NCBI RefSeq assembly: GCF_008642235.1
Contig: NZ_SJEV01000001.1
Span: 620,001-684,000, forward strand
DNA from: Planctomonas psychrotolerans
GTDB lineage: Bacteria; Actinomycetota; Actinomycetes; Actinomycetales; Microbacteriaceae
Direction of reading: 5' to 3'
DNA length: 64,000 nt
The notes beneath the pieces are model-generated. The model was given only the letters and a program-made list of their open reading frames with translations. It did not search any database and was not told the origin of the DNA. Shown here piece after piece: positions 1 to 64,000 of this stretch (position 1 is its first letter; the number at the start of each line of letters is the position of its first letter). Position numbers and translations under genes: made by a program.

Positions 1-105
1 GCCTGTGCAGGCTATCAGCCGAGCGCGGCGTGCGCCCGGGTGCGGTGTCGTGACGTGGGAGTCGCGGGTGGTCGTGGGTGGGCGTGGGTGGTGACGCTCG
101 AAGCG

Positions 106-894
106 CTACGGACGGGAACGTGCGGGTAGCGCGAGCGTGGCCTCGGCGGCCGCCGCGAGGGCGCGCCCGTAGGAGCGTCCGTGGCCTGCCGCGTGCACGG
201 CGAGCGGATGCAGTTGATGGAGCGGCACCCGCTCCTCCCATCCGCTCGCGAGCGGTGCAGCGGCGTCGTATGCGCCGAGCACGGCGTCGAGGTGCGGCGC
301 GCCGAAGAGGGCGAGCATGGCCAGGTCGGTCTCGGGATGGCCGCCGTGGGCGGCCGGGTCGATGAGCACGACGCCGCCGGTGCCCCACAGCACGTTGCCG
401 CTCCACAGATCGCCGTGGAGGCGGGCCGGAGCACTGTCGTCGTCGAAGTCCCCGGCGAGCAACCGGTCGCACGCCCGCTCGACGAGTCCGGCCTCGCCGG
501 CGTCGACGTTGCCGACCTCGCGGGCGATCGCGAGGAACGGCAGCACGCGGTGCTGTGCGTAGAACGCGCCCCACGACTCCGTGGGCTCGCACCGCTGGGG
601 CCGCCGGCCGATGAAGCACGGACCAGCCCAGCCGTCGGGTGGCGCACCGAAAGCGGCGGCACCGGCGGCGTGCGTGCGTGCCAGCGACGCCCCGAAGGCG
701 GTGGCCGCGTGGCGCGTGGGCCGCGTCTCCATCACCCGCTCGAGTTCGATCCGGCCGGATGCCACCGACACGACGGGCACGACGGCCGTGCCGCCCGCGG
801 CGTCGAGCCAGGCGAGACCCGCGGCCTCCGCCTCGAAGAACCCCTCGGGCGCACCCTCCCGCGTCTTGACGATCGTCGACCCTGCGGAAACCAT
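106..894 (-). CDS. fructosamine kinase family protein
   Basis: Protein of 262 aa that reads as a fructosamine/ketosamine-3-kinase, a cytosolic protein-repair kinase that phosphorylates Amadori products so that they fall off. The family's catalytic signature HGDLWSGNVLW is present in the C-terminal half, followed by the metal-binding stretch DPAAHGGHPETDLAM. I chose the ATG at 894 (MVSAGSTIVK) because the family begins about here; the frame stays open to 1068 but that extension is arginine-rich and looks non-coding. It is not overlapped by neighbours and faces no partner that explains a substrate. Family call is secure; the exact substrate is not known. Confidence 0.88.
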   Translation of the reverse strand: MVSAGSTIVKTREGAPEGFFEAEAAGLAWLDAAGGTAVVPVVSVASGRIELERVMETRPTRHAATAFGASLARTHAAGAAAFGAPPDGWAGPCFIGRRPQRCEPTESWGAFYAQHRVLPFLAIAREVGNVDAGEAGLVERACDRLLAGDFDDDSAPARLHGDLWSGNVLWGTGGVVLIDPAAHGGHPETDLAMLALFGAPHLDAVLGAYDAAAPLASGWEERVPLHQLHPLAVHAAGHGRSYGRALAAAAEATLALPARSRP

Positions 895-1089
895 GCCTCC
901 ACCCTGCCCCATCCCCCGCCGCCCCGCGCCCCTGCGGGCGGTGTCGCACCAGAGGCGCATCCGGAAGCTAGCGGCTACACCCCACGGTCCCCGAGCCTGT
1001 CGATGGGACACCCCCACGGGAACCGCACCTCGCGCGCCCGTTCCGCTCACCCGCCGCCCAAACCACACTTCACGCCGCCGCCTTCGTCG

Positions 1090-1115
1090 ATCGCCCGCGA
1101 ATCACCGCGGGCGAT
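1090..1115 (-). terminator. hairpin terminator after the tetR-MMPL-YhgE operon
   Basis: Perfect 10-bp inverted repeat ATCGCCCGCG / CGCGGGCGAT with a 6-nt loop, 72 bp past the stop of the YhgE-like gene. There is no strong U tract, as is common in high-GC actinobacteria. The rest of 895-1187 shows no gene. Confidence 0.55.
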
Positions 1116-1187
1116 TGAGCGAAACGGGCGCGGATCGGCAGGGCGGCAGCGCAACGGCGCAGGGCGCCGCCACCCCCGGACGCGCGC

Positions 1188-3008
1188 CTACGCGACGCGC
1201 GGGACCAGACCGAGCGCCTCGGCCCGGCGCGACCTGCCGACCGCCAGGCGGGCCAGCACGAGGCTGACCCCACCGAAGAGCACGAGCACGACGGCCGCGG
1301 CGAAGACGGTGCCCGCCGACCCGCCGGTGAGGATGCTCTGCATCCCCGCCACCGCGTGCGTGAGCGGGAGGTACGGGCTGATCGCCTGGAACGGACGCGC
1401 GACGAGCTCGATCGGGTAGAGCCCGCCCGTCGCCGAGAGTTGCACGGTGAGTGCGAGCAACGACAGCACGAGCCCGATCCGGCCGAACGCCTGGCTGAGC
1501 AGCGAGTGGATCGCGGTGAACACGATCGCCACCAGCAGGGAGAAGGCCAGCGTCGCGGGCAGCAGCAGCCAGTCCACCCCCACGCCGATGTGCAGCAGCG
1601 CCACGAGCAGCACCGCCTGCACCGCCGCGATCGCCGCCGACCGTCCGAAGGACCGGCCGAAGAGGCGCCCGGTCGGCACGGCGGATGCGAGCAGGCGGCG
1701 CGGAACCGGCCGTGCCGCGAGGAAGATGGCCAGGGCTCCCACCCAGAGGCCGATCGGCACGACGACCGTGCTCACGCTCAGGGCCACATCGTCCACCTCG
1801 TTGTCTCGGGTGACGGTGAGGCCGATCGGATCGGCGGCGATCTCGGCGGCCGCCTCGTTCTGGTCGGGATCGGCGGAGGGCACCTGACCCGCGCCGGCTT
1901 GCAACCCGGTGGCGAGCTCCGCCGCACCCGTTTCGAGGCTGACCGCGCCTTCGCGTGCACCGGCCGCGCCCGTGGCGAGCTCGCCCAGGCCGTCGCGCAA
2001 CGCGACCGAACCGTTCCGCAGCTGCGACGACCCGGCCGAGAGCTGGGCCGCCCCCGACGCACTCGCCGAGATGCCGTCCTGGATGCCGTCGACGGCGCCG
2101 GAGGTCTGGCCGCTGAGCTCGGTGCCCGCGGTGTCGAGCGCGGCGAGCCCCGCCTCGTACTCGTCGAGGGCCGCGCGGAGCGGCTCGTTGGTCGGGTTCT
2201 GCAGCAGCCCCTCCTTGAGGGCGGTGAAGCCCTCGCGCGCCGAACCGACCCCGGCCGTGTACTGCGTCACGCCGTCGCTCAATTGCGTCAGACCCTCCGC
2301 TCCCTCGTCGAGGGATGAGAGACCGCCGCTCAACCGGTCGGCACCGCGCGTGTAGGCGTCGATCCCGTTGGCGAGGCTGCCCGCTCCCTCCTGGGAGGCT
2401 CCCGCACCGTTCGCGAGCGAACCGATGCCGTCGGCGAGCGACGCCGCGCCGCCCGAGAGCGCGGTGGCACCGTCGGCGGCCTGCTGCAGGGAACCGCCGA
2501 GGTCACCGATGCTCGAGTAGATCCCGCCGATGTACTGGGCGGTGATGTCGTTGCCGAAGATGCTGACCATGCCCTCGGCGACCGCCTGGGTGATCACCCC
2601 GGTGAGGTAGCTGTGCGCGTCGTCGGTCTCGATCGTGAGCTGAGCCCGCTTCGGGTCGTTCGTCGAGAGGGAGGTGATCGAGGCCGAGAAGTCCTCGGGC
2701 ACGGTGAGCACGGCGTAGACCTCGCCGCTCCCCAGCATGTCCGCGGCCTCGTCGCCGTTGGTGATGGTCCAGTCGAACGCCTGCGACTCGTCGCCGGTGA
2801 GCTCGGTCACGAGCAGGCGTCCGGCGAGCACCGGTTGCTCCGTGCCGTCGGGCAGCACCTGCTGCACCATCTCGTCGTCGTTCACGATCGCCGCCGGGAT
2901 CCGATCGATCGCGGAGTCCGCCTCGGCGAGCGCCCCGACGAACACGCCGGCGACGACGAGGGGAACCGCGGCGAGGAACGCGACGGCAAGGTTTCTGCGG
3001 GTTCTCAT
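1188..3008 (-). CDS. YhgE/Pip family membrane protein
   Basis: Protein of 606 aa with one N-terminal membrane segment (about residues 8-30), a long extracytoplasmic region and a cluster of about five or six membrane segments near the C-terminus (about residues 405-595). This is the plan of the YhgE/Pip family, whose C-terminal part resembles ABC-2 type permeases. The middle (about residues 180-390) is built of alanine/glycine/serine-rich coiled repeats of the type LxxGxxxLxxGxxxL, as in phage-infection-protein homologues. The ATG at 3008 overlaps the stop of the upstream MMPL gene by 4 bp (ATGA), so the two are translationally coupled. Role in export is inferred from the partner; no substrate can be read from sequence. 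Confidence 0.85.
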   Translation of the reverse strand: MRTRRNLAVAFLAAVPLVVAGVFVGALAEADSAIDRIPAAIVNDDEMVQQVLPDGTEQPVLAGRLLVTELTGDESQAFDWTITNGDEAADMLGSGEVYAVLTVPEDFSASITSLSTNDPKRAQLTIETDDAHSYLTGVITQAVAEGMVSIFGNDITAQYIGGIYSSIGDLGGSLQQAADGATALSGGAASLADGIGSLANGAGASQEGAGSLANGIDAYTRGADRLSGGLSSLDEGAEGLTQLSDGVTQYTAGVGSAREGFTALKEGLLQNPTNEPLRAALDEYEAGLAALDTAGTELSGQTSGAVDGIQDGISASASGAAQLSAGSSQLRNGSVALRDGLGELATGAAGAREGAVSLETGAAELATGLQAGAGQVPSADPDQNEAAAEIAADPIGLTVTRDNEVDDVALSVSTVVVPIGLWVGALAIFLAARPVPRRLLASAVPTGRLFGRSFGRSAAIAAVQAVLLVALLHIGVGVDWLLLPATLAFSLLVAIVFTAIHSLLSQAFGRIGLVLSLLALTVQLSATGGLYPIELVARPFQAISPYLPLTHAVAGMQSILTGGSAGTVFAAAVVLVLFGGVSLVLARLAVGRSRRAEALGLVPRVA

Positions 3009-5911
3009 CGGGTGCCTTCCAGGACAACGGCGGCGTCGGGCTCCGACGCAGGGGCGAGTGTGGTGAGGTCGACATGGAGAGCATCGGATGCCGTCCCCGC
3101 GCCGGGCGGCGTCGCCCGTCCGAGGATGATCGTGGTGCCGTCGTCCACGAGGGCCCGCACGGCGGTGAGGAAGCCGTCGCTCTCGCCGGGCGCGGGGAAC
3201 GCGTCGGCGGAGTCGATCAGCAGCACCGGGGTGCCCTCGACCGCCGCCACCGCGGCGAGCACCACCGCGCGTGGCAGGGGCGCGAGCTCGGCTACGCCGG
3301 TCCGTGCGCTGACCACGTTTCGCGATCCGGCCATGGCCAATGCCGCATTGATGCGGGCGACCTCGTCGCGCAGGGTCGACCGGGCGGCGGGGCGGCGCAG
3401 CCCGCGGGCCAGCGTGAGGCGCTCGCCGAGCATCGCTCCCACCGACAGGGAGGCGTCGGTGCTCGACAGGCGACCGGCATCCACCATGGCCACGGCGCGC
3501 ATCGCCGCGGACGCCTCGGACGGCAACGGATACCCCGCCACCTGCAGGCGCCCGGACACCGGATCCAGTCGGCCCGCGAGGGTCGCGGCCAGTGCCCGAC
3601 GGTCGGCGGAGTGCCCCGAGACGAGCACGGTGGAGCCCCGCGGCACACGGAGGGTGAGGGGGCCGACGGAGGAGCCACCCGCGCCGACGACGAGGGCGTC
3701 GGCGGTGACCACGGAGTCGCCCTGCGTCTCGGCCCAGCGAGCGGCTTCGCGGTGCACTCCGAGGTTCTCGCCCTCGATGTCGGTGTTCGGCAGGATGCGG
3801 CCGAGCCACTTCGGCAGCCACCACGCCCCTCGACGGGCGAGGGCCATGGCGGCGGGCACGAGTGTCATCCGCACCAGGAAAGCGTCGAAGAAGATGCCCA
3901 CGGCGAGGCCGAGCGCGATGGTCTTGATCACCCCCGCGCCCTCCGGCACGAAGGCCGCGAAGACGAAGAACATGATGAGGGCCGCGGCCGTCACCACGCG
4001 CGCCGCGCCGGCGAAGCCCTGCACGATCGCGCCTCGCGCGTCGCCGGTGTGCACGAAGTGCTCCCGCATGCCGGAGACGAGGAACACCTCGTAGTCCATG
4101 GCGAGTCCGAACAGGATGGCCATCAGCAGGATGGGCATGAAGCTGAGGATCGGCCCGGGCGTCACGTGCAGCGCCTCCGCGAGGAAGCCGTCCTGGAAGA
4201 TCGTCACCACCACGCCGAACGACACGACCACCGACAGCAGGAAGCCGACCGCGGCTTTGATCGGCACGAACACCGAGCGGAACACGATCATCAGCAGCAC
4301 GATCGACAGGCCGACCACCACGACGCCGAACGGGATGAGGGCGTTGTTCAACCGGGTGGAGATGTCGGTCTGGATGGCGGTGGCACCGGTGACCGCGATG
4401 GCGGTGTCGTACTCGTCCTCGATGCCCGGCGCCAGGTCGCGGATGCGTTCGACGAGCGCGGCGGTCTCGGGCGCATCCGGACCACTCTCCGGCAGCACCT
4501 GGATGATCGCGGTGTCGACCGACGGGTTGGGCGTCGGCGTGCCGACGAAGGCCACGTCCTCGAGGTCGCGCAGCTCGTCCGCGATGCCGTCGAGGTCACC
4601 GATCGGGTCGGTGGTCTGCGTGATGTCCACCAGCAGGATGAGCGGTCCGTTGTATCCGGGACCGAAGTTCTCGGAGATCGTGTCGTACGCGGCGCGGGCG
4701 GTGGATCCCTCCGGCTCGGAGGCACCGCTCGGCAGCGCCAGCTGCAGGGAGAACGCGGGCACGACGAGCGCGCCGGCGATGGCGACCACGGCGAGCACGA
4801 ACACGATAGGGGCCTTCAGCACGATCCGCACCCAGCGTTCACCCGCCGACCGGCTGCCCGCGGCGGGGTGGGCACGGCGGTAGGCGCGGGATCCGACCTT
4901 GGGCGCCAGCCGCGCTCCGGCCAGGCCGAGCATCGCGGGCAGCAGGGTGAGCGCGGCCAGCATCGCGGACAGTACGGCGAAGGCGGCCGCCACTCCCATC
5001 ACGCTGAGGAACGGGATGCCCACGACGAGCAGGCCGAGGAGCGCGATGATCACCGTCACCCCGGCGAACACCACGGCGCTCCCCGCCGTGGCGACGGCGG
5101 TGGCGGCCGACTCGGCGGGATCCATGCCGCGCGCCAACTGGTTGCGATGCCGCACGAGGATGAAGAGGGCGTAGTCGATGCCGACCGCCAGGCCGATCAT
5201 CACCGCGAGCAACGGCGACGCGCTCGACACCGGCATGACGGCGGCCACGGCGAGCACGCCGCCCATCACCACGCCGATTCCGGCGATGGCGGTGATCAGC
5301 GGCATCCCGGCACTCACGAGCGAACCGAAGGTGATCACCAGCACGAGCGCCGCGAACGCGACGCCGATGAGCTCGGTCACCGTGAGTCCGTACTCGAGGT
5401 CCTGGAACACCTGGCCGCCGAACTCCACGGTCATGCCCGCGCTCTCGGCGGCTTCGGCGGCGTCCTGAACCGCCTCGATGTCGGCTTCCGACACGTCGTC
5501 GGCCTGGCCGTCGAACTGTACCTGACCGATCGCCACCGCGTCGTTGTCGGACACGGCGTCCGAGGCGTATTCGGAGAACGGCGACAGCGCCTGCTCCACG
5601 GCACCGACCTCGCCGGCGGCGGCGATGGACTCCTCGATCGCCGCGCTGTTGCCCTCGTCCCGCACCGACTCGCCGTCGGGCGCGATGAACACCATCTGCG
5701 CGCTCGCGCCGGCGGCCTGCGGGAACACGGCGGAGAGTCGGTCGAGCGCTTCCTGGGACTCGGTGCCGGGGATGGCGAACGACTCCTCCGTTGCGCCGCC
5801 GAGCGCCAGGCCGCCTCCGATGAAGAGCGCGAGGAGCAGCAGCCATGCGGAGAGGACGCGCCACGAGTGCCGGTAGGCGAGCGTGCCGAGGCGGAACAGC
5901 GAATGTGCCAT
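3005..5911 (-). CDS. MMPL/RND transporter with fused degenerate ABC-ATPase-like domain
   Basis: Protein of 968 aa. Residues 1 to about 715 form an MMPL (RND-type) transporter: an N-terminal membrane helix, two extracytoplasmic domains and two bundles of membrane helices. Both proton-relay Asp-Tyr pairs are there, in GIDYALF (about residue 240) and AMDYEVF (about residue 605). Residues from about 729 to the end are extra: they resemble an ABC ATPase, with a P-loop position reading SGHSADRRAL (near 763; the GxGKS core is lost) and a Walker-B-like VLLIDSADAF (near 900). I see no LSGGQ signature. It is the second gene of a TetR-controlled operon and is coupled to the YhgE-like gene. Likely an efflux or lipid-export pump driven by proton motive force; the C-terminal domain is probably non-hydrolytic and regulatory (inference). 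Confidence 0.85.
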   Translation of the reverse strand: MAHSLFRLGTLAYRHSWRVLSAWLLLLALFIGGGLALGGATEESFAIPGTESQEALDRLSAVFPQAAGASAQMVFIAPDGESVRDEGNSAAIEESIAAAGEVGAVEQALSPFSEYASDAVSDNDAVAIGQVQFDGQADDVSEADIEAVQDAAEAAESAGMTVEFGGQVFQDLEYGLTVTELIGVAFAALVLVITFGSLVSAGMPLITAIAGIGVVMGGVLAVAAVMPVSSASPLLAVMIGLAVGIDYALFILVRHRNQLARGMDPAESAATAVATAGSAVVFAGVTVIIALLGLLVVGIPFLSVMGVAAAFAVLSAMLAALTLLPAMLGLAGARLAPKVGSRAYRRAHPAAGSRSAGERWVRIVLKAPIVFVLAVVAIAGALVVPAFSLQLALPSGASEPEGSTARAAYDTISENFGPGYNGPLILLVDITQTTDPIGDLDGIADELRDLEDVAFVGTPTPNPSVDTAIIQVLPESGPDAPETAALVERIRDLAPGIEDEYDTAIAVTGATAIQTDISTRLNNALIPFGVVVVGLSIVLLMIVFRSVFVPIKAAVGFLLSVVVSFGVVVTIFQDGFLAEALHVTPGPILSFMPILLMAILFGLAMDYEVFLVSGMREHFVHTGDARGAIVQGFAGAARVVTAAALIMFFVFAAFVPEGAGVIKTIALGLAVGIFFDAFLVRMTLVPAAMALARRGAWWLPKWLGRILPNTDIEGENLGVHREAARWAETQGDSVVTADALVVGAGGSSVGPLTLRVPRGSTVLVSGHSADRRALAATLAGRLDPVSGRLQVAGYPLPSEASAAMRAVAMVDAGRLSSTDASLSVGAMLGERLTLARGLRRPAARSTLRDEVARINAALAMAGSRNVVSARTGVAELAPLPRAVVLAAVAAVEGTPVLLIDSADAFPAPGESDGFLTAVRALVDDGTTIILGRATPPGAGTASDALHVDLTTLAPASEPDAAVVLEGTR

Positions 5912-5951
5912 TGCGGGAACTCCTGGGGGTGGGTCGGGGCGGGTTCGCTCG

Positions 5952-6551
5952 TCAGAGCGCGGTGGGCCGAAGGTGGATGGGGGCGAGCAGTTCGGTCACC
6001 ACGGCGACGAGCGCCGAGCGGATCTCGTCGACCGGCAACGGATCGCGCGACCAGGTTTCCGACGCGACGAGCATGTACGCGGCGCCTCCGAGCGCCACGC
6101 CGAATCGCACCTTGTCGACGGCGGTGGCCATGTCACCGCTCAGGGACTCGGCGAGCTCGACGATGAGCGAATTCGCCCTGTGGATCACCGGGATGCCCTG
6201 CAACGATTGACCCTGATTGATGAACATGTGCACGGAGAGCCGGTTCTCCAGCAGGAAATCGACGAACTGCGCCACGAACTCGCCCTGCGAGGAGGGCGTC
6301 GCCCCTCGTCGCGCGAAGTCGTTCAAAATACCGGTCAGCGTCTCGATCGCGGGGCTGAGCGCTGCCTCGAGCAGGGTCTCCTTCGCCGCGAAGTGGTACA
6401 GCACGGTCGACTTCGAATAGCCGGCTATGTCGGCGATCTGCGACAGCGAGGTGCCGGAGTACCCGACCGAGGCGAACTGCTCCAGCGCCACACCGAGTAG
6501 TTCATCGCGGGCCGAACTGCGGGACGCCACGGGGACGGGAGATGGAAGCAC
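5952..6551 (-). CDS. TetR family transcriptional regulator
   Basis: About 199 aa. The N-terminal helix-turn-helix is clear: ALEQFASVGYSGTSLSQIAD followed by GYSKSTVLYHF, the TetR recognition helix. The C-terminal ligand domain is unassigned. The start is uncertain: the reading frame opens at 6611, but that would place coding sequence over a palindromic operator at 6565-6599, so I prefer the GTG at 6551 (GTG at 6530 is the alternative). It lies 40 bp upstream of the MMPL gene on the same strand, so it is the first gene of the tetR-MMPL-YhgE operon and probably an autorepressor released by the pump's substrate. Confidence 0.87.
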   Translation of the reverse strand: MLPSPVPVASRSSARDELLGVALEQFASVGYSGTSLSQIADIAGYSKSTVLYHFAAKETLLEAALSPAIETLTGILNDFARRGATPSSQGEFVAQFVDFLLENRLSVHMFINQGQSLQGIPVIHRANSLIVELAESLSGDMATAVDKVRFGVALGGAAYMLVASETWSRDPLPVDEIRSALVAVVTELLAPIHLRPTAL

Positions 6552-6564
6552 TGGTCGAGGATAC

Positions 6565-6599
6565 CTGACCGATCGGTCAGAAACTGCACGATCGGTCAG
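6565..6599. promoter_or_regulatory. tandem palindromic TetR operator
   Basis: A perfect 16-bp palindrome CTGACCGATCGGTCAG (6565-6580) is followed after 3 bp by a near copy CTGCACGATCGGTCAG (6584-6599). The centres are 19 bp apart, two helical turns. The sites sit just upstream of the proposed tetR start and between tetR and the divergent small membrane genes, so the regulator could control both directions. Confidence 0.8.
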
Positions 6600-6691
6600 G
6601 GATGCACGCAATTCCGGACACGACCGCTCATGCGGAGGCGAGCGGCACTCGACGGACTCGTCCGGTAGCGTTGCATTTTCGAGGGAGATTC

Positions 6692-6877
6692 ATGCGCAAA
6701 TACATTCTGAACGGCAGCATCCTGAGCGCACTGTTCGGTGCCTGGAGCACGATCAAGGTCACCCGCGAGGGACCGCACGACTGGCGTCTCGTGCTCATGT
6801 GGGTCAGCTGGGCGATCACCATGGTCATCGCCATCGGCGCCGTGCACGACGACTCCAAGGAACTCGACCGGCGATGA
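6692..6877 (+). CDS. small membrane protein, unknown function
   Basis: A 61-aa protein with two probable membrane helices (about residues 8-20 and 30-50). The ATG at 6692 is preceded by GAGGGAG at good spacing. It diverges from the tetR-MMPL operon across the palindromic operator, and its stop overlaps the start of the next gene (ATGA). I recognise no family. It may be co-regulated with the efflux operon; alternatively it is an independent small membrane protein. Confidence 0.62.
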   Translation: MRKYILNGSILSALFGAWSTIKVTREGPHDWRLVLMWVSWAITMVIAIGAVHDDSKELDRR

Positions 6878-7218
6878 ACCCGGAGGACCGCTTCGCCGGG
6901 TTTTCCGCACTCGTCGAGCGATTGTTCTTCGTCGGCTTCAGCGCGGTCGCGTTCCTCGCGCTCGTCGTCGTCGTCGGCCTCCTCGTCCGCTTCCTGCTGG
7001 TCGCGACGAAGGCTGCCGAGATCTACGTGAGGCAGAACTCGGCCGCGCCGGGCGCACGTCCCAGTTCGCCGGGCGCTTCCGCGTCCACGGCTGGCCCGTC
7101 GACCACGGTGCCCGGTGCGCCGCCGACGCGACCGTACCCGCGCTCGACCGCGGGTACGGACTCGCACGAAGGCGCGACGACGAGCACCGCGTCCCCCGTC
7201 GATCCGCGCCAGTCCTAG
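6874..7218 (+). CDS. small membrane protein with Pro/Ser/Thr-rich tail
   Basis: A 114-aa protein with one strong membrane segment (about residues 16-43, rich in V, L, F) followed by a low-complexity tail rich in Ala, Pro, Ser and Thr, as in cell-wall-spanning anchors. Start and the upstream stop overlap by 4 bp, so translation is coupled to the preceding 61-aa protein. No family recognised. Composition suggests a single-pass protein whose tail is disordered. Confidence 0.58.
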   Translation: MNPEDRFAGFSALVERLFFVGFSAVAFLALVVVVGLLVRFLLVATKAAEIYVRQNSAAPGARPSSPGASASTAGPSTTVPGAPPTRPYPRSTAGTDSHEGATTSTASPVDPRQS

Positions 7219-7294
7219 CGGTTCTGCACGGGCGCTACCGGTTCTGCGCCGGTGCGCGCCCTCCGCGCATGCCCAGGTCGGAGTCGCGCAGACC

Positions 7295-8677
7295 TCAGCG
7301 CTCTCCGGTCTTCGGCCAGCTGTCCGGACCGACGGACCCTGCCGGGTAGGTGTCGAGCGGCACGCGGTCGGCACGCCAGGCTTCGAGCACCGGATCGACG
7401 ATGCGCCAGCACGCCTCGGCGGTGTCGCCCCGCACCGACAGCGTGGGGTCACCGAGGACGATGGACTGCAGGACCTCGCCGTAAGCCGACAGGTTGCCGG
7501 GCTGGAACTCCACGTCGAGCTGCACCCGATCGATGGTGTCGGGGTCGCCCGGCCCGTTCACATTGATCTCGAGCGCCATCTCGTCGGGCGCGAGCAGGAT
7601 GCGCAGACGGTCCGGCGCCACCGTGCCGACCAGCCCCTCCGGGATGTGCTGCGCGGGCTTGAACGTCACGATGATCTCGCGTCGCCGCTCGGCGAGCGCC
7701 TTCCCCGATCGCAGGGTGAAGGGAACGCCCGACCAGCGCCAGTTCTGAATCTCCACGACCAGTTCCGCGAGCGTCTCGGTTCCCCGCGACGGGTCGACGC
7801 CGTCCTCGTCGGCGTAGGCGGGCAGTGTTCGACCGTCCACCTCACCCGCCGTGTAACGGGCACGGCGGCTCGCCGCGACCGGATCGCCGCCCCAGGGTTG
7901 CGTCGCGCGGATCACGATGCCCTTCGCATCCCGCAGGTCGCGGGTCGACAGCGTCGACGGCGCCTCCATCGCGAACACGGCGAGCACCTGCAGGAGATGG
8001 CTCTGGATCATGTCCGCGAGCGCGCCCGCGCGGTCGTAGTACCGCGCGCGATTCTCCAACCCGAGTTGCTCGTCGTACACGATCTCCACGCTCTCCACGT
8101 GCTCGTTGTTCAGCAGCGGCTCGAAGATCCGGTTGGCGAATCGCACGCCGAGCAGGTTCAGCACGGTCGATCGGCCGAGGAAGTGATCCACGCGGTGGGT
8201 CCGCTCCTCGGGCACGATCTTCGACAGCAGCTCGTTCAGCGCCCGTGCGCTCGTCTCGTCCTCGCCGAAGGGCTTCTCCAGGGCGAGGGAGGTGCCCTCG
8301 GGCAGATCGAGGCGGGTCAGCGCGTGGCACGTGCTCAGGCTGATGGCGGGCGGGAGCGCGAAGTAGATGGCCGGCGCGGTGGTGCACGCCTCGAGCAAAC
8401 GCGACATGTCTTCCGGTGTCGTCACGTCGGCCTGCAGGTACTTCGACGCGGCGATCGCGCGGTCGATCCGCTCGCCGGAGACACCATGCGCCGTGAGTGC
8501 GGTGGTCACCGTGGTGCGCCACTGTTCGGCGCTGAGGTCCTCGATACCGGCTCCGAGCAGCTGCAGGTCGAGCTCCGGATCGGCCGCGATCACCTGACCC
8601 AGGCCGGGGATCAGCAGCCGCGACGCGAGGTCGCCGCTCGCGCCGAGGATGAGAAGGGTCGCGGAGCGTGTAGTCAT
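7295..8677 (-). CDS. zwf: glucose-6-phosphate dehydrogenase family protein
   Basis: A 460-aa G6PDH, which oxidises glucose 6-phosphate to 6-phosphogluconolactone with NADP. The N-terminal nucleotide fold LILGASGDLASR and the substrate motif EKPFGED are conserved. The active-site block reads RVDHFLGRSTVLNLL where classical enzymes have RIDHYLGKE; the catalytic His is kept but the G6P-contacting Lys is Arg. It is therefore a divergent paralogue and may not be the main Zwf (no opcA or gnd beside it). The ATG at 8677 has GGGGAGC upstream. It diverges from the GH15 gene with only 25 bp between start codons. Confidence 0.85.
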   Translation of the reverse strand: MTTRSATLLILGASGDLASRLLIPGLGQVIAADPELDLQLLGAGIEDLSAEQWRTTVTTALTAHGVSGERIDRAIAASKYLQADVTTPEDMSRLLEACTTAPAIYFALPPAISLSTCHALTRLDLPEGTSLALEKPFGEDETSARALNELLSKIVPEERTHRVDHFLGRSTVLNLLGVRFANRIFEPLLNNEHVESVEIVYDEQLGLENRARYYDRAGALADMIQSHLLQVLAVFAMEAPSTLSTRDLRDAKGIVIRATQPWGGDPVAASRRARYTAGEVDGRTLPAYADEDGVDPSRGTETLAELVVEIQNWRWSGVPFTLRSGKALAERRREIIVTFKPAQHIPEGLVGTVAPDRLRILLAPDEMALEINVNGPGDPDTIDRVQLDVEFQPGNLSAYGEVLQSIVLGDPTLSVRGDTAEACWRIVDPVLEAWRADRVPLDTYPAGSVGPDSWPKTGER

Positions 8678-8682
8678 GCTCC

Positions 8683-8698
8683 CCACGGTAGACCGTGG
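8683..8698. promoter_or_regulatory. inverted repeat in the zwf/GH15 divergent gap
   Basis: CCACGG-TAGA-CCGTGG, a perfect 6-bp-arm inverted repeat that fills most of the 25-bp gap between the two divergent start codons. It is a candidate shared operator, or a 5'-leader hairpin. Confidence 0.45.
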
Positions 8699-8702
8699 AA
8701 GT

Positions 8703-10526
8703 ATGGCTGGCATGGCCATGCGCATCGAGGACTACGCCCTGCTCAGCGACTGTCACACGGCGGCCCTCGTCGGCAGGAACGGCAGCATCGACTGGCTCTG
8801 CCTCCCCCGTTACGACTCCTCGTCCACCTTCGGCGCGCTCCTCGGCACCAGCGATTCCGGACGCTGGCTGCTCGCCCCGGTCGGCGAGGCGACGCTCACC
8901 CGACGGTCCTACCTCGGTCATACCTTCGTGCTGTGGTCGACCTGGACGACCCCCACCGGCGAGGTCGAGGTGACCGAGTTCATGGGTCAGGGCAACCGCC
9001 GGGCCGACGTGGTGCGCCGGGTGCGCGGCATCCGCGGCACCGTCACGATGGGACAGGAACTGCGTGTGCGCTTCGGCTACGCGAGCGCGTTGCCGTGGAT
9101 CCGCCAGGTGCGCGAGGGCGACGATCCCCGCCTCATCGCCGTGGCCGGCCCCGATTCGATCGTGCTGCGCGGCCCCCGGCTCACGGCGTCCGACCATGCG
9201 CACACCGGGGAGTTCACCGTGTCGGCGGGAGAGACGGTGGACATCGTCTTGACCTGGTACCCGTCCCACCGGGACGCACCCGAGCCCATGGACGTGGATG
9301 CCGCACTGGAGTCGACCACCGCGTGGTGGGAGAACTGGGCGTCGACGGTCGACTACTCGGGTCCGCACTACGACCGGGTGCTGCGCTCGCTGCTGATTCT
9401 CCGCGCGTTGACGCACGAGGATACCGGCGGCATCGTGGCGGCCGCGACCACGTCGCTGCCGGAGGAGTTCGGCGGAACCCGCAACTGGGACTATCGCTTC
9501 GTGTGGCTTCGAGACGCCTCGCTCACGCTCGAGGTGCTGCTCGATCACGGATTCGCCGACGAGGCTCTCAATTGGCGGGACTGGCTGCTGCGCGCGATCG
9601 CGGGCGACCCCGGTGACGTGCAGATCATGTACGGGCTGAGCGGCGAGCGCTACCTCCCCGAGCGCGAGATCACCACCCTCCCGGGCTACGAGAACTCGCT
9701 TCCGGTGCGGGTGGGCAATGCGGCGGTCAGCCAGTATCAGGCCGACGTCATCGGCGAGGTGATGGTGGCCCTGCAGAAGGCGCGCGACATGGGAGTCACC
9801 GAGGACGAGTACAGCTGGGGCCTGCAACGGTCACTGCTCACCTTCATCCAGCAGAACTGGGAGCGCAAGGACCAGGGCATCTGGGAGATCCGGGGACCCG
9901 AACGCCACTTCACCCACTCCCGGGCGATGATCTGGGCGGCACTCGACAGCGGAATCCGCGCCGTGCAGCACCACGGCGCGAACGGACCGGTCGACGAGTG
10001 GATCGCGCTGCGCGACACGCTCCGCGACGAGATCGACGCGCACGGCATCGACCCCGAGCACGGAGGCTTCGTGCAGTACTACGGGGCCACCGGCACGGAC
10101 GCGTCGTTGCTCACGCTTCCCCAGGTGGGATTCTGCGCGTACGACGATCCGCGCATGCTCGCCACCGTCGCCTACCTCGAGCGCACGCTGATGCGCGATG
10201 GTCTCCTGCTCCGCTACGACACCACCGACGGGGTCGACGGTCTGCCGCCGGGTGAGCACCCGTTCCTCGCCTGCTCGTTCTGGCTGGTGGAGCAGTACGC
10301 GCACACGGGCCGGGTGGACGAGGCGAACGCGCTCATGGACCGGCTCTGCTCCTTCGCGAGCGAGGTGGGACTCCTGTCCGAGGAGTACGACTCGGGGCTC
10401 GGGCGTCAGGCCGGGAACACGCCGCAGGCCCTGTCGCACCTCGCCCTCGTGCGGGCGGCGGACGCGCTCGCCCGAGTGGCCGCGGAAGACACCCCGGGCG
10501 AATCATTAGCAGAACTAATGAGGTAG
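8703..10526 (+). CDS. glycoside hydrolase family 15 protein (glucoamylase/trehalase type)
   Basis: A 607-aa cytosolic GH15 enzyme, acting on alpha-glucosidic bonds of glucans or trehalose. The N-terminal beta domain starts with IEDYALLSDCHTAALVGRNG, typical of the bacterial family. The (alpha/alpha)6 barrel contains NWDYRFVWLRDAS, with the general-acid region WEIRGPERHFTHSRAM further on. There is no signal peptide, arguing for an intracellular substrate such as trehalose or glycogen fragments. Starts at 8703, 8712 and 8718 are all possible; I used the first, which has GGAAG close upstream. Its 3' end overlaps the palindrome in front of marR. Together with zwf it would feed glucose into the pentose phosphate route (inference). 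Confidence 0.9.
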   Translation: MAGMAMRIEDYALLSDCHTAALVGRNGSIDWLCLPRYDSSSTFGALLGTSDSGRWLLAPVGEATLTRRSYLGHTFVLWSTWTTPTGEVEVTEFMGQGNRRADVVRRVRGIRGTVTMGQELRVRFGYASALPWIRQVREGDDPRLIAVAGPDSIVLRGPRLTASDHAHTGEFTVSAGETVDIVLTWYPSHRDAPEPMDVDAALESTTAWWENWASTVDYSGPHYDRVLRSLLILRALTHEDTGGIVAAATTSLPEEFGGTRNWDYRFVWLRDASLTLEVLLDHGFADEALNWRDWLLRAIAGDPGDVQIMYGLSGERYLPEREITTLPGYENSLPVRVGNAAVSQYQADVIGEVMVALQKARDMGVTEDEYSWGLQRSLLTFIQQNWERKDQGIWEIRGPERHFTHSRAMIWAALDSGIRAVQHHGANGPVDEWIALRDTLRDEIDAHGIDPEHGGFVQYYGATGTDASLLTLPQVGFCAYDDPRMLATVAYLERTLMRDGLLLRYDTTDGVDGLPPGEHPFLACSFWLVEQYAHTGRVDEANALMDRLCSFASEVGLLSEEYDSGLGRQAGNTPQALSHLALVRAADALARVAAEDTPGESLAELMR

Positions 10527-10529
10527 CCT
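10503..10529 (+). promoter_or_regulatory. marR operator and leaderless -10 box
   Basis: TCATTAG-CAGAA-CTAATGA, a perfect inverted repeat with 7-bp arms at 10503-10521, in an A+T-rich patch at the end of the GH15 gene. A -10-like TAGCCT (10524-10529) lies 7 nt before the marR GTG at 10537, so the transcript is probably leaderless and the repeat overlaps the promoter. The form is typical of MarR self-operators. Confidence 0.68.
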
Positions 10530-10536
10530 AACGGTC

Positions 10537-10998
10537 GTGACCGCGACCCCCGATCCCGACAGCGCGTCGGCCGACCACGACGACGCGTCGGCGCTGAGCC
10601 GGGAGCTGCGGGTGGCCGTGATGCGCGTGTCGCGGCGTCTTCGAGCCGAGCGCGCGAACGACGAGGTCAGCGACGCCCAATTCGCCGTGCTGGGCTTCCT
10701 CTTCCGAGACGGACCCCTGACCCCCGGCGCACTCAGCGAACTCGAGCGGGTGTCGCCCCCCTCCATGAACCGCACGGTGAACTGCCTCGCGGATGCGGGT
10801 CTCGTGACCCGCGAAGCCGCACCGTCCGATGGTCGCAAGGTGCTGGTGACGCTCACCGAGGCGGGTCGGAACACCGTCCTCGAGACGCGGCGCCGACGGA
10901 GCGCCTGGCTCTACGCGCGTCTCGCCGAGTTGTCGCCGGCGGACCGCTCGGTGCTGACGGATGCCGCGGTGCTGCTGCAGGGGATCGCGGACTCGTGA
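10537..10998 (+). CDS. MarR family transcriptional regulator
   Basis: A 153-aa winged-helix regulator. The recognition part reads LSELERVSPPSMNRTVNCLADAGLV and the wing RxxxxxDGRKVLVTLTEAG, both classic MarR. The GTG start follows the operator palindrome and a -10 box with a 7-nt leader. The last bases overlap the start of the MFS gene (GTGA), so both are one operon. The arrangement fits a drug- or metabolite-responsive repressor of the exporter. Confidence 0.9.
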   Translation: MTATPDPDSASADHDDASALSRELRVAVMRVSRRLRAERANDEVSDAQFAVLGFLFRDGPLTPGALSELERVSPPSMNRTVNCLADAGLVTREAAPSDGRKVLVTLTEAGRNTVLETRRRRSAWLYARLAELSPADRSVLTDAAVLLQGIADS

Positions 10999-12338
10999 GC
11001 ACGATGTTCCGGAGCCTCGGCACGGCGAACTACCGTCTGTGGTTCATCGGCGCGCTCGTATCCAACGTCGGCACCTGGATGCAGCGCACGGCGCAGGACT
11101 GGATCGTGCTGACGGAACTGACGAACTCCGATGCCGCGGCGGTCGGCATCGTCATGGCGCTGCAGTTCGGCCCGATGCTCGTTCTCTCCCCGCATGCCGG
11201 CCTGCTCGCCGATCGCTTCGACAAGCGGAGAATCCTCATGCTCACGCAGGGCGTGATGGGCGTGCTCGGCCTGGCGCTCGGTCTCATCGTGCTGACGGGC
11301 ATGGCGCAGCTGTGGCACGTGTACGTCTTCGCGCTCCTGCTGGGCATCGCGTCGGCGCTCGACGCCCCGGCGCGGCAGTCGTTCGTCTCGGAGCTGGTCT
11401 CCGACGACAACCTCTCCAACGCGGTTGCCCTGAACTCGGCCTCGTTCAGCGCGGCGCGGATGATCGGCCCCGCCGTCGCCGGCGTGCTGATCGCCCTGAT
11501 CGGTTCGGGGTGGGTGTTCCTCCTGAACGCGCTCAGCTTCCTCGCCGTCCTCATCTCCCTGCAGCGCATGCGGACGGAAACACTCCGACCCGTGACCCCG
11601 GCCTCGCGGAGTCGCGGACAGTTGAGGGAGGGCTTCCGCTACGTGGCCGGTCGGCCCGACATCGTGATCATCCTGGTGATCGTGTTCCTCGTGGGCACCT
11701 TCGGCTACAACTTCCCCATCTTCACGTCGACCATGGCCACCGTGGAGTTCGGCGCGGGCGCGGAGGCCTTCGGCCTGCTCTCGACCTTCCTCGCCTTCGG
11801 ATCCGTGACGGGCGCACTGCTGTCGGCACGGCGCGACCGCCCCCGCATGCGCACGGTCTTCCTCGGAGCGGGATTCTTCGGCCTGGCCACGTTGCTCGCC
11901 GCGTTCGCGCCCTCCTACTGGCTGTTCGCCGCTGCGCTGACCGTGATCGGGGTGATGTCGCAGGTTCTGATGACCGCGGCGAACAGCATGGTGCAGCTCA
12001 CCACGGATCCGGTCATGCGGGGCAGGGTCATGGCCCTCTACATGGCGATCTTCGTCGGCGGCACCCCGCTCGGCGCGCCGATCGTCGGCTGGGTGGCCAA
12101 CGCCTTCGGACCCCGCTGGGCGCTCGGCGTCGGTGCGGCGTCGGGCATCCTCGCCGCCGTGCTCTCGCTGCTGTGGATGATCCGCTACCAGCACCTCCGG
12201 GTGCGCGTGGTGGTTCCGCGTCGGCACCGACCGAGACTGGCGTTCGCGCACGACGGGGATGCGGCCGGTCGCCGTGCGGCGGCTCAGAAGGCCGCCGACG
12301 AACTCCGGGACGCCGAGAACGTCACCCGCAGGACCTGA
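10995..12338 (+). CDS. MFS transporter (drug efflux type)
   Basis: A 447-aa major facilitator with about 12 membrane segments. It belongs to the MFS group with enterobactin/drug exporters (MFS_3 like): the start SLGTANYRLWFIGALVSNVG and the loop AGLLADRFDKRRIL (the motif-A equivalent) are diagnostic. The C-terminus is a charged cytosolic tail of about 50 residues. The GTG start overlaps the marR stop by 4 bp. Likely extrudes a toxic compound sensed by MarR; the substrate cannot be told. Confidence 0.9.
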   Translation: MSTMFRSLGTANYRLWFIGALVSNVGTWMQRTAQDWIVLTELTNSDAAAVGIVMALQFGPMLVLSPHAGLLADRFDKRRILMLTQGVMGVLGLALGLIVLTGMAQLWHVYVFALLLGIASALDAPARQSFVSELVSDDNLSNAVALNSASFSAARMIGPAVAGVLIALIGSGWVFLLNALSFLAVLISLQRMRTETLRPVTPASRSRGQLREGFRYVAGRPDIVIILVIVFLVGTFGYNFPIFTSTMATVEFGAGAEAFGLLSTFLAFGSVTGALLSARRDRPRMRTVFLGAGFFGLATLLAAFAPSYWLFAAALTVIGVMSQVLMTAANSMVQLTTDPVMRGRVMALYMAIFVGGTPLGAPIVGWVANAFGPRWALGVGAASGILAAVLSLLWMIRYQHLRVRVVVPRRHRPRLAFAHDGDAAGRRAAAQKAADELRDAENVTRRT

Positions 12339-12381
12339 TCATCCGCGGAGCCGTCACGTCGGAGCCGTTCGCTGCGGAACG

Positions 12382-13320
12382 CTAGACGCCCGAGCGGCCG
12401 AGGGCGGCGAGCGGCAGAATCCGATCCCACAGTTCATCGGGGATCGGGTGGTCGGCGAGCGCCACCGTCGCGTCGATGCGGGACGGCTCGGACATGCCCA
12501 CGACCGTCGACGCGATTCGCCTGTCGCGGAGGGAGAACTGGAGAGCGGCGGCGGCCAGAGGCACGTCGTACTCGCGGCAGGCGTCCTGCATTCCCCGTAC
12601 CCGGGCGAGCGTGTCATCGCTGGCGGGGGTGTACGCGTAGCTGCTGACCACGTCTGGACCCTTCACCAGCATGCCGCCCCCGAACGGTGCGGCATTGACG
12701 AAGGCCGCACCCGTCGCAACGACGTCGTCGATCAACGTCTCCGCGGACGAGTCGACGAGGGTGTACCGGTTGTGACTGAGCACGACGTCGACGGCACCGG
12801 TGGCGAGGTATCGGCGCTGCAGATCGGGCGATCCTCCAGCGACTCCGAGCGAGCCGATGACCCCCTCATCCCGGAGTGCGAGCAGCGCTTCCCAGGCACC
12901 CCCGGGTCCGACGGCCTCCTCGAAGGTGATCTTCTGAGGATCGTGCAGGTGGACCAGCGGCAGGACGTCGAGGCCCAGGCGTTCGAGGCTCTCCTCCACC
13001 GACGCGCGCACCCGGTCGCCCGAGAAGTCGTCGCTGCCCGGCTTCGGATCCACCTTGGTCGCGACGAGCACGCCCTCCGGCAGTCCGCCGTGCTCGGCGA
13101 TCGCCCGGCCGATGCGCCGTTCGCTGTCGCCTCCGTGGCCGTACTCGTTCGCCGTATCGATGAAGGTGAACGGTCCGTCGAACACCCGACGGATCGTGGC
13201 GACCGCCGTGTCCTCACTCACGTCGTACCCGAAGAGTTCGGCGAAACCGCCGAGGGCACTCGTGCCGACGCAGACGGGTGACACCGAGAGGTTCGTTCGA
13301 CCCAGGGTCCTGGACTCCAT
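12382..13320 (-). CDS. aldo/keto reductase
   Basis: A 312-aa NADPH-dependent TIM-barrel reductase. The catalytic tetrad can be followed: Asp and Tyr in DTANEYGHGGDSERRIG, Lys in VATKVDP, His in LVHLHDP. The ATG at 13320 has AGGAG upstream at good spacing; the frame extends to 13383 without a better start. It converges on the MFS gene with 43 bp between stops and has no obvious functional partner. Of the plant-L-galactose-dehydrogenase-like or D-threo-aldose dehydrogenase type; substrate unknown. Confidence 0.9.
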   Translation of the reverse strand: MESRTLGRTNLSVSPVCVGTSALGGFAELFGYDVSEDTAVATIRRVFDGPFTFIDTANEYGHGGDSERRIGRAIAEHGGLPEGVLVATKVDPKPGSDDFSGDRVRASVEESLERLGLDVLPLVHLHDPQKITFEEAVGPGGAWEALLALRDEGVIGSLGVAGGSPDLQRRYLATGAVDVVLSHNRYTLVDSSAETLIDDVVATGAAFVNAAPFGGGMLVKGPDVVSSYAYTPASDDTLARVRGMQDACREYDVPLAAAALQFSLRDRRIASTVVGMSEPSRIDATVALADHPIPDELWDRILPLAALGRSGV

Positions 13321-13450
13321 GGCTGCTCCTGTCATGTGGGCGATCGCCCGAGCGGTGAGGGGGGATGGCGTGGAACGCCTCATCCCACGTTAGCGAGACA
13401 CCACTGTCGCCGGTCGAATCGGCAATACCGCATCCTGTCGGCGGGCGGTC

Positions 13451-13487
13451 CGACAACGAAACAACGCCCCGCCGGTATGGCGAGGCG
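13451..13487 (-). terminator. rho-independent-like terminator of the small basic protein gene
   Basis: Stem CGCCCCGCC / GGCGAGGCG (8 of 9 paired; 13465-13473 with 13479-13487), 5-nt loop, followed on the minus strand by the T-rich TTGTTTCGTTG. It starts 30 bp past the stop of the small basic protein gene. Confidence 0.6.
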
Positions 13488-13516
13488 CTGCTTCGTATGG
13501 TCGGAGGATCACCGAA

Positions 13517-13804
13517 CTACTTCCGGAGACTCTTCTTCCGGCTCTTCTTCGCGTACTTGGCCACCTTGCGGCTCTGCTTCGTCACGTTCTTGAGCCCTCT
13601 CGCGCGTTCCTTCTCCCGCGCCTTCCGCTGGCGTGCGGCGCTTGGGGCTACTGCCTCGCGCGCCCGAGCGGAAGAGGTTGCGGGTGCGCTCCCGCGGGCG
13701 TCGGGGACGGTGTCGGACTCGCGTCCGATCACCACCCCGACCACATACGAGAGAAGCGCGACGAGCAGCAGAACCGCCGTCTTGCCTCTCCGTGCAGGGC
13801 GCAT
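13517..13804 (-). CDS. small basic membrane-anchored protein
   Basis: A 95-aa protein with one membrane segment (about residues 8-27, VLLLVALLSYVVGVVIG) and a very basic C-terminus full of KxxRK runs, ending KKSRKKSLRK. Chosen start at 13804, with GGAGGG six bases upstream. It is 33 bp downstream of the PRC-barrel/DUF2382 gene on the same strand and may be co-transcribed with it. No family recognised; the basic tail suggests contact with nucleic acid or acidic polymers (inference). Confidence 0.66.
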   Translation of the reverse strand: MRPARRGKTAVLLLVALLSYVVGVVIGRESDTVPDARGSAPATSSARAREAVAPSAARQRKAREKERARGLKNVTKQSRKVAKYAKKSRKKSLRK

Positions 13805-13837
13805 GCGTAGCCCTCCGGTCACCGTCGAGCGAACTGC

Positions 13838-14656
13838 TTAGAGCGCTCCGTTGCCGCGGGTGCGGTTGATGTCGCCATCGGTGTCGAGCTCGATCTCTTC
13901 CTTGCGGACGTCGGTCGAGACGGTCTCGTTCTCGGTGACGGTGTCCTTGTCGAGGCGCACGCGCTCGACCGGCACGGTCTCCTTCTCGACGACGGGACGC
14001 TCGGCGTGCAGCGTGACCTCGTGCTCCTCTTCCGTCAGGTCGCCGCCGCGGAGGGCGTCGCCCACGTTGGCGTCGGTGATCGGCTCACGCTCGAGGTGGA
14101 CCTCTTCGTGGCTGACGGGCACGGTCTCCGTCACGTTCTCGGTGACGATGTACTTGCGGAGGCGCGCACGGCCGGTCTCGGTGCTGCGGGTTCCGACGTT
14201 CACGCGCTCCTCGGAGCGGGTCATGGCGGAGTCCGTGTTCGGGCCCGAGGTGTCGTGCCCGGCGCCGCGGCTCGTGTCCACGTCGGTGGTGTCGAAGTTG
14301 CCGCCCGTGGTGGTGGTGTCGTAGCTACCGCCGGTGGTGATGCCGTAGTGGCGGTACAGCTCGTCCTGCTCGTTCTCGTCGAGCGCGCCGCCGCCGGTGT
14401 TGACGCGGGGGGCGTCCTTGACCTGGTCCTTGGTGTAGGGGACGACGACGTCGTTGCCCTGCACGGTGGCGTTGTCGAGCGGCACGAAGGACTCGGAGGT
14501 CCCGAACAGGCCGGTCGTAACGGAAACCCACGAGATCGCGCCGCTGGCGTCATCGACGTAGAACTGCTCCGCGGAGCCGATCTTGTCGCCGGAAGAGCTG
14601 ACAACGTTTCCCTTGTTGTTGAGGATGTCGTTCAAGTTGTTTTGCGTGATAGCCAT
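13838..14656 (-). CDS. PRC-barrel and DUF2382 domain protein
   Basis: A 272-aa acidic protein. Residues about 8-85 form a PRC-barrel (IGSAEQFYVDDASGAISWVSVTTG is the core). After a Gly/Thr-rich linker, residues about 150-265 carry the DUF2382 stress-response domain (RLRKYIVTENVTETVPVSHEEV, then repeated VEKETVPVERVRL elements). The ATG at 14656 has GGAGAA upstream. Proteins of this kind are linked to envelope and desiccation stress in actinobacteria. It diverges from the YtxH-like gene, and the 222-bp gap between them must hold both promoters. Confidence 0.9.
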   Translation of the reverse strand: MAITQNNLNDILNNKGNVVSSSGDKIGSAEQFYVDDASGAISWVSVTTGLFGTSESFVPLDNATVQGNDVVVPYTKDQVKDAPRVNTGGGALDENEQDELYRHYGITTGGSYDTTTTGGNFDTTDVDTSRGAGHDTSGPNTDSAMTRSEERVNVGTRSTETGRARLRKYIVTENVTETVPVSHEEVHLEREPITDANVGDALRGGDLTEEEHEVTLHAERPVVEKETVPVERVRLDKDTVTENETVSTDVRKEEIELDTDGDINRTRGNGAL

Positions 14657-14878
14657 CGTTATTCTCCGGTCACGTTGTTGGGGGGTGGGTGGTGCGTATT
14701 TCAGATACAACGCAACCACTCCGCTGCCCGCTCGCCTACGTGGTTGACACCGGGTTGGCGTCATGGCAGGGTTCGCAGCCACGGAACGCCACCCGTGTCC
14801 CATGAACGGGGTACGTTGAAGAGCGGTTCCCCCCGATTGCCCAGCAAGGGATCCCCCCATCAACACCAAGGAGAAGTC

Positions 14879-15178
14879 ATGAAGAACAAGCTTATTTTCG
14901 TTGTCGGCGCAGGCGTCGGTTACGTGCTCGGTGCGCGTGCCGGCCGTAAAAGCTACGACCAGATCGCGGCCAAGGCGAGCGCGCTGTGGAACGACGAGAA
15001 GGTGCAGAAGACGGTGAGCGACGTCGAGTCGTTCGTGAAGGACAAGGCGCCCGTCGTGCAGCAGAAGATCAGCGACAGCACCAAGGGCGCGGTCGGCAAG
15101 GTCACCGGCAAGAGCTCCTCCAGCACCGACACGTCGAGCTACTCCGCCTCCTCGTCCGTCTCTGACGACAACCTTTAA
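14879..15178 (+). CDS. YtxH-like small stress protein
   Basis: A 99-aa protein with an N-terminal membrane-inserting stretch (LIFVVGAGVGYVLGARAG, residues 5-22), then a helical Lys/Asp-rich region and a Ser-rich tail. GxGxGYxLGARAGR is the YtxH-type signature. AAGGAGA precedes the ATG. It is the first gene of a four-gene plus-strand group (YtxH-like, holin-like, DUF3618, YihY) and its product is likely associated with the membrane during stress. Confidence 0.78.
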   Translation: MKNKLIFVVGAGVGYVLGARAGRKSYDQIAAKASALWNDEKVQKTVSDVESFVKDKAPVVQQKISDSTKGAVGKVTGKSSSSTDTSSYSASSSVSDDNL

Positions 15179-15207
15179 GCGGAGTCAGTCGTCGATAGGA
15201 GTCGGAA

Positions 15208-15615
15208 ATGATTGATGCGAAGATTCCGGAGAAGAGCGCTCGGCAGTCGCTCGGCGGGCTCCTGAAGGAGCTTCCCGACCGCATCAGCCGGCTCGTTCGC
15301 AGCGAGATCCAGCTCGCGAAGCTCGAAGTCGTCACCAAGATGAAGGCAGCCGGGGTGGGCGCGGGCATGCTCGCGGCCGCCGCGTTCTTCGCGCTCGTCG
15401 CGTTCGCCGTGCTCGTGGCTGCGGCGATCATGGGCCTCGCCAACGTGGTGCCGGACTGGCTGGCGGCGATCATCGTCGCCGTCGTGTTCCTTCTGCTCGC
15501 CGTCGTGCTCGCACTGCTCGGCGTGAAGAAGCTGAAGAAGGGCATCCCGCCCGTGCCCGAGGACTCGCTCGACAGCATGAAGGCCGACGTACGCGCCGTT
15601 ACAGGAAAGGACTAG
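15208..15615 (+). CDS. phage-holin-family-like membrane protein (Actinobacterial holin_X type)
   Basis: A 135-aa protein with a short amphipathic N-terminus (LKELPDRISRLVRSEIQLAKLEV) and two membrane helices (about residues 48-72 and 82-106). This layout defines the putative actinobacterial holin-X family; despite the name no lysis role is shown. TAGGAG precedes the ATG. It sits 29 bp after the YtxH-like gene and 2 bp before the DUF3618 gene, so they are an operon, probably for envelope maintenance. Confidence 0.8.
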   Translation: MIDAKIPEKSARQSLGGLLKELPDRISRLVRSEIQLAKLEVVTKMKAAGVGAGMLAAAAFFALVAFAVLVAAAIMGLANVVPDWLAAIIVAVVFLLLAVVLALLGVKKLKKGIPPVPEDSLDSMKADVRAVTGKD

Positions 15616-15617
15616 CA

Positions 15618-15899
15618 ATGGCGTCTCACGACTCATCACAGCCCGACACCGGAAAGCCGGATGCGGAACTGGGCATGAGCCGACTGAAGCTCGAGGCTTC
15701 CGTCGCCCGGGAAGAGCTCGCGCAGACTCTCGATGCGATCGAAGACAAGCTCAACGTTCCCGCGAAGGCCAAGCAGGTGTGGCGGGGTGTGAAGCACCAG
15801 TACCGGGAGGACCCCGGCCCCGTGCTCGCAACCGCGGGTGTCACGGCCGCCGCGCTCGTCAGTGCGGTGGCATTCCTCGTGAGGATACGACGTGGCTGA
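15618..15899 (+). CDS. DUF3618 domain protein
   Basis: A 93-aa protein. The N-terminal half (ARE-ELAQTLDAIEDKLN) is the DUF3618 helix pair; residues about 70-88 are one membrane segment. GGAAAGGA precedes the ATG. Its last 8 bp overlap the GTG start of the YihY gene. DUF3618 genes commonly accompany holin-X genes; function unknown. Confidence 0.82.
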   Translation: MASHDSSQPDTGKPDAELGMSRLKLEASVAREELAQTLDAIEDKLNVPAKAKQVWRGVKHQYREDPGPVLATAGVTAAALVSAVAFLVRIRRG

Positions 15900-16947
15900 G
15901 CGGGCATCGACACGGGAGGCAACGGCTCCGCACCCCGACGACAGTCGGAAGCCCGACTCCCCCGACGACGTCACCAAGCCGTCGTGGAAGTACGTGCTGC
16001 GGAAGACCGCTCGCGAGTTCGGCACCGATCAGTGCACGGACCTCGCTGCAGCGCTCACCTATTACGCGGTACTCGCGCTGTTCCCCGCCCTTCTCGCCAT
16101 CGTCTCCCTGCTCGGCCTGTTCGGCCAGGCCGGTCAGACCACTGACCTGGTGCTCGACATCCTGGGCGGCTTCATCTCCCAGGAATCGCTCGAGGGCATC
16201 CGGGAGCCGCTGCAGAATCTGGTGCAGACCCCGGCAGCCGGTTTCGCTTTCGCCACCGGTATCATCGGTGCGCTCTGGTCCGCATCGGGATACGTGACGG
16301 CGTTCTCCCGGGCCATGAACCGCATGTACTCGATCGACGAGGGTCGACCGGCGTGGAAGCTGCGCCCGGTGATGTTCGCCATCACCATCGTGACCGTCGT
16401 CCTCATCGTGATCGCCGCGCTGCTCGTCGTGCTGAGCGGACCGATCGCCGAGTCGATCGGTGCGCAGATCGGACTGGGCGACACCGCACTGACCGTGTGG
16501 AACATCGCGAAGTGGCCGGTGGTGGGCCTGATCATGGTCCTGCTGATCGCGATCCTGTACTACTTCACTCCGAACATCAAGCAACCGAAGTTCAAGTGGA
16601 TGAGTATCGGTGCCGCGCTCGCACTCGTGCTGTGGCTGATCGTCTCGTTCGCCTTCGCGTTCTACGTGGCGAACTTCTCGAGCTACAACGCGACGTACGG
16701 TTCGCTCGGCACGGTGATCGTCTTCCTGCTCTGGGTGTGGCTCACCAACATCGCGCTGCTGTTCGGTGCGGAGTTCGACGCCGAGTTGGAGCGCGGACGC
16801 GAGCTGCAGGCCGGCATCGCGGCTGAGGAGACCATCCAGCTGCCGCCGCGCGACACCGCGAAGAGCGACAAGCTCGCGGAGAAGAAGGCGGAGGACGTGC
16901 TCATGGGCCGGAAGCTTCGCCTCACCCGCGGACGGTCCAAGGAATAG
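15892..16947 (+). CDS. YihY/virulence factor BrkB family membrane protein
   Basis: A 351-aa inner-membrane protein with six helices between about residues 55 and 300. The family marks DLAAALTYYAVLALFPALLA and the IYYFTPN-like ILYYFTPNIKQPKFKW are present, and the last helix ends in NIALLFGAEFDAELERGRELQ. The tail is charged. A GTG start overlaps the preceding gene. The family was once called RNase BN in error; its role is unknown, probably transport or envelope-related. It closes the stress/envelope operon. Confidence 0.92.
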   Translation: MAERASTREATAPHPDDSRKPDSPDDVTKPSWKYVLRKTAREFGTDQCTDLAAALTYYAVLALFPALLAIVSLLGLFGQAGQTTDLVLDILGGFISQESLEGIREPLQNLVQTPAAGFAFATGIIGALWSASGYVTAFSRAMNRMYSIDEGRPAWKLRPVMFAITIVTVVLIVIAALLVVLSGPIAESIGAQIGLGDTALTVWNIAKWPVVGLIMVLLIAILYYFTPNIKQPKFKWMSIGAALALVLWLIVSFAFAFYVANFSSYNATYGSLGTVIVFLLWVWLTNIALLFGAEFDAELERGRELQAGIAAEETIQLPPRDTAKSDKLAEKKAEDVLMGRKLRLTRGRSKE

Positions 16948-17045
16948 CGTCGGGGCTGTCCCTCATTCTGGGGGGCAGTTCCGGGTCCCCCAAATGGCGG
17001 ACATCCGCTATCGTTGTATCAGGCGAAAGGTTCCCTAGGACCTCC

Positions 17046-17194
17046 GCCCGAGTGGGAACCATCCCCCCTGAATCCCACTGACAACCGAATAGTACAACGG
17101 AATAACACCAGCGCCCGGTCGACCCGAATGACCGTCCGCGACTCGAAAGACCCAGCGTCGCCACCCCCCTGAAGGCGCTGGGTCTTTCTTCGTG
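17046..17194 (+). ncRNA. 6C small RNA
   Basis: Two hairpins, each with a run of six cytosines in the loop, the defining feature of the actinobacterial 6C RNA (called B11 in mycobacteria). First stem: AGTGGGA (17051-17057) with TCCCACT (17073-17079), C6 at 17063-17068. Second stem: AAAGACCCAGCG (17146-17157) with CGCTGGGTCTTT (17176-17187), C6 at 17164-17169; this is also the terminator, followed by TTCTTC. A 66-nt linker rich in A joins them. The C-rich loops are thought to bind G-rich ribosome-binding sites. The exact 5' end is not resolved; the RNA may begin some 10-25 nt earlier. Confidence 0.88.
17146..17194 (+). terminator. terminator of the 6C RNA
   Basis: Perfect 12-bp stem with an 18-nt loop that contains the second C6 run; TTTCTTC follows the stem. 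It is part of the 6C RNA and also insulates the gntR gene downstream. Confidence 0.75.
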
Positions 17195-17365
17195 CGCTGG
17201 GTCACCTGTCGACGTTGCGCACCTCCCCGTCGCGCTCCTTTCCCGGCGCGCTCCTTCCCCGCGCTTCGGGCGGAACCGCACCGCTCCCCAGGGCCCGTAC
17301 GGAAGCGTCCTAGTATTGTCCTCACATCCCGCGAGGTCGTGCCTCGCATCGATCCGGAGGGGTCC

Positions 17366-18127
17366 ATGGCGCAGAACGTGCAGGACCTCCCCCGGGAGCT
17401 GTTCAGCGGAATCGATCGGTCCGGTTCGGTGCCGCTGTACTCGCAGGTCGCGCAGCGATTGGAGCAGGCCATCGCCGACGGCACCCTGCCCGCCGGTTCC
17501 CGCCTCGAGAACGAGATCGCTCTCGGCGATCAGCTCGGACTCTCCCGGCCCACCATCCGGCGCGCTATCCAAGAACTCGTCGACAAAGGACTCCTGGTGC
17601 GCCGACGCGGCGTCGGCACGCAGGTGGTGCACGGTCCCGTCACCCGGGGCGTCGAGCTGACCAGCCTGTTCGAGGACCTGGCGAGCTCAGGCCGAACGCC
17701 ACGAACGACGATCCTCGACGCCGATGTGAGACCGGCGGACGACGCCGAGGCGGACGCACTCGGTGTGACGGTCGGGAGCCCCGTGCTGCACCTACGCCGG
17801 CTCCGTTTCGCCGACGGGGTGCCGCTCGCGGTGCTCGACAATCTCCTGCCCGAGCCGTTCCTCGACCTGGACCGCGCGGAACTCGCCACCGACGGCCTGT
17901 ACTCGCTCCTCCGCGCCCGCGGCGTGACCATGCGCGTCGCGAAGCAGCGCATCGGCGCTCGTGCCGCGACACCGAGGGAGAGCGAGTTGCTCGACCTCCC
18001 GCCGGGTGCCGCCCTGCTCACGTTGGCGCGCACCGCCTTCGACGACTCAGGGCGAGCGATCGAGTTCGGCCAGCACTGCTACCGACCCGACCTCTATTCG
18101 TTCGAGGTGACAGTCGTCGACCGGTGA
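17366..18127 (+). CDS. GntR family regulator (HutC/UTRA type), probable inositol repressor
   Basis: A 253-aa regulator: winged helix-turn-helix at about residues 12-80 (VPLYSQVAQRLEQAIADG, then LSRPTIRRAIQELVDKGLLVRRRGVGT), UTRA effector domain at about 95-245. GGAGGGG lies before the ATG. It converges on the last gene of the inositol operon, the usual neighbourhood for an iol repressor, and an inverted repeat resembling an IolR site stands at the far end of that operon. The link is inference; the fold is certain. Confidence 0.9.
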   Translation: MAQNVQDLPRELFSGIDRSGSVPLYSQVAQRLEQAIADGTLPAGSRLENEIALGDQLGLSRPTIRRAIQELVDKGLLVRRRGVGTQVVHGPVTRGVELTSLFEDLASSGRTPRTTILDADVRPADDAEADALGVTVGSPVLHLRRLRFADGVPLAVLDNLLPEPFLDLDRAELATDGLYSLLRARGVTMRVAKQRIGARAATPRESELLDLPPGAALLTLARTAFDDSGRAIEFGQHCYRPDLYSFEVTVVDR

Positions 18128-18165
18128 CCGGTGACCGGTGCACGGTGCACGGTGACCGGTGACCG
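18122..18165. repeat. short tandem/palindromic repeat between convergent genes
   Basis: Repeated 7-mers of the type GTGACCG plus two GTGCAC-containing units lie right behind the gntR stop. ACCGGT and GTGCAC are self-complementary, so the stretch can fold in RNA of either strand and could act as a two-way terminator for gntR and the inositol operon. Confidence 0.45.
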
Positions 18166-18198
18166 CCGGAGCAACCGTTCGGTCGCGCGTGGCGGACC

Positions 18199-19218
18199 TC
18201 AGCCGTAGAAGTCGGGCCGGGTGCCGATGTCCAGTGCCACCCTGCCCTCGGTGCGGAGCGCGGCCACCCCGGCGGCGCACGCCTCCGCCACGCGGTACCC
18301 GTCCCACGCGTTCGGGCCGTCGACGAATCGGCCGTCGCGTGCGGCGTCGACCCAGCGTTGCACTTGCTCGTCGTAGGCATCCGCGAACCGCGTGGTGAAG
18401 TCGCCGAACTGCGGCCGGCTGACGCGACCCTCGCTCCACCGCTGCATTCCCGACGGCTGTCCGATCCGGGCGAGACCCTTCTCGAACACCGCCTCCGTGG
18501 CGACCTGGTAACCGAACTGGGCGCTCGCGTTCATCTCCACATCCACGAGCACGCCGTTCGCCAGATCCATCAGCACGAGGATCGGCTCACGGAGACGCTC
18601 GGGCGCGAACGAGTTGCGCCGCCCGTATCGCACCTGCACCGAGCGGATGTCGGCTCCGGCGAGCCACGGCACCACGTCGAACTCGTGCACCACGGAGTCG
18701 GTGATGAGCATCTCCTGCGTGTAGCCGTCGGGCACGCCCGGGTTGCGGTGCGCGCAGCGCAGCATGAGCAGATCGCCCAGGTCCCGCGACCGGATGAGGG
18801 CCCGCAGCTCCTGGTACTCCGCGTCGAAGCGGCGCATGAACCCCACCTGGATACGCGGACGGTCGAGGGTCTGTTCGAGGTCGAGGATGCGTCGCGCCGA
18901 CTCCGGATCGGGCGTGAGGGGTTTCTCGCACAGGATCGGCACCCCCGCACGCAGAGCCGGCACGAGCACGCGTTCGTGGAATTGACCGGGAGTGGCGATG
19001 AGCATGGCGTCGGCGACGTCGGCGGAAAGGGCATGCTCGATCGTCGGATAGGACACGGCCCCGGGGGCGAGCTGCTGTGCCGCGGCCGCACGGCCCTCTT
19101 CGGGTTCCACGATCGCCGAGACGACCGCGCCGCTCACCCGCTCGGTGATGCGCCGAATGTGGTCGGCACCCATCCGGCCGGCTCCGACGACGGCTATCCG
19201 CAGGTCGCTCAGCACCAT
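18199..19218 (-). CDS. iolG: Gfo/Idh/MocA family oxidoreductase, probable inositol 2-dehydrogenase
   Basis: A 339-aa NAD-dependent dehydrogenase. Rossmann motif VVGAGRMGADH at residues 9-19, catalytic Lys in CEKPLTPD (near 95), then the beta-sheet domain with HRNPGVPDGYTQEMLITDSVVHEFD. Within an inositol operon it most probably oxidises myo-inositol (or another isomer) to the inosose. The ATG shares one base with the stop of the preceding TIM-barrel gene (TGATG). It is the last gene of the operon. Specificity for myo- versus scyllo-inositol cannot be read. Confidence 0.8.
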   Translation of the reverse strand: MVLSDLRIAVVGAGRMGADHIRRITERVSGAVVSAIVEPEEGRAAAAQQLAPGAVSYPTIEHALSADVADAMLIATPGQFHERVLVPALRAGVPILCEKPLTPDPESARRILDLEQTLDRPRIQVGFMRRFDAEYQELRALIRSRDLGDLLMLRCAHRNPGVPDGYTQEMLITDSVVHEFDVVPWLAGADIRSVQVRYGRRNSFAPERLREPILVLMDLANGVLVDVEMNASAQFGYQVATEAVFEKGLARIGQPSGMQRWSEGRVSRPQFGDFTTRFADAYDEQVQRWVDAARDGRFVDGPNAWDGYRVAEACAAGVAALRTEGRVALDIGTRPDFYG

Positions 19219-20129
19219 CAGGAGATGCGCGCTGCCGCGGTGGTGGTGAAGATGTGCTCCCTGGTGCGGGTGGCGATCGGCAGTGGCCGGTCGATGGCGC
19301 AGCCGTACATGTCCTGCTCGATGATCCCGAAGATGTCGGGGTCGAGCGATGCCACGCGCTCGATGATCGGAGCGAATTCGGGGATCCCGAGCGGCGGCTC
19401 GATCATGATCTCCTGCGCCACGGCCTCGGCGAACGGTACGTCGTTCTTCAGCACGTCGAAGAGCAGGTCGGGATCCACCTGCTTGAGGTGCAGATAGCCG
19501 ATGCGGGTGGGGTGGGCGTCGATCAACCGCAGGCTGTCGCCTCCGTAGTATGCGAAATGCCCCGTGTCGAGGCACAGGTTGGTGTACGCCTCGTCGGTCT
19601 CCTCGAGGAAGCGCTCCACCTCGCGGTAGGTACCGATGTGACTGTCGGCGTGCGGGTGGAACTGCTGCTTCATGCCGAACTCGTCGAGCAGCGCCTTGCC
19701 GAGCCGGTCGTGACCGGCGGCGAGTGTTGTCCATCCCGCGGCGTCGAGCGTGCGCGACTCGAGAACCTCGTTGGTCGCGTCACTGCGCCACAGGTCGGGG
19801 ATGACGACGAGATGCTCGGCGCCCAGGGCGGCGGCCAGACCGGCCACCGCGAGCGCCTGATCCCATGCCCGAGCCCACTGGTCCTCGCCCTTGTGGAAGC
19901 CGGTGAACACCGTGCCGGCCGACAACCGGAGGCCCCGGCTCCCGAGTTCGTCGGCGAGCCGGTTCGGATCGGTGGGGAGGTAGCCGTAGGGGCCGAGCTC
20001 GATCCAGGTGTACCCGGCGGCCACCACCTCGTCGAGGAAGCGGTCCCACGCGATCTGCGCGGGATCGTCGGGGAACCACACGCCCCAGGAGTCGGGGGCG
20101 GTGCCGATGCGGATCGCCCTGCCGGTCAC
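19218..20129 (-). CDS. iolE: sugar phosphate isomerase/epimerase, probable inosose dehydratase
   Basis: A 303-aa xylose-isomerase-like TIM barrel. Start GTG at 20129 (VTGRAIRIGTAPDSWG) overlaps the iolD stop by 4 bp (GTGA). Metal-site residues are seen in FHPHADSHIGT, CLDTGHFAYYGGD and YLHLKQVDPD, the pattern of inosose dehydratase IolE. Position directly after iolD and before iolG matches the corynebacterial order iolD-iolE-iolG. IolE dehydrates 2-keto-inositol to the diketone used by IolD. An IolH/IolI-like isomerase remains possible. Confidence 0.72.
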   Translation of the reverse strand: MTGRAIRIGTAPDSWGVWFPDDPAQIAWDRFLDEVVAAGYTWIELGPYGYLPTDPNRLADELGSRGLRLSAGTVFTGFHKGEDQWARAWDQALAVAGLAAALGAEHLVVIPDLWRSDATNEVLESRTLDAAGWTTLAAGHDRLGKALLDEFGMKQQFHPHADSHIGTYREVERFLEETDEAYTNLCLDTGHFAYYGGDSLRLIDAHPTRIGYLHLKQVDPDLLFDVLKNDVPFAEAVAQEIMIEPPLGIPEFAPIIERVASLDPDIFGIIEQDMYGCAIDRPLPIATRTREHIFTTTAAARIS

Positions 20130-22057
20130 GCGTCGCCTCTTCCCCGGTCCGGGGCCGGTGATCCGAGCAGGGGCTTCTGCGCGGCCTTGGCGGTGGTGTA
20201 GTCGTCGTACGCCGCGCGTGTGCTGTCGAGCTGGGACTCCGGCGCGACGGGCACGTCCCACCAGCCCTCGCCGTCGGGCGAGTACACCAGTGGGTCGCTG
20301 GTGATGTGGATGAGCGTGCTGTGCTGGGCGTCCTTCGCAACCGCCATCGCCGCGCGCAGATCGTCGATGGCGACCGGACCCGGGGCGATCTCGATCACGT
20401 CGATGCCGTAGCTGCGCGCATTGGCAGCAAGGTCCACGGGCAGCACCCGGTCGTTGTCGAATGTGCCGCTCCCCTCGTCGAGGAATCGATAGCGCGTTCC
20501 GTATCGATCGGTGCCCACCGTCTCGGAGAGGTGGCCGATCGACGCGAACCCGTGGTTCTGAATGAGCACGACGATGATCTTCAGGTTCTCCGCGACCGCG
20601 GTGACGAGTTCGGTGTGCAGCATGAGGTAGGAGCCGTCGCCCACCATCACGATCACATCCCTGTCCGGAGCGGCCCGGCGCACCCCGAGCCCTCCGGCGA
20701 TCTCGTACCCCATGCAGGAGAAGGCGTACTCGACGTGATAGCCGAGACTGTCGCGCACGCGCCAGAGCTTGTGCAGATCACCCGGCAACGATCCGGCGGC
20801 CTGCACCACCACATCCCGCGGCGAGCTGGCCCCCTGCACCGCGCCGATGATCTCGGCCTGCCCCGGAAGGTTGTGACCGGTCGGCACGAAGGCCGCATCC
20901 ACCACCGCATCCCACTCCGCCTTCTCCCTGCGGATGCGCGCGGTGTAGTTGCTGCTCACCCGGAAGCGGGCGAGGTCGACGGTGAGCGCGTCGAGCGCTT
21001 CTCGGGCGTCGGCGATCACCGGCAGCTGCGTACCGTGCTTGTAGGCGTCGAAGGCCGCGACGTTGATGTTCACGAACACCACGTCGGGGTTCTGGAACGC
21101 GGTGCGGCTCGCGGTGGTGAAGTCGCTGTAGCGGGTGCCGATGCCGATCACGACGTCGGCCTCGCGCGCGAGGCGGTTGGCGGCGGTCGTACCGGTGGCG
21201 CCGACCCCGCCGAGGTACTGCGGCGCATCCCAGGTCATCGACCCGCCGCCGGCCTGCGAGGTGGCCACGGGGATACCGGTCGCCTCCGCGAACGCGCGCA
21301 GCGAGTCCTCGGCCGCCGAGTAGAGCACGCCGCCACCCGCCACGATCAACGGGGCCTTGGCGGTGCGGATGGCGGACACGGCACGCGCCAGGGCCGCCCC
21401 CTCCGGTAGCGGCCGTCGCAGATGCCATTCCCGGTCCTGCAGGAACGCGAGGGGCACGTCGAGCACTTCGGCCTGCACGTCTTCGGGGAGGGCGATCGTC
21501 ACCGCGCCCGTCTCCACCGGATCGGTCAACACCCGCAGTGCGGACAGCGCGATCGAGTAGAGCTGCTCGGGTCGCTGCACGCGGTCGAAGAAGCGCGAAA
21601 GAGGACGGAACGCGTCGTTGACGGTGATGCCGATATCGTGCGGGAGTTCGAGCTGCTGCAGCACCGGGTCCGCCACGCGCGTGGCGAAGGTGTCGCTCGG
21701 CAGGAGGAGTGCGGGGAGGCGGTTGGCGGTCGCGAGCGCGGCTCCGGTGAGCATGTTGGCCGCCCCGGGGCCGACGGATGCGGCGCTGGCATAAGTGGCG
21801 CGGCGGCGGTGCATGCGCGCGTAGCCGACGGCCTGGTGCACCATGGCCTGTTCGTTGCGGGCCTGGTAGTACGGCATGAGGCCCGGTTCGAGCACGTTGG
21901 CCTGCTTGAGGGCCTGACCGATGCCGGCGACGTTGCCGTGGCCGAAGATGCCGAACATTCCGGGAATGGTGCGCTGACGGATGTCGCCGTCCACAGTCCA
22001 CTGGTGGCCGAGAAACTCGACGAGCGCCTGGCTCACCGTCATCCGCTTCGTTGCCAT
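20126..22057 (-). CDS. iolD: 3D-(3,5/4)-trihydroxycyclohexane-1,2-dione hydrolase
   Basis: A 643-aa thiamine-diphosphate enzyme that opens the ring to 5-deoxy-glucuronate. N-terminal Pyr domain (MFGIFGHGNVAGIGQAL, with RNEQAMVHQAVGYARM carrying the activating Glu), a central domain, and the C-terminal PP domain with the ThDP/Mg motif GDGSYLMLHTELVTA...NHGF. Length matches IolD. ATG at 22057 lies 2 bp after the iolB stop. The order and the overlaps fix it within the inositol operon. Confidence 0.95.
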   Translation of the reverse strand: MATKRMTVSQALVEFLGHQWTVDGDIRQRTIPGMFGIFGHGNVAGIGQALKQANVLEPGLMPYYQARNEQAMVHQAVGYARMHRRRATYASAASVGPGAANMLTGAALATANRLPALLLPSDTFATRVADPVLQQLELPHDIGITVNDAFRPLSRFFDRVQRPEQLYSIALSALRVLTDPVETGAVTIALPEDVQAEVLDVPLAFLQDREWHLRRPLPEGAALARAVSAIRTAKAPLIVAGGGVLYSAAEDSLRAFAEATGIPVATSQAGGGSMTWDAPQYLGGVGATGTTAANRLAREADVVIGIGTRYSDFTTASRTAFQNPDVVFVNINVAAFDAYKHGTQLPVIADAREALDALTVDLARFRVSSNYTARIRREKAEWDAVVDAAFVPTGHNLPGQAEIIGAVQGASSPRDVVVQAAGSLPGDLHKLWRVRDSLGYHVEYAFSCMGYEIAGGLGVRRAAPDRDVIVMVGDGSYLMLHTELVTAVAENLKIIVVLIQNHGFASIGHLSETVGTDRYGTRYRFLDEGSGTFDNDRVLPVDLAANARSYGIDVIEIAPGPVAIDDLRAAMAVAKDAQHSTLIHITSDPLVYSPDGEGWWDVPVAPESQLDSTRAAYDDYTTAKAAQKPLLGSPAPDRGRGDA

Positions 22058-22059
22058 GG

Positions 22060-22998
22060 CTATCGTTCCTTCGGGGTCGCGGTGTACGGGAGGCGGGGAT
22101 CCATGGCCTGGTGCTCCCAGCCGGCGCGCACCCAGGCGTGCGCCGGATCGTCCTGGATGAGCCAGGTCCGTTCCGGGTCCGGTCCCGCCATCACGTTCAG
22201 GTAGTACAGGTCGTAGTCGGGTGCCGCTGCGGCAGGTCCGTGATATCCGTAGGGCACGAGGGCGATGTCGCCCGTCCGCACCCTCGCGTCGATGTCGATG
22301 ACGCCCGCGGGCGAGGAGTAGGTGCTGAACATGCCGAACGGATCGGCGTCCCCCGGTGCGGTCGAGCCCCGGGCGGTGTCCGACTCGAAGTAGTAGATCT
22401 CCTCGAGGCGGGACTCGCGCCCGGGCACGTGCTCGTCGTGCTTGTGCGCCGGATAGGACGACCAGTTGCCGGCCGGGGTGAGAACCTCGCAGACGAGAAT
22501 CGTCGCCGCGTCGAGCGTGTCCGGCGTGCCGAAGTTGTGCACCTGCCGGCTGGAACGACCGGCGCCGCGAAGTTCGACCGGCACCTCGTTCCGGGCGATG
22601 TAGCGGTCGGGATGCCGTGTCGCCGTGACTGCCTCCGCCACGGCGACGCGCGCTGCGCCGTCGGCGCTCCTCTTCAGCGTCGCGGACGTACCGGCGCCCA
22701 GATAGAGCACGTCGGTCGGGCCGTCGAAGACGGAGACGCGGCCGTGCAGGCGCGTTGTGGTCACCGATACGGAGGACCCGGGCGTTCCGGGAGCCACCCA
22801 GTCGACGTCGATCGATCCCGTGAGCGGCACCACCACGCGCTCGACATCCCCCGCGGGAAGCTCGATCGCGGCTCCCCCGAGTTCCCCGACCCGGAGACCC
22901 GTGTGCGCCCAGCCCGGGAGGGCGTCGTCCACCACGGATTCCCACCCGTCCCGAGCGAGGGCCCCTCGAGGATGGAACCAGGTCCCGCTGTGCTGCAC
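22060..22998 (-). CDS. iolB: 5-deoxy-glucuronate isomerase
   Basis: A 312-aa bicupin enzyme converting 5-deoxy-glucuronate to 5-dehydro-2-deoxy-gluconate. Metal-binding His/Glu residues are visible in SSYPAHKHDEH and EEIYYFE, and VPYGYHGPAAAAPDYDLYYLNVMAGP is the C-terminal IolB signature. It follows mmsA by 9 bp and precedes iolD by 2 bp. Slightly long compared with B. subtilis IolB but usual for actinobacteria. Confidence 0.95.
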   Translation of the reverse strand: MQHSGTWFHPRGALARDGWESVVDDALPGWAHTGLRVGELGGAAIELPAGDVERVVVPLTGSIDVDWVAPGTPGSSVSVTTTRLHGRVSVFDGPTDVLYLGAGTSATLKRSADGAARVAVAEAVTATRHPDRYIARNEVPVELRGAGRSSRQVHNFGTPDTLDAATILVCEVLTPAGNWSSYPAHKHDEHVPGRESRLEEIYYFESDTARGSTAPGDADPFGMFSTYSSPAGVIDIDARVRTGDIALVPYGYHGPAAAAPDYDLYYLNVMAGPDPERTWLIQDDPAHAWVRAGWEHQAMDPRLPYTATPKER

Positions 22999-23007
22999 GG
23001 CGCCCCC

Positions 23008-24513
23008 TCAGTCGTTCTCGGGGAAACCGAGGTTGATTCCGCCGTGGCTCGGGTCGAGCCACCTCGACGTGATCACCTTCTCCTGGGTGAAGAAGCGCAC
23101 CCCCTCCGCGCCGTGCGCGCGCGAGTCGCCGAACAGCGAGTCCTTCCAGCCGCCGAAGGAGAAGGTGGCGGTGGGCACGGGGATCGGCACGTTGACGCCG
23201 ATCATGCCCACCTGGATCTCGTTCTGGAAGCGCCGGGCGGCACCGCCGTCGTTCGTGAAGATGGCGGTGCCGTTGCCGAACGGCACCGCATTGATCACGG
23301 CGACGCCGGCGTCGTAGCTCGGTACCCGCACGATCGACAGGACCGGGCCGAAGATCTCCTCGGTGTAGGCGCGCGAGGTGGTGGGCACGTTGTCGAGCAG
23401 GGTCGGTCCGAGCCAGAAGCCGCGAGGGTCCCCGTCGACCTGGATGCCTCGCCCGTCGACCGCGATGGTCGCGCCGTCCCGCTCGGCGATGTCGATGTAT
23501 CCGGCGACGCGGTCCCGGTGCTGCTCGGTGACGAGGGGGCCCATGTCGCACGATCGGCGACCGTCGCCCACGCGGAGGCCGCGCATCCGGTCGCTGATCT
23601 TCGCGACCAGGGCGTCGGCCACGGGCTCGACCGCGACGATCACGCTGATGGCCATGCACCGCTCCCCCGCCGAGCCGAATCCCGCATTGACGGCGCTGTC
23701 GGCCACCAGGTCGAGGTCGGCGTCGGGCAGGACGAGCATGTGATTTTTGGCCCCGCCGAGGGCCTGCACGCGCTTGCCGTGCGCCGTGCCGGTCTCGTAC
23801 ACGTGACGCGCGACCGGCGTCGACCCCACGAAGGAGATCGCCCGCACGTCGGGTGAGGTGAGGAGACCGTCGACCGCCTCCCTGTCGCCCTGCAGCACCG
23901 TGAACACCCCGTCGGGGAGCCCCGCTTCCCTCCACAGCTTCGCGAGCCAGATCGCTGCGGACGGATCCTTCTCACTCGGCTTGAGGATGACGGTGTTGCC
24001 TGCGGCGATCGCGATGGGGAAGAACCACGCAGGCACCATCGCCGGGAAGTTGAACGGGCTGATGATCGCCACCGCGCCGAGCGGCTGTCGGGCCGAGTAG
24101 ACGTCGATGCCCGTGGAGACCTGCTCGGAGTACTCGCCCTTGAGGTGGTGTGCGAGTCCGGTGGCGAACTCGACCACCTCCTGGCCACGGGTGATCTCGC
24201 CGAGGGCGTCGGAGAGAACCTTGCCGTGCTCCTCGGTGATGATCTCGGCGAGTTCGCCCTTGCGGGCGTTGAGGAGCTCACGGAACGCGAAGAGCACCGA
24301 CTGGCGCTTCGCGAGCGAGAGGTCCCGCCAAGCGGGGAACGCCGCGTTCGCCGAGGCGATGGCCCGCTCGAGCTCGGCGGCGTCGGCGAGACCGACCTCC
24401 TTGGTGGCGATGCCCAGGGCCGGATCGTAGACCGGCGCGGTGCGGCCGCTCGCGGACGGAACCTCCGCTCCGTCGATCCAGTGCGGCACGACCGGCAGGG
24501 TGGGGGCGCTCAT
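23008..24513 (-). CDS. mmsA: methylmalonate-semialdehyde dehydrogenase (CoA-acylating)
   Basis: A 501-aa aldehyde dehydrogenase, IolA/MmsA type, that turns malonate semialdehyde into acetyl-CoA and CO2, the last step of inositol breakdown. Seen: ISPFNFPAMVPAWFFPIAIAAGN, the turn SFVGSTPVARHVYETG and the catalytic Cys in GSAGERCMAIS. The ATG at 24513 overlaps the upstream stop by 4 bp; the open frame to 24960 is not coding. Gene symbol iolA is equally used. Confidence 0.93.
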   Translation of the reverse strand: MSAPTLPVVPHWIDGAEVPSASGRTAPVYDPALGIATKEVGLADAAELERAIASANAAFPAWRDLSLAKRQSVLFAFRELLNARKGELAEIITEEHGKVLSDALGEITRGQEVVEFATGLAHHLKGEYSEQVSTGIDVYSARQPLGAVAIISPFNFPAMVPAWFFPIAIAAGNTVILKPSEKDPSAAIWLAKLWREAGLPDGVFTVLQGDREAVDGLLTSPDVRAISFVGSTPVARHVYETGTAHGKRVQALGGAKNHMLVLPDADLDLVADSAVNAGFGSAGERCMAISVIVAVEPVADALVAKISDRMRGLRVGDGRRSCDMGPLVTEQHRDRVAGYIDIAERDGATIAVDGRGIQVDGDPRGFWLGPTLLDNVPTTSRAYTEEIFGPVLSIVRVPSYDAGVAVINAVPFGNGTAIFTNDGGAARRFQNEIQVGMIGVNVPIPVPTATFSFGGWKDSLFGDSRAHGAEGVRFFTQEKVITSRWLDPSHGGINLGFPEND

Positions 24514-25508
24514 GACAGGTCCTTCGATTCGATACGGGATGGCGATTCGATGCGGGATGGCGACACGGCATCGGATGGCGGCTCGGTGCGGGGTGACGGC
24601 TCGGCGCCGGATGGCGATCCGGCGACGGGATCGTGCACCAGCCCGGCGGCGATGTCGACGGCGGCCGCCACGTTCCCGTCGGGCGGGTAGAGGAGCGTCC
24701 GTCCCACCACCAGGCCGCGTACACCGGGGAGGGCCAGGGCTCGCTGCCACCTGCCGTAGGTTTCGTCCGGGGCGCGCTGCGGGTCGCCGCCGAGCAGCAG
24801 CGTGGGCAGAGTGGTGGCGGCCAGCACGCGCTCCATCTCCGCCACGACGGGGACCTTGAGCCAGGTGTACGCCGAGCTGGAGCCGACGCCGGAGGCGATG
24901 GCGACGGCGGTGATCACGGCCTCCGTGCTCAGCTCGTTGACCACGGCACCGTCGCGCCACTCGCTGAGGAAGGGCTCGAGCATGATCGGCACGCGGGCCG
25001 CTGCCGCGGCACTCACCGCGCGCGCCGTGGCCTCGAGGGTGCCGACGGTGGCGGAATCGGCGCGGTTGATCCGGAGCAGCGTCTTGGCGACATCGAGGCG
25101 ATCACGCACGATCCCCTCGATGTCGTAGGCGGTGAAGCGGTCATCCATCTCGAAGACCGAGCCGTGCAGGCCGCCACGGTTCAGCGACCCGACCACCACC
25201 TTGTCGTCGAGCAGGCCGAGGGTGGCGAGGTCGTCGATGACGTCGGGAGTGCCGAGCACGCCGTCCACCCCGGGGCGCGACAGGGCGAGGGCGAGCCGGG
25301 AGAGGAGGTCGTACCGGTCGGCCATCGCCATCGGATCGCCGCCCGCGCCGAGCGCTCCCCGGGCCGGATGGTCGGCCGCGACGATGAACAGGCGCCCGTC
25401 GCCGCGGAGCAGAGGACGCCGGGTGCGACCGGCGAACGCGTCGGCGACCGCCGTGGGCTCGCCCGCGCGCACCGAGCGGATGCGGTCGAAGGCGGCTTCC
25501 GGCAGCAT
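24510..25508 (-). CDS. Cgl0159-like (beta/alpha)8 aldolase-family protein
   Basis: A 332-aa class-I-aldolase-like barrel (deoxyribose-phosphate/fructose-bisphosphate aldolase superfamily), of the kind found in actinobacterial inositol operons, where it probably cleaves 5-dehydro-2-deoxygluconate 6-phosphate (IolJ role). Landmarks are FIVAADHPARGALG, DVAKTLLRINR (candidate Schiff-base Lys) and LLLGGDPQ. Start at 25508 has GAGAGG upstream; ATG at 25532, overlapping iolC by 11 bp, is the alternative. The last 35 or so residues are a low-complexity tail made by an 18-bp tandem repeat, absent from a normal barrel. Confidence 0.78.
   Translation of the reverse strand: MLPEAAFDRIRSVRAGEPTAVADAFAGRTRRPLLRGDGRLFIVAADHPARGALGAGGDPMAMADRYDLLSRLALALSRPGVDGVLGTPDVIDDLATLGLLDDKVVVGSLNRGGLHGSVFEMDDRFTAYDIEGIVRDRLDVAKTLLRINRADSATVGTLEATARAVSAAAAARVPIMLEPFLSEWRDGAVVNELSTEAVITAVAIASGVGSSSAYTWLKVPVVAEMERVLAATTLPTLLLGGDPQRAPDETYGRWQRALALPGVRGLVVGRTLLYPPDGNVAAAVDIAAGLVHDPVAGSPSGAEPSPRTEPPSDAVSPSRIESPSRIESKDLS
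24525..24632. repeat. six degenerate 18-bp tandem repeats inside the aldolase-like gene
   Basis: Six consecutive 18-bp units of the type CGATTCGATGCGGGATGG, the first two nearly identical and the others diverged. As 18 is a multiple of three they add hexapeptides (PSRIES-type) to the C-terminus of the aldolase-like protein. Confidence 0.75.
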
Positions 25509-25521
25509 GCTGCCGTGCCTC

Positions 25522-26487
25522 TCAGCGGCCATGGGCAGTCGCCGAGAGCACGGCCTCGACCTCGTCCGTGGTGGGCATGGCGGTGGAGCACTCGCGGCGG
25601 GAGGCGACGATCGCACCGGCCACGTTGGCGAAGCGCAGCATCCGCTCGAGCCCCCAGCCCTCGAGGAGCCCGTGACAGAGGGCCCCGCCGAAGCCGTCCC
25701 CCGCGCCCAGGCCGTTCACGACGTTCACGGGGAACGGCGGCACCTCGACCGTCTCGTCGCGGGTTCTGGCGAGCACCCCCTTCGGTCCCTGCTTGACGAT
25801 GGCGAGCTCCACCCCTCGCTCCAGAAGGGCGTCGGCTGCGCGGAGCGGGTCCGTCTCCCCCACCGCCACTTCGCACTCCTCGCGGTTGCCGACGGCCACC
25901 GTCACGTTCTCGAGTGCCGTCTCGACCTCCCGGCTGGCGAGCTCGGGGGACTCCCAGAACATGGGCCGGTAGTCGAGGTCGAGCACTGTGAACTCGCGAC
26001 GCTGCCGTGCCTGCCAGGCTCGGGCATGGGCGGAACGGCTCGGCTCCTCGGAGAGTCCGGTGACCGTCGCCCAGAAGATGCGGGCGGCCGCGATGGCGTC
26101 GAGGTCGAGCGACTCCGGCGGGATCGCGAGGTCGGGTGCCTGCGGCTTGCGGTAGAAGTACAACGGGAAGTCGTCGGGCGGGAAGATCTCGCAGAAGGTG
26201 ATCGGGGTGAGGAGTTCGGGGTCGGTTCCGACGAAGTCCGCACTCACGCCGAGCCGGGTCAGCTCCATGCGCACGAATCGGCCGAACGGATCATTCCCGG
26301 TGCGCGTGATCACGGCGGAGGCCCTGCCGTGGCGGGCTGCGGCGACGGCCACGTTCGTGGCACTGCCGCCCAGATACTTGCCGAAGGTCTCGACGTCTTC
26401 CAGCCGCACACCGTCCTGCAGGGGATAGAGGTCGACGCCGACGCGTCCCATCGTCAGCACATCGAGGGCGTAGGAGGCAGCGGTCAT
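25522..26487 (-). CDS. iolC: 5-dehydro-2-deoxygluconokinase
   Basis: A 321-aa PfkB-family sugar kinase. N-terminal GRVGVDLYPLQDG and the first PfkB signature GKYLGGSATNVAVAAARHG; C-terminal signature VVNGLGAGDGFGGALCHGLL with the catalytic Asp. It phosphorylates 5-dehydro-2-deoxygluconate. It is the first gene of the seven-gene inositol operon and lies 54 bp from the inverted-repeat operator at 26541-26554. Confidence 0.95.
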   Translation of the reverse strand: MTAASYALDVLTMGRVGVDLYPLQDGVRLEDVETFGKYLGGSATNVAVAAARHGRASAVITRTGNDPFGRFVRMELTRLGVSADFVGTDPELLTPITFCEIFPPDDFPLYFYRKPQAPDLAIPPESLDLDAIAAARIFWATVTGLSEEPSRSAHARAWQARQRREFTVLDLDYRPMFWESPELASREVETALENVTVAVGNREECEVAVGETDPLRAADALLERGVELAIVKQGPKGVLARTRDETVEVPPFPVNVVNGLGAGDGFGGALCHGLLEGWGLERMLRFANVAGAIVASRRECSTAMPTTDEVEAVLSATAHGR

Positions 26488-26540
26488 GCGGCGGAATGCA
26501 CCTTTCTGCGAGACGACGTCGGCGGCACCTGCGCATCATC

Positions 26541-26559
26541 GTACACACATGTACTAACA
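26541..26559. promoter_or_regulatory. probable inositol-operon operator
   Basis: GTACA-CACA-TGTAC is a perfect inverted repeat (26541-26554). The overlapping TGTACTAACA (26550-26559) matches nine of ten positions of the motif I recall for C. glutamicum IolR, KGWCHTRACA. It lies 54 bp upstream of iolC in an otherwise featureless A+T-richer patch. The rest of 26560-26819 holds nothing I can identify. Confidence 0.62.
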
Positions 26560-26819
26560 AAGTCTCCGGTGCGACTGGGTGCGCTTCGACGGGCCCCTCA
26601 GCGCGCGGCGTCGACCGCCCTTGGGCACGCCGCATCGGCCGATCCACGATTCGCCGTGTCGCCGGGTTACCGCATCGACCGGTGCATCGGCTCACCGCTT
26701 CGGCCGGTGCGCGACGAATCCGGTGCTGTCACGGACGCCCGGCGCGTCGCCGACACGGGACACGCATGCTCGGCGGCGCCGAACGTCGCCGCGTCGGCTG
26801 CGAGAAGAGGGAAGAAGGG

Positions 26820-26892
<73 letters not shown>

Positions 26893-27055
26893 GCGCGGCC
26901 CGCGCGACTGCACGTGAACCGAGGCACAACATTAGCACCCGTGAAGCGCTCGCCGCCAATCGAGGCGGCGCACCGCGGAGCGGGGCACGGGCGGGAAAGT
27001 CGCGCGACCATGTGACACTGGGGATCGACCCCGTTTCCCGCCCGGAAGGACCGCC

Positions 27056-27535
27056 ATGACCGACTCCGTCCGCCTCGAGCCCGGCACCGCCGCACCCGAC
27101 TTCACCCTCAGCGACTCTTCCGGCGCGTCGGTGAGTCTGTCGGACTTCGCCGGCTCGAACGTGGTGCTGTACTTCTATCCCGCCGCGGGCACCCCGGGCT
27201 GCACTACGCAGGCCTGCGACTTCCGCGACAACCTGAACTCCCTGCAGTCCGCGGGATATGCGGTGCTCGGGATCTCGAAGGACAGCATCGACGACCTGGC
27301 GAAGTTCCGAGATGAGCAGGGGCTCACCTTCCCGCTCCTCTCCGACCTGAACCTCGATGTGCATCGGGCGTACGGCGCCTACGGCGAGAAGTCGCTCTAC
27401 GGCAAGAAGGTCACGGGCGTTCTACGCTCGACTTTCGTGGTCGACGGCTCCGGCAGCGTGACACTGGCGCTGTACAACGTGAAGGCCACCGGCCACGTCG
27501 CGTCACTGCGCAAGAAGCTGGGTGTCGACGCCTAG
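27056..27535 (+). CDS. bcp: thioredoxin-dependent thiol peroxidase (Bcp/PrxQ)
   Basis: A 159-aa peroxiredoxin that reduces hydroperoxides with electrons from thioredoxin. Peroxidatic Cys in YFYPAAGTPGCTTQACDFRD, with the second Cys five residues on, the PrxQ spacing. GGAAGGA precedes the ATG. It converges on the small membrane-protein gene with 7 bp between stops. Cytosolic. Confidence 0.95.
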   Translation: MTDSVRLEPGTAAPDFTLSDSSGASVSLSDFAGSNVVLYFYPAAGTPGCTTQACDFRDNLNSLQSAGYAVLGISKDSIDDLAKFRDEQGLTFPLLSDLNLDVHRAYGAYGEKSLYGKKVTGVLRSTFVVDGSGSVTLALYNVKATGHVASLRKKLGVDA

Positions 27536-27542
27536 TTCCGCG

Positions 27543-27980
27543 TCAGCCGTTGCGCAGTTCTCGCTGCACGCTCGGCGAGAGCAGAAGCCCGATCCCGAGC
27601 AGGGACGGGAGGAGCAGAGCCCAGCCGATGTCTGGATGTGACTCCGCGCCCTGGAACGAACCGACGGCCACCGCGATCTGCATGATCTGCCAGGTGAGAG
27701 CGGCGCCGCGGATCCACGACTGACGACGAAGCGCTCCGCGGGCGACGGCGACGAGGAACACCGCGGCGATGACGGCGAGGATGATCAGGCCCACCGCGCT
27801 CGCCACGGATCGCGGTGTCTCGGTGAGCAGCTCGAAGACGAGCCAACCCGCAATGGCGACCATGGCCGCGGCCTCGACGAGGAGCAGAGCAACCAGCGCG
27901 CGGAGCGCACCCGACCGACCAGAGTAGCGCCCCGAATCGCCCTCCGCGTTACCGCCGGATGAACGCCAGATTTCGCTCAC
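27543..27980 (-). CDS. membrane protein of unknown function
   Basis: A 145-aa protein with about four membrane helices (residues about 27-51, 55-77, 88-106, 112-130) and a polar N-terminus. The family is not known to me; four-helix integral membrane proteins of this sort are common in actinobacteria. The GTG at 27980 is preferred; the frame opens earlier only with TTG at 28010, over the palindrome ATTGATCAAT (28002-28011). It diverges from whiB1 across an A+T-rich gap. Confidence 0.6.
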   Translation of the reverse strand: MSEIWRSSGGNAEGDSGRYSGRSGALRALVALLLVEAAAMVAIAGWLVFELLTETPRSVASAVGLIILAVIAAVFLVAVARGALRRQSWIRGAALTWQIMQIAVAVGSFQGAESHPDIGWALLLPSLLGIGLLLSPSVQRELRNG

Positions 27981-28167
27981 AGGAATATCCCATACAAAAC
28001 TATTGATCAATCGTTATGTCTATGCGACCATATTTGAGGTCGAGTTGATGCTTACAGGGTCGTGGGCACGTCTGGTTTATCAGCCTATCCGGCATTCCAG
28101 ACAACGTGTGACCGACCACCACCCAGGCTATTCAGCCCATGTATGCAGCAACTAAAGGAGTCCCTCT

Positions 28168-28416
28168 ATGGATTGGCGCGACAAAGCAGCCTGCCTGACA
28201 GTCGACCCGGAGCTATTTTTCCCCGTGGGGAACACCGGTCCCGCCGTCGACCAGATCGACAAGGCGAAGACCGTGTGCGGACGGTGCTCGGTCACCGAGA
28301 TGTGCCTCCAGTACGCGCTCGAAACCGGCCAGGACTACGGCGTGTGGGGCGGACTGAGCGAGGACGAGCGCCGCGCGCTCAAGCGTCGCGCCGCTCGCGC
28401 CCGTCGCGCCAGCTGA
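28168..28416 (+). CDS. whiB1: WhiB family [4Fe-4S] regulator, WhiB1 type
   Basis: An 82-aa Wbl protein. The four cluster ligands are Cys9, Cys37, Cys40 and Cys46 (CGRCSVTEMC), followed by the turn YGVWGGLSEDERR and a basic DNA-binding tail ending RAARARRAS. Size and the divergent-then-convergent pairing with pdtaS match mycobacterial whiB1, an essential NO-responsive regulator that works with the primary sigma factor. A strong hairpin follows the stop. The 187-bp upstream gap is A+T-rich and should hold the promoter. Confidence 0.93.
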   Translation: MDWRDKAACLTVDPELFFPVGNTGPAVDQIDKAKTVCGRCSVTEMCLQYALETGQDYGVWGGLSEDERRALKRRAARARRAS

Positions 28417-28433
28417 CACGTTCTCTTCTTCGC

Positions 28434-28465
28434 ATCGGGGAGCCGGCCTACGCCGGTTCCCCGAT
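28434..28465 (+). terminator. terminator of whiB1
   Basis: Thirteen-bp stem ATCGGGGAGCCGG / CCGGTTCCCCGAT (one G-U) with a 6-nt loop, 17 bp after the whiB1 stop and followed by CGTCGTTAA. It also separates the convergent pdtaS gene. Confidence 0.72.
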
Positions 28466-28584
28466 CGTCGTTAACCGGCACGCACACCGGTGGTCCTGTC
28501 TCGAAGGCGCGTGGGGATCGGCCACGAACCGGTCCGGTCGGACTTTCTGGATTCGTCCGGAGAGCGCATCCGTCGACGGGTGGA

Positions 28585-30078
28585 CTACGGCTTCTTGAGC
28601 CAGCGGAACGGCACGGCGATGGTGACCTCGGTGCCGCTGCCCATGAGCGTGTGCCAGTCGATGGTGCCACCCAGCTCTCCCTGGATGAGGGTGCGCACGA
28701 TCTGCGTCCCGAGTCCGGTGCCGACCACGCCCTCCGGCATGCCCGTTCCGTTGTCCCGAACGCGCACCGTCAGCTCCTCGTCCGAGCGCCGCGCCTCGAT
28801 CGAGACCTCGCCCTCGCGTCCCGCGAGTCCGTGCTCGACCGCGTTGGTGACGAGCTCCGTGAGAGCGAGCGCGAGCGGGGTCGCGTACTCGCTCGGGAGC
28901 ACCCCGAAACTGCCCGACGACTTGGGGTGCACCTTCGTGTTGTGGGTCGACGCGACCTCGGCGATGAGCAGCAGCACGCGGTCGAACACCGCGTCGAAGT
29001 CCACGTTCTGGTTGAGTCCCTCGCTCAGGGTGTCGTGCACCACGGCGATGGCCGCCACCCGTCGCTGCGCTTGCTTGAGCGACTCGCGTGCTTCATCGCT
29101 GTGCGAGCGCCGGGCCTGAATGCGCAGCAGCGAGGCCACGGTCTGCAGGTTGTTCTTCACGCGGTGGTGAATCTCGCGGATCGTGGCATCCTTCGTGATG
29201 AGCTCGCGTTCCTGATGCCGCAACTCGGTCACGTCGCGGCAGAGCACGATGGCTCCCACCCGCTCGCCGCGACTGCGGATGGGGATCGCCCGCAGCGAGA
29301 TGGTGACGCCGCGCGCCTCCACATCCGTGCGCCATGGCGCCCGGCCGGTGACCACGAGGGGCAGCGACTCGTCGATGGTCAGCTTGTTGTTGAGGAGGCC
29401 CGAGGTGACCTCGGCGAGGGACTCCCCCTCGAGTTCCTCGGTGAACCCCATACGGTTGAAGGCGCTCAGCGCGTTCGGGCTGGCGAACGTGGTGATGCCG
29501 TCGACGTCGAGGCGCAGGAGCCCGTCGGATGCGCGCGGCGCGCCGCGGCGCGGGCCGGTGCCGGCGCCGAGATCGGGGAAGTCGCCCTCGGCGATCATCT
29601 GGAACAGGTCGTTGGCGCACTCGTTGAAGGTGAGTTCCTGACGGCTCGGCGAGCGCGTCTCGCTGAGGTTCGTGTGCCGGGTGATGACCGCGATCGGCGT
29701 GGGCGTGACCGCGGCACTGCCCGGGTTCAACCGGCGGAGCACCGGGACGGCGCGCACCCTGGTGGGCGTTTCCTCGTACCAGGCGGGAGCGGAGGAATCG
29801 ATGATCTCGCCGACCTCGAACGCGTCGGTGACCTGGTTCTTCCATTCGGCCTTGATCTCCTGGCCCACGAAGTCGCGGTAGAAGAGCGTTGCGGAGCTCG
29901 ACGGGCGCGCATGGGCGACGGCGACGAAACTACCGCCGGGGGTCGGCACCCACAGCACGATATCGGCGAAGGCGAGGTCGGCCAAGAGTTGCCAGTCACC
30001 GACGAGGAGGTGCAACCACTGCACATCCGCCTCGGACGAACGACCCTGGGCGGAGATGAGGTCACTGAGCGTCGACAC
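28585..30078 (-). CDS. pdtaS: cytosolic sensor histidine kinase PdtaS
   Basis: A 497-aa soluble kinase with no membrane segment: N-terminal GAF-like domain (about 1-150), PAS domain (about 165-290), HisKA_2 dimerisation domain with the phospho-His in REIHHRVKNNLQTVASLL (near residue 305), and HATPase_c with ALTELVTNAVEHG, DNGTGMPEG and GLGTQIV. This plan and length match PdtaS of M. tuberculosis, which phosphorylates the RNA-binding antiterminator PdtaR and senses NO/copper. The GTG at 30078 begins VSTLSDLISAQ, the usual N-terminus. PdtaR is not in this window. whiB1-pdtaS adjacency agrees with mycobacteria. Confidence 0.92.
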   Translation of the reverse strand: MSTLSDLISAQGRSSEADVQWLHLLVGDWQLLADLAFADIVLWVPTPGGSFVAVAHARPSSSATLFYRDFVGQEIKAEWKNQVTDAFEVGEIIDSSAPAWYEETPTRVRAVPVLRRLNPGSAAVTPTPIAVITRHTNLSETRSPSRQELTFNECANDLFQMIAEGDFPDLGAGTGPRRGAPRASDGLLRLDVDGITTFASPNALSAFNRMGFTEELEGESLAEVTSGLLNNKLTIDESLPLVVTGRAPWRTDVEARGVTISLRAIPIRSRGERVGAIVLCRDVTELRHQERELITKDATIREIHHRVKNNLQTVASLLRIQARRSHSDEARESLKQAQRRVAAIAVVHDTLSEGLNQNVDFDAVFDRVLLLIAEVASTHNTKVHPKSSGSFGVLPSEYATPLALALTELVTNAVEHGLAGREGEVSIEARRSDEELTVRVRDNGTGMPEGVVGTGLGTQIVRTLIQGELGGTIDWHTLMGSGTEVTIAVPFRWLKKP

Positions 30079-30183
30079 GACCCCTAGCCTAAACGGCGGG
30101 CGCTGTGCGGTCGGTCGGTCGGGGCGCGGGTGTGCTCGTTCTGCGGTCGGCGAGGCAACGGGTCGATGACGTGCCCCGCAGTC

Positions 30184-30246
30184 GAGTCGCGGTTCGCCGC
30201 ACCGGAGTCGCGGTCCACCGCGCTCGAGTCGCGGTTCGCCGCGTTG
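30184..30246. repeat. three 21-bp tandem repeats
   Basis: Three adjacent 21-bp units beginning GAGTCGCGGT and ending in CGCCG/CACCG blocks, between the pdtaS start and the stop of the CpaE-like gene. The first and third units are nearly the same. They could fold but have no recognised role. Confidence 0.6.
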
Positions 30247-30259
30247 GGCAGCGCTGCCG

Positions 30260-32062
30260 TCACCCCGGTGCGGTTCGACGGCGGGCGAACGGCATCCGTT
30301 GATGGCGTGCGCGGCGACGGGTGCGCAGCGTGGCCGGTGGCAGCACGTCCGCCCGGACAAATGCGGAGACGCTGCCCAGGGCGGGCGAGCGCGGCGCCAC
30401 GTCGCGGAGGATCGACCCCGACAGCAGCGCGGCGTCCGTGGCAGCCGGGTCGTCGGGCACGAGCACCGGATCGTGGATGCCGCCGAACCTCGAGAGCGTC
30501 TGCGTCACCTGACCGCCGGGGTTCAGTCCGATCACGCCGGCGCGTACTCGATTGATGAGCACGGACACCCTCTGACCGTCGAGCAGTTCGAGCAGGTCGA
30601 CGTGAGCGCGCAGGAAGCGGGCGAGACCGATGGGATCGGCCGCGCCGACGGCCACGATGCGATCGGCCGCGCGCAGTGCGGCGTTCGTGGCGGCATTGCG
30701 CCGCGGTGCGAAGAGGTCGCTCGAGATCTCCTCATCGCTCTCCAGACTGAACCCCGTGTCGATGACCACATATTCCGCCCACTCGCGGCATGCCTCGATG
30801 GATTTCGTCACGCGGTCGGCGGACAGTTCGGGCCAGCGGCCGGGCCGCCCGATGCCGGTGAGCACCCAGAAGGCGCACGTGGTGGAGGAGTAGCGCTGGC
30901 CGATGCGCATCAGTTCCGCGCGGGTCAGTCTCCCCGCACCCGCGAGGCGGCAGGCCGCCGCGAACCCGGGGGCCTCGTCGCGCAGCCCGAGCGCGGGGGC
31001 GACCGCGCCGCCGTACGTGTCGGCGTCGGCGAGCACGACGGTGGCGCCGGTGGCCGCGATCTCGGCGGCGATGGTAATGGCGATCGTCGTGCGTCCGGGT
31101 GCGCCGGTCGGCCCCCAGACGGCGATCACCGTTCCCCGAGTGTGTCCCGCCACCGACTCTTTCTGGGCGCTCGTCTTCGACGTGGTGGCCGGTTCCAGCA
31201 TGCCGTCCGACTCCGCCTCGGTCGTCGAATGATCTTCTCGCCGACCGGTCGCGGCTCCGGAACGGGTGACGCCGTCGCGCCCGACGGTCGCATCCGCATC
31301 CCTCGTCATGTCGCCGACGTCTCGGGCGGTGTCGCCGACGTCGAGCTCGGAGCGATGGAGCGCGCAGAACCACCGCCCGATGAGCCCCATCCTGTCCGAG
31401 CGCATGCGCGGTGATCGTGGGGGCGGTAGCGCGTCGGAGGGGTGGGGGTCGACCAGCGAGGCGGCGGAGCTCGCATCGGAAGGGGCACCGGGCGAAGAGA
31501 TCGCGACCCCGGGCGCACGGGGAGCGGGCTCCATCATTCCGGACGCGTGATCGCCTGTAGATGGGGAGTCGCTCGTGAGCGGTTCGGCGGCGTGGGCGCC
31601 GCTCCCCCGCTGCCGGTGAGCGGCGCCACCGTCAACGGTGCCGAGATCGTGGCCGTTACTGCGACCGCCGTTCCCGCCCGCCGTTTCGGCTGCGCCGGGA
31701 CCGACCCCGCCCGTCAGCGACCCGTCCCCGTAGGCGCTCACCACCCGCTCGATGTCGGTCCAGTGCACCGCCGCATCCAGCACCTCGTGCAGACCAACCG
31801 CTACGGCGTTCCGCCGATCGACGTCATCCGCGGCCAGGGCCACCATGCGAGCACCGCAGCGATCGCACTCGTCGAGCACCGCGCGGGTGAGGCACCGGTT
31901 CGCCGCCGACACGATCGCGAGTTCCACCCGCTTCGGCTCCAGGGCGGCGAGAATCTCGGCGGATCCGGTTACGCGAGCAACAATGGTGTGGCCGGCCGCG
32001 AGCACGTCGCCGAGGAGCCGGTCCTCGGTCGGCACATCGAGTGCGAGAAGCACGCGGGACAC
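30260..32062 (-). CDS. CpaE-like ParA/MinD-type ATPase
   Basis: A 600-aa protein. Residues 1-110 are a degenerate receiver-like domain as in CpaE/TadZ; about 115-300 is a Gly/Ser/Asp-rich linker; from about 310 comes a P-loop ATPase with the deviant Walker A GPTGAPGRTTIAI, VVLADADTYGG (switch region) and YVVIDTGFSLE (Walker B). TadZ proteins localise the type IV/Flp pilus machine to the pole. Its partner upstream is a SAF/RcpC-like protein, but no TadA/B/C or pilin follows; instead pdtaS does. So this is either a remnant of a pilus locus or a stand-alone module. The Arg-Arg-rich C-terminus is unusual. Confidence 0.78.
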   Translation of the reverse strand: MSRVLLALDVPTEDRLLGDVLAAGHTIVARVTGSAEILAALEPKRVELAIVSAANRCLTRAVLDECDRCGARMVALAADDVDRRNAVAVGLHEVLDAAVHWTDIERVVSAYGDGSLTGGVGPGAAETAGGNGGRSNGHDLGTVDGGAAHRQRGSGAHAAEPLTSDSPSTGDHASGMMEPAPRAPGVAISSPGAPSDASSAASLVDPHPSDALPPPRSPRMRSDRMGLIGRWFCALHRSELDVGDTARDVGDMTRDADATVGRDGVTRSGAATGRREDHSTTEAESDGMLEPATTSKTSAQKESVAGHTRGTVIAVWGPTGAPGRTTIAITIAAEIAATGATVVLADADTYGGAVAPALGLRDEAPGFAAACRLAGAGRLTRAELMRIGQRYSSTTCAFWVLTGIGRPGRWPELSADRVTKSIEACREWAEYVVIDTGFSLESDEEISSDLFAPRRNAATNAALRAADRIVAVGAADPIGLARFLRAHVDLLELLDGQRVSVLINRVRAGVIGLNPGGQVTQTLSRFGGIHDPVLVPDDPAATDAALLSGSILRDVAPRSPALGSVSAFVRADVLPPATLRTRRRARHQRMPFARRRTAPG

Positions 32063-32065
32063 GAC

Positions 32066-32710
32066 TCACCCGCCCAGCGGACGATTCACCGGCACGAGGG
32101 AGATGGCGTCGGAATTGGCGAGGGACTCGAGTACCCGCGCCACCCGATCCTTCGGCACCAGGAGTTCCACCGACGCCGCCACGTCCTGCGCGAGCAGGCC
32201 CTCCGGTTCGAGCACGCGGACGACCGTCGCCGAGGGCACGAGCACGCCGGGCGGTCCGTACAGGCCGTTCTCCACCTCCCGTGCCGACCAGACATCCACC
32301 ACCTCTCCGGCAGCCACCGCGCGTGGGAGGCGTCCTCGGGTATCGACGACGACCGAGGAGACGGTCACGCCGTCGATGCTGCCCACGGCCGCGGCGGGGA
32401 GGAGTTCACCCTCGGAGACGGTTCTCGTGACGATGAAGCCGGCCTTGGGCACCGCGCCCCGGCGCACGTACGACTTCTCGGAGGCCCCCAACCGCACGTG
32501 AGAAATCGCGAGATCAGCCGGATACACGCGATCCCCCACCGCAAGGGGTGAGTTCGCCGCGTACACGGCCTCCGTGCGGTCCGCGGTAGCGACGAGGAGC
32601 GTCACCCCGAGCACGGAGGCCAGCACCAGCGCGAGGCCCACGGCGAAGCGAGGGTCGAACCAGAATCGACGCCGTCGCGCCGGATCGGGGACCTTCGCGA
32701 ACCGTGACAT
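32066..32710 (-). CDS. SAF domain protein (CpaB/RcpC-like)
   Basis: A 214-aa protein with one N-terminal membrane helix (about residues 22-43) and a SAF/beta-clip domain (about 52-125) near AVGDRVYPADLAISHVRLG and FIVTRTVSEGELLPAAAV. In pilus loci such proteins (CpaB/RcpC) sit in the periplasmic part of the Flp machine. It precedes the CpaE-like gene by 3 bp. No other pilus gene is nearby, so the function is open. A DnaA-box-like TTATCCACA lies just upstream of its start. Confidence 0.78.
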   Translation of the reverse strand: MSRFAKVPDPARRRRFWFDPRFAVGLALVLASVLGVTLLVATADRTEAVYAANSPLAVGDRVYPADLAISHVRLGASEKSYVRRGAVPKAGFIVTRTVSEGELLPAAAVGSIDGVTVSSVVVDTRGRLPRAVAAGEVVDVWSAREVENGLYGPPGVLVPSATVVRVLEPEGLLAQDVAASVELLVPKDRVARVLESLANSDAISLVPVNRPLGG

Positions 32711-32748
32711 GGGACCATCGTGGGAGGTCCGGCTCGCCTGCGCAGAAG

Positions 32749-32757
32749 TTATCCACA
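32749..32757 (+). promoter_or_regulatory. DnaA-box-like site
   Basis: TTATCCACA, an exact match to the general DnaA box, in the 87-bp gap between the divergent SAF and HTH genes. Confidence 0.45.
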
Positions 32758-32784
32758 GTCCGGTTCTCGCCCGTGCGTGCGCTC

Positions 32785-32790
32785 CATAAT
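32785..32790 (+). promoter_or_regulatory. -10 box of the HTH gene (leaderless)
   Basis: CATAAT ends 7 nt before the ATG at 32798, the spacing of a leaderless actinobacterial promoter. No clear ribosome-binding site is seen. Confidence 0.5.
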
Positions 32791-32797
32791 CGATCCC

Positions 32798-33076
32798 ATG
32801 AGCGACGCGCCCCCTCCCGGTTCGGTCGGTCGATTCCTCACGATCGCCGACACTGCGGAGGTGCTCAACGTGTCCGTCCGACAGGCGTACGCGCTCGTGC
32901 GATCCGGTGAGCTACCCGCCATCAGGGTGGGTGGTAATGGTTCGTGGCGGATCGAGCGCACGGTGCTGGAGTCGTACATCGAGGCGAAGTACGAGGAGAG
33001 TCGCCGGATCAACCTCTGGAAGCAGTCCGAGTTCGATACCCTCCCGGAGATCGCCGACGGTCGCATCCTCGAATGA
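32798..33076 (+). CDS. excisionase-type helix-turn-helix DNA-binding protein
   Basis: A 92-aa protein with a MerR/excisionase-like HTH: FLTIADTAEVLNVSVRQAYALVRSGELPAIRVGG, then a wing SWRIERTVLESYIEAKYEE. Small proteins of this type (BldC-like) are chromosomal regulators in actinobacteria more often than phage excisionases; no integrase or attachment site is near. It diverges from the SAF gene and is followed by the repeat array. Target unknown. Confidence 0.88.
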   Translation: MSDAPPPGSVGRFLTIADTAEVLNVSVRQAYALVRSGELPAIRVGGNGSWRIERTVLESYIEAKYEESRRINLWKQSEFDTLPEIADGRILE

Positions 33077-33154
33077 CGGACGCCACTGTCCCTCCGGTGC
33101 GACCTGTGAGGACACCCCGTGCGCGCCGGTGCCGGTGCTGCGGCGCACGACCAT

Positions 33155-33581
33155 GGTCCCCGAGCCCGTCGAAGGGACGCCCAATTTACGGTCCCTGAGC
33201 TTGTCGAAGGGACACACCGTCCGGTCCCTAAGCCCGTCGAAGGGACGCAGCATACGGTCCCTGAGCCTGACGGAAGGACGCGCACTTTACGGGCTCTGAG
33301 CCTGTCGAAGGGTCACGACCCCGCACGGTCCCTGAGCATGTCGAAGGGACGCACCCGTCACGGTCCCGGAGCCTGTCGAAGGGTCACGACCCCGCACGGT
33401 CCCTGAACCTGTCGAAGGGACGCCCACTTTGCGGGCCTTGAGCCTGTCGAAGGGACGCACCCCGACACGGTCCCTGAGCCTTTCGAAAAGACGCACCATG
33501 CGGTCCCTGAGCCTGTCGAAGGGACCCAGCCTGTCCAAGGGACGCAACCGCGTCACGGTCCCTGAGCCTGTCGAAGGGACG
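33155..33581. repeat. cluster of about 12 GTCCCT...AGGGAC inverted repeats
   Basis: Twelve copies of a 24-bp element, left arm GGTCCCTGAGCC and right arm TGTCGAAGGGAC, start about every 33-37 bp: 33155, 33190, 33223, 33256, 33290, 33327, 33362, 33398, 33432, 33469, 33502 and 33558, with a half copy at 33526. GTCCCT and AGGGAC pair, so each copy can form a hairpin. The spacers (mostly 9-13 bp, one of 32 bp holding the half copy) differ, often starting GCAC. This non-coding stretch lies between the HTH and DUF222/HNH genes. A second cluster is at 49937-50065. Confidence 0.93.
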
Positions 33582-33601
33582 CACCCCGTACGCGACCCAC
33601 C

Positions 33602-33610
33602 TGTGGACAA
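33602..33610 (-). promoter_or_regulatory. DnaA-box-like site
   Basis: TTGTCCACA on the minus strand, the form preferred by actinobacterial DnaA, right after the repeat array. Confidence 0.4.
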
Positions 33611-33673
33611 GAATCTATCCCCATTCTCGCCCACCTTTTAAGACACGTGTTCGATAGTGAGACAATAGGTGGT

Positions 33674-35137
33674 ATGGAACTCCTCTCCACCCGACTCCGC
33701 ACCGCAGCGGACGCGGTCGCCGTTCTCGGTGACTGTGCGGCCGACGTCGCGGTGCTGCAGGACGGGGAGTTGCGGGGTGCGCAGGACCGGGTGACGGTCC
33801 TCCGCCAGTGCGTGGACCGGTACTCGGCCCTGATCGCGGGAGAGATCGCGCACCGGTCCCGGCCGGAGGCGGGGCATGGCGGGATGGCGCAGAGCGCCGG
33901 GTTCGTGTCGCCGGAGGCGATGATCCAGTCGATCGGCAAGGTGTCCCGTCCCGAAGCCGTCAAGCTCGTGCAGTTGGGCACTATCATCGCCGAAACAGAA
34001 GCCGCAGCGACCATCACCGGAGGATTGGTGCAGACCGATGCTGGCGGTGAAGACGTGGATGACGCCGCGACCGAACCTCGGACCCCTTCTGCGTTGGCGC
34101 CGCCGTGGCAGGCGCCACTCGTCGCCGCACTCGCGGACGGGACGCTGTCGTCGGATTGCTTCCACGCGATCCAGCGGGCGCTCGGCGACGTCGGCCCCGG
34201 TGTCTCGGCTGCGGCGCTCACCGCCGCGTGCGAGCAACTCCTCGAGGCCGCGGCGGGGTTGAGTCCGGACCAGTTGTTCCGGAGAGCACGCCACCTCCGC
34301 GACGAGCTCGACAGTGACGGCATCGACCGGCGCGAGAAACAGCGCCGGGACGACCGGACCCTCCGCACCTGGTGGGACAGTGCCGGCATGTACTGCGGAA
34401 AGTTCCGCCTCGCACCCGAAGAAGGCACCATCGTCGCCGGCGCCATCGACCAAATCCTCTCCCCCCGCCGAGGTGGCCCGCGAATGGTCGACCCGGAAGA
34501 AAAGGCCGCCGCCGACGCGCTCCTGAACGATGAACGCACCACCGAGCAGATCGCCGCCGATGCGTTGGTCGACATGATCCACCTCGCCATCGACGCGGAC
34601 CCCGGCACCATCTTCGGCACCCACCGCCCCGCCGTCCGCATCATCATCACCGACGCGCACCTTCACAACCGTGCAGGTCACGGGCGGATCGAAGGACACC
34701 CCGACCCGGTGTCGTTCCGCACGGTGGAACGGCACCTCTGCGACACCGGAGCGGTAGCGGTCGGGTTTGACGATCACGGGCAGTGCGTGAACGTCGGACG
34801 GGCCCGCCGGTTCTTCACCCCAAGACAACGCGTCGGAATGGCCGTTCGCGACGGCGGGTGCCGGTTCCCGTCCTGCGACCGGCCACCATCCTGGGGCGAA
34901 GCCCACCACATCAACCCGTGGAAGAAAGAACACGGCAGAACCGACATCGCCGACGGCGTGCTCCTCTGCCGAAGACACCACCTCCTGGTGCACGACAACC
35001 ACTGGAAGGTCCTCCGGCAGGACGGCGACTACTGGCTCAGACCACCCCGGACAGTAGACCCGACACAGGCACTCATCCCGATGCCCAGCCGAAACCCCGA
35101 CATCCACACCATCCGAACGCAACGACAACGCACATGA
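33674..35137 (+). CDS. DUF222 and HNH endonuclease protein (13E12 repeat family)
   Basis: A 487-aa protein: DUF222 over about residues 30-330, HNH nuclease at about 385-450 with CRFPSCDRPPSWGEAHHINPW, then DGVLLCRRHHLLVHDNHW (zinc Cys and catalytic His). This is the 13E12 family, multi-copy in many actinobacteria and thought to be mobile or selfish, though mobility is not shown here. ATG at 33674 with AGGTGG just upstream; a GTG at 33647 is also possible. It abuts a dense repeat array. A nuclease role is by homology. Confidence 0.9.
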   Translation: MELLSTRLRTAADAVAVLGDCAADVAVLQDGELRGAQDRVTVLRQCVDRYSALIAGEIAHRSRPEAGHGGMAQSAGFVSPEAMIQSIGKVSRPEAVKLVQLGTIIAETEAAATITGGLVQTDAGGEDVDDAATEPRTPSALAPPWQAPLVAALADGTLSSDCFHAIQRALGDVGPGVSAAALTAACEQLLEAAAGLSPDQLFRRARHLRDELDSDGIDRREKQRRDDRTLRTWWDSAGMYCGKFRLAPEEGTIVAGAIDQILSPRRGGPRMVDPEEKAAADALLNDERTTEQIAADALVDMIHLAIDADPGTIFGTHRPAVRIIITDAHLHNRAGHGRIEGHPDPVSFRTVERHLCDTGAVAVGFDDHGQCVNVGRARRFFTPRQRVGMAVRDGGCRFPSCDRPPSWGEAHHINPWKKEHGRTDIADGVLLCRRHHLLVHDNHWKVLRQDGDYWLRPPRTVDPTQALIPMPSRNPDIHTIRTQRQRT

Positions 35138-35223
35138 ATGCGCCCGCTCAGCCGAAAGCAGACGAAGAGCGACGTGGCAGTGCTGTGCCGGTTTCCGTTC
35201 CCGCGGGGGTGAGTACCGGCAGA

Positions 35224-35826
35224 TCAGAGGCGCACGAAGACGATCTGAGTGATGGGCACGATCCGATACGACGAGACCTCACTCTCCCGACGTGGCGTTC
35301 CGCACTCGTGGAGGGCGAGGTCGCAATGATCCCGACCCACGAGATCGAGAGTGCCGTGCAACGTCGCACCCGGCAGGCTCAGCTCCAGCGAGGCACGTCG
35401 CCGACACAGGTCTCGCAGCACGAAAGCCAGACTCAGACGGTCGGTGATGCCCCGACCGGAGGCGATGCTCGCCGGTGGTGTCAGGCTCTGCCTCACCTGC
35501 CGCCGAGTGAGAAGGAGGGACGCGAGCCCGGTCACCGGCAGAATGCACTGGGCCGGACTGCGGGAATCATCGACGACGTCACCGGCCAGCCAATCCCGAC
35601 CGAAGGTACGGGGGCGCACCGAGACGATCGACCCGGTGTGCAGCACAACCCGCACGACACCGTCCTCCACACCGGGAGGGAAACTCGCAATAGCCGCCAT
35701 CCGGTCCCGCAACGTCAAACGACCGAGGCGCAGGCGTTCCTCCTCGGCGAGGAGGTCTCCCTCTTCCATAGAGCGACCCTGTTCGAGCTGGCCCTCGAGG
35801 TCATCGAAGAGGTCATCCCAGCGCAT
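35224..35826 (-). CDS. conserved hypothetical protein
   Basis: A 200-aa soluble protein with an acidic N-terminus (MRWDDLFDDLEGQLEQ) followed by two or three beta-rich blocks containing LHTGSIVSVRPRTFG and LDLVGRDHCDLALHE, which read like small SH3/LSM-like barrels. I do not recognise the family by function, but proteins with this N-terminus sit beside secA/Rv3235-like genes in Microbacteriaceae as far as I recall. It converges on the DUF222/HNH gene. No membrane or signal segment. Confidence 0.72.
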   Translation of the reverse strand: MRWDDLFDDLEGQLEQGRSMEEGDLLAEEERLRLGRLTLRDRMAAIASFPPGVEDGVVRVVLHTGSIVSVRPRTFGRDWLAGDVVDDSRSPAQCILPVTGLASLLLTRRQVRQSLTPPASIASGRGITDRLSLAFVLRDLCRRRASLELSLPGATLHGTLDLVGRDHCDLALHECGTPRRESEVSSYRIVPITQIVFVRL

Positions 35827-35864
35827 GCACGAACGGTAACGGCAGGGCGGGCGTCCCGTCGCCG

Positions 35865-35873
35865 TTATCCACA
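35865..35873 (+). promoter_or_regulatory. DnaA-box-like site
   Basis: TTATCCACA in the 148-bp gap between the divergent hypothetical gene and the Rv3235-like gene. Confidence 0.45.
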
Positions 35874-35974
35874 GAGGAAATATTGGGGCTGTACAGGCAC
35901 GCGACCGAGTGCCAATGTGAGTGCCCTGACGCCCTCGTTCGGGGGCATGAGACGACCGAGGGGGTCGGATTCCG

Positions 35975-36436
35975 ATGACGCAACCTCTGCCCCGCGACGA
36001 GGGATCCGAGCCGCAACCCGGAGTACGAACTCCCGCGGTGTCCGGTGGATTCTCCGCGGACGACTACTTCGGACACCAACCCGCATCGACAGCGGAGTTG
36101 CCGGGACCGGAACCGCTTCTCGAGAATCTCACCCGCTGCGTGATCGAGGTGCTCGCCGGGGCACGCGAACTGGACCAGATATCGCGCTGGGTGAGCGACG
36201 ACGTGTATCGCCACCTCCTCAAGCGCGTCGTCCTTTCGGCCCGGGCGCGACAGGTGAAGGGCCTGCGCGCGACTCGGCCCGCCTTCACCCTCGGTCGCAC
36301 GCGCATGTGCCGACCGCGCGACGGTGTGGTGGAAGCAGTGGTGCTGGTGCACAGCAGAGCGCGGTCGCGAGCCGTTGCCATCCGTCTCGAGGGGCTCGAT
36401 CGACGCTGGCGAGCGACCGCTATCCACGTGCTGTAG
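35975..36436 (+). CDS. Rv3235 family protein
   Basis: A 153-aa protein whose second half (LENLTRCVIEVLAGARELDQISRWVSDDVYRHLLKRVV, then VEAVVLVHSRARSRAVAIRLEGLDRRWRATAIHVL) is the Rv3235 family domain, named after the M. tuberculosis gene close to secA1. The first 45 residues are disordered. It converges on secA. Function unknown; no signal peptide or membrane helix. Confidence 0.88.
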   Translation: MTQPLPRDEGSEPQPGVRTPAVSGGFSADDYFGHQPASTAELPGPEPLLENLTRCVIEVLAGARELDQISRWVSDDVYRHLLKRVVLSARARQVKGLRATRPAFTLGRTRMCRPRDGVVEAVVLVHSRARSRAVAIRLEGLDRRWRATAIHVL

Positions 36437-36533
36437 TACCGGGATGGAGTGCACCGGTGCACTGCGGGGTGCACGCTGACGGGAAGGACCGACACCCCGG
36501 CACCGGCGGCACGGCACCGGCGGCACCAGCGGC

Positions 36534-36612
36534 AATCGCGGTACCGACAGCAATCGCGGTACCGACAGCAATCGCGGTACCGACAGCAATCGCGGTACCG
36601 ACAGCAATCGCG
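36534..36612. repeat. 4.4 copies of an 18-bp tandem repeat
   Basis: Unit AATCGCGGTACCGACAGC, four exact copies plus a partial one, between the Rv3235-like gene and the secA terminator. The exactness points to recent slippage or expansion. Each unit holds a KpnI-like palindrome GGTACC. Confidence 0.93.
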
Positions 36613-36638
36613 GCGGTCCTCCGAGGAGGGACCGCCGC
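36610..36638. terminator. bidirectional hairpin between Rv3235-like gene and secA
   Basis: Perfect 10-bp stem GCGGCGGTCC / GGACCGCCGC with a 9-nt loop, 32 bp downstream of the secA stop. It can serve both convergent genes. Confidence 0.65.
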
Positions 36639-36669
36639 GACTACTACCAGATGGCGCTAATCGATGGCG

Positions 36670-39528
<2,859 letters not shown>

Positions 39529-39690
39529 CGATGATCTCCAATGCCAGTTGGGGCGCCCGCGGCACCCGCATTTCCGGTGCCGTTGGGGCACGGTGCGAAG
39601 CCGACCACTCGGCCGACAAGCGTAACCATGCTAGCGGGTGTGACCTTGCCGTTACCTTTGCGCGGCCCTCCCCCGAGTGGGGGCATGCGC

Positions 39691-39726
39691 GACGAAAGGG
39701 GGCCGCCGGAGCGACCCCCTTTCGTC
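39691..39726 (-). terminator. terminator of hpf
   Basis: Perfect 12-bp stem GACGAAAGGGGG / CCCCCTTTCGTC with a 12-nt loop, about 95 bp past the hpf stop. No other feature is seen in the 291-bp gap between hpf and secA. Confidence 0.7.
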
Positions 39727-39819
39727 AAACGCTGCTGCTTCCGCGTTGCCGTCCGACGCCCGGTCGGAATCCGTCGGCGTGCGCCGGTGGCGCGGCGGGG
39801 GCAGCGAGCGGCGACCCCG

Positions 39820-40482
39820 TTAGCGGGCGGCGGCTCCGACGGTGTCGTCGAGGCCGATCACGCCGTAGTCCCAGCCCTGTCGGCGGTACACGACGCTCGG
39901 ACGATCGGTCTCTGCGTCGATGAAGAGGAAGAACGCGTGCCCGACGAGCTCCATGTGGTCGACGGCTTCCGAGGTGGTCATCGACTGCGACGGGAACACC
40001 TTGGTGCGCACGACCACGGGAGAGTAGCTCTCCTCCTCGTCCGTCTGCTGCTCGGAGGGGGCGACGCTCGCCCCGTTGACCCGCTCGATGAGTTCCGCGT
40101 CGGCGGGGTTCAGGTCGATGCCGCGGAAGCCATCGGTGGCGGCTTCCTGCAGCGACTGCGGGCGGTGCTGCCCACGGTGGATCTTCTTGCGGTCCTTGGC
40201 CCGGCGCACGCGCTCGAGCATGCGGCCGATGGCGAGATCGAAAGCCGCGAACTTGTCGGACGCGCTCGATTCGGCTCGGACGACGGGCCCGGGGCCCACC
40301 AGGGTGAGTTCGACGCGGTCGTCGCCGCTCGTGCCGCCCGACTTCTCGTTGTGCCGGGAGACCCGGATCTCGAGGGAAATGGCCTTGTCGGCCAACTGGG
40401 CGATCTTCTCGGCCTTCTCCGTTGCATAGACGCGGAATCGATCGGTGATCTCCGCGTTGCGTCCGGTGATGTTGATTTCCAT
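39820..40482 (-). CDS. hpf: long-form ribosome hibernation promoting factor
   Basis: A 220-aa protein: N-terminal S30AE/HPF domain (about 1-110, beginning MEINITGRNAEITDRFRVYATEKAEKI) and C-terminal dimerisation domain (about 158-215, RTKVFPSQSMTTSEAVDHMELVGHAFFLF). Such long HPFs join ribosomes into inactive 100S dimers in stationary phase. GAGAGGT precedes the ATG. Located between comF and secA as in mycobacteria. Confidence 0.95.
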   Translation of the reverse strand: MEINITGRNAEITDRFRVYATEKAEKIAQLADKAISLEIRVSRHNEKSGGTSGDDRVELTLVGPGPVVRAESSASDKFAAFDLAIGRMLERVRRAKDRKKIHRGQHRPQSLQEAATDGFRGIDLNPADAELIERVNGASVAPSEQQTDEEESYSPVVVRTKVFPSQSMTTSEAVDHMELVGHAFFLFIDAETDRPSVVYRRQGWDYGVIGLDDTVGAAAR

Positions 40483-40616
40483 ATCGACCTCTCAGTTCGA
40501 AGGCGGATCGCCCAGAAGATCTCGAGAGGGCGATCGTCGACGCCTTTCGTCCCACCGTAACCCCGCGCCTCGCCTGTGTCACTGTCGACATTGACCGGGG
40601 CGTGTCGTGGTCGATG

Positions 40617-41351
40617 TCACGGCCGGCGGCGCGGTGTGAACGCCAGAGTGGCGGCGGAAACGACCTCTCCGCCGGCCTCGCGCACCGCCCGATGCGCCTC
40701 GCGGAGCGTCGCGCCGGTGGTGAGCACGTCGTCCACGAGCAGGAACCGACGACCGGTCAAATCGCGTCGCGACCGCATGACGCCGCGGAGGTTCGCCGCG
40801 CGGGCACCGGCGCCGAGGCCCGCCTGATCGCGCGGTTGACGCACCAAGCGCAGCGGCCGCGCCGCAGGCGGTGCACCGGGTATGCGCGCGAGGAGGAGCC
40901 GGACGGGATCGTAACCACGGGCCCGTGCCGACGCCCGGGACACCGGCATCGACAACAGTTCGACACGGCCGTCCGGGGCGGGCAGGCCCGCGCACGCCGA
41001 CGCGAGGGAATCGGCGAGCGCGGGTGCGAGGGCCGGTGCGACATCGGTGCGGTTGCGTTCCTTGAGGGCGACCAGCAGGTCCCGCACCACGCCGGCGTAG
41101 TCGAGCGATGACCACACCGTCAGCGCATCACCATCGCGGTCGCCGTCGCCGTCGCCATCGCGGTCGTCATCGCGGTCGCCATCGCGGTCGGGGTCGCCGT
41201 CGGGTGCGATGCGGTGAAGCCGCGGCACACCGCGAAGGGTCGCGGCGCATCCGGCGCACACGGCGCGGTCCGGCTCGCCGCAGGCGGCGCACTCGGTGGG
41301 GAGCAGCACCGCCAGGGCGAGCGACCAGGCCTCGGTCAGGGCGGGGAACAT
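40617..41351 (-). CDS. comF: ComF family phosphoribosyltransferase-like protein
   Basis: A 244-aa protein. N-terminal zinc knuckle CAACGEPDRAVCAGC (near residues 21-35), then a type I PRTase domain with the PRPP loop FLLVDDVLTTGATLREA near the C-terminus and SMPVSRASARARGYDP before it. ComF helps single-stranded DNA uptake or has an uncharacterised enzymatic role. Odd: between zinc knuckle and PRT domain lies a 23-residue Asp/Gly/Arg insertion encoded by 6-bp repeats at 41131-41206. ATG at 41351 (MFPALTEAW) chosen because the zinc knuckle follows at the normal distance. Confidence 0.9.
   Translation of the reverse strand: MFPALTEAWSLALAVLLPTECAACGEPDRAVCAGCAATLRGVPRLHRIAPDGDPDRDGDRDDDRDGDGDGDRDGDALTVWSSLDYAGVVRDLLVALKERNRTDVAPALAPALADSLASACAGLPAPDGRVELLSMPVSRASARARGYDPVRLLLARIPGAPPAARPLRLVRQPRDQAGLGAGARAANLRGVMRSRRDLTGRRFLLVDDVLTTGATLREAHRAVREAGGEVVSAATLAFTPRRRP
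41131..41206. repeat. 6-bp periodic repeat inside comF
   Basis: About twelve hexamers of the kinds ATCGCG, GTCGCC and ATCGCC. Read on the coding strand they give (D-x)n runs such as DRDGDGDGDRDGD in ComF, including a DxDxDG pattern. Confidence 0.85.
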
Positions 41352-41521
41352 GCGGCCATCGTCCCCGTCGACGCGCCTTCTGGGGCACGCGACGGCGAAA
41401 ACGGGTGGTGACCGGACGCGCCCGCCGTCTGGGGAGGACTCGGATCCCGTCACCGCGAGTCCTAGCGAGTACCCGCCGGCCAGGGCAGCGCCCGGCGGCC
41501 AGGGCAGCGCCCGGCGGCCGG

Positions 41522-43228
41522 TCAGCGCTGGGTCGCCAGGACCGAGACGTTGATACCGGTGCGCTGCCAGCCGCTCCCCCGCGGCACCTGCACCTCTCCG
41601 GTCGCGGTGAGTACGCGAAGGTTCGACCGCCCGTTGCCGCCGACGATCCGCACGCCACCGGCAACGGCGCCGAGCTCCTCGCTCTGGCCACCGACACGCT
41701 GTAGCACGACCACCGCATCCCCGCCCCCGACGGGCCGCGTGAGCGACGCGACGGTGATGTCGTCGACCCAGGTGGCGTCGACGGGCTCACCGGGTACGAC
41801 CGCGAGCTCGAGCACGGGCGACGTGAGCCGCACCGGGGTGCCAGCGTCGTCGCGCACGATGGACGCGGCGATCATGCGCGGACCCTGGCCGGAATCCAGC
41901 AGCACCAGGAGCCGGGCGCCGTCTCGCGACACGTCCATGGACACGACCGTTCCGCCCTCGCCCCACGTGGCTGCGACCGGGCTGGACTCCCCGCCCGGGC
42001 TGAAGACATAGATCTCCGATGATGACTCGCGCGGGATCGACCACACGTAGTTGGCGGTGTCGATCGACGGTGGTACGAGTCCGACGCGGGCGTCGAGCAG
42101 TACCGGCTCCTCGGCGTCGCGAACCGCCCACACCCCCGCGGGGTTGAGCACGGCGGCGAGCGACTCGTTGCTGCTCAGGGTGATCGCGGTCGGCGCGAGA
42201 TCGGCGACGTGCTGACCCAGCCCGGGAAGCGGTTCGACCGCTCCATTGCTCGCGAACCCGAACACGCCGTCCGCCACCACGAGGGGCGAACCGTTCACCT
42301 GAGGATCGACGACCGGCCCGGCGCTGCCGAGGTCCTCGATCGTGGTCGGCGTGCGGTCGATACTCACGCTCACGCTCTGGATGCTCGGCACACTGGCCAG
42401 CGACGACGACAGCTGCAGTTTCATCCGCTGCATGCTGATCCGCTCTGCCCGCGCCTCACTCGACAGATCGACGAGCGCGCGACCGGATTCCACCTCGACG
42501 AGCGAAACCTCGGTGCCCTCGGGGAAGGCCGTCACCACGGCGGGCGGCTGCATCCACTCGCTCGGCCCGGCGAGGAGTTCGCGCACGAGCCGCGTGCTCG
42601 TGGTCGCGATGCTCGGGAACCACCGCAGATCCGGCACGAGGTGGGAGTAGCCCGGTGTGAAGAAGTACAGCGGGTAGGGCTCGAAGATGTCGTTGAAGTA
42701 CTGCTCGGTGAGCACAATGCCGTCCCCGGTGTCCGCAATGCGCCACTGGCCGTCGTTCTCCACCAGGGTGAAGCCGACGCGGGTGGGGGTGGGCTCCTGC
42801 AGCGGGGTGTAAAGACCCGTCTCGTCCACGGTCGCGATCGCGGTGAACGCCAGTTCGTAGGAGTTCTCGCCCACCACGACCACGGATTGCTGTCCCGCCC
42901 GGATGAGTGCCCGCTCGTTCGGGTCCCAGTCCTCGGCGAGGCCCGGGACGAGGAACTTCCGGGCCACCTCGTAGGAGTTCTGCGGACCGATCGCCGCCTG
43001 CACGAAGCCGCGGATGATGTCCTCGGGCGTGGCGTCCGGACCCGGACCGCTCGGCTGGAACACGAGCTCGGGTTCCACGTCGTCGGCGGGCTCCCGTCCC
43101 ACGGTCACGCTGCCCGACGTGGGGATGGCCACGCAGCCCGAGACGGCCAGCAGCACGAGCGCGGCCATGCCCGCGGCTCTGGCGCGAGCCTTCGCGCGGG
43201 CGCGGCGGATTCGGTCAGTCGTCGGCAC
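41522..43228 (-). CDS. lpqB: lipoprotein LpqB, MtrAB accessory protein
   Basis: A 568-aa lipoprotein with basic N-terminus, hydrophobic core and lipobox (LLAVSGC, Cys near residue 32). A GerMN domain (about 170-300) is followed by a WD/propeller-like C-terminal domain (about 330-560). LpqB interacts with the sensor MtrB and tunes its signalling. The GTG at 43228 has GGAGGTG upstream and overlaps the mtrB stop by 14 bp, so mtrA-mtrB-lpqB is one operon. Confidence 0.95.
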   Translation of the reverse strand: MPTTDRIRRARAKARARAAGMAALVLLAVSGCVAIPTSGSVTVGREPADDVEPELVFQPSGPGPDATPEDIIRGFVQAAIGPQNSYEVARKFLVPGLAEDWDPNERALIRAGQQSVVVVGENSYELAFTAIATVDETGLYTPLQEPTPTRVGFTLVENDGQWRIADTGDGIVLTEQYFNDIFEPYPLYFFTPGYSHLVPDLRWFPSIATTSTRLVRELLAGPSEWMQPPAVVTAFPEGTEVSLVEVESGRALVDLSSEARAERISMQRMKLQLSSSLASVPSIQSVSVSIDRTPTTIEDLGSAGPVVDPQVNGSPLVVADGVFGFASNGAVEPLPGLGQHVADLAPTAITLSSNESLAAVLNPAGVWAVRDAEEPVLLDARVGLVPPSIDTANYVWSIPRESSSEIYVFSPGGESSPVAATWGEGGTVVSMDVSRDGARLLVLLDSGQGPRMIAASIVRDDAGTPVRLTSPVLELAVVPGEPVDATWVDDITVASLTRPVGGGDAVVVLQRVGGQSEELGAVAGGVRIVGGNGRSNLRVLTATGEVQVPRGSGWQRTGINVSVLATQR

Positions 43229-44885
43229 GGGGCACCTCCGATGCGGGGTCGAGCGGGATCCCGGCGTCCACGGACAGCGGCTCCTCCGCATCCTCCGGGG
43301 TCAGCGGCAGAGGGGACACGGTCAGCGGTCGCCCGTGCACCCTCGGCAGTGTAAGTCGGAAGCATGATCCCTGGCCGGGACGCGACCATGCTTCCAGCCA
43401 GCCCCCGTGCAGGATGGCGTCCTCGCTCGCGATGGCGAGGCCGAGGCCGGTTCCGCCGGTCGTGCGCTGCCGAGAGGAGTCGGCCCGCCAGAACCTGTCG
43501 AACACCCGGTCCACCTGGTCCTGGGTCATCCCCACCCCGTAATCGCGCACGGAAAGCGCGACGGCGGTCTCGTTGCTGTCGACGGTCACGATGATGGGTC
43601 GACCCTCGCCGTGGTCGATGGCATTGCCCAGCAGATTGATGATGATGCGACGGATGCGGCGCCCGTCGATCTCGGCGTCGAAGTACCCCCCGGGCGCCAC
43701 GATGCGCAGCTCGGAGCCCTTCTGAGCAGCGAGCGTCGCCAACTCGTCCACCGCGTCCTCGGCCAGCCGCACGAGGTTCGTCGGCTCGGTCACGATCTGC
43801 ACGGCACCCGCGTCGAACCGGCTGATCTCGAGCAGGTCGGCCAGCAGGATCTCGAAGCGCTCCGTCTGGGTGTGCAGAAGCTCGGCGCTGCGAGCCGTCG
43901 ACGGCTCGAACGAGTGGCGCTGGTCGTAGAGCATCCCGCTCGCGAGCCGGATGGTGGTGAGAGGCGTCCGCAGCTCGTGCGACACGTCGGAGACGAAGCG
44001 CTGCTGCAACCGCGACAGGTCGGCGAGCTGGGTGATCTGCTTCTGCATGCTGTCGGCCATGCCGTTGAAGGAGCGGGCGAGGGTCGTGATCACGTCTTCA
44101 CCGTGCTCGGGGATGCGTTCCTCCAGTTGACCGGCGGCGAGCTTTTGGCTCGTCTCGGCCGCGATGCGGATCGGCGCCACCACCAGGCGCACCACGAGCC
44201 AGGTGATCACCACGATGAGCGCGAGCAACGCGATGCCGCCCACCGCGATGGTGCCCTGCACGAAGCTCAGGGTCTGCTGCACGTCGCGGAGGTTGTAGAT
44301 GAGGTACAGCTCGTAGTTGCCGGCGGTGGGCACGCTCACGGTCGATCCGACCACCACGCCCGGGTCGGACCCGCCCTCCTCCCGCTGCAGCGACACGGAC
44401 TGATAGTGCAACCGCTCGCTCTCATCGCGCACCTGTTCGCGCAACTGGGGGCTGATCACGTCACCGACGAAGTCCCGGCTCGTGGTGTTCTGCAGCAGGC
44501 CGCTGCCGCCCGGATAGCCGAGCAGCGCGAAGTCCGCCTGGCCGGTGGTGATCTGGCTGATGCCGCTGAGGGCCTGTCCGCGCACCTGGTTGAGGATCGC
44601 CTCGTCGGAGGACGCGGCCGAGTCGAACTGGGTCTGCGCCTGCGCGGTGGCTCGCTCGGAGAGGGCGAGCACCGTGTCGAGTCGGGACTGGAACAGGTCG
44701 TTCGCGATGCTGGACGACATGTAGCCCCCGGTGAGGAGGATGGTGAAGCTGGAGAGGGTTACCGTGAGCACGACGGTGCGGAATTGCAGCGACACCCGCC
44801 AGAGCCGCAGAACACGCCTCGGCCAGCTTCGCCAGTCGACCAGCCCGGTCGACTCGAGCTGGGATTGCCACCGTTGCGGGGTCAC
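43215..44885 (-). CDS. mtrB: sensor histidine kinase MtrB
   Basis: A 556-aa membrane kinase: two membrane helices (about residues 37-60 and 207-230) around an extracytoplasmic sensor, HAMP (about 232-285), HisKA with the phospho-His in FVSDVSHELRTPLTTIRLA (near 302), HATPase_c with INLLGNAIDHGEG, DYGVGM and GGTGLGLAIASE. MtrB controls cell-wall and division genes via MtrA in actinobacteria. GTG start, 24 bp after the mtrA stop. Confidence 0.96.
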   Translation of the reverse strand: MTPQRWQSQLESTGLVDWRSWPRRVLRLWRVSLQFRTVVLTVTLSSFTILLTGGYMSSSIANDLFQSRLDTVLALSERATAQAQTQFDSAASSDEAILNQVRGQALSGISQITTGQADFALLGYPGGSGLLQNTTSRDFVGDVISPQLREQVRDESERLHYQSVSLQREEGGSDPGVVVGSTVSVPTAGNYELYLIYNLRDVQQTLSFVQGTIAVGGIALLALIVVITWLVVRLVVAPIRIAAETSQKLAAGQLEERIPEHGEDVITTLARSFNGMADSMQKQITQLADLSRLQQRFVSDVSHELRTPLTTIRLASGMLYDQRHSFEPSTARSAELLHTQTERFEILLADLLEISRFDAGAVQIVTEPTNLVRLAEDAVDELATLAAQKGSELRIVAPGGYFDAEIDGRRIRRIIINLLGNAIDHGEGRPIIVTVDSNETAVALSVRDYGVGMTQDQVDRVFDRFWRADSSRQRTTGGTGLGLAIASEDAILHGGWLEAWSRPGQGSCFRLTLPRVHGRPLTVSPLPLTPEDAEEPLSVDAGIPLDPASEVPRADD

Positions 44886-44909
44886 CGCCAGGGCTCGTTC
44901 ATGCCATGC

Positions 44910-45590
44910 CTACGCGGCCGCTCCCGCTCGATATCCCACGCCACGCACGGTCATCACGATCTTCGGGTTGTCGGGGTCGTGCTCGACCTTGGCGCGGAGC
45001 CGTTGCACGTGCACATTCACGAGTCGGGTGTCTGCCTTGTAGTGGTAGCCCCACACCTGTTCGAGCAGCATCTCGCGGGTGAACACCTGCTGCGGCTTCG
45101 AGGCGAGCGCCAGCAGCAGGTCGAATTCGAGCGGGGTGAGGTTGATCTTGTCGGTGCCGCGGCGCACCTCGTGCCCGGAGACGTCCATCTCTAGGTCGCC
45201 CACCTGCAGCACGTCCGAGCTGCCGGCCGGTGTCGGACGGAGCCGGGTGCGGATGCGGGCGACGAGTTCCTTGGGGTTGAAGGGTTTGACGATGTAGTCG
45301 TCGGCACCGGACTCGAGACCCTTCACCACGTCCGCCGTGTCGGACTTGGCCGTGAGCATGATGATGGGCGTGCCGGACTCCGCCCGGATCTGGCTGCACA
45401 CCTGGATGCCGTCGAGCCCGGGCAGCATGAGGTCGAGAAGCACCAGATCGGGCTTCGTGGCACGGAAGACGTCCCTCGCCTCGGACCCATCGGCGCAGAA
45501 GCTGGGGTCGAAACCCTCGGTGCGGAGCACGATACCGATCATCTCGGCGAGCGCGGTGTCGTCGTCCACTACCAGAATGCGAGTCGTCAT
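44910..45590 (-). CDS. mtrA: response regulator MtrA
   Basis: A 226-aa OmpR/PhoB-type regulator. Receiver domain with the acidic pair DDD (9-11), phospho-acceptor Asp53 in LLDLMLPGLDG and Lys102 in VKPFN; winged-helix domain ending VRGVGYRAGAAA. TPLEFDLLLALASKPQQVFTREMLLEQVWGY is the MtrA-type DNA-binding core. Start at 45590; the frame continues upstream without a better start. First gene of mtrA-mtrB-lpqB, diverging from the GPDPase-like membrane gene. Confidence 0.97.
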   Translation of the reverse strand: MTTRILVVDDDTALAEMIGIVLRTEGFDPSFCADGSEARDVFRATKPDLVLLDLMLPGLDGIQVCSQIRAESGTPIIMLTAKSDTADVVKGLESGADDYIVKPFNPKELVARIRTRLRPTPAGSSDVLQVGDLEMDVSGHEVRRGTDKINLTPLEFDLLLALASKPQQVFTREMLLEQVWGYHYKADTRLVNVHVQRLRAKVEHDPDNPKIVMTVRGVGYRAGAAA

Positions 45591-45753
45591 GGCTCCGTTG
45601 TCTCCGTTGCGTACCTGTATGAAGGCTAGCCGACGCGGGGCAGTCGCGACCGTAGCGACAAGCACCCCCGCGCCGATTCGCCCGGCGCCCCCATCCGGCG
45701 GACACCGGGCCCACGGGAGGTTTTTCTCCTCACGCTGTGAAAAGCTGTGGAGC

Positions 45754-47001
45754 GTGACGGACAACTCCTCCTGGCAGGCTCCCGGATCCGCGGGCGACGA
45801 TCCCGGGCGACCATCCTTCTCCCCTCTTGACGGCTCCCGGCCCGCCGACCACGCCGCACCGCAGTCCGCACCCGCGCCCGCGCCCGCACCGATGCCCGGG
45901 ATGCAGGGCCCGTCGTCCGGACCCGGCACAGCGTGGACTCCGCCGCCGAAGCCGGGACTCGTTCCCCTTCGGCCGCTCGGCTTCGGCACGCTGCTCGGTT
46001 CCTCTTTTCAGGTGCTTCGCCGCAATCCCAAGGCATCGTTCGGCAGCGCCCTGCTGATTCAGGCCCTGGTGGTGCTCGTCACCATCCTCGTGGTGGGCGT
46101 CGTCACGTTCTTCGCCGTCAGCCGCATGACGAGCGCCACGCCGGAGGAGGAAGGTGCCGTCGTGGCCGGCGGGATCGCCGCGATCATCCTCTCCGGCCTC
46201 GTGGCCGTCGTGCTCTCCTTCGCCGCCACCGCACTGCTGCAGGGCATCATCGTGCTGGAGGTCGCCCGCGGAACTCTGGGCGAGAAGCTCACGCTCGGCG
46301 CTCTGTGGCGGCGAGCCTGGCGTCGACTCGGCCCCCTCATCCTGTGGACCCTGCTCTACGCAACCGCGGTGGTGGTCGCGGTGGGTGTCGTCGGGGTCGC
46401 CGTCGCGCTGCTGATCCTGCAGGGCGATGCCCTCATCGCCGTCGGGATCATCCTGGGTGTGCTGGGCAGCCTGGGTCTCGTCGTGCTGTTCTTCTGGCTG
46501 TTCACCAAGCTGTCCCTGGTGCCGAGCATCATCGTGCTCGAGCGCGCGCGGGTGTTCACCGCCATGCGACGCTCCTGGCGGCTGACCAACGGGTACTTCT
46601 GGCGCACGCTCGGTGTGCAGCTGCTCGTGAGCGTCATCATGCAGGTGGCGACGCAGATCGTGGCGACGCCGATCACGCTCATCTTCGGCGTCGGTTCATC
46701 GCTGTTGTTCCCCACCGAGGTCGCCGAGCCCGAGGCGGCGGATCTCGGACCGTACCTCGCCCTGAACGGGGTGCTCCTCCTCGTCACGGTCGTGTTCGGC
46801 GCGATCGCCGCGGTGGCGCAGTCCGCGTGCGCGGCGCTCGTCTACATCGACCTGCGCATGCGCAAGGAGGGGCTCGATCTCGCACTCGTGCGCTTCGTCG
46901 AGCACCGCGCCGCCAGGGGGGCGGCCGCTGATCTCGATGACCCGTACGGGAGCACCGCCCAGGCCGCCGCCGAGAATCCGAGCGGATCGCCGTGGGCCTA
47001 G
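45754..47001 (+). CDS. glycerophosphoryl diester phosphodiesterase membrane domain protein
   Basis: A 415-aa membrane protein: a Pro/Ala-rich cytosolic N-terminus of about 70 residues, then six or so membrane helices. LGFGTLLGSSFQVLRRNPKASFG and LVPSIIVLERARVFTAMRRSWRLTNGYFWRTLG are the GPDPase membrane-domain marks; no catalytic phosphodiesterase is fused. GTG start at 45754. Overlaps the DUF4129 gene by 10 bp, opening the MoxR/DUF58 module. Function unknown, membrane organisation suspected. Confidence 0.85.
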   Translation: MTDNSSWQAPGSAGDDPGRPSFSPLDGSRPADHAAPQSAPAPAPAPMPGMQGPSSGPGTAWTPPPKPGLVPLRPLGFGTLLGSSFQVLRRNPKASFGSALLIQALVVLVTILVVGVVTFFAVSRMTSATPEEEGAVVAGGIAAIILSGLVAVVLSFAATALLQGIIVLEVARGTLGEKLTLGALWRRAWRRLGPLILWTLLYATAVVVAVGVVGVAVALLILQGDALIAVGIILGVLGSLGLVVLFFWLFTKLSLVPSIIVLERARVFTAMRRSWRLTNGYFWRTLGVQLLVSVIMQVATQIVATPITLIFGVGSSLLFPTEVAEPEAADLGPYLALNGVLLLVTVVFGAIAAVAQSACAALVYIDLRMRKEGLDLALVRFVEHRAARGAAADLDDPYGSTAQAAAENPSGSPWA

Positions 47002-47651
47002 CCGGGGCGCTTCGTGCGGCTCCGTTGGAGCCGGATGCCGAGGAGGCACGCGACTGGCTGCTCGACGAGCTGTCGAAGCCGTCCTACGCCGCAGCCCGGC
47101 CGACCCTGTTCGACACAGTGGCCCAGGCCGTCGGGGACTGGTTCGTCAGCCTCTTCGAGGGCGGGGACGGTTCCGTGCCGAACATCGTGCCCGCCCTCAT
47201 CGTGATCGCCGCCATCGGGATCATCGTGGCCGCGTTTCTCATCTTCGGCCGTCCGCGCCTCAACCGGCGGAGCACCGCGACCGGGTCCCTCTTCGGCGCC
47301 GACGACGACCGCTCCGCCGCCCGACTGCGGCAGTCCGCGTCCGGCGCTGCAGCGGCGGGGGACTACACCGCCGCCATCGAGGACCTCTTCCGCGCCCTCG
47401 CGCGTAGCATGGCGGAGCGCACGGTGGTGAGTGTGACCCCCGGAACCACCGCCCGCGACTTCGCCCGGCGCGCGGGGCTCGCATTCCCGACCGAATCCAC
47501 CCGTCTCGCGGAGGCGGCCACGGTCTTCGACGGGGTTCGCTACCTCGACCGGGACGGAACGCGCGAGCAGTACGACGAATTGGTCGATCTGGAACGCGGT
47601 CTGCGCGCCGCGCGGCCCTCCACCCTCGAGCCGGCCGGCGCTTCCGCGTGA
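46992..47651 (+). CDS. DUF4129 domain protein
   Basis: A 219-aa protein with a single membrane helix (about residues 65-88) and a C-terminal DUF4129 domain (about 105-205; TAAIEDLFRALARSMAERTVV, then FDGVRYLDRDGTREQYDELV). GTG start inside the end of the preceding gene and GTGA overlap with the DUF4350 gene. DUF4129 is tied to the transglutaminase/DUF58/MoxR envelope module; function unproven. Confidence 0.87.
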   Translation: MGLAGALRAAPLEPDAEEARDWLLDELSKPSYAAARPTLFDTVAQAVGDWFVSLFEGGDGSVPNIVPALIVIAAIGIIVAAFLIFGRPRLNRRSTATGSLFGADDDRSAARLRQSASGAAAAGDYTAAIEDLFRALARSMAERTVVSVTPGTTARDFARRAGLAFPTESTRLAEAATVFDGVRYLDRDGTREQYDELVDLERGLRAARPSTLEPAGASA

Positions 47652-48937
47652 GCGATGCGACGCGGATGCCGCCGATCACGGGACCGAGCGGGGGATCGAG
47701 CACGGTGGACGCAGACCCGGAACCGACCACGGCGCGGGCGACGACACCGACCGTGCGGGGGGTGCTCCGGCGGGGCAGCTTCTGGACCGTCTTCGCGTTC
47801 CTGCTGCTCCTCGTCGTAGTGCTCGGGGTGCTGCTCCGGGGCGCGGGCGGGGCGATCGGCGGCGTGCTCGAGGCGGACAATCCGGCGCCGCGAGGCGGCA
47901 TGGCGGTGGCGGAGGTGCTCGAGTCGCGGGGCATCGACGTGCGGACCGCGGGCACGCTCGAGGAGGCGCGGGATGCCGTGGCGGACGCCGCCGACACCAC
48001 CGTGCTGTTCTACGACGCGGACGGCCTGCTCGCCGACGACCGACTCGACCAGGTCGGCGACCTCGCCGACGACCTGGTGCTGGTGGACCCGGATTTCACG
48101 GCACTCGCCGAGCTCGCACCGGGGGTGCTGCTCGCGGGCGGGGCGGGAACCGACACCGCCATCGCCGCCGGGTGCGCGCTCCCCGTGGCGAGCGCCGCGC
48201 GCACTCTTCCGGCCGAGGACACGGGAACCTATCGGGTCGACGACGCGACGCTCGGTGACGACGCTCGGGTCGACACCTGCTTCGGAGTGGCCGACGAGGC
48301 CTTCGCACTGGTGCGGGTGGAATCGGGCGGCCGGAGCGTCACGGTGGTCGATGGTGATCCGCTGCTCACGAACGACGGGGTGATCGAACGCGGCAGCGCG
48401 GCCCTGGCGCTCGGACTGCTCGGTTCCTCGAACACCCTCGTCTGGTACATCCCCACCCTGGGCGATGTGGAGATCACCGGGCCGCCCCCGCTCGGGGAAC
48501 TGACGCCCGGGTGGGTCACGCCCCTCATCCTGCTCGCCCTGGTTGTCACCCTCGCCGCCGCGATCTGGCGCGGTCGCCGTTTCGGTCCTCTGGTGATCGA
48601 GAACCTGCCTGTGATCGTGCGTGCGAGCGAGACGGTGGAGGGTCGCGCCCGGCTCTACGGCAGAGTGTCGGCGCGGGGCCGCGCCCTCGACGCCCTTCGC
48701 ATCGGTACCATCTCGCGCATCGCCACGGCACTGCGTCTCGCCCGCACGGCATCCGTCGATGAGGTGGTCGCGGCGTGCGCCGCCGCCACCGGGATGCAGC
48801 CCGCAGACGTGCACGCGGTTCTGATCGGCGAGCTGCCCCGCACCGACCGCGACCTCGTCTCCCTTTCCGACCGACTCAGCACACTGGAGGCGGCCGTGAA
48901 GAGCGCCGTCGATCCGACAGGAAGTAGACCGACATGA
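47648..48937 (+). CDS. DUF4350 domain protein
   Basis: A 429-aa protein anchored by one N-terminal helix (about residues 48-70) and one near 290-310. Between them lies the DUF4350 domain (GMAVAEVLESRGIDVRTAGTLEEA, TVLFYDADGLLADDRLDQVGDL), a glutamine-amidotransferase-like fold. Corresponds, as far as I recall, to Rv3691 next to moxR2. ATGA overlap with moxR. Function unknown. Confidence 0.88.
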   Translation: MSDATRMPPITGPSGGSSTVDADPEPTTARATTPTVRGVLRRGSFWTVFAFLLLLVVVLGVLLRGAGGAIGGVLEADNPAPRGGMAVAEVLESRGIDVRTAGTLEEARDAVADAADTTVLFYDADGLLADDRLDQVGDLADDLVLVDPDFTALAELAPGVLLAGGAGTDTAIAAGCALPVASAARTLPAEDTGTYRVDDATLGDDARVDTCFGVADEAFALVRVESGGRSVTVVDGDPLLTNDGVIERGSAALALGLLGSSNTLVWYIPTLGDVEITGPPPLGELTPGWVTPLILLALVVTLAAAIWRGRRFGPLVIENLPVIVRASETVEGRARLYGRVSARGRALDALRIGTISRIATALRLARTASVDEVVAACAAATGMQPADVHAVLIGELPRTDRDLVSLSDRLSTLEAAVKSAVDPTGSRPT

Positions 48938-49887
48938 CGAACGAACTCCGCCAGAAGCTCGCCGACCTGCGATCCGAAGTGGGGAAAGCCGTGGTGGGTC
49001 AGGACGGGGCCGTGACCGGCCTCATCATCGCCCTGTTGGCCCGCGGCCACGTGCTGCTCGAGGGCGTGCCCGGTGTGGCGAAGACGCTCCTGGTGCGGTC
49101 ACTGAGCGCCGCCCTGAGCCTCGACACCAAACGCGTGCAGTTCACGCCCGACCTCATGCCGGGAGACGTCACGGGTTCCCTGGTCTACGACGCGAAGAGC
49201 GGGGACTTCTCCTTCCGGCGCGGCCCCGTGTTCACCAACGTGCTGCTCGCCGATGAGATCAACCGCACCCCACCGAAGACCCAGTCCGCATTGCTGGAGG
49301 CCATGGAGGAACGACAGGTGTCGGTGGACGGCGAGTCCCTCCGCCTGCCCGAGCCCTTCCTCGTGGCGGCGACGCAGAACCCGATCGAGTACGAGGGCAC
49401 GTACACGCTGCCCGAGGCGCAACTCGACCGATTCCTGCTGAAGCTGGTGCTCGACCTGCCGCCGCGGGATGCCGAAATCGAGGTGCTGCGTCGCCACGCG
49501 TCGGGCTTCAGCCCGCGTGACCTCGGTGCTGCGGGCGTCACGCCGGTGCTCACAGCCGATGACCTCGCCCGCGCCCAGCACTCGGTGGCGCTCGTGGGGG
49601 CGAGCCCGGATGTGATCGCCTACGCCGTCGACCTCGCGCGGGCCACCCGGGCATCCCCATCGGTGAAGCTCGGGGTATCGCCTCGCGGGTCGACGGCCCT
49701 GCTGGCCGCGGCCAAGGCGTGGGCGTGGCTCAGCGGTTTCGACGCGATCACCCCGGATCACATCCAGGAGATGGCGTTGCCCGTGCTGCGGCACCGCATT
49801 CAGCTGCGCCCGGAGGCGGAGCTGGAGGGCGTGTCGGTCGACGCGATCCTGCGGTCGATCCTGTCGCAGGTGCAGGTGCCGATCTGA
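48934..49887 (+). CDS. MoxR family AAA+ ATPase
   Basis: A 317-aa MoxR chaperone ATPase. Walker A GVPGVAKTLL, Walker B LLADEINRTPPKTQSALLEAMEERQV, sensor-1 ATQNPIEYEGTYTLPEAQLDRF. MoxR proteins act with DUF58/VWA partners to mature or switch membrane complexes. The following DUF58 gene lies 229 bp downstream, and that gap is filled by repeats. Confidence 0.95.
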   Translation: MTNELRQKLADLRSEVGKAVVGQDGAVTGLIIALLARGHVLLEGVPGVAKTLLVRSLSAALSLDTKRVQFTPDLMPGDVTGSLVYDAKSGDFSFRRGPVFTNVLLADEINRTPPKTQSALLEAMEERQVSVDGESLRLPEPFLVAATQNPIEYEGTYTLPEAQLDRFLLKLVLDLPPRDAEIEVLRRHASGFSPRDLGAAGVTPVLTADDLARAQHSVALVGASPDVIAYAVDLARATRASPSVKLGVSPRGSTALLAAAKAWAWLSGFDAITPDHIQEMALPVLRHRIQLRPEAELEGVSVDAILRSILSQVQVPI

Positions 49888-49936
49888 TCCCCGTCCCTCC
49901 GGTCCACGCACCCGTCCCGGCGCCTGGGCCCGTTAC

Positions 49937-50065
49937 GGTCCCTGAGCCCGACACGCTCCCTGAGCCTGTCGAAGGGACGCCCGTCACGCTCCCTGAGCCC
50001 GTTACGGTCCCTGAGCACATTACGGTCCCTGAGCACGTTACGGTCCCTGAGCCTGTCGAAGGGAC
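49937..50065. repeat. second GTCCCT...AGGGAC repeat cluster, inside the moxR-DUF58 operon
   Basis: Two full elements (left arm G[G/C]TCCCTGAGCC, right arm TGTCGAAGGGAC) at 49954-49977 and 50042-50065, and four left halves (starts 49937, 49988, 50006, 50024), three of them 18 bp apart. Same element as at 33155-33581. They lie in transcript between moxR and the DUF58 gene. Confidence 0.9.
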
Positions 50066-50116
50066 GCACACCTCGCCGCACCGCCCGCATTCCGTCCGAC
50101 CCGAGAGGAGCCCGCG

Positions 50117-51424
50117 ATGACCGTCACCGGACGCTTCGTGGTGCTCCTCGCGCTCGGTGCCGTGCCCCTGGTGCTGCTCGGGAACGATGACGGTGTCGCC
50201 GTTGCGGTGCTGCTCGGCTGGCTGGTGCTCTCCGTGGCACTCGGACTGGTGGATCTCGGACTCGCGGCGTCCCCGCGAGCGGTGGCACTCGAACGGAACC
50301 TGCCCGCACGGGTGCGCCTCGGAGAGACCGCGACGTCGGAGCTCTACGTCACGAACCACGGGGCCCGCGTTTTGCGGGGTCGGGTCCGCGACGGCTGGGC
50401 ACCCTCGGCCGGCGCGTCGTCGAGTCGTATCCCGGTCCGCATACCGCCGGGCGAGCGTCGACGGGTCGAGCTTCAGCTCACCCCGTTCCGCCGTGGTGAG
50501 CGCCGGGTCACATCCGCGACGGTGCGCTCGATCGGACCACTCGGCCTGTGGGCGCGGCAGGCCACCCTGCTGGCACCGGGCGTGCTGCGCGTGCTGCCGC
50601 CGTTCACCTCCCGCAAGCACCTGCCGTCCCGGATTGCGCGGCTGCGCGAGCTCGACGGCCGCACCAGCGTGCAGATCCGGGGTCAGGGCACCGAATTCGA
50701 CAGCCTGCGGGAGTACGTGCGCGGCGATGACGTGCGCTCGATCGACTGGCGGGCCACGGCTCGGCGCAACGACGTCATGGTGCGCACGTGGCGGCCGGAA
50801 CGCGACCGGCGGGTGGTCGTGCTCATCGACACCGGTCGCACCTCCGCCGCCCGGGTGGGCGATGAACCCCGCATCGACACGGCGTTCGAGGCGTCGCTGC
50901 TGCTCGCCGCGCTGGCCACCCGCGCCGGGGACCGCGTGGACCTGCTCGCCTACGATCGGCGCGTGCGGGCCCGGGTGCAGGGCGCTACCGGAGCCGAGCT
51001 GCTCTCGCGAATGGTGGATGCTTTGGCACCGATCGATCCGGAGCTGCTCGAGATGGACTGGACCGCCGCTCCCGCGCTCGTTCGATCAGTCACCAGCCAG
51101 AGATCGCTCGTGGTGCTGCTCACCTCGATCGACGCCGCGGGAAGTTCGCGTGCTCTGCTGTCGGTGCTCCCCCAGTTGACCCGTCGGCACATGGTCGTGG
51201 TGGCCTCCGTCACCGATCCGGATGTGTTGGCGAGTACCCGGGTACGGAACGACCGGGAGACCGTCTACCGCGCCGCCGCCGCGGAACGGGCCCTCCTCGA
51301 CACCGCGCGGGTCGCGGCCGCCATCCGTCACCTCGGCGCTGACGTCGTGACCGCGTCGCCCGCCGACCTGCCTCCCGCGCTCGCCGACAGGTATCTCGCG
51401 TTGAAGGCCGCCGGTCGGCTATGA
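50117..51424 (+). CDS. DUF58 domain protein
   Basis: A 435-aa protein with two membrane helices near the N-terminus (about residues 8-25 and 30-50), then DUF58: LREYVRGDDVRSIDWRATARRNDVMVRTWRPERDRRVVVLIDTGR (about 195-240), with a von-Willebrand-A-like strand. AGAGGAG precedes the ATG. Partner of MoxR in the widespread MoxR-DUF58 system. It converges on the SpoIIM gene with 36 bp between stops. Confidence 0.92.
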   Translation: MTVTGRFVVLLALGAVPLVLLGNDDGVAVAVLLGWLVLSVALGLVDLGLAASPRAVALERNLPARVRLGETATSELYVTNHGARVLRGRVRDGWAPSAGASSSRIPVRIPPGERRRVELQLTPFRRGERRVTSATVRSIGPLGLWARQATLLAPGVLRVLPPFTSRKHLPSRIARLRELDGRTSVQIRGQGTEFDSLREYVRGDDVRSIDWRATARRNDVMVRTWRPERDRRVVVLIDTGRTSAARVGDEPRIDTAFEASLLLAALATRAGDRVDLLAYDRRVRARVQGATGAELLSRMVDALAPIDPELLEMDWTAAPALVRSVTSQRSLVVLLTSIDAAGSSRALLSVLPQLTRRHMVVVASVTDPDVLASTRVRNDRETVYRAAAAERALLDTARVAAAIRHLGADVVTASPADLPPALADRYLALKAAGRL

Positions 51425-51460
51425 CGCGCGACACGCGTCGACCCGCGGCAGGCGTCGACC

Positions 51461-52456
51461 TCAGCCGGCGATGAGGCGTCGCGACCCGGCCTCGAACTCG
51501 AGGAGGTCCCCCGTCTCGCCCGCCCGCGCCGCTCGCCGACCAAGGATGAGCATGTAGGCGAGGAAGGCCGCGAGCGCCAGGGCGCCGATGCCGATCTTGA
51601 TCGGCCACGGCCAGGGCTGCCGCGTGATGAACCCCTCGATCAACCCGGAGACGAGCAGGGCGAACACCAGCCCGATCGCGACGGTGAACAGCGCGCGTGC
51701 GTCTTCCGCCAGGGCCTGTCCGCGGGTCCGGGCCCCCGGAGCCACCCAGGCCCAGAAGATGCGCAGCCCACCCGCGGCCGCGACGAACACCGACGTGAGT
51801 TCGAGGAGGCCGTGCGGGAGGATGTAGAGGAAGAACGTGTCGCCCTCGCCGTAGGAGAAGAGCACGGCGATGGCGATGCCGAGCCCCTGCGCGTTCTGGA
51901 AGATGATGTAGGGCACCCAGACGCCGGTCACGCCGAATGCGATGCACTGGGCGGCGATCCAGGCGTTGTTCGTCCACACCTGCCCGGCGAAGGACGCTGC
52001 CGGGTTCTCGCTGTAGTAGTTGACGAACTCCTCGTTCGCGTACTGTTCGAGATCCGCCTCGGACCCGAGGTTCGCGAGCACGCGGGGGTCGCCGAGCACC
52101 CAGATCGCGTACATCGCCGAGATGACGATGGTCGCGAACGCCACCGCGAGCGTGAGCCAACGGAGTTGGTAGAGCGCCGCGGGAAGCTGGGCGCCGAAGA
52201 AGCGGGGAATCTGGCTGAACAGGTTCGCGCCCGCCCCGGTGAAGCGCATGCGCGCGCGGGAGAGCGCAATGGACAACCGGTCGCCCTGCGCCGTCGACCC
52301 GGCCGAGGTCTTGATCGCGGACAGCTGGGTCGCGCCGGCCTGGTACCGCTCGATCAACTCGTCGGCCTCGCGACCGGAGAAGTGCCGGGCACGGCCGAGC
52401 TCGGCAAGCCGGTCCCACTCATCGCGGTGAGCGGCGGAATAGGCGTCGAGATCCAT
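51461..52456 (-). CDS. stage II sporulation protein M family membrane protein
   Basis: A 331-aa protein. About residues 1-95 are a soluble helical part (ELIERYQAGATQLSAIKTS), followed by five membrane helices; SPENPAASFAGQVWTNN-type loop (YSENPAASFAGQVWTNNAW) is the SpoIIM/DUF95 signature. In actinobacteria the gene stands next to RDD and MoxR genes, unrelated to spores. It diverges from the RDD gene with 17 bp between start codons; a -10-like TAGTAT ends 8 nt before its ATG. Confidence 0.9.
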   Translation of the reverse strand: MDLDAYSAAHRDEWDRLAELGRARHFSGREADELIERYQAGATQLSAIKTSAGSTAQGDRLSIALSRARMRFTGAGANLFSQIPRFFGAQLPAALYQLRWLTLAVAFATIVISAMYAIWVLGDPRVLANLGSEADLEQYANEEFVNYYSENPAASFAGQVWTNNAWIAAQCIAFGVTGVWVPYIIFQNAQGLGIAIAVLFSYGEGDTFFLYILPHGLLELTSVFVAAAGGLRIFWAWVAPGARTRGQALAEDARALFTVAIGLVFALLVSGLIEGFITRQPWPWPIKIGIGALALAAFLAYMLILGRRAARAGETGDLLEFEAGSRRLIAG

Positions 52457-52473
52457 CTGCTTGAATACTATTC
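52457..52473. promoter_or_regulatory. 17-bp divergent promoter gap with palindrome
   Basis: The only bases between the start codons of SpoIIM (minus) and RDD (plus). They contain GAATA-C-TATTC, a perfect palindrome. On the minus strand TAGTAT stands 8 nt before the SpoIIM ATG, which fits a leaderless mRNA. Confidence 0.55.
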
Positions 52474-53340
52474 ATGTCGCCCCGCCACGACTCGCCGGCC
52501 ACCCCGTCGGGCGAGCACGCGGACGAGCTCGTCGACGAACTGGTCATCGGGGAGGCGGTCGCGCTCGACGTCCGGGCGGCGAGCTTCGTGCTCCGCGCCG
52601 CCGGCGCGATCATCGATGTGCTCGCCTACGTCGCCTTCCTGCTTCTTCTGCTGCTGGGCATCGGGGCGCTCTTCGAGTGGGCGCCGTTCGACGATGCGAT
52701 CGGCGCGACGCTCAGCATCGCCGCCCTGGTGACCGCCGTCGTGATCGTGCCGATGGTGGTCGAGACCATGTCGGCGGGCCGCTCCCTCGGCAAGCTGGCG
52801 ATCGGTGCGCGCATCGTGCGCGACGACGGCGGGGCGATCACCCTGCGGCACGCGTTCATCCGTGCGTTGACGGGTGTGCTGGAGGTGTTCCTCACCTTCG
52901 GTGGGCTCGCCGCGGTCGTGGGACTGCTGAGCGGGCGGGCGAAGCGGCTCGGCGATCTACTGGCCGGAACCTACAGCCAGCACGAGCGCGTGCCGCGCGT
53001 GCCGGAGCACGTGCTCGTCGTGCCGCAGCCGCTCCAGAAGTGGGCCGGGACCGCCGACGTGGCGCGCATGCCGGACGGGCTGTCCCGTCGCATCTCGACG
53101 TTCCTTCGCCAGGCCGACCGGATGACGCCGGACACGCGGGCCCGCCTGTCCCGCGAACTCGCGCACGAGGCGTCGCCGTGGGTGTCGCCCCTGCCCGACA
53201 CCGACGCCGAGTCGTTCCTCACCGCGATAGCGGCCATCCGGCGCGACCGCGACTACACCGCGCTGCTGCTCGAACGCGAGCGGCTCTCGCGGCTGTCTCC
53301 GGTGCTCACCGGCCTCCCGCACGCATTCCCCGACCGATGA
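52474..53340 (+). CDS. RDD family membrane protein
   Basis: A 288-aa protein. The RDD domain (about residues 25-165) has an Arg in LDVRAASFVLRAAGAIIDVLAY, three membrane helices and ends in GLLSGRAKRLGDLLAGTY. A cytosolic tail of about 120 charged residues follows (RQADRMTPDTRARLSREL). Probable transporter or stress-tolerance protein; commonly paired with SpoIIM. No Shine-Dalgarno site is possible in the 17-bp gap except weakly, hence a leaderless mRNA or initiation from inside the divergent gene. Confidence 0.9.
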   Translation: MSPRHDSPATPSGEHADELVDELVIGEAVALDVRAASFVLRAAGAIIDVLAYVAFLLLLLLGIGALFEWAPFDDAIGATLSIAALVTAVVIVPMVVETMSAGRSLGKLAIGARIVRDDGGAITLRHAFIRALTGVLEVFLTFGGLAAVVGLLSGRAKRLGDLLAGTYSQHERVPRVPEHVLVVPQPLQKWAGTADVARMPDGLSRRISTFLRQADRMTPDTRARLSRELAHEASPWVSPLPDTDAESFLTAIAAIRRDRDYTALLLERERLSRLSPVLTGLPHAFPDR

Positions 53341-53408
53341 CGTCGGTCCCTCCCCCGGCGGCCCGGCATGCCGGAGCACGCAACACCCTCCGAGGCGCCC
53401 GGCGACCG

Positions 53409-54644
53409 TCAGCGCTCCATCTCGTCCATCCGCTTGCGCAGATAGCGCTTCTCGGCTTCGGACGGGGCCAGCGCCCAGGCGCGCTCGTACTCGATCGACG
53501 CCTCACGACGACGACCGACTCTCCGCAGGAGATCGGCACGGGTGGCGGGCAGCAGGTAGAACCCGTCGAGTGCCCCACCGGCGGCGACGGCATCGACGAG
53601 GTCGAGCCCCGCATCCGGCCCCTGGAACATCGCCACCGCGACGGCCCGGTTGAGCTCCACCACCGGTGATGCGGTGATCACCGCGAGCCGCCCGTACAGG
53701 CTCGCGATGCGCGCGAAGTCGGTGTGCGCGGCATCCGGCGCGGTGGCGTGGCAGGCGGCGATGCGGGCTTGCAGCTCGTACCGCCCGGCATCCGGTGGCG
53801 CCGTGCGCAGGATGTCCAGAGCCTCGCCGATCGCGTCGCGATCCCAGAGCGACCGGTCCTGGTGCTCCAGGGTGACCACGTCTCCATTCGCGTCGGTGCG
53901 CGCGGCGGTTCGCGCGTGCTGCAGCAGGAGAAGCGCGAGCAGACCTCGCGCCTCGGCATCCGCGGGGAGCAATTCGACGAGCAATCGCGCCAGCCGGATC
54001 GACTCGCGGATCAACGGCAGGCGCACCAGTGAGTCCCCACCCGTCGCCGAGTACCCCTCGGTGAACAGAAGGTAGAGCACGGCCAGCACACCGTCCCGGC
54101 GCTCCGGCAGCCGGTGAGCCGGTGGCACCCGGTAAGGAATGCCCGCGTTCCGGATCCGCGCCCGCGCCCGAACGAGGCGCTTCTCCATGGTGGACTCGGT
54201 CACCAGGAAGGCTCGGCCGATCTGAGCCGGCGACAGACCCGCGACCGTGCGGAGCGTCAGGGCCACCCGGGCGTCCATCGGCAGCGCCGGGTGGCAGCAC
54301 GTGAAGATGAGGCGCAGCCGGTCGTCGGGGTCGAGACCGGCGTCCTCGCGACCGTCCGGTTCCGGCTCGTCGGGTTCGGCCGCCACTCTCCGCAGCGCGC
54401 GGGACTCCGTCGCCGCCCGGCGCAGAACGTCGATCGCCCGATTCTTGGCCACGGTGGTCAGCCAGGCCCCGGGGTTCACAGGTATGCCGTTCACGGGCCA
54501 GTCGACGAGCGCTTTCGCGAAGGCGTCCTGCACGCAATCCTCGGCGAGCGCGAAGTCCCCGGTCATGCGGATCACCGTGGAGACGATGCGGGCCGTCTCC
54601 TCGGCCGAGGCCCGTGCCAGCGCGTCGGCTACCCGAGTGGCCAC
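53409..54644 (-). CDS. ECF42-type RNA polymerase sigma factor
   Basis: A 411-aa sigma factor with a long C-terminal extension. Sigma-2 at about 10-80 (TGDFALAEDCVQDAFAKALVDWP), sigma-4 at about 130-180 (AALTLRTVAGLSPAQIGRAFLVTESTMEKRLVRAR), then about 220 residues of helical/TPR-like DUF6596 extension. This layout and the linkage to a YCII/DGPF gene define the ECF42 group, which has no anti-sigma and is controlled by its extension. GTG at 54644 overlaps the upstream YCII stop by 16 bp, so the two are coupled. Confidence 0.92.
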   Translation of the reverse strand: MATRVADALARASAEETARIVSTVIRMTGDFALAEDCVQDAFAKALVDWPVNGIPVNPGAWLTTVAKNRAIDVLRRAATESRALRRVAAEPDEPEPDGREDAGLDPDDRLRLIFTCCHPALPMDARVALTLRTVAGLSPAQIGRAFLVTESTMEKRLVRARARIRNAGIPYRVPPAHRLPERRDGVLAVLYLLFTEGYSATGGDSLVRLPLIRESIRLARLLVELLPADAEARGLLALLLLQHARTAARTDANGDVVTLEHQDRSLWDRDAIGEALDILRTAPPDAGRYELQARIAACHATAPDAAHTDFARIASLYGRLAVITASPVVELNRAVAVAMFQGPDAGLDLVDAVAAGGALDGFYLLPATRADLLRRVGRRREASIEYERAWALAPSEAEKRYLRKRMDEMER

Positions 54645-54961
54645 GCCGGACGGATCTCGATCTGCCCGAACTTGGCCATCGGGTGCCGCGACGCGATCTC
54701 GATCGCCTCGTCGAGGTCGGCGCACTCGATCACGTCGTATCCGGCGATCCACTCGGTCGTCTCGGCGAACGGGCCGGCGCTGACCCTGAGCTCGCCGTCC
54801 CGCACCTTCACGGTGGTGGCGTCCTCGGCCGGACGCAGACGGTCGCCGTGCACTCCGACGCCTCCGTCGTAGACCTCCTTCGCCCACTCCTCGATGTTGT
54901 CCTGGGCAGGGTCGTACGCCGGTGCGGTGGAATCGGTGCAGACGAACATCATGTATTGCAT
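54629..54961 (-). CDS. YCII/DGPF domain protein
   Basis: A 110-aa ferredoxin-like YCII protein. DGPF motif form SAGPFAETTEWIAGYDVIEC at about residues 61-80. Such proteins stand with ECF42 sigma factors in large numbers; they may act as sensors or enzymes, not settled. It is directly upstream of the sigma gene and diverges from a second YCII gene across 158 bp. GGAGCTC lies before the ATG. Confidence 0.92.
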   Translation of the reverse strand: MQYMMFVCTDSTAPAYDPAQDNIEEWAKEVYDGGVGVHGDRLRPAEDATTVKVRDGELRVSAGPFAETTEWIAGYDVIECADLDEAIEIASRHPMAKFGQIEIRPAWPLG

Positions 54962-55119
54962 CGGAGAGCTCCTTCTCTTCGGTGGTGCGCGGGGTCGCGC
55001 ATCACACCGACGAGGACGATCCTGACATCAGGACACCTGCTGGCAAAAAAGATGCGACATGTCCTGCCGGTCTGTCGGCATGCGTCGCCCGGGAGACGGA
55101 CAACCCCAAGGAGTCGACC

Positions 55120-55461
55120 ATGAAGTACATGATCCTGATCTATATGAGCGACGCGATCGAGCGCGCGATCATCGCCGACGGAGTCCTCGACGAGCTCGAC
55201 GCCACCCACGGCACGGTGATCGGCGAGCTGACCGCGTCGGGCGAACTGATCGGCAGCCATGAGCTCGCCGTTCCGGACGCCAAGGTCGTGCGGACGGCCG
55301 GCGGCCTGTCGGTGACCGACGGACCGTACGCCGAAACGACCGAATGGGTCGGGGGGTACTACCTGATCGACGCCCGCGACGAGGACCGCGCGGTCGCCAT
55401 CGCCGCCCGATTCGTGGAGGCGCGCTACGGAACCGTCGAAGTCCGTAGGATCGTCGCGTAG
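55120..55461 (+). CDS. second YCII/DGPF domain protein
   Basis: A 113-aa paralogue with the motif TDGPYAETTEWVGGYYLIDA. AAGGAG precedes the ATG (MKYMILIYMSD). It diverges from the first YCII-sigma pair and is likely part of the same regulon. The gap contains TGTCG sequences on both strands, reminiscent of ECF42 target promoters, but I could not fix a full promoter. Followed by a hairpin. Confidence 0.9.
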   Translation: MKYMILIYMSDAIERAIIADGVLDELDATHGTVIGELTASGELIGSHELAVPDAKVVRTAGGLSVTDGPYAETTEWVGGYYLIDARDEDRAVAIAARFVEARYGTVEVRRIVA

Positions 55462-55465
55462 CTCG

Positions 55466-55493
55466 CGGCCCCGTGCCACGCGGCGCGGGGCCG
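55466..55493. terminator. bidirectional hairpin between YCII gene and sahH
   Basis: CGGCCCCG / CGGGGCCG, perfect 8-bp stem with a 12-nt loop in the 42-bp gap between the convergent stops. Confidence 0.6.
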
Positions 55494-55503
55494 TGGAGCA
55501 GCG

Positions 55504-56988
<1,485 letters not shown>

Positions 56989-57053
56989 ACTCCATTGTCC
57001 CACCCGGTCCCGTGTTCCCCGTCCGGGCCCGCGTTCGCCGACCCTGCGGGGGC

Positions 57054-59363
57054 TCAGCGGAAGCGGCGCAGCCGGAGGCTGTTGAGCACCACCAGAACGG
57101 ACGACAGTGCCATGGCGAGGCCCGCGATGAGCGGATTGAGGAGGCCGAGCATGGCGAGGGGCAGCGCGGCCACGTTGTAGGCGAAAGCCCAAAACAGGTT
57201 GCCTTTGATCGTGCCGAGCGTGCGCCGGGCCAGGCGGATCGACTCCGGCACGGAGGTGAGGTCGCCGCGGACGAGGGTGAGGTCGCTCGCCTCGATCGCC
57301 GCATCCGTGCCGGACCCCATCGCGATGCCGAGATCGGCTGCGGCGAGGGCCGCTGCGTCGTTGACCCCGTCGCCCACCATCGCCACCACGGCGCCGGACG
57401 ACTGCAACCGGCGCACCGCGTCGAGCTTGCCCTCGGGCAGCACGCCGGCGATCACGTCCGCGATCCCCACCCGTGCGGCGACCGCCGAGGCGGCGCGCTC
57501 GTTGTCGCCCGTGAGCAGCAGCGTGCGAAGCCCCATGCGGTGCAGCTCCGCCACCGCCTGCGCGCTCGTGGGCTTCACGGCGTCGGAGAGCACGAGGATG
57601 CCGCGCACCGAGCCCTCCCAGCCCGCGGCCACGACGGTGCGACCCTCAGCCTCGTGTCGATCCCGCGCGGCCTCGAGGGTCGCGGGGAGGACGAATCCGT
57701 TGTCGGCCATCCAGCCGGGGCGTCCGACGGACGCGACCCGACCGTCCACCACGCCGCGCACACCGAGCCCTCGGCTCGACGCGAAGTCCTGCACGGCGTC
57801 GAGCGACCCGACCCGATCCCGCCCCGCCTGCGCGATGGCCGCGGCGATCGGATGCTCGGAATACCCCTCGAGCGATGCCGCGACGCGCAGGAACAGGTCC
57901 GCATCCTCCCCGTCCGCGACCTCCACCGCGTCGAGCGTCATCCGGCCCGTGGTGACCGTGCCGGTCTTGTCGAGCACGACCGTGTCGATGCGCCGGGTGG
58001 ACTCGAGCACCTGCGGGCCGCGGATCAGGATGCCGAGTTGCGCGCCGCGGCCGGTGCCCACGAGCAGGGCGGTGGGGGTGGCGAGCCCGAGCGCGCAGGG
58101 GCAGGCGATGATGAGGGTCGCCACGGCGGCGGTGAACGCGAACTCCGCGCCGGCGCCCCCCAGCATCCAGCCGGCGAGAGTGCCCGCGGCCAGCAGCAGC
58201 ACGATCGGCACGAAGACCGCCGATACCCGATCGGCAAGACGCTGCACCTCCGCCTTGCCGGACTGCGCCTCCTCCACGAGGCGTCCCATCTGGGCCAGCC
58301 GGGTGTCTCCGCCCACCCGGGTGGCGCGGACCAGGAGCCGGCCACCCGACAGGATCGTCCCGCCGGTGACGGCGTCCCCCGGACCCACCTCCACCGGAAC
58401 GGGCTCGCCCGTGAGCATGCTCTCGTCGACGGCCGATGCGCCGTGCACCACCACGCCGTCGGTCGCGATCGTCTCGCCGGACCGCACGACGAACTCGCTT
58501 CCGACGGCAACCGCTTCCACCGGCACCCGCTCCTCGCGCCCGTCGCGCATCAGCACGACATCTTTCGCACCGAGCGAGAGCAGTGCCCGGAGCGCCGCGC
58601 CCGACGTCGACTTGGCACGCGCCTCCACATAGCGGCCGGCGAGCAGGAACACGGTGACGGCGGCGGCGACCTCGAGGTAGATCTCATGAGAACCGGATCC
58701 GGGCGAACCGAAGAGCTGGGTGGTCATGCGCATCCCGGTCGCGCCCGCGTCACCGAAGAACAGCGCGTACAGCGACCAGCCGAACGCGGCCGACACCCCG
58801 ATGCTGATCAAGGTGTCCATGCCCACGCTGCCGTGCCGCGCATTCAATGCGGCGGCACGGTGGAAGGGCCAGGCCCCCCACACCGCCACGGGAGCGGCCA
58901 GCGTGAGTACGAGCCACTGCCAGTTGTCGAACTGCAGCGCGGGAATCATCGACAGCAGGAACACGGGAAGGGTGAGGATCGCCGACACCGTCAGGCGCTC
59001 GCGCAGCGACCGCTCGTGCGGACTGGCGGACGGAAGGGGAGGCACCGGTGCCGGGACCGAGGATGCGGGGACCGTGCCGGGCTCGCGTGCGCGATCCGGC
59101 ACCGGTGCCGAGGCGGGAGCAGCCACCGCGGGCAGCGCCGCGGTGTACCCGGTGGCGGACACCGTCGCGATCGCGTCGTCGACGGTCACCCCTGCCGGAA
59201 GCAGCACCCTGGCCTTCTCGGTGGCGTAGTTCACCGAGGCCTCGACCCCGGGCATCCGATTGAGCTTCTTCTCCACCCGGGCAGCGCAGGAGGCGCAGGT
59301 CATCCCGCCGATGAAGAGGTCCACGGCGTTCGCCGCGGACCCGCCCGAGTGGGCGGTGGTCAC
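57054..59363 (-). CDS. copA: copper-translocating P-type ATPase
   Basis: A 769-aa P1B-type ATPase. One N-terminal HMA domain with GMTCASC (Cys23, Cys26), eight membrane helices, membrane metal site CPC in IIACPCALG, phospho-Asp in [10 protein letters not shown], the HP-equivalent YSEHPIAAA and hinge [10 protein letters not shown]. It exports Cu(I). GTG start overlaps the copZ stop (GTGA). A low-complexity Pro/Ala stretch links HMA and first helix. Confidence 0.95.
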
Positions 59364-59578
59364 GACGACACCAGGGCGTATCCGGCCTCGTCGACGGCCG
59401 CGGCGATCGACTCGCGGTCGGGTTCCGTGCTGCTCGTCACGGTGACCCGCGATTCGCCGCCGATCACGAGGTCGATGTCGACCGCCTCGACGCCCGGTAC
59501 GGCGCTCACCTCTTCGGCGACGGCGGCCACGCAGTGCGCACAGGTCATTCCGGTCACGGCATAGTCCGTGGTGGTCAT
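59360..59578 (-). CDS. copZ: heavy-metal-associated domain copper chaperone
   Basis: A 72-aa HMA protein (beta-alpha-beta-beta-alpha-beta) with GMTCAHC (Cys13, Cys16). Carries Cu(I) to CopA. Gene order csoR-copZ-copA is usual; 35 bp follow csoR. GGAGAA precedes the ATG. Confidence 0.92.
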
Positions 59579-59613
59579 GATTCTCCGATCGAGGTGAGGG
59601 GGAGGCGGGGACG

Positions 59614-59895
59614 TCAGGATCGGACGAGACGGGCGATGGCAGCGGACGCCTCGCGCACCTTGTCGTCGGCGACCGAGCCACCCTCGCGGGTGGCTTCCGC
59701 CACGCAGTGCGCGAGGTGGTCTTCGAGCAGCAGGAGCGCCACGTTCTCCATCGCCTTCGTCACCGCGGACACCTGGGTGAGCACATCGATGCAGTAGGTG
59801 TCGTTCTCCACCATGCGCTCGATGCCGCGCACCTGTCCCTCCGCGCGGCGGAGGCGCTTCAAGATGTCGCCCTTGGAGTCCGTGTATCCGACCAT
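59614..59895 (-). CDS. csoR: copper-sensing repressor CsoR
   Basis: A 93-aa four-helix repressor with the Cu(I) triad Cys35-His60-Cys64 and the family's start [19 protein letters not shown]. Copper binding releases DNA. ATG at 59895 is directly behind a -10 box (TATACT, 6 nt), so the mRNA is leaderless, and a TACCCC-GTG-GGGGTA operator overlaps the promoter. It controls its own operon. Confidence 0.95.
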
Positions 59896-59901
59896 GCCGA
59901 T

Positions 59902-59926
59902 AGTATACCCATACCCCGTGGGGGTA
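59902..59926 (-). promoter_or_regulatory. csoR promoter and CsoR operator
   Basis: On the minus strand TATACT (59902-59907) lies 6 nt before the csoR ATG. Behind it, inside the promoter spacer, TACCCC-GTG-GGGGTA (59912-59926) is a perfect inverted repeat, the G/C-tract form bound by CsoR. Confidence 0.85.
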
Positions 59927-60037
59927 CGTACGCCTCCCCTACCCGCCCTCGTTGCCCGTGTTCCGTGCCCTCGCACGGTGTAGACCGCGGGCGACGGCAG
60001 CGAACCAGGGCGACGAGTGTTCGACGCGCGGCGCGAG

Positions 60038-61462
60038 TCAGGCGCGGATGAGGGCGAGCACGCGATCGCGGATGAGTTCCATCTGCGCCGCCGTTCCCGC
60101 CTCGACGTTCAGGCGCAGCAGCGGCTCGGTGTTCGACGGGCGCACGCTGAACCACCAGAACGGATCGTCCTGGTGCACGATGCCGGTCACCGTCAGGCCG
60201 TCGAGCTCATCGAAGTCCGCGACGCCGGTGAAGGTCTCCACGATGCGGGCATACGCCTGCGGCACGTCACCGACGGTGGAGTTGATCTCGCCCGACATGG
60301 CGTACGGGGTGTATCGGCGCGACAGGTCGGACAGCAGCCCGTCGGAGGAGCCGAACTCGGCCAGCACGTGCATCGCCGCGAGCATGCCGTTGTCCGCGCC
60401 CCAGAAGTCGCGGAAGTAGTAGTGCGCGGAGTGCTCGCCACCGAAGATGGCGCCGGTGGCGGCCATGGCGTCCTTGATCAGCGAGTGCCCGACCCGCGTG
60501 CGGATGGCCACCGCTCCCGCGGCCTCGATGGTCTCGGGCACCACGCGGGAGGTGATCAGGTTGTGCAGCACCTTGATCGTCCCGTCCGGATCCCCGGCCC
60601 GCACGCGCTCGATCTCGCGCAGCGCCACGATCGCGGCCACCGCGGAGGGCGTGACGGCGTCGCCCTTCTCGTCGACGACGAAGCAGCGGTCGGCGTCACC
60701 GTCGAAGGCCAGGCCGAGGTCGGCGCCGTGCTGCACCACCGCCTTCTGCAGGTCGACGATGTTCTTGGCCTCGAGGGGGTTGGCCTCGTGGTTGGGGAAG
60801 GTCCCGTCGAGCTCGAAGTAGAGCGGGATCACCGTGATGGGCAGGGCGGGCAGGCCGGCCGCCTGCTCCAGTACCGCCGGAACGGTGAGGCCGCCCATGC
60901 CGTTGCCTGCGTCCACCACGATGCGGATCGGGCGGATGCCCGACAGGTCGACGAGCGAACGCAGGTACCCGGCGTAATCGGCGAGCACGTTCCGTTCGCT
61001 GTAGCCACCCTGCGAATCCACGACGGGGATGCCGTCGCGCAGATATACGGCCGCGCGATCGCGGATTCCGGCAAGACCGGTCTCGAGGCTGATGCCCTGA
61101 GCTCCGGCGCGCGAGAACTTGATGCCGTTGTAGGTGGCGGGATTGTGACTGGCCGTGAACATCGCGGCGGGGGCGTTCAACGCGCCGGACGCGTAGTAGG
61201 TCTCGTCGGTGGAGCAGAGGCCGATCGCCACCACAGACGCGCCCTGTGCGCGGAGTCCTCGGGCGAAGGCGGCGGCGAAAAGCGGCGACGAGTCGCGCAT
61301 GTCGTGGCCCACGACGATCTCCGAGCCGTCCGCCCCGAGCTCGTCGGCGAACCCCGCACCGAGCGCCTCGACGATCTCCTCGGTGAGGGTGTCGCCCACG
61401 AGGCCCCGCACGTCGTAGGTCTTGACGATGGAGTTCAGGCGGGTGACGACGTCGGCGCTCAT
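60038..61462 (-). CDS. manB: phosphomannomutase/phosphoglucomutase
   Basis: A 474-aa alpha-D-phosphohexomutase interconverting hexose 6- and 1-phosphates for GDP-mannose and cell-wall glycan synthesis. Phospho-Ser105 in FTASHNPATYNGIKF, Mg site DGDADRCFV, sugar-binding GGEHSAHYYFRDFWGADNG. ATG overlaps the stop of the DUF3499 gene (ATGA). Matches pmmA/manB (Rv3257c) by position. Confidence 0.94.
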   Translation of the reverse strand: MSADVVTRLNSIVKTYDVRGLVGDTLTEEIVEALGAGFADELGADGSEIVVGHDMRDSSPLFAAAFARGLRAQGASVVAIGLCSTDETYYASGALNAPAAMFTASHNPATYNGIKFSRAGAQGISLETGLAGIRDRAAVYLRDGIPVVDSQGGYSERNVLADYAGYLRSLVDLSGIRPIRIVVDAGNGMGGLTVPAVLEQAAGLPALPITVIPLYFELDGTFPNHEANPLEAKNIVDLQKAVVQHGADLGLAFDGDADRCFVVDEKGDAVTPSAVAAIVALREIERVRAGDPDGTIKVLHNLITSRVVPETIEAAGAVAIRTRVGHSLIKDAMAATGAIFGGEHSAHYYFRDFWGADNGMLAAMHVLAEFGSSDGLLSDLSRRYTPYAMSGEINSTVGDVPQAYARIVETFTGVADFDELDGLTVTGIVHQDDPFWWFSVRPSNTEPLLRLNVEAGTAAQMELIRDRVLALIRA

Positions 61463-61680
61463 GCCTCCGAACCTACTTCACCCATCACGGCGTACCGCAA
61501 GATCTGCCAGCCCTGCGGCGCCGACAGCCGCTCGGCGTGCCGGTCGCACAGGTCGTAGCTGTGCGGCTCCGCCTTCGACGCGAGCGGGCCCAGGACCACC
61601 GTGGAATCGGAGTACACGTAGGTGAGGGTGGTGGTCGCGTAGTGAAGGCAGGCGACTCGGGAACATGGCCTGTTGATCAT
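61459..61680 (-). CDS. DUF3499 family protein
   Basis: A 73-aa protein with Cys pairs in RPCSRVAC and a later LCDRHAERLSAPQGWQI, a small zinc-ribbon-like actinobacterial family (Rv3258c). ATG at 61680; GTG at 61689 possible. Coupled to manB. Function unknown. Confidence 0.88.
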   Translation of the reverse strand: MINRPCSRVACLHYATTTLTYVYSDSTVVLGPLASKAEPHSYDLCDRHAERLSAPQGWQILRYAVMGEVGSEA

Positions 61681-61790
61681 CGGGTCCACACTAGCCAATC
61701 CCTTCTCCCGCACGCGGACGCGCGCCGCACGCGTGCGGGACGCGGGCTGAACGTCCGGATCCGCTTGGGGGACTGACTCGCGCGGCTCGG

Positions 61791-61796
61791 TACGAT
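61791..61796 (+). promoter_or_regulatory. -10 box of the metallopeptidase-family gene
   Basis: TACGAT stands 6 nt before the ATG at 61803. The six bases are GGAGAA, so a ribosome site and a leaderless start are both conceivable. Confidence 0.45.
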
Positions 61797-61802
61797 GGAG
61801 AA

Positions 61803-62249
61803 ATGGCTCGCCCCCGACGCAGCATCGCCGCATCACCCTCTCCACGGGGGCGATGGCGCGACCGGCACGGTCGGGGAATGCGGTCGTCCGTAGCGGGCCC
61901 GCACCTGCCGATGTTGCGCGGGCGGGTCGACCTGTTCGAGATGACCGTTGCATCCACCGCCGAGTACCTGCGGAGCGTGTGGCCCGACGAACTGGCCGAC
62001 GTGCGATTCGAGATCGCTGGCATCCCCGCGGCCATCACGGGTTCCCACGGGGTCGACCGCTGGCGTGTTCTCCATGAGGAACGTCGCGTCATCCTGTTCC
62101 GACTGCCCATCGAGCGACTCACGCGTCTGCATCGGAACGATGAACTGCACGCGCGCATGCTGATCGAGAGTTGTGTGTTCCGCGCGGTGGCTGAGCTGCT
62201 CGGCAAGGATCCCTGGGACCTGGCGCCCGACCGCTTCCGGCACTTCTGA
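61803..62249 (+). CDS. metallopeptidase family-like protein (Rv3259 type)
   Basis: A 148-aa protein that occupies the Rv3259 position beside DUF3499 and manB. The core VWPDELADVRFEIAGIPA, RVILFRLPIERL and ELHARMLIESCVFRAVAELLGKDPWDLAPDRFRH fits the small metallopeptidase family of actinobacteria, but the HExxH zinc motif of that family is absent: the helix reads ELHARMLIESC. The N-terminus is basic and probably disordered. Hence I doubt proteolytic activity. Confidence 0.78.
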   Translation: MARPRRSIAASPSPRGRWRDRHGRGMRSSVAGPHLPMLRGRVDLFEMTVASTAEYLRSVWPDELADVRFEIAGIPAAITGSHGVDRWRVLHEERRVILFRLPIERLTRLHRNDELHARMLIESCVFRAVAELLGKDPWDLAPDRFRHF

Positions 62250-62343
62250 TTGCGCGCGAGCGACTCCGGGCTACCGCGCACGACATTGTGGACACCGTAC
62301 ACATGCCGCGGTATCGTGAGTCGCACGAACGGAGGCATGCGGC

Positions 62344-62952
62344 ATGGGCGACCTGGTGGCGGTGGAGTACGTCTCACTGGATGGGGTGATGCAGGCCCCG
62401 GGCGCACCCGACGAGGATCCCCGCGGGGGGTTCGAGCACGGCGGATGGGCCACGACCCGGTTCGCCGCCGACCCGGTGGCCATGCAGGCGTCCATGGAGG
62501 GACACTCCGACACAGCCGCCCTGCTGTTCGGGCGTCGGACGTACGACCAACTGGTCGGTCACTGGCTGAACGCCCCCCAACCCAACCCGTTCGCCGATGT
62601 GCTGCGGAAGACGCCGAAGTACGTGGCCTCCCGCACTCGGGCACCGCTCACGCATCCTCACTCGTTCCTGCTCGGGGAGAACACGCTCGAGTCCGTCGCG
62701 TCTTTGACGAAGGAGAGCGCGGGGGACGTCGTTCTGCTCGGCAGCGGGATGCTCGTGCGCGACCTCGCGGCCGCCGGTCTGGTCGACCGCTACCTCCTCT
62801 CGATCCTGCCGGTCGTGCTCGGAACGGGCACCCGACTGTTCGGCGACACCTTCGCTCCCATGGAGGTGGTGTCCAGCACGATCTCCCCCACCGGAACCGT
62901 CGTCGCGACGTATCGGGTGGTCAGGGAACGAGACATCGACGGGCAGCGCTGA
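62344..62952 (+). CDS. dihydrofolate reductase/RibD C-terminal family protein
   Basis: A 202-aa protein of the RibD C-terminal (DHFR-like) family: VEYVSLDGVMQAPGAPDED at the start, LFGRRTYDQLVGHW, then VVLLGSGMLVRDLAAAGLVDRYLLSILPVVLGTGTRLFG. NADPH-binding fold, substrate unknown; these orphan genes are common and rarely true DHFR. Ends 39 bp before the convergent DUF5719 gene. Confidence 0.9.
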   Translation: MGDLVAVEYVSLDGVMQAPGAPDEDPRGGFEHGGWATTRFAADPVAMQASMEGHSDTAALLFGRRTYDQLVGHWLNAPQPNPFADVLRKTPKYVASRTRAPLTHPHSFLLGENTLESVASLTKESAGDVVLLGSGMLVRDLAAAGLVDRYLLSILPVVLGTGTRLFGDTFAPMEVVSSTISPTGTVVATYRVVRERDIDGQR

Positions 62953-62991
62953 CCGGTCGACTCCCGGCCAGCCCACGCAGCGCGCGTGTCC

Positions 62992-64000
62992 TCAGGGGTA
63001 GATCCGCAGTGCTGATGCGGAGGGGTTCGCGGGGTTGACCGCGAATGCGGAGAACTTGCCCTCGCCGAGGAAGGTGACCTGCGCGAACACCGGCTGCGAC
63101 GGGTCCAACCGGTAGACGACGCCCGCGGTGATCGGCACGCTGGTCGCCGACGCCGGGGCGACCTCGATCTGGATGGCGTCACCCGACGTCGGGGTGAGGA
63201 CGACCGTGCTCACGTCATTCCCCGGGTTGACCACGTGCAGCATGGCGCCCGGACCGTTGGGCACGGCGAGCATGGTCTCCCGGTCCACCGGACCGACGGG
63301 AGCGACCAACCACCCGAAGTCGATTCCTCCGCCATTGGCTCCGCCGCCCGTGCTGGACCGGGCACTCGCAACGATCGGCTCGGTGGACTCGACCGTCACC
63401 GTGTAGATGCCCTCCCCGAGTTCCTCGAACGGCACGTCCGTCACCTGGCCGGCGACGACATCCAATTCGAAGGAGGTTCCGCCGGGGCTGCCGTCCTCCG
63501 TGGCCACCCCTACGGTGATGGTCGCGTCTTCGGTCCCGGGTACGAGCACGCGGAGCACGGTTTCCGTGTCCGATCCGGCGCTCTCATCCTCACCGGGGAT
63601 CGGTACGCCGGGCTCCGCGGGCGCAGCTGGGTCGGCGGGCTCGGGTGCCGCGGGCGCAGCCGGGTCGGCGGGTGCAACCGGGTCTGCGGGGGCAGCCGGG
63701 TCCGCGGGCGCGGCCGGGTCGGCGGGCGCAGCCGGGTCGGCGGGCGCAGCCGGGTCGGCGGGCGCGGGTGCCGCGGGAGCGACCCGCAACCCGGGGATGA
63801 TCTGGGTGAGACTGGGAGCGGCCGTGGGTCCCGTGAGTTCGACCCCGCCGGGCTGAAGGCCGCGGACGATGCTCTGCTGCAGCACGGCGGACACCGGCCC
63901 GCCCCGGCTCTCGACCCGCACGACCGGCGCTTCGAGGTTGGGCGCCAGCCCCGCGAGGGGGATGATGCGCTGGGCTCCCGCCGGAATCGGGATGCCGTCG
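62992..64000 (-). CDS. DUF5719 family protein, 5' part outside the window
   Basis: At least 336 aa remain; the frame is open to the edge at 64000, so the start is missing. The C-terminal half is beta-rich (VLRVLVPGTEDATITVGVATEDG, FELDVVAGQVTDVPFEELGEGIYTVTVES, LDPSQPVFAQVTFLGEGKFSAFAVNP), as in DUF5719 cell-surface proteins encoded near manB and whiB2. A long ADPAAP hexapeptide repeat separates it from the N-terminal part. Probably secreted or wall-linked; function unknown. Confidence 0.8.
   Translation of the reverse strand, partial: DGIPIPAGAQRIIPLAGLAPNLEAPVVRVESRGGPVSAVLQQSIVRGLQPGGVELTGPTAAPSLTQIIPGLRVAPAAPAPADPAAPADPAAPADPAAPADPAAPADPVAPADPAAPAAPEPADPAAPAEPGVPIPGEDESAGSDTETVLRVLVPGTEDATITVGVATEDGSPGGTSFELDVVAGQVTDVPFEELGEGIYTVTVESTEPIVASARSSTGGGANGGGIDFGWLVAPVGPVDRETMLAVPNGPGAMLHVVNPGNDVSTVVLTPTSGDAIQIEVAPASATSVPITAGVVYRLDPSQPVFAQVTFLGEGKFSAFAVNPANPSASALRIYP
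63616..63774. repeat. 18-bp tandem repeat encoding ADPAAP in the DUF5719 gene
   Basis: About eight units of the kind CGGGTCGGCGGGCGCAGC. In the minus-strand protein they give the Pro/Ala/Asp hexapeptide spacer. Confidence 0.9.

What the first reader, a model, noticed from the sequence alone, without database searches (positions are those of the whole stretch)
3005..5911. MMPL pump fused to a degenerate ABC-ATPase domain and coupled to a YhgE/Pip permease
The 968-aa protein keeps both proton-relay Asp-Tyr pairs of an RND/MMPL pump, but has about 240 extra residues with an ABC-like P-loop position (SGHSADRRAL) that has lost the GxGKS core, and a Walker-B-like VLLIDSADAF. The next, translationally coupled gene is a YhgE/Pip protein whose C-terminus resembles ABC-2 permeases. 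One reading: an ABC transporter (ATPase + YhgE) merged its ATPase with an MMPL pump, leaving a hybrid exporter in which the ATPase became a scaffold. A TetR operator controls it.
Basis: partly seen in the sequence, partly recalled or inferred. Interest (0 to 1): 0.62.

Follow-up and report, generated by a model that had tools for sequence, protein, structure and literature searches.

The report
Proton pump fused to dead ABC ATPase
A proton-driven lipid-type export pump in many actinobacteria carries, fused to its end, the worn-out ATPase domain of a different transporter class, and its gene sits next to the gene for that transporter's membrane channel, which suggests a natural hybrid of two transporter families that are normally separate.

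Summary
Residues 711-968 of the 968-aa MMPL protein hold a true ABC nucleotide-binding domain (NBD) homologue. A family profile of the tail finds 438 PDB sequences, best E 5e-21; the 60 shown are ABC proteins. The tail model aligns to ABC ATPases with Z up to 12.8. The window's copy lacks Walker A, LSGGQ and the catalytic Glu but keeps the Walker-B Asp, with Arg on the Walker-A Lys column.

The fusion is no artefact. Of 118 fused loci examined, 115 have YhgE directly downstream; of 52 unfused MMPL loci none has YhgE. The fused pumps form one clade. The window's sub-clade of 65 keeps TetR (65/65) and its operator (62/65 within 2 mismatches). Both proton-relay Asp-Tyr pairs are kept in 113/113; the Walker-A Lys in 11/118. 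Tail dN/dS is 0.09-0.36 in 16 pairs.

Twenty YhgE loci without a pump all have a free homologue of this NBD just upstream, also without LSGGQ or catalytic Glu. So part of the degeneration is probably older than the fusion. The scaffold role and proton-only power are inferred, not shown.

The parts
3005..5911 (-). MMPL (RND) pump with fused NBD-like tail, 968 aa
   Evidence: PF03176 E 1.9e-89 in two stretches; AF2 full-length model pLDDT 84, Foldseek top hits MmpL3, TM-score by target length 0.74 at rank 1
3008..3781 (-). NBD-like tail, residues 711-968 (linker 711-730, core about 731-955)
   Evidence: profile vs PDB ABC proteins E 5.4e-21; VIA-align Z 12.8, rmsd 3.8 over 198 residues at best
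3590..3619 (-). degenerate P-loop position SGHSADRRAL (residues 765-774); R771 sits on the Walker-A Lys column
   Evidence: R771 in 95% and R772 in 83% of the 65 members of the window's sub-clade
3197..3226 (-). Walker-B-like VLLIDSADAF (residues 896-905); D900 kept, catalytic Glu absent
   Evidence: D900 in 86% of the 65 members
5171..5176 (-). first proton-relay pair D246-Y247
   Evidence: D and Y in 113 of 113 fused pumps
4091..4096 (-). second proton-relay pair D606-Y607
   Evidence: D and Y in 113 of 113 fused pumps
1188..3008 (-). YhgE/Pip protein, 606 aa, ABC-2-like membrane part plus LxxG heptad repeats; overlaps the MMPL stop (ATGA)
   Evidence: TIGR03061, TIGR03062 and TIGR03057 above cut-off; PF12698
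5952..6551 (-). TetR-family regulator (open frame to 6611; GTG start near 6551 likely from relatives)
   Evidence: PF00440 E 2.4e-12; TetR just upstream in 65 of 65 loci of the window's sub-clade
6566..6579 (.). TetR operator TGACCGATCGGTCA
   Evidence: inverted repeat; best match upstream of TetR has mean 0.54 mismatches in 65 loci against 5.59 in shuffles
6585..6598 (.). second operator-like copy, 2 mismatches
   Evidence: read directly

Best explanation
A TetR-regulated three-gene operon makes a hybrid exporter. The MMPL part is a proton-driven RND pump, probably for a lipid or other amphiphile. Its cytosolic C-terminal domain is a former ATPase partner of the YhgE/Pip permease, captured by gene fusion. 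In the window's clade it can hardly work as a canonical ATPase: the nucleotide pocket has an Arg pair (R771-R772) in place of Lys-Ser and lacks the signature and the catalytic Glu, while the Walker-B Asp stays, so an internal Arg-Asp bridge may plug the site. It most likely serves as a docking plate that holds YhgE, the ABC-2-like permease with LxxG repeats, next to the pump, so that substrate moved by the proton pump is handed on or YhgE is driven mechanically. Shown: domain homology, gene order, operator conservation, conservation of the relay, decay of the ATP site. Inferred: co-transcription, contact with YhgE, proton-only power, substrate.
For: ABC homology of the tail. YhgE directly downstream in 115 of 118 fused loci against 0 of 52 unfused; the three misses are a contig end (L220), a frameshifted pump with YhgE still present (L116), and a locus where YhgE is present but my distance rule failed on its HMM domain (L235). 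No pump ORF among the 52 unfused loci has an NBD tail. ATGA/GTGA overlap in 86 of 115. Outside the fusion, 20 of 20 YhgE stretches have a free NBD homologue just upstream: 15 by BLAST, 5 more only by a profile. Tails and free YhgE-linked NBDs are one clade. Asp-Tyr pairs 113 of 113, while the Walker-A Lys is absent in 107 of 118 and changes at least 5 times on the pump tree (2 forced by well-supported branches). Tail dN/dS 0.09-0.36 in 16 of 16 pairs. TetR and operator.
Against: No physical contact, transport or energetics was tested. A partial mirror-tree test did not single out tail and YhgE: 0.59 given MMPL, against 0.42 for tail-TetR but 0.59 for YhgE-TetR. In many tails of the second sub-clade the helical subdomain, where ABC permeases usually dock (recalled), is missing (tails of about 180-235 aa), yet YhgE remains. 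Eleven fused tails keep the Walker-A Lys, so ATP binding may matter there. The tail is under looser constraint than the pump in 15 of 16 pairs. In the NBD tree the fused tails are not one group, which does not fit a single fusion without further events.
Confidence: 0.5

Rival explanations
1. The tail is an NBD that still works with nucleotides: it pairs with an intact NBD from another gene, as degenerate NBDs do in heterodimeric ABC exporters (recalled), or binds ATP without Walker A, so the system is ATP-powered or ATP-gated.
For: Eleven fused tails keep the Walker-A Lys; the fold, the Walker-B Asp (101 of 118) and, in the window's clade, the helical subdomain are kept; the own genome has 85 PF00005 matches, so partners exist.
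Against: No other NBD gene between tetR and yhgE; SGG of the signature is 0 of 137 and a Glu in the catalytic column 1 of 137 (L227, without the Walker-B Asp) in fused and free members; the Lys column changes at least 5 times on the tree while the proton relay is invariant.
Confidence: 0.2
2. Pump and permease do not form one machine. The tail is a regulatory or oligomerising domain of the pump, and YhgE is a co-expressed protein with its own job (for example in the envelope).
For: Co-expression alone would explain operon linkage; the mirror-tree control gave nothing specific.
Against: The domain is homologous to the protein that sits beside YhgE elsewhere as a free gene, and 115 of 118 fused pumps have YhgE next to them against 0 of 52 unfused pumps.
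Confidence: 0.22
3. The tail is a decaying relic without function.
For: Motifs are lost and constraint is looser than in the pump in 15 of 16 pairs.
Against: dN/dS 0.09-0.36; new conserved residues such as R771 at 95%; a match running from pump into tail in at least 113 of 347 genomes of the order (my count from the cut list).
Confidence: 0.04

Closest known systems
MmpL3 / HAE2-type MMPL transporters (RND superfamily)
   Same: Fold and both Asp-Tyr pairs; the best Foldseek hits are MmpL3 chains
   Different: The MmpL3 model NF052608 is far under its cut-off (204 of 1400 bits); an NBD tail and a YhgE partner, which I do not know (recall) from any solved MmpL
ABC-2 type exporters (NBD plus ABC-2 permease)
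   Same: NBD-fold domain and an ABC-2-like permease encoded side by side
   Different: The NBD is fused to a proton pump and lacks Walker A, LSGGQ and catalytic Glu
YhgE/Pip proteins, incl. Lactococcus/Enterococcus PIP phage receptor and EsaA of type VIIb secretion
   Same: YhgE N- and C-terminal models above cut-off; weak match to the EsaA N-terminal model
   Different: No NBD-fused pump is mentioned for PIP or EsaA in the passages read (PMC4999554); there the YhgE/PIP domain is said to lack a known function
Free NBD-like ATPases upstream of yhgE in actinomycetes (L240-L259)
   Same: One clade with the tail; signature and catalytic Glu also absent
   Different: Separate gene, often GSGRT in the P-loop, no MMPL hit in the stretch (0 of 20)

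Membership tests
RND/MMPL transporter | two MMPL domains | tested here: met
   PF03176, 2 stretches, E 1.9e-89
RND/MMPL transporter | Asp-Tyr proton relay in TM4 and TM10 (helix numbers recalled) | tested here: met
   D246-Y247, D606-Y607; 113 of 113 fused pumps
RND/MMPL transporter | proton-driven transport | not testable with these tools
   needs an assay
ABC nucleotide-binding domain | ABC NBD fold | tested here: met
ABC nucleotide-binding domain | Pfam ABC_tran match | tested here: not met
   none for the window tail; 12 of 68 family members at E<=0.01
ABC nucleotide-binding domain | Walker A GxxGxGK[ST] | tested here: not met
   SGHSADRRAL; own-genome control 25 of 25 with GK[ST]
ABC nucleotide-binding domain | LSGGQ signature | tested here: not met
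   SGG in 0 of 137 fused and free members in the aligned column, which is a gap or unaligned in tails without a helical subdomain; control 24 of 25
ABC nucleotide-binding domain | Walker B Asp followed by catalytic Glu | tested here: not met
   Asp kept (D900), Glu absent; control 24 of 25
YhgE/Pip | N- and C-terminal YhgE models, LxxG heptads | tested here: met
   TIGR03061, TIGR03062, TIGR03057 above cut-off
ABC-2 exporter (complete) | ABC-2 permease beside an ATPase with intact motifs | tested here: not met
   permease present but the ATPase motifs are lost
ABC-2 exporter (complete) | permease and NBD form one complex | not testable with these tools
   no complex prediction or assay available

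The most novel reading that the evidence does not exclude
A natural cross-superfamily transporter: an ABC-2-type permease (YhgE) that is powered not by ATP but by a proton-driven RND pump, which grips it through the permease's own former ATPase. The engine was swapped while the coupling part was kept, and the ATP site was plugged by an Arg-Asp pair.
Probability: 0.25. Interest if true: 0.9.

Novelty: new variant of a known kind. Interest (0 to 1): 0.68.

Why it matters
RND pumps run on protons and ABC transporters on ATP, and the two are treated as separate machines. A conserved fusion of one to the other's ATPase, in which the proton relay is invariant and the ATP site has decayed in most members, would show how an ABC permease can change its energy source. 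It also gives the orphan YhgE/Pip family (known from phage receptors and type VII secretion) a candidate partner in actinomycetes: an NBD-like protein, either free or on an MMPL pump. Both claims can be tested in harmless soil strains.

Tried and rejected
Single-sequence searches of the tail gave no or weak matches, so family profiles were needed. The tail-only AF2 model was poor (pLDDT 64); the full-length model is better there (10-residue blocks of 731-940 between 65 and 94). Foldseek TM-scores for the tail-only model are modest (0.40-0.51 by query length). The mirror-tree test was not specific. My first own-genome motif control failed, apparently because minus-strand loci were read on the wrong strand; it was redone, where motifs are sought anywhere in the domain, a laxer test than the aligned columns. 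The nine canonical NBDs were picked by motif, so only one search is a fair motif control. Anti-phage models: no match. Promoter and terminator scan: nothing found. Artefact or frameshift as cause of the fusion: rejected, since 67 of 85 genera of the family have a tail match and most printed rows lie in frames over 900 aa. A three-gene intermediate (separate pump, NBD, YhgE) was not seen in the 20 YhgE stretches fetched. Some Streptomyces pumps (L151, L152) have long C-terminal extensions; they are not NBD-like. Literature: ten searches of open PMC papers showed no description of the fusion in the listings, of which at most the first 10-25 papers each were seen; three papers were read in passages only. 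Absence there is no proof.

Full report
What is there. The window lies in a 3.29-Mb, two-contig genome. Two sampled genomes count as same genus; one of them has a contig of the same length as one of Planctomonas deserti, Microbacteriaceae (G134:C181 and L118, 988264 bases). On the minus strand three genes follow each other: tetR, an MMPL pump of 968 aa, and yhgE/pip of 606 aa, the last two overlapping as ATGA.

The tail is an ABC NBD homologue. The window's tail alone has no Pfam match and only weak NCBIfam and PDB matches. A profile of 68 relatives' tails finds 438 distinct PDB sequences at E<=0.01; the 60 shown are all ABC proteins, best E 5.4e-21, positions 32-223 of 257. Scanned singly, 12 of 68 members match ABC_tran, and some match AAA-type models, fewer and more weakly. 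AlphaFold2 of the full protein (30 sequences) gives mean pLDDT 84 and a strand and helix order like that of an NBD in residues 733-948. Foldseek finds MmpL3 first for the whole protein. The separately predicted tail is less sure (pLDDT 64), yet the 50 matches shown are ABC ATPases, with Z 12.8 and rmsd 3.8 over 198 residues at best.

The ATP site. In an alignment of 118 fused tails, 19 free YhgE-linked NBDs and 9 canonical NBDs, Lys stands on the Walker-A Lys column in 11 of 118 fused and 2 of 19 free members; Arg stands there in 84 of 118 and 14 of 19. The Walker-B Asp is kept in 101 of 118 and 13 of 19. SGG of the signature occurs in 0 of 137, but tails without a helical subdomain have gaps or unaligned letters there. 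Glu in the catalytic column occurs in 1 of 137 (L227, where the Asp is missing). In the control, the 25 best ABC loci of the own genome, GK[ST] occurs in 25, SGG in 24 and DE in 24 of 25. Within the window's clade of 65, R771 (on the Lys column) is 95% conserved, R772 83%, D900 86%. A salt bridge between R771 and D900 that fills the pocket is my inference.

Fusion and linkage. Tail matches at E<=1e-5 occur in 197 of 299 genomes of the family, most printed rows in frames over 900 aa, a few in free short ORFs. In the order, at least 113 of 347 genomes show a match from pump into tail (my count from printed rows, which are cut). In the class sample of 296 it also appears in a few genomes of three further families. 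In the phylum sample of 198, the printed matches outside the class end by position 186 of 394 and do not cover the tail. I fetched 108 stretches (80 of the family, 20 of the order, 8 of the class) and added the window and 12 loci; three family stretches held no pump. They were chosen by tail or pump match, not by YhgE. YhgE lies directly downstream on the same strand in 115 of 118; of the rest, L220 ends at the contig end, L116 has a frameshifted pump with YhgE further on, and L235 has YhgE but failed my distance rule. Of 52 unfused MMPL loci none has YhgE in the fetched stretch, some of which are short, and none of their pumps has an NBD tail.

Origin. Of 148 class genomes, 31 have a YhgE over the cut-off, at 34 places with the window's own and second places counted (my count of rows). 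I fetched 20 stretches that cover 21 of these places, leaving out the window's own, three beside fused pumps, and nine others. BLAST finds an NBD homologue next to YhgE in 15 of 20; a profile made from those and three more finds one in the other 5 too. So 20 of 20, the 15 being in the profile by construction. BLAST finds no MMPL in these stretches. A maximum-likelihood tree of 43 NBDs puts 15 fused tails and 19 free YhgE-linked NBDs in one clade (100/100) apart from 9 canonical NBDs; inside it the fused tails are not one group (two changes), so the tail tree does not itself show a single fusion. The tree of the pump part does: 113 fused pumps are one side of a branch against 15 unfused (FastTree local support 99), and the Walker-A Lys label needs at least 5 changes there (2 forced by well-supported branches). 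The conflict may come from long branches of degenerate tails, from replacement of tails, or from fission back to free genes.

Function kept. dN/dS (Nei-Gojobori) of the tail is 0.09-0.36 in the 16 close pairs that I chose, of the pump 0.03-0.27; the tail is looser in 15 of 16, and about equal (0.23, 0.24) in the one pair with a full Walker A and helical part (L233/L238). Both Asp-Tyr pairs are present in 113 of 113 fused pumps. TetR lies just upstream in 65 of 65 of the window's sub-clade, and the operator TGACCGATCGGTCA has mean 0.54 mismatches there against 5.59 in shuffles, 62 of 65 within two. Six of the 65 are loci (L119-L124), some of them near-copies of each other, so the numbers hold some near-copies. 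Among the other 53 fused loci a TetR is upstream in 6, of which L116-L118 are copies or kin of the window's sub-clade.

How it may work. See best explanation. The strongest part is homology and linkage; docking, proton power and substrate are inferred. The lipid idea rests on kinship to MmpL3 and on the statement in PMC3924187 (passages read) that HAE2 members export complex lipids; the same passages say that homologues of the PIP family include putative ABC-2 proteins. PMC4999554 (passages) says that the YhgE/PIP domain lacks a known function.

Verdict. A real, conserved and, in the papers searched, undescribed RND-ABC hybrid architecture. The parts are known; their union looks new.

Noticed in passing
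L240-L253, L259: YhgE-linked free NBDs have Arg on the Walker-A Lys column (14 of 19 when L101, L105, L106 are counted) and no LSGGQ or catalytic Glu: a family of odd ABC ATPases in actinomycetes.
   Followed up: partly
L105, L106: Free NBDs with Walker-A Lys beside yhgE in Microbacteriaceae group with fused tails of other families (93/91), perhaps fission products.
   Followed up: partly
L116:2383-5321: In this relative the pump frame breaks inside the tail, with the rest of the tail in another frame; G016 has one TGA inside its tail match.
   Followed up: no
L094, L103, L109, L115: Tails that keep GK[ST] but lack most of the helical subdomain, the reverse pattern of the window's clade.
   Followed up: partly
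L251:2204-9197: Two NBD-yhgE pairs in tandem.
   Followed up: no
L151:5461-9147, L152:6001-9156: Streptomyces MMPL pumps with a different long C-terminal extension, not NBD-like; by eye it looks like tandem carboxypeptidase-regulatory-type repeats.
   Followed up: partly
G000:C1:1576662-1578869 (L005, L006): A 1154-aa frame with two weak MMPL matches (42 and 23 bits) in the same genome.
   Followed up: no
window 6692-6900: Small ORFs, membrane-like by eye, start divergently from tetR on the plus strand, so the operator may serve both sides.
   Followed up: no
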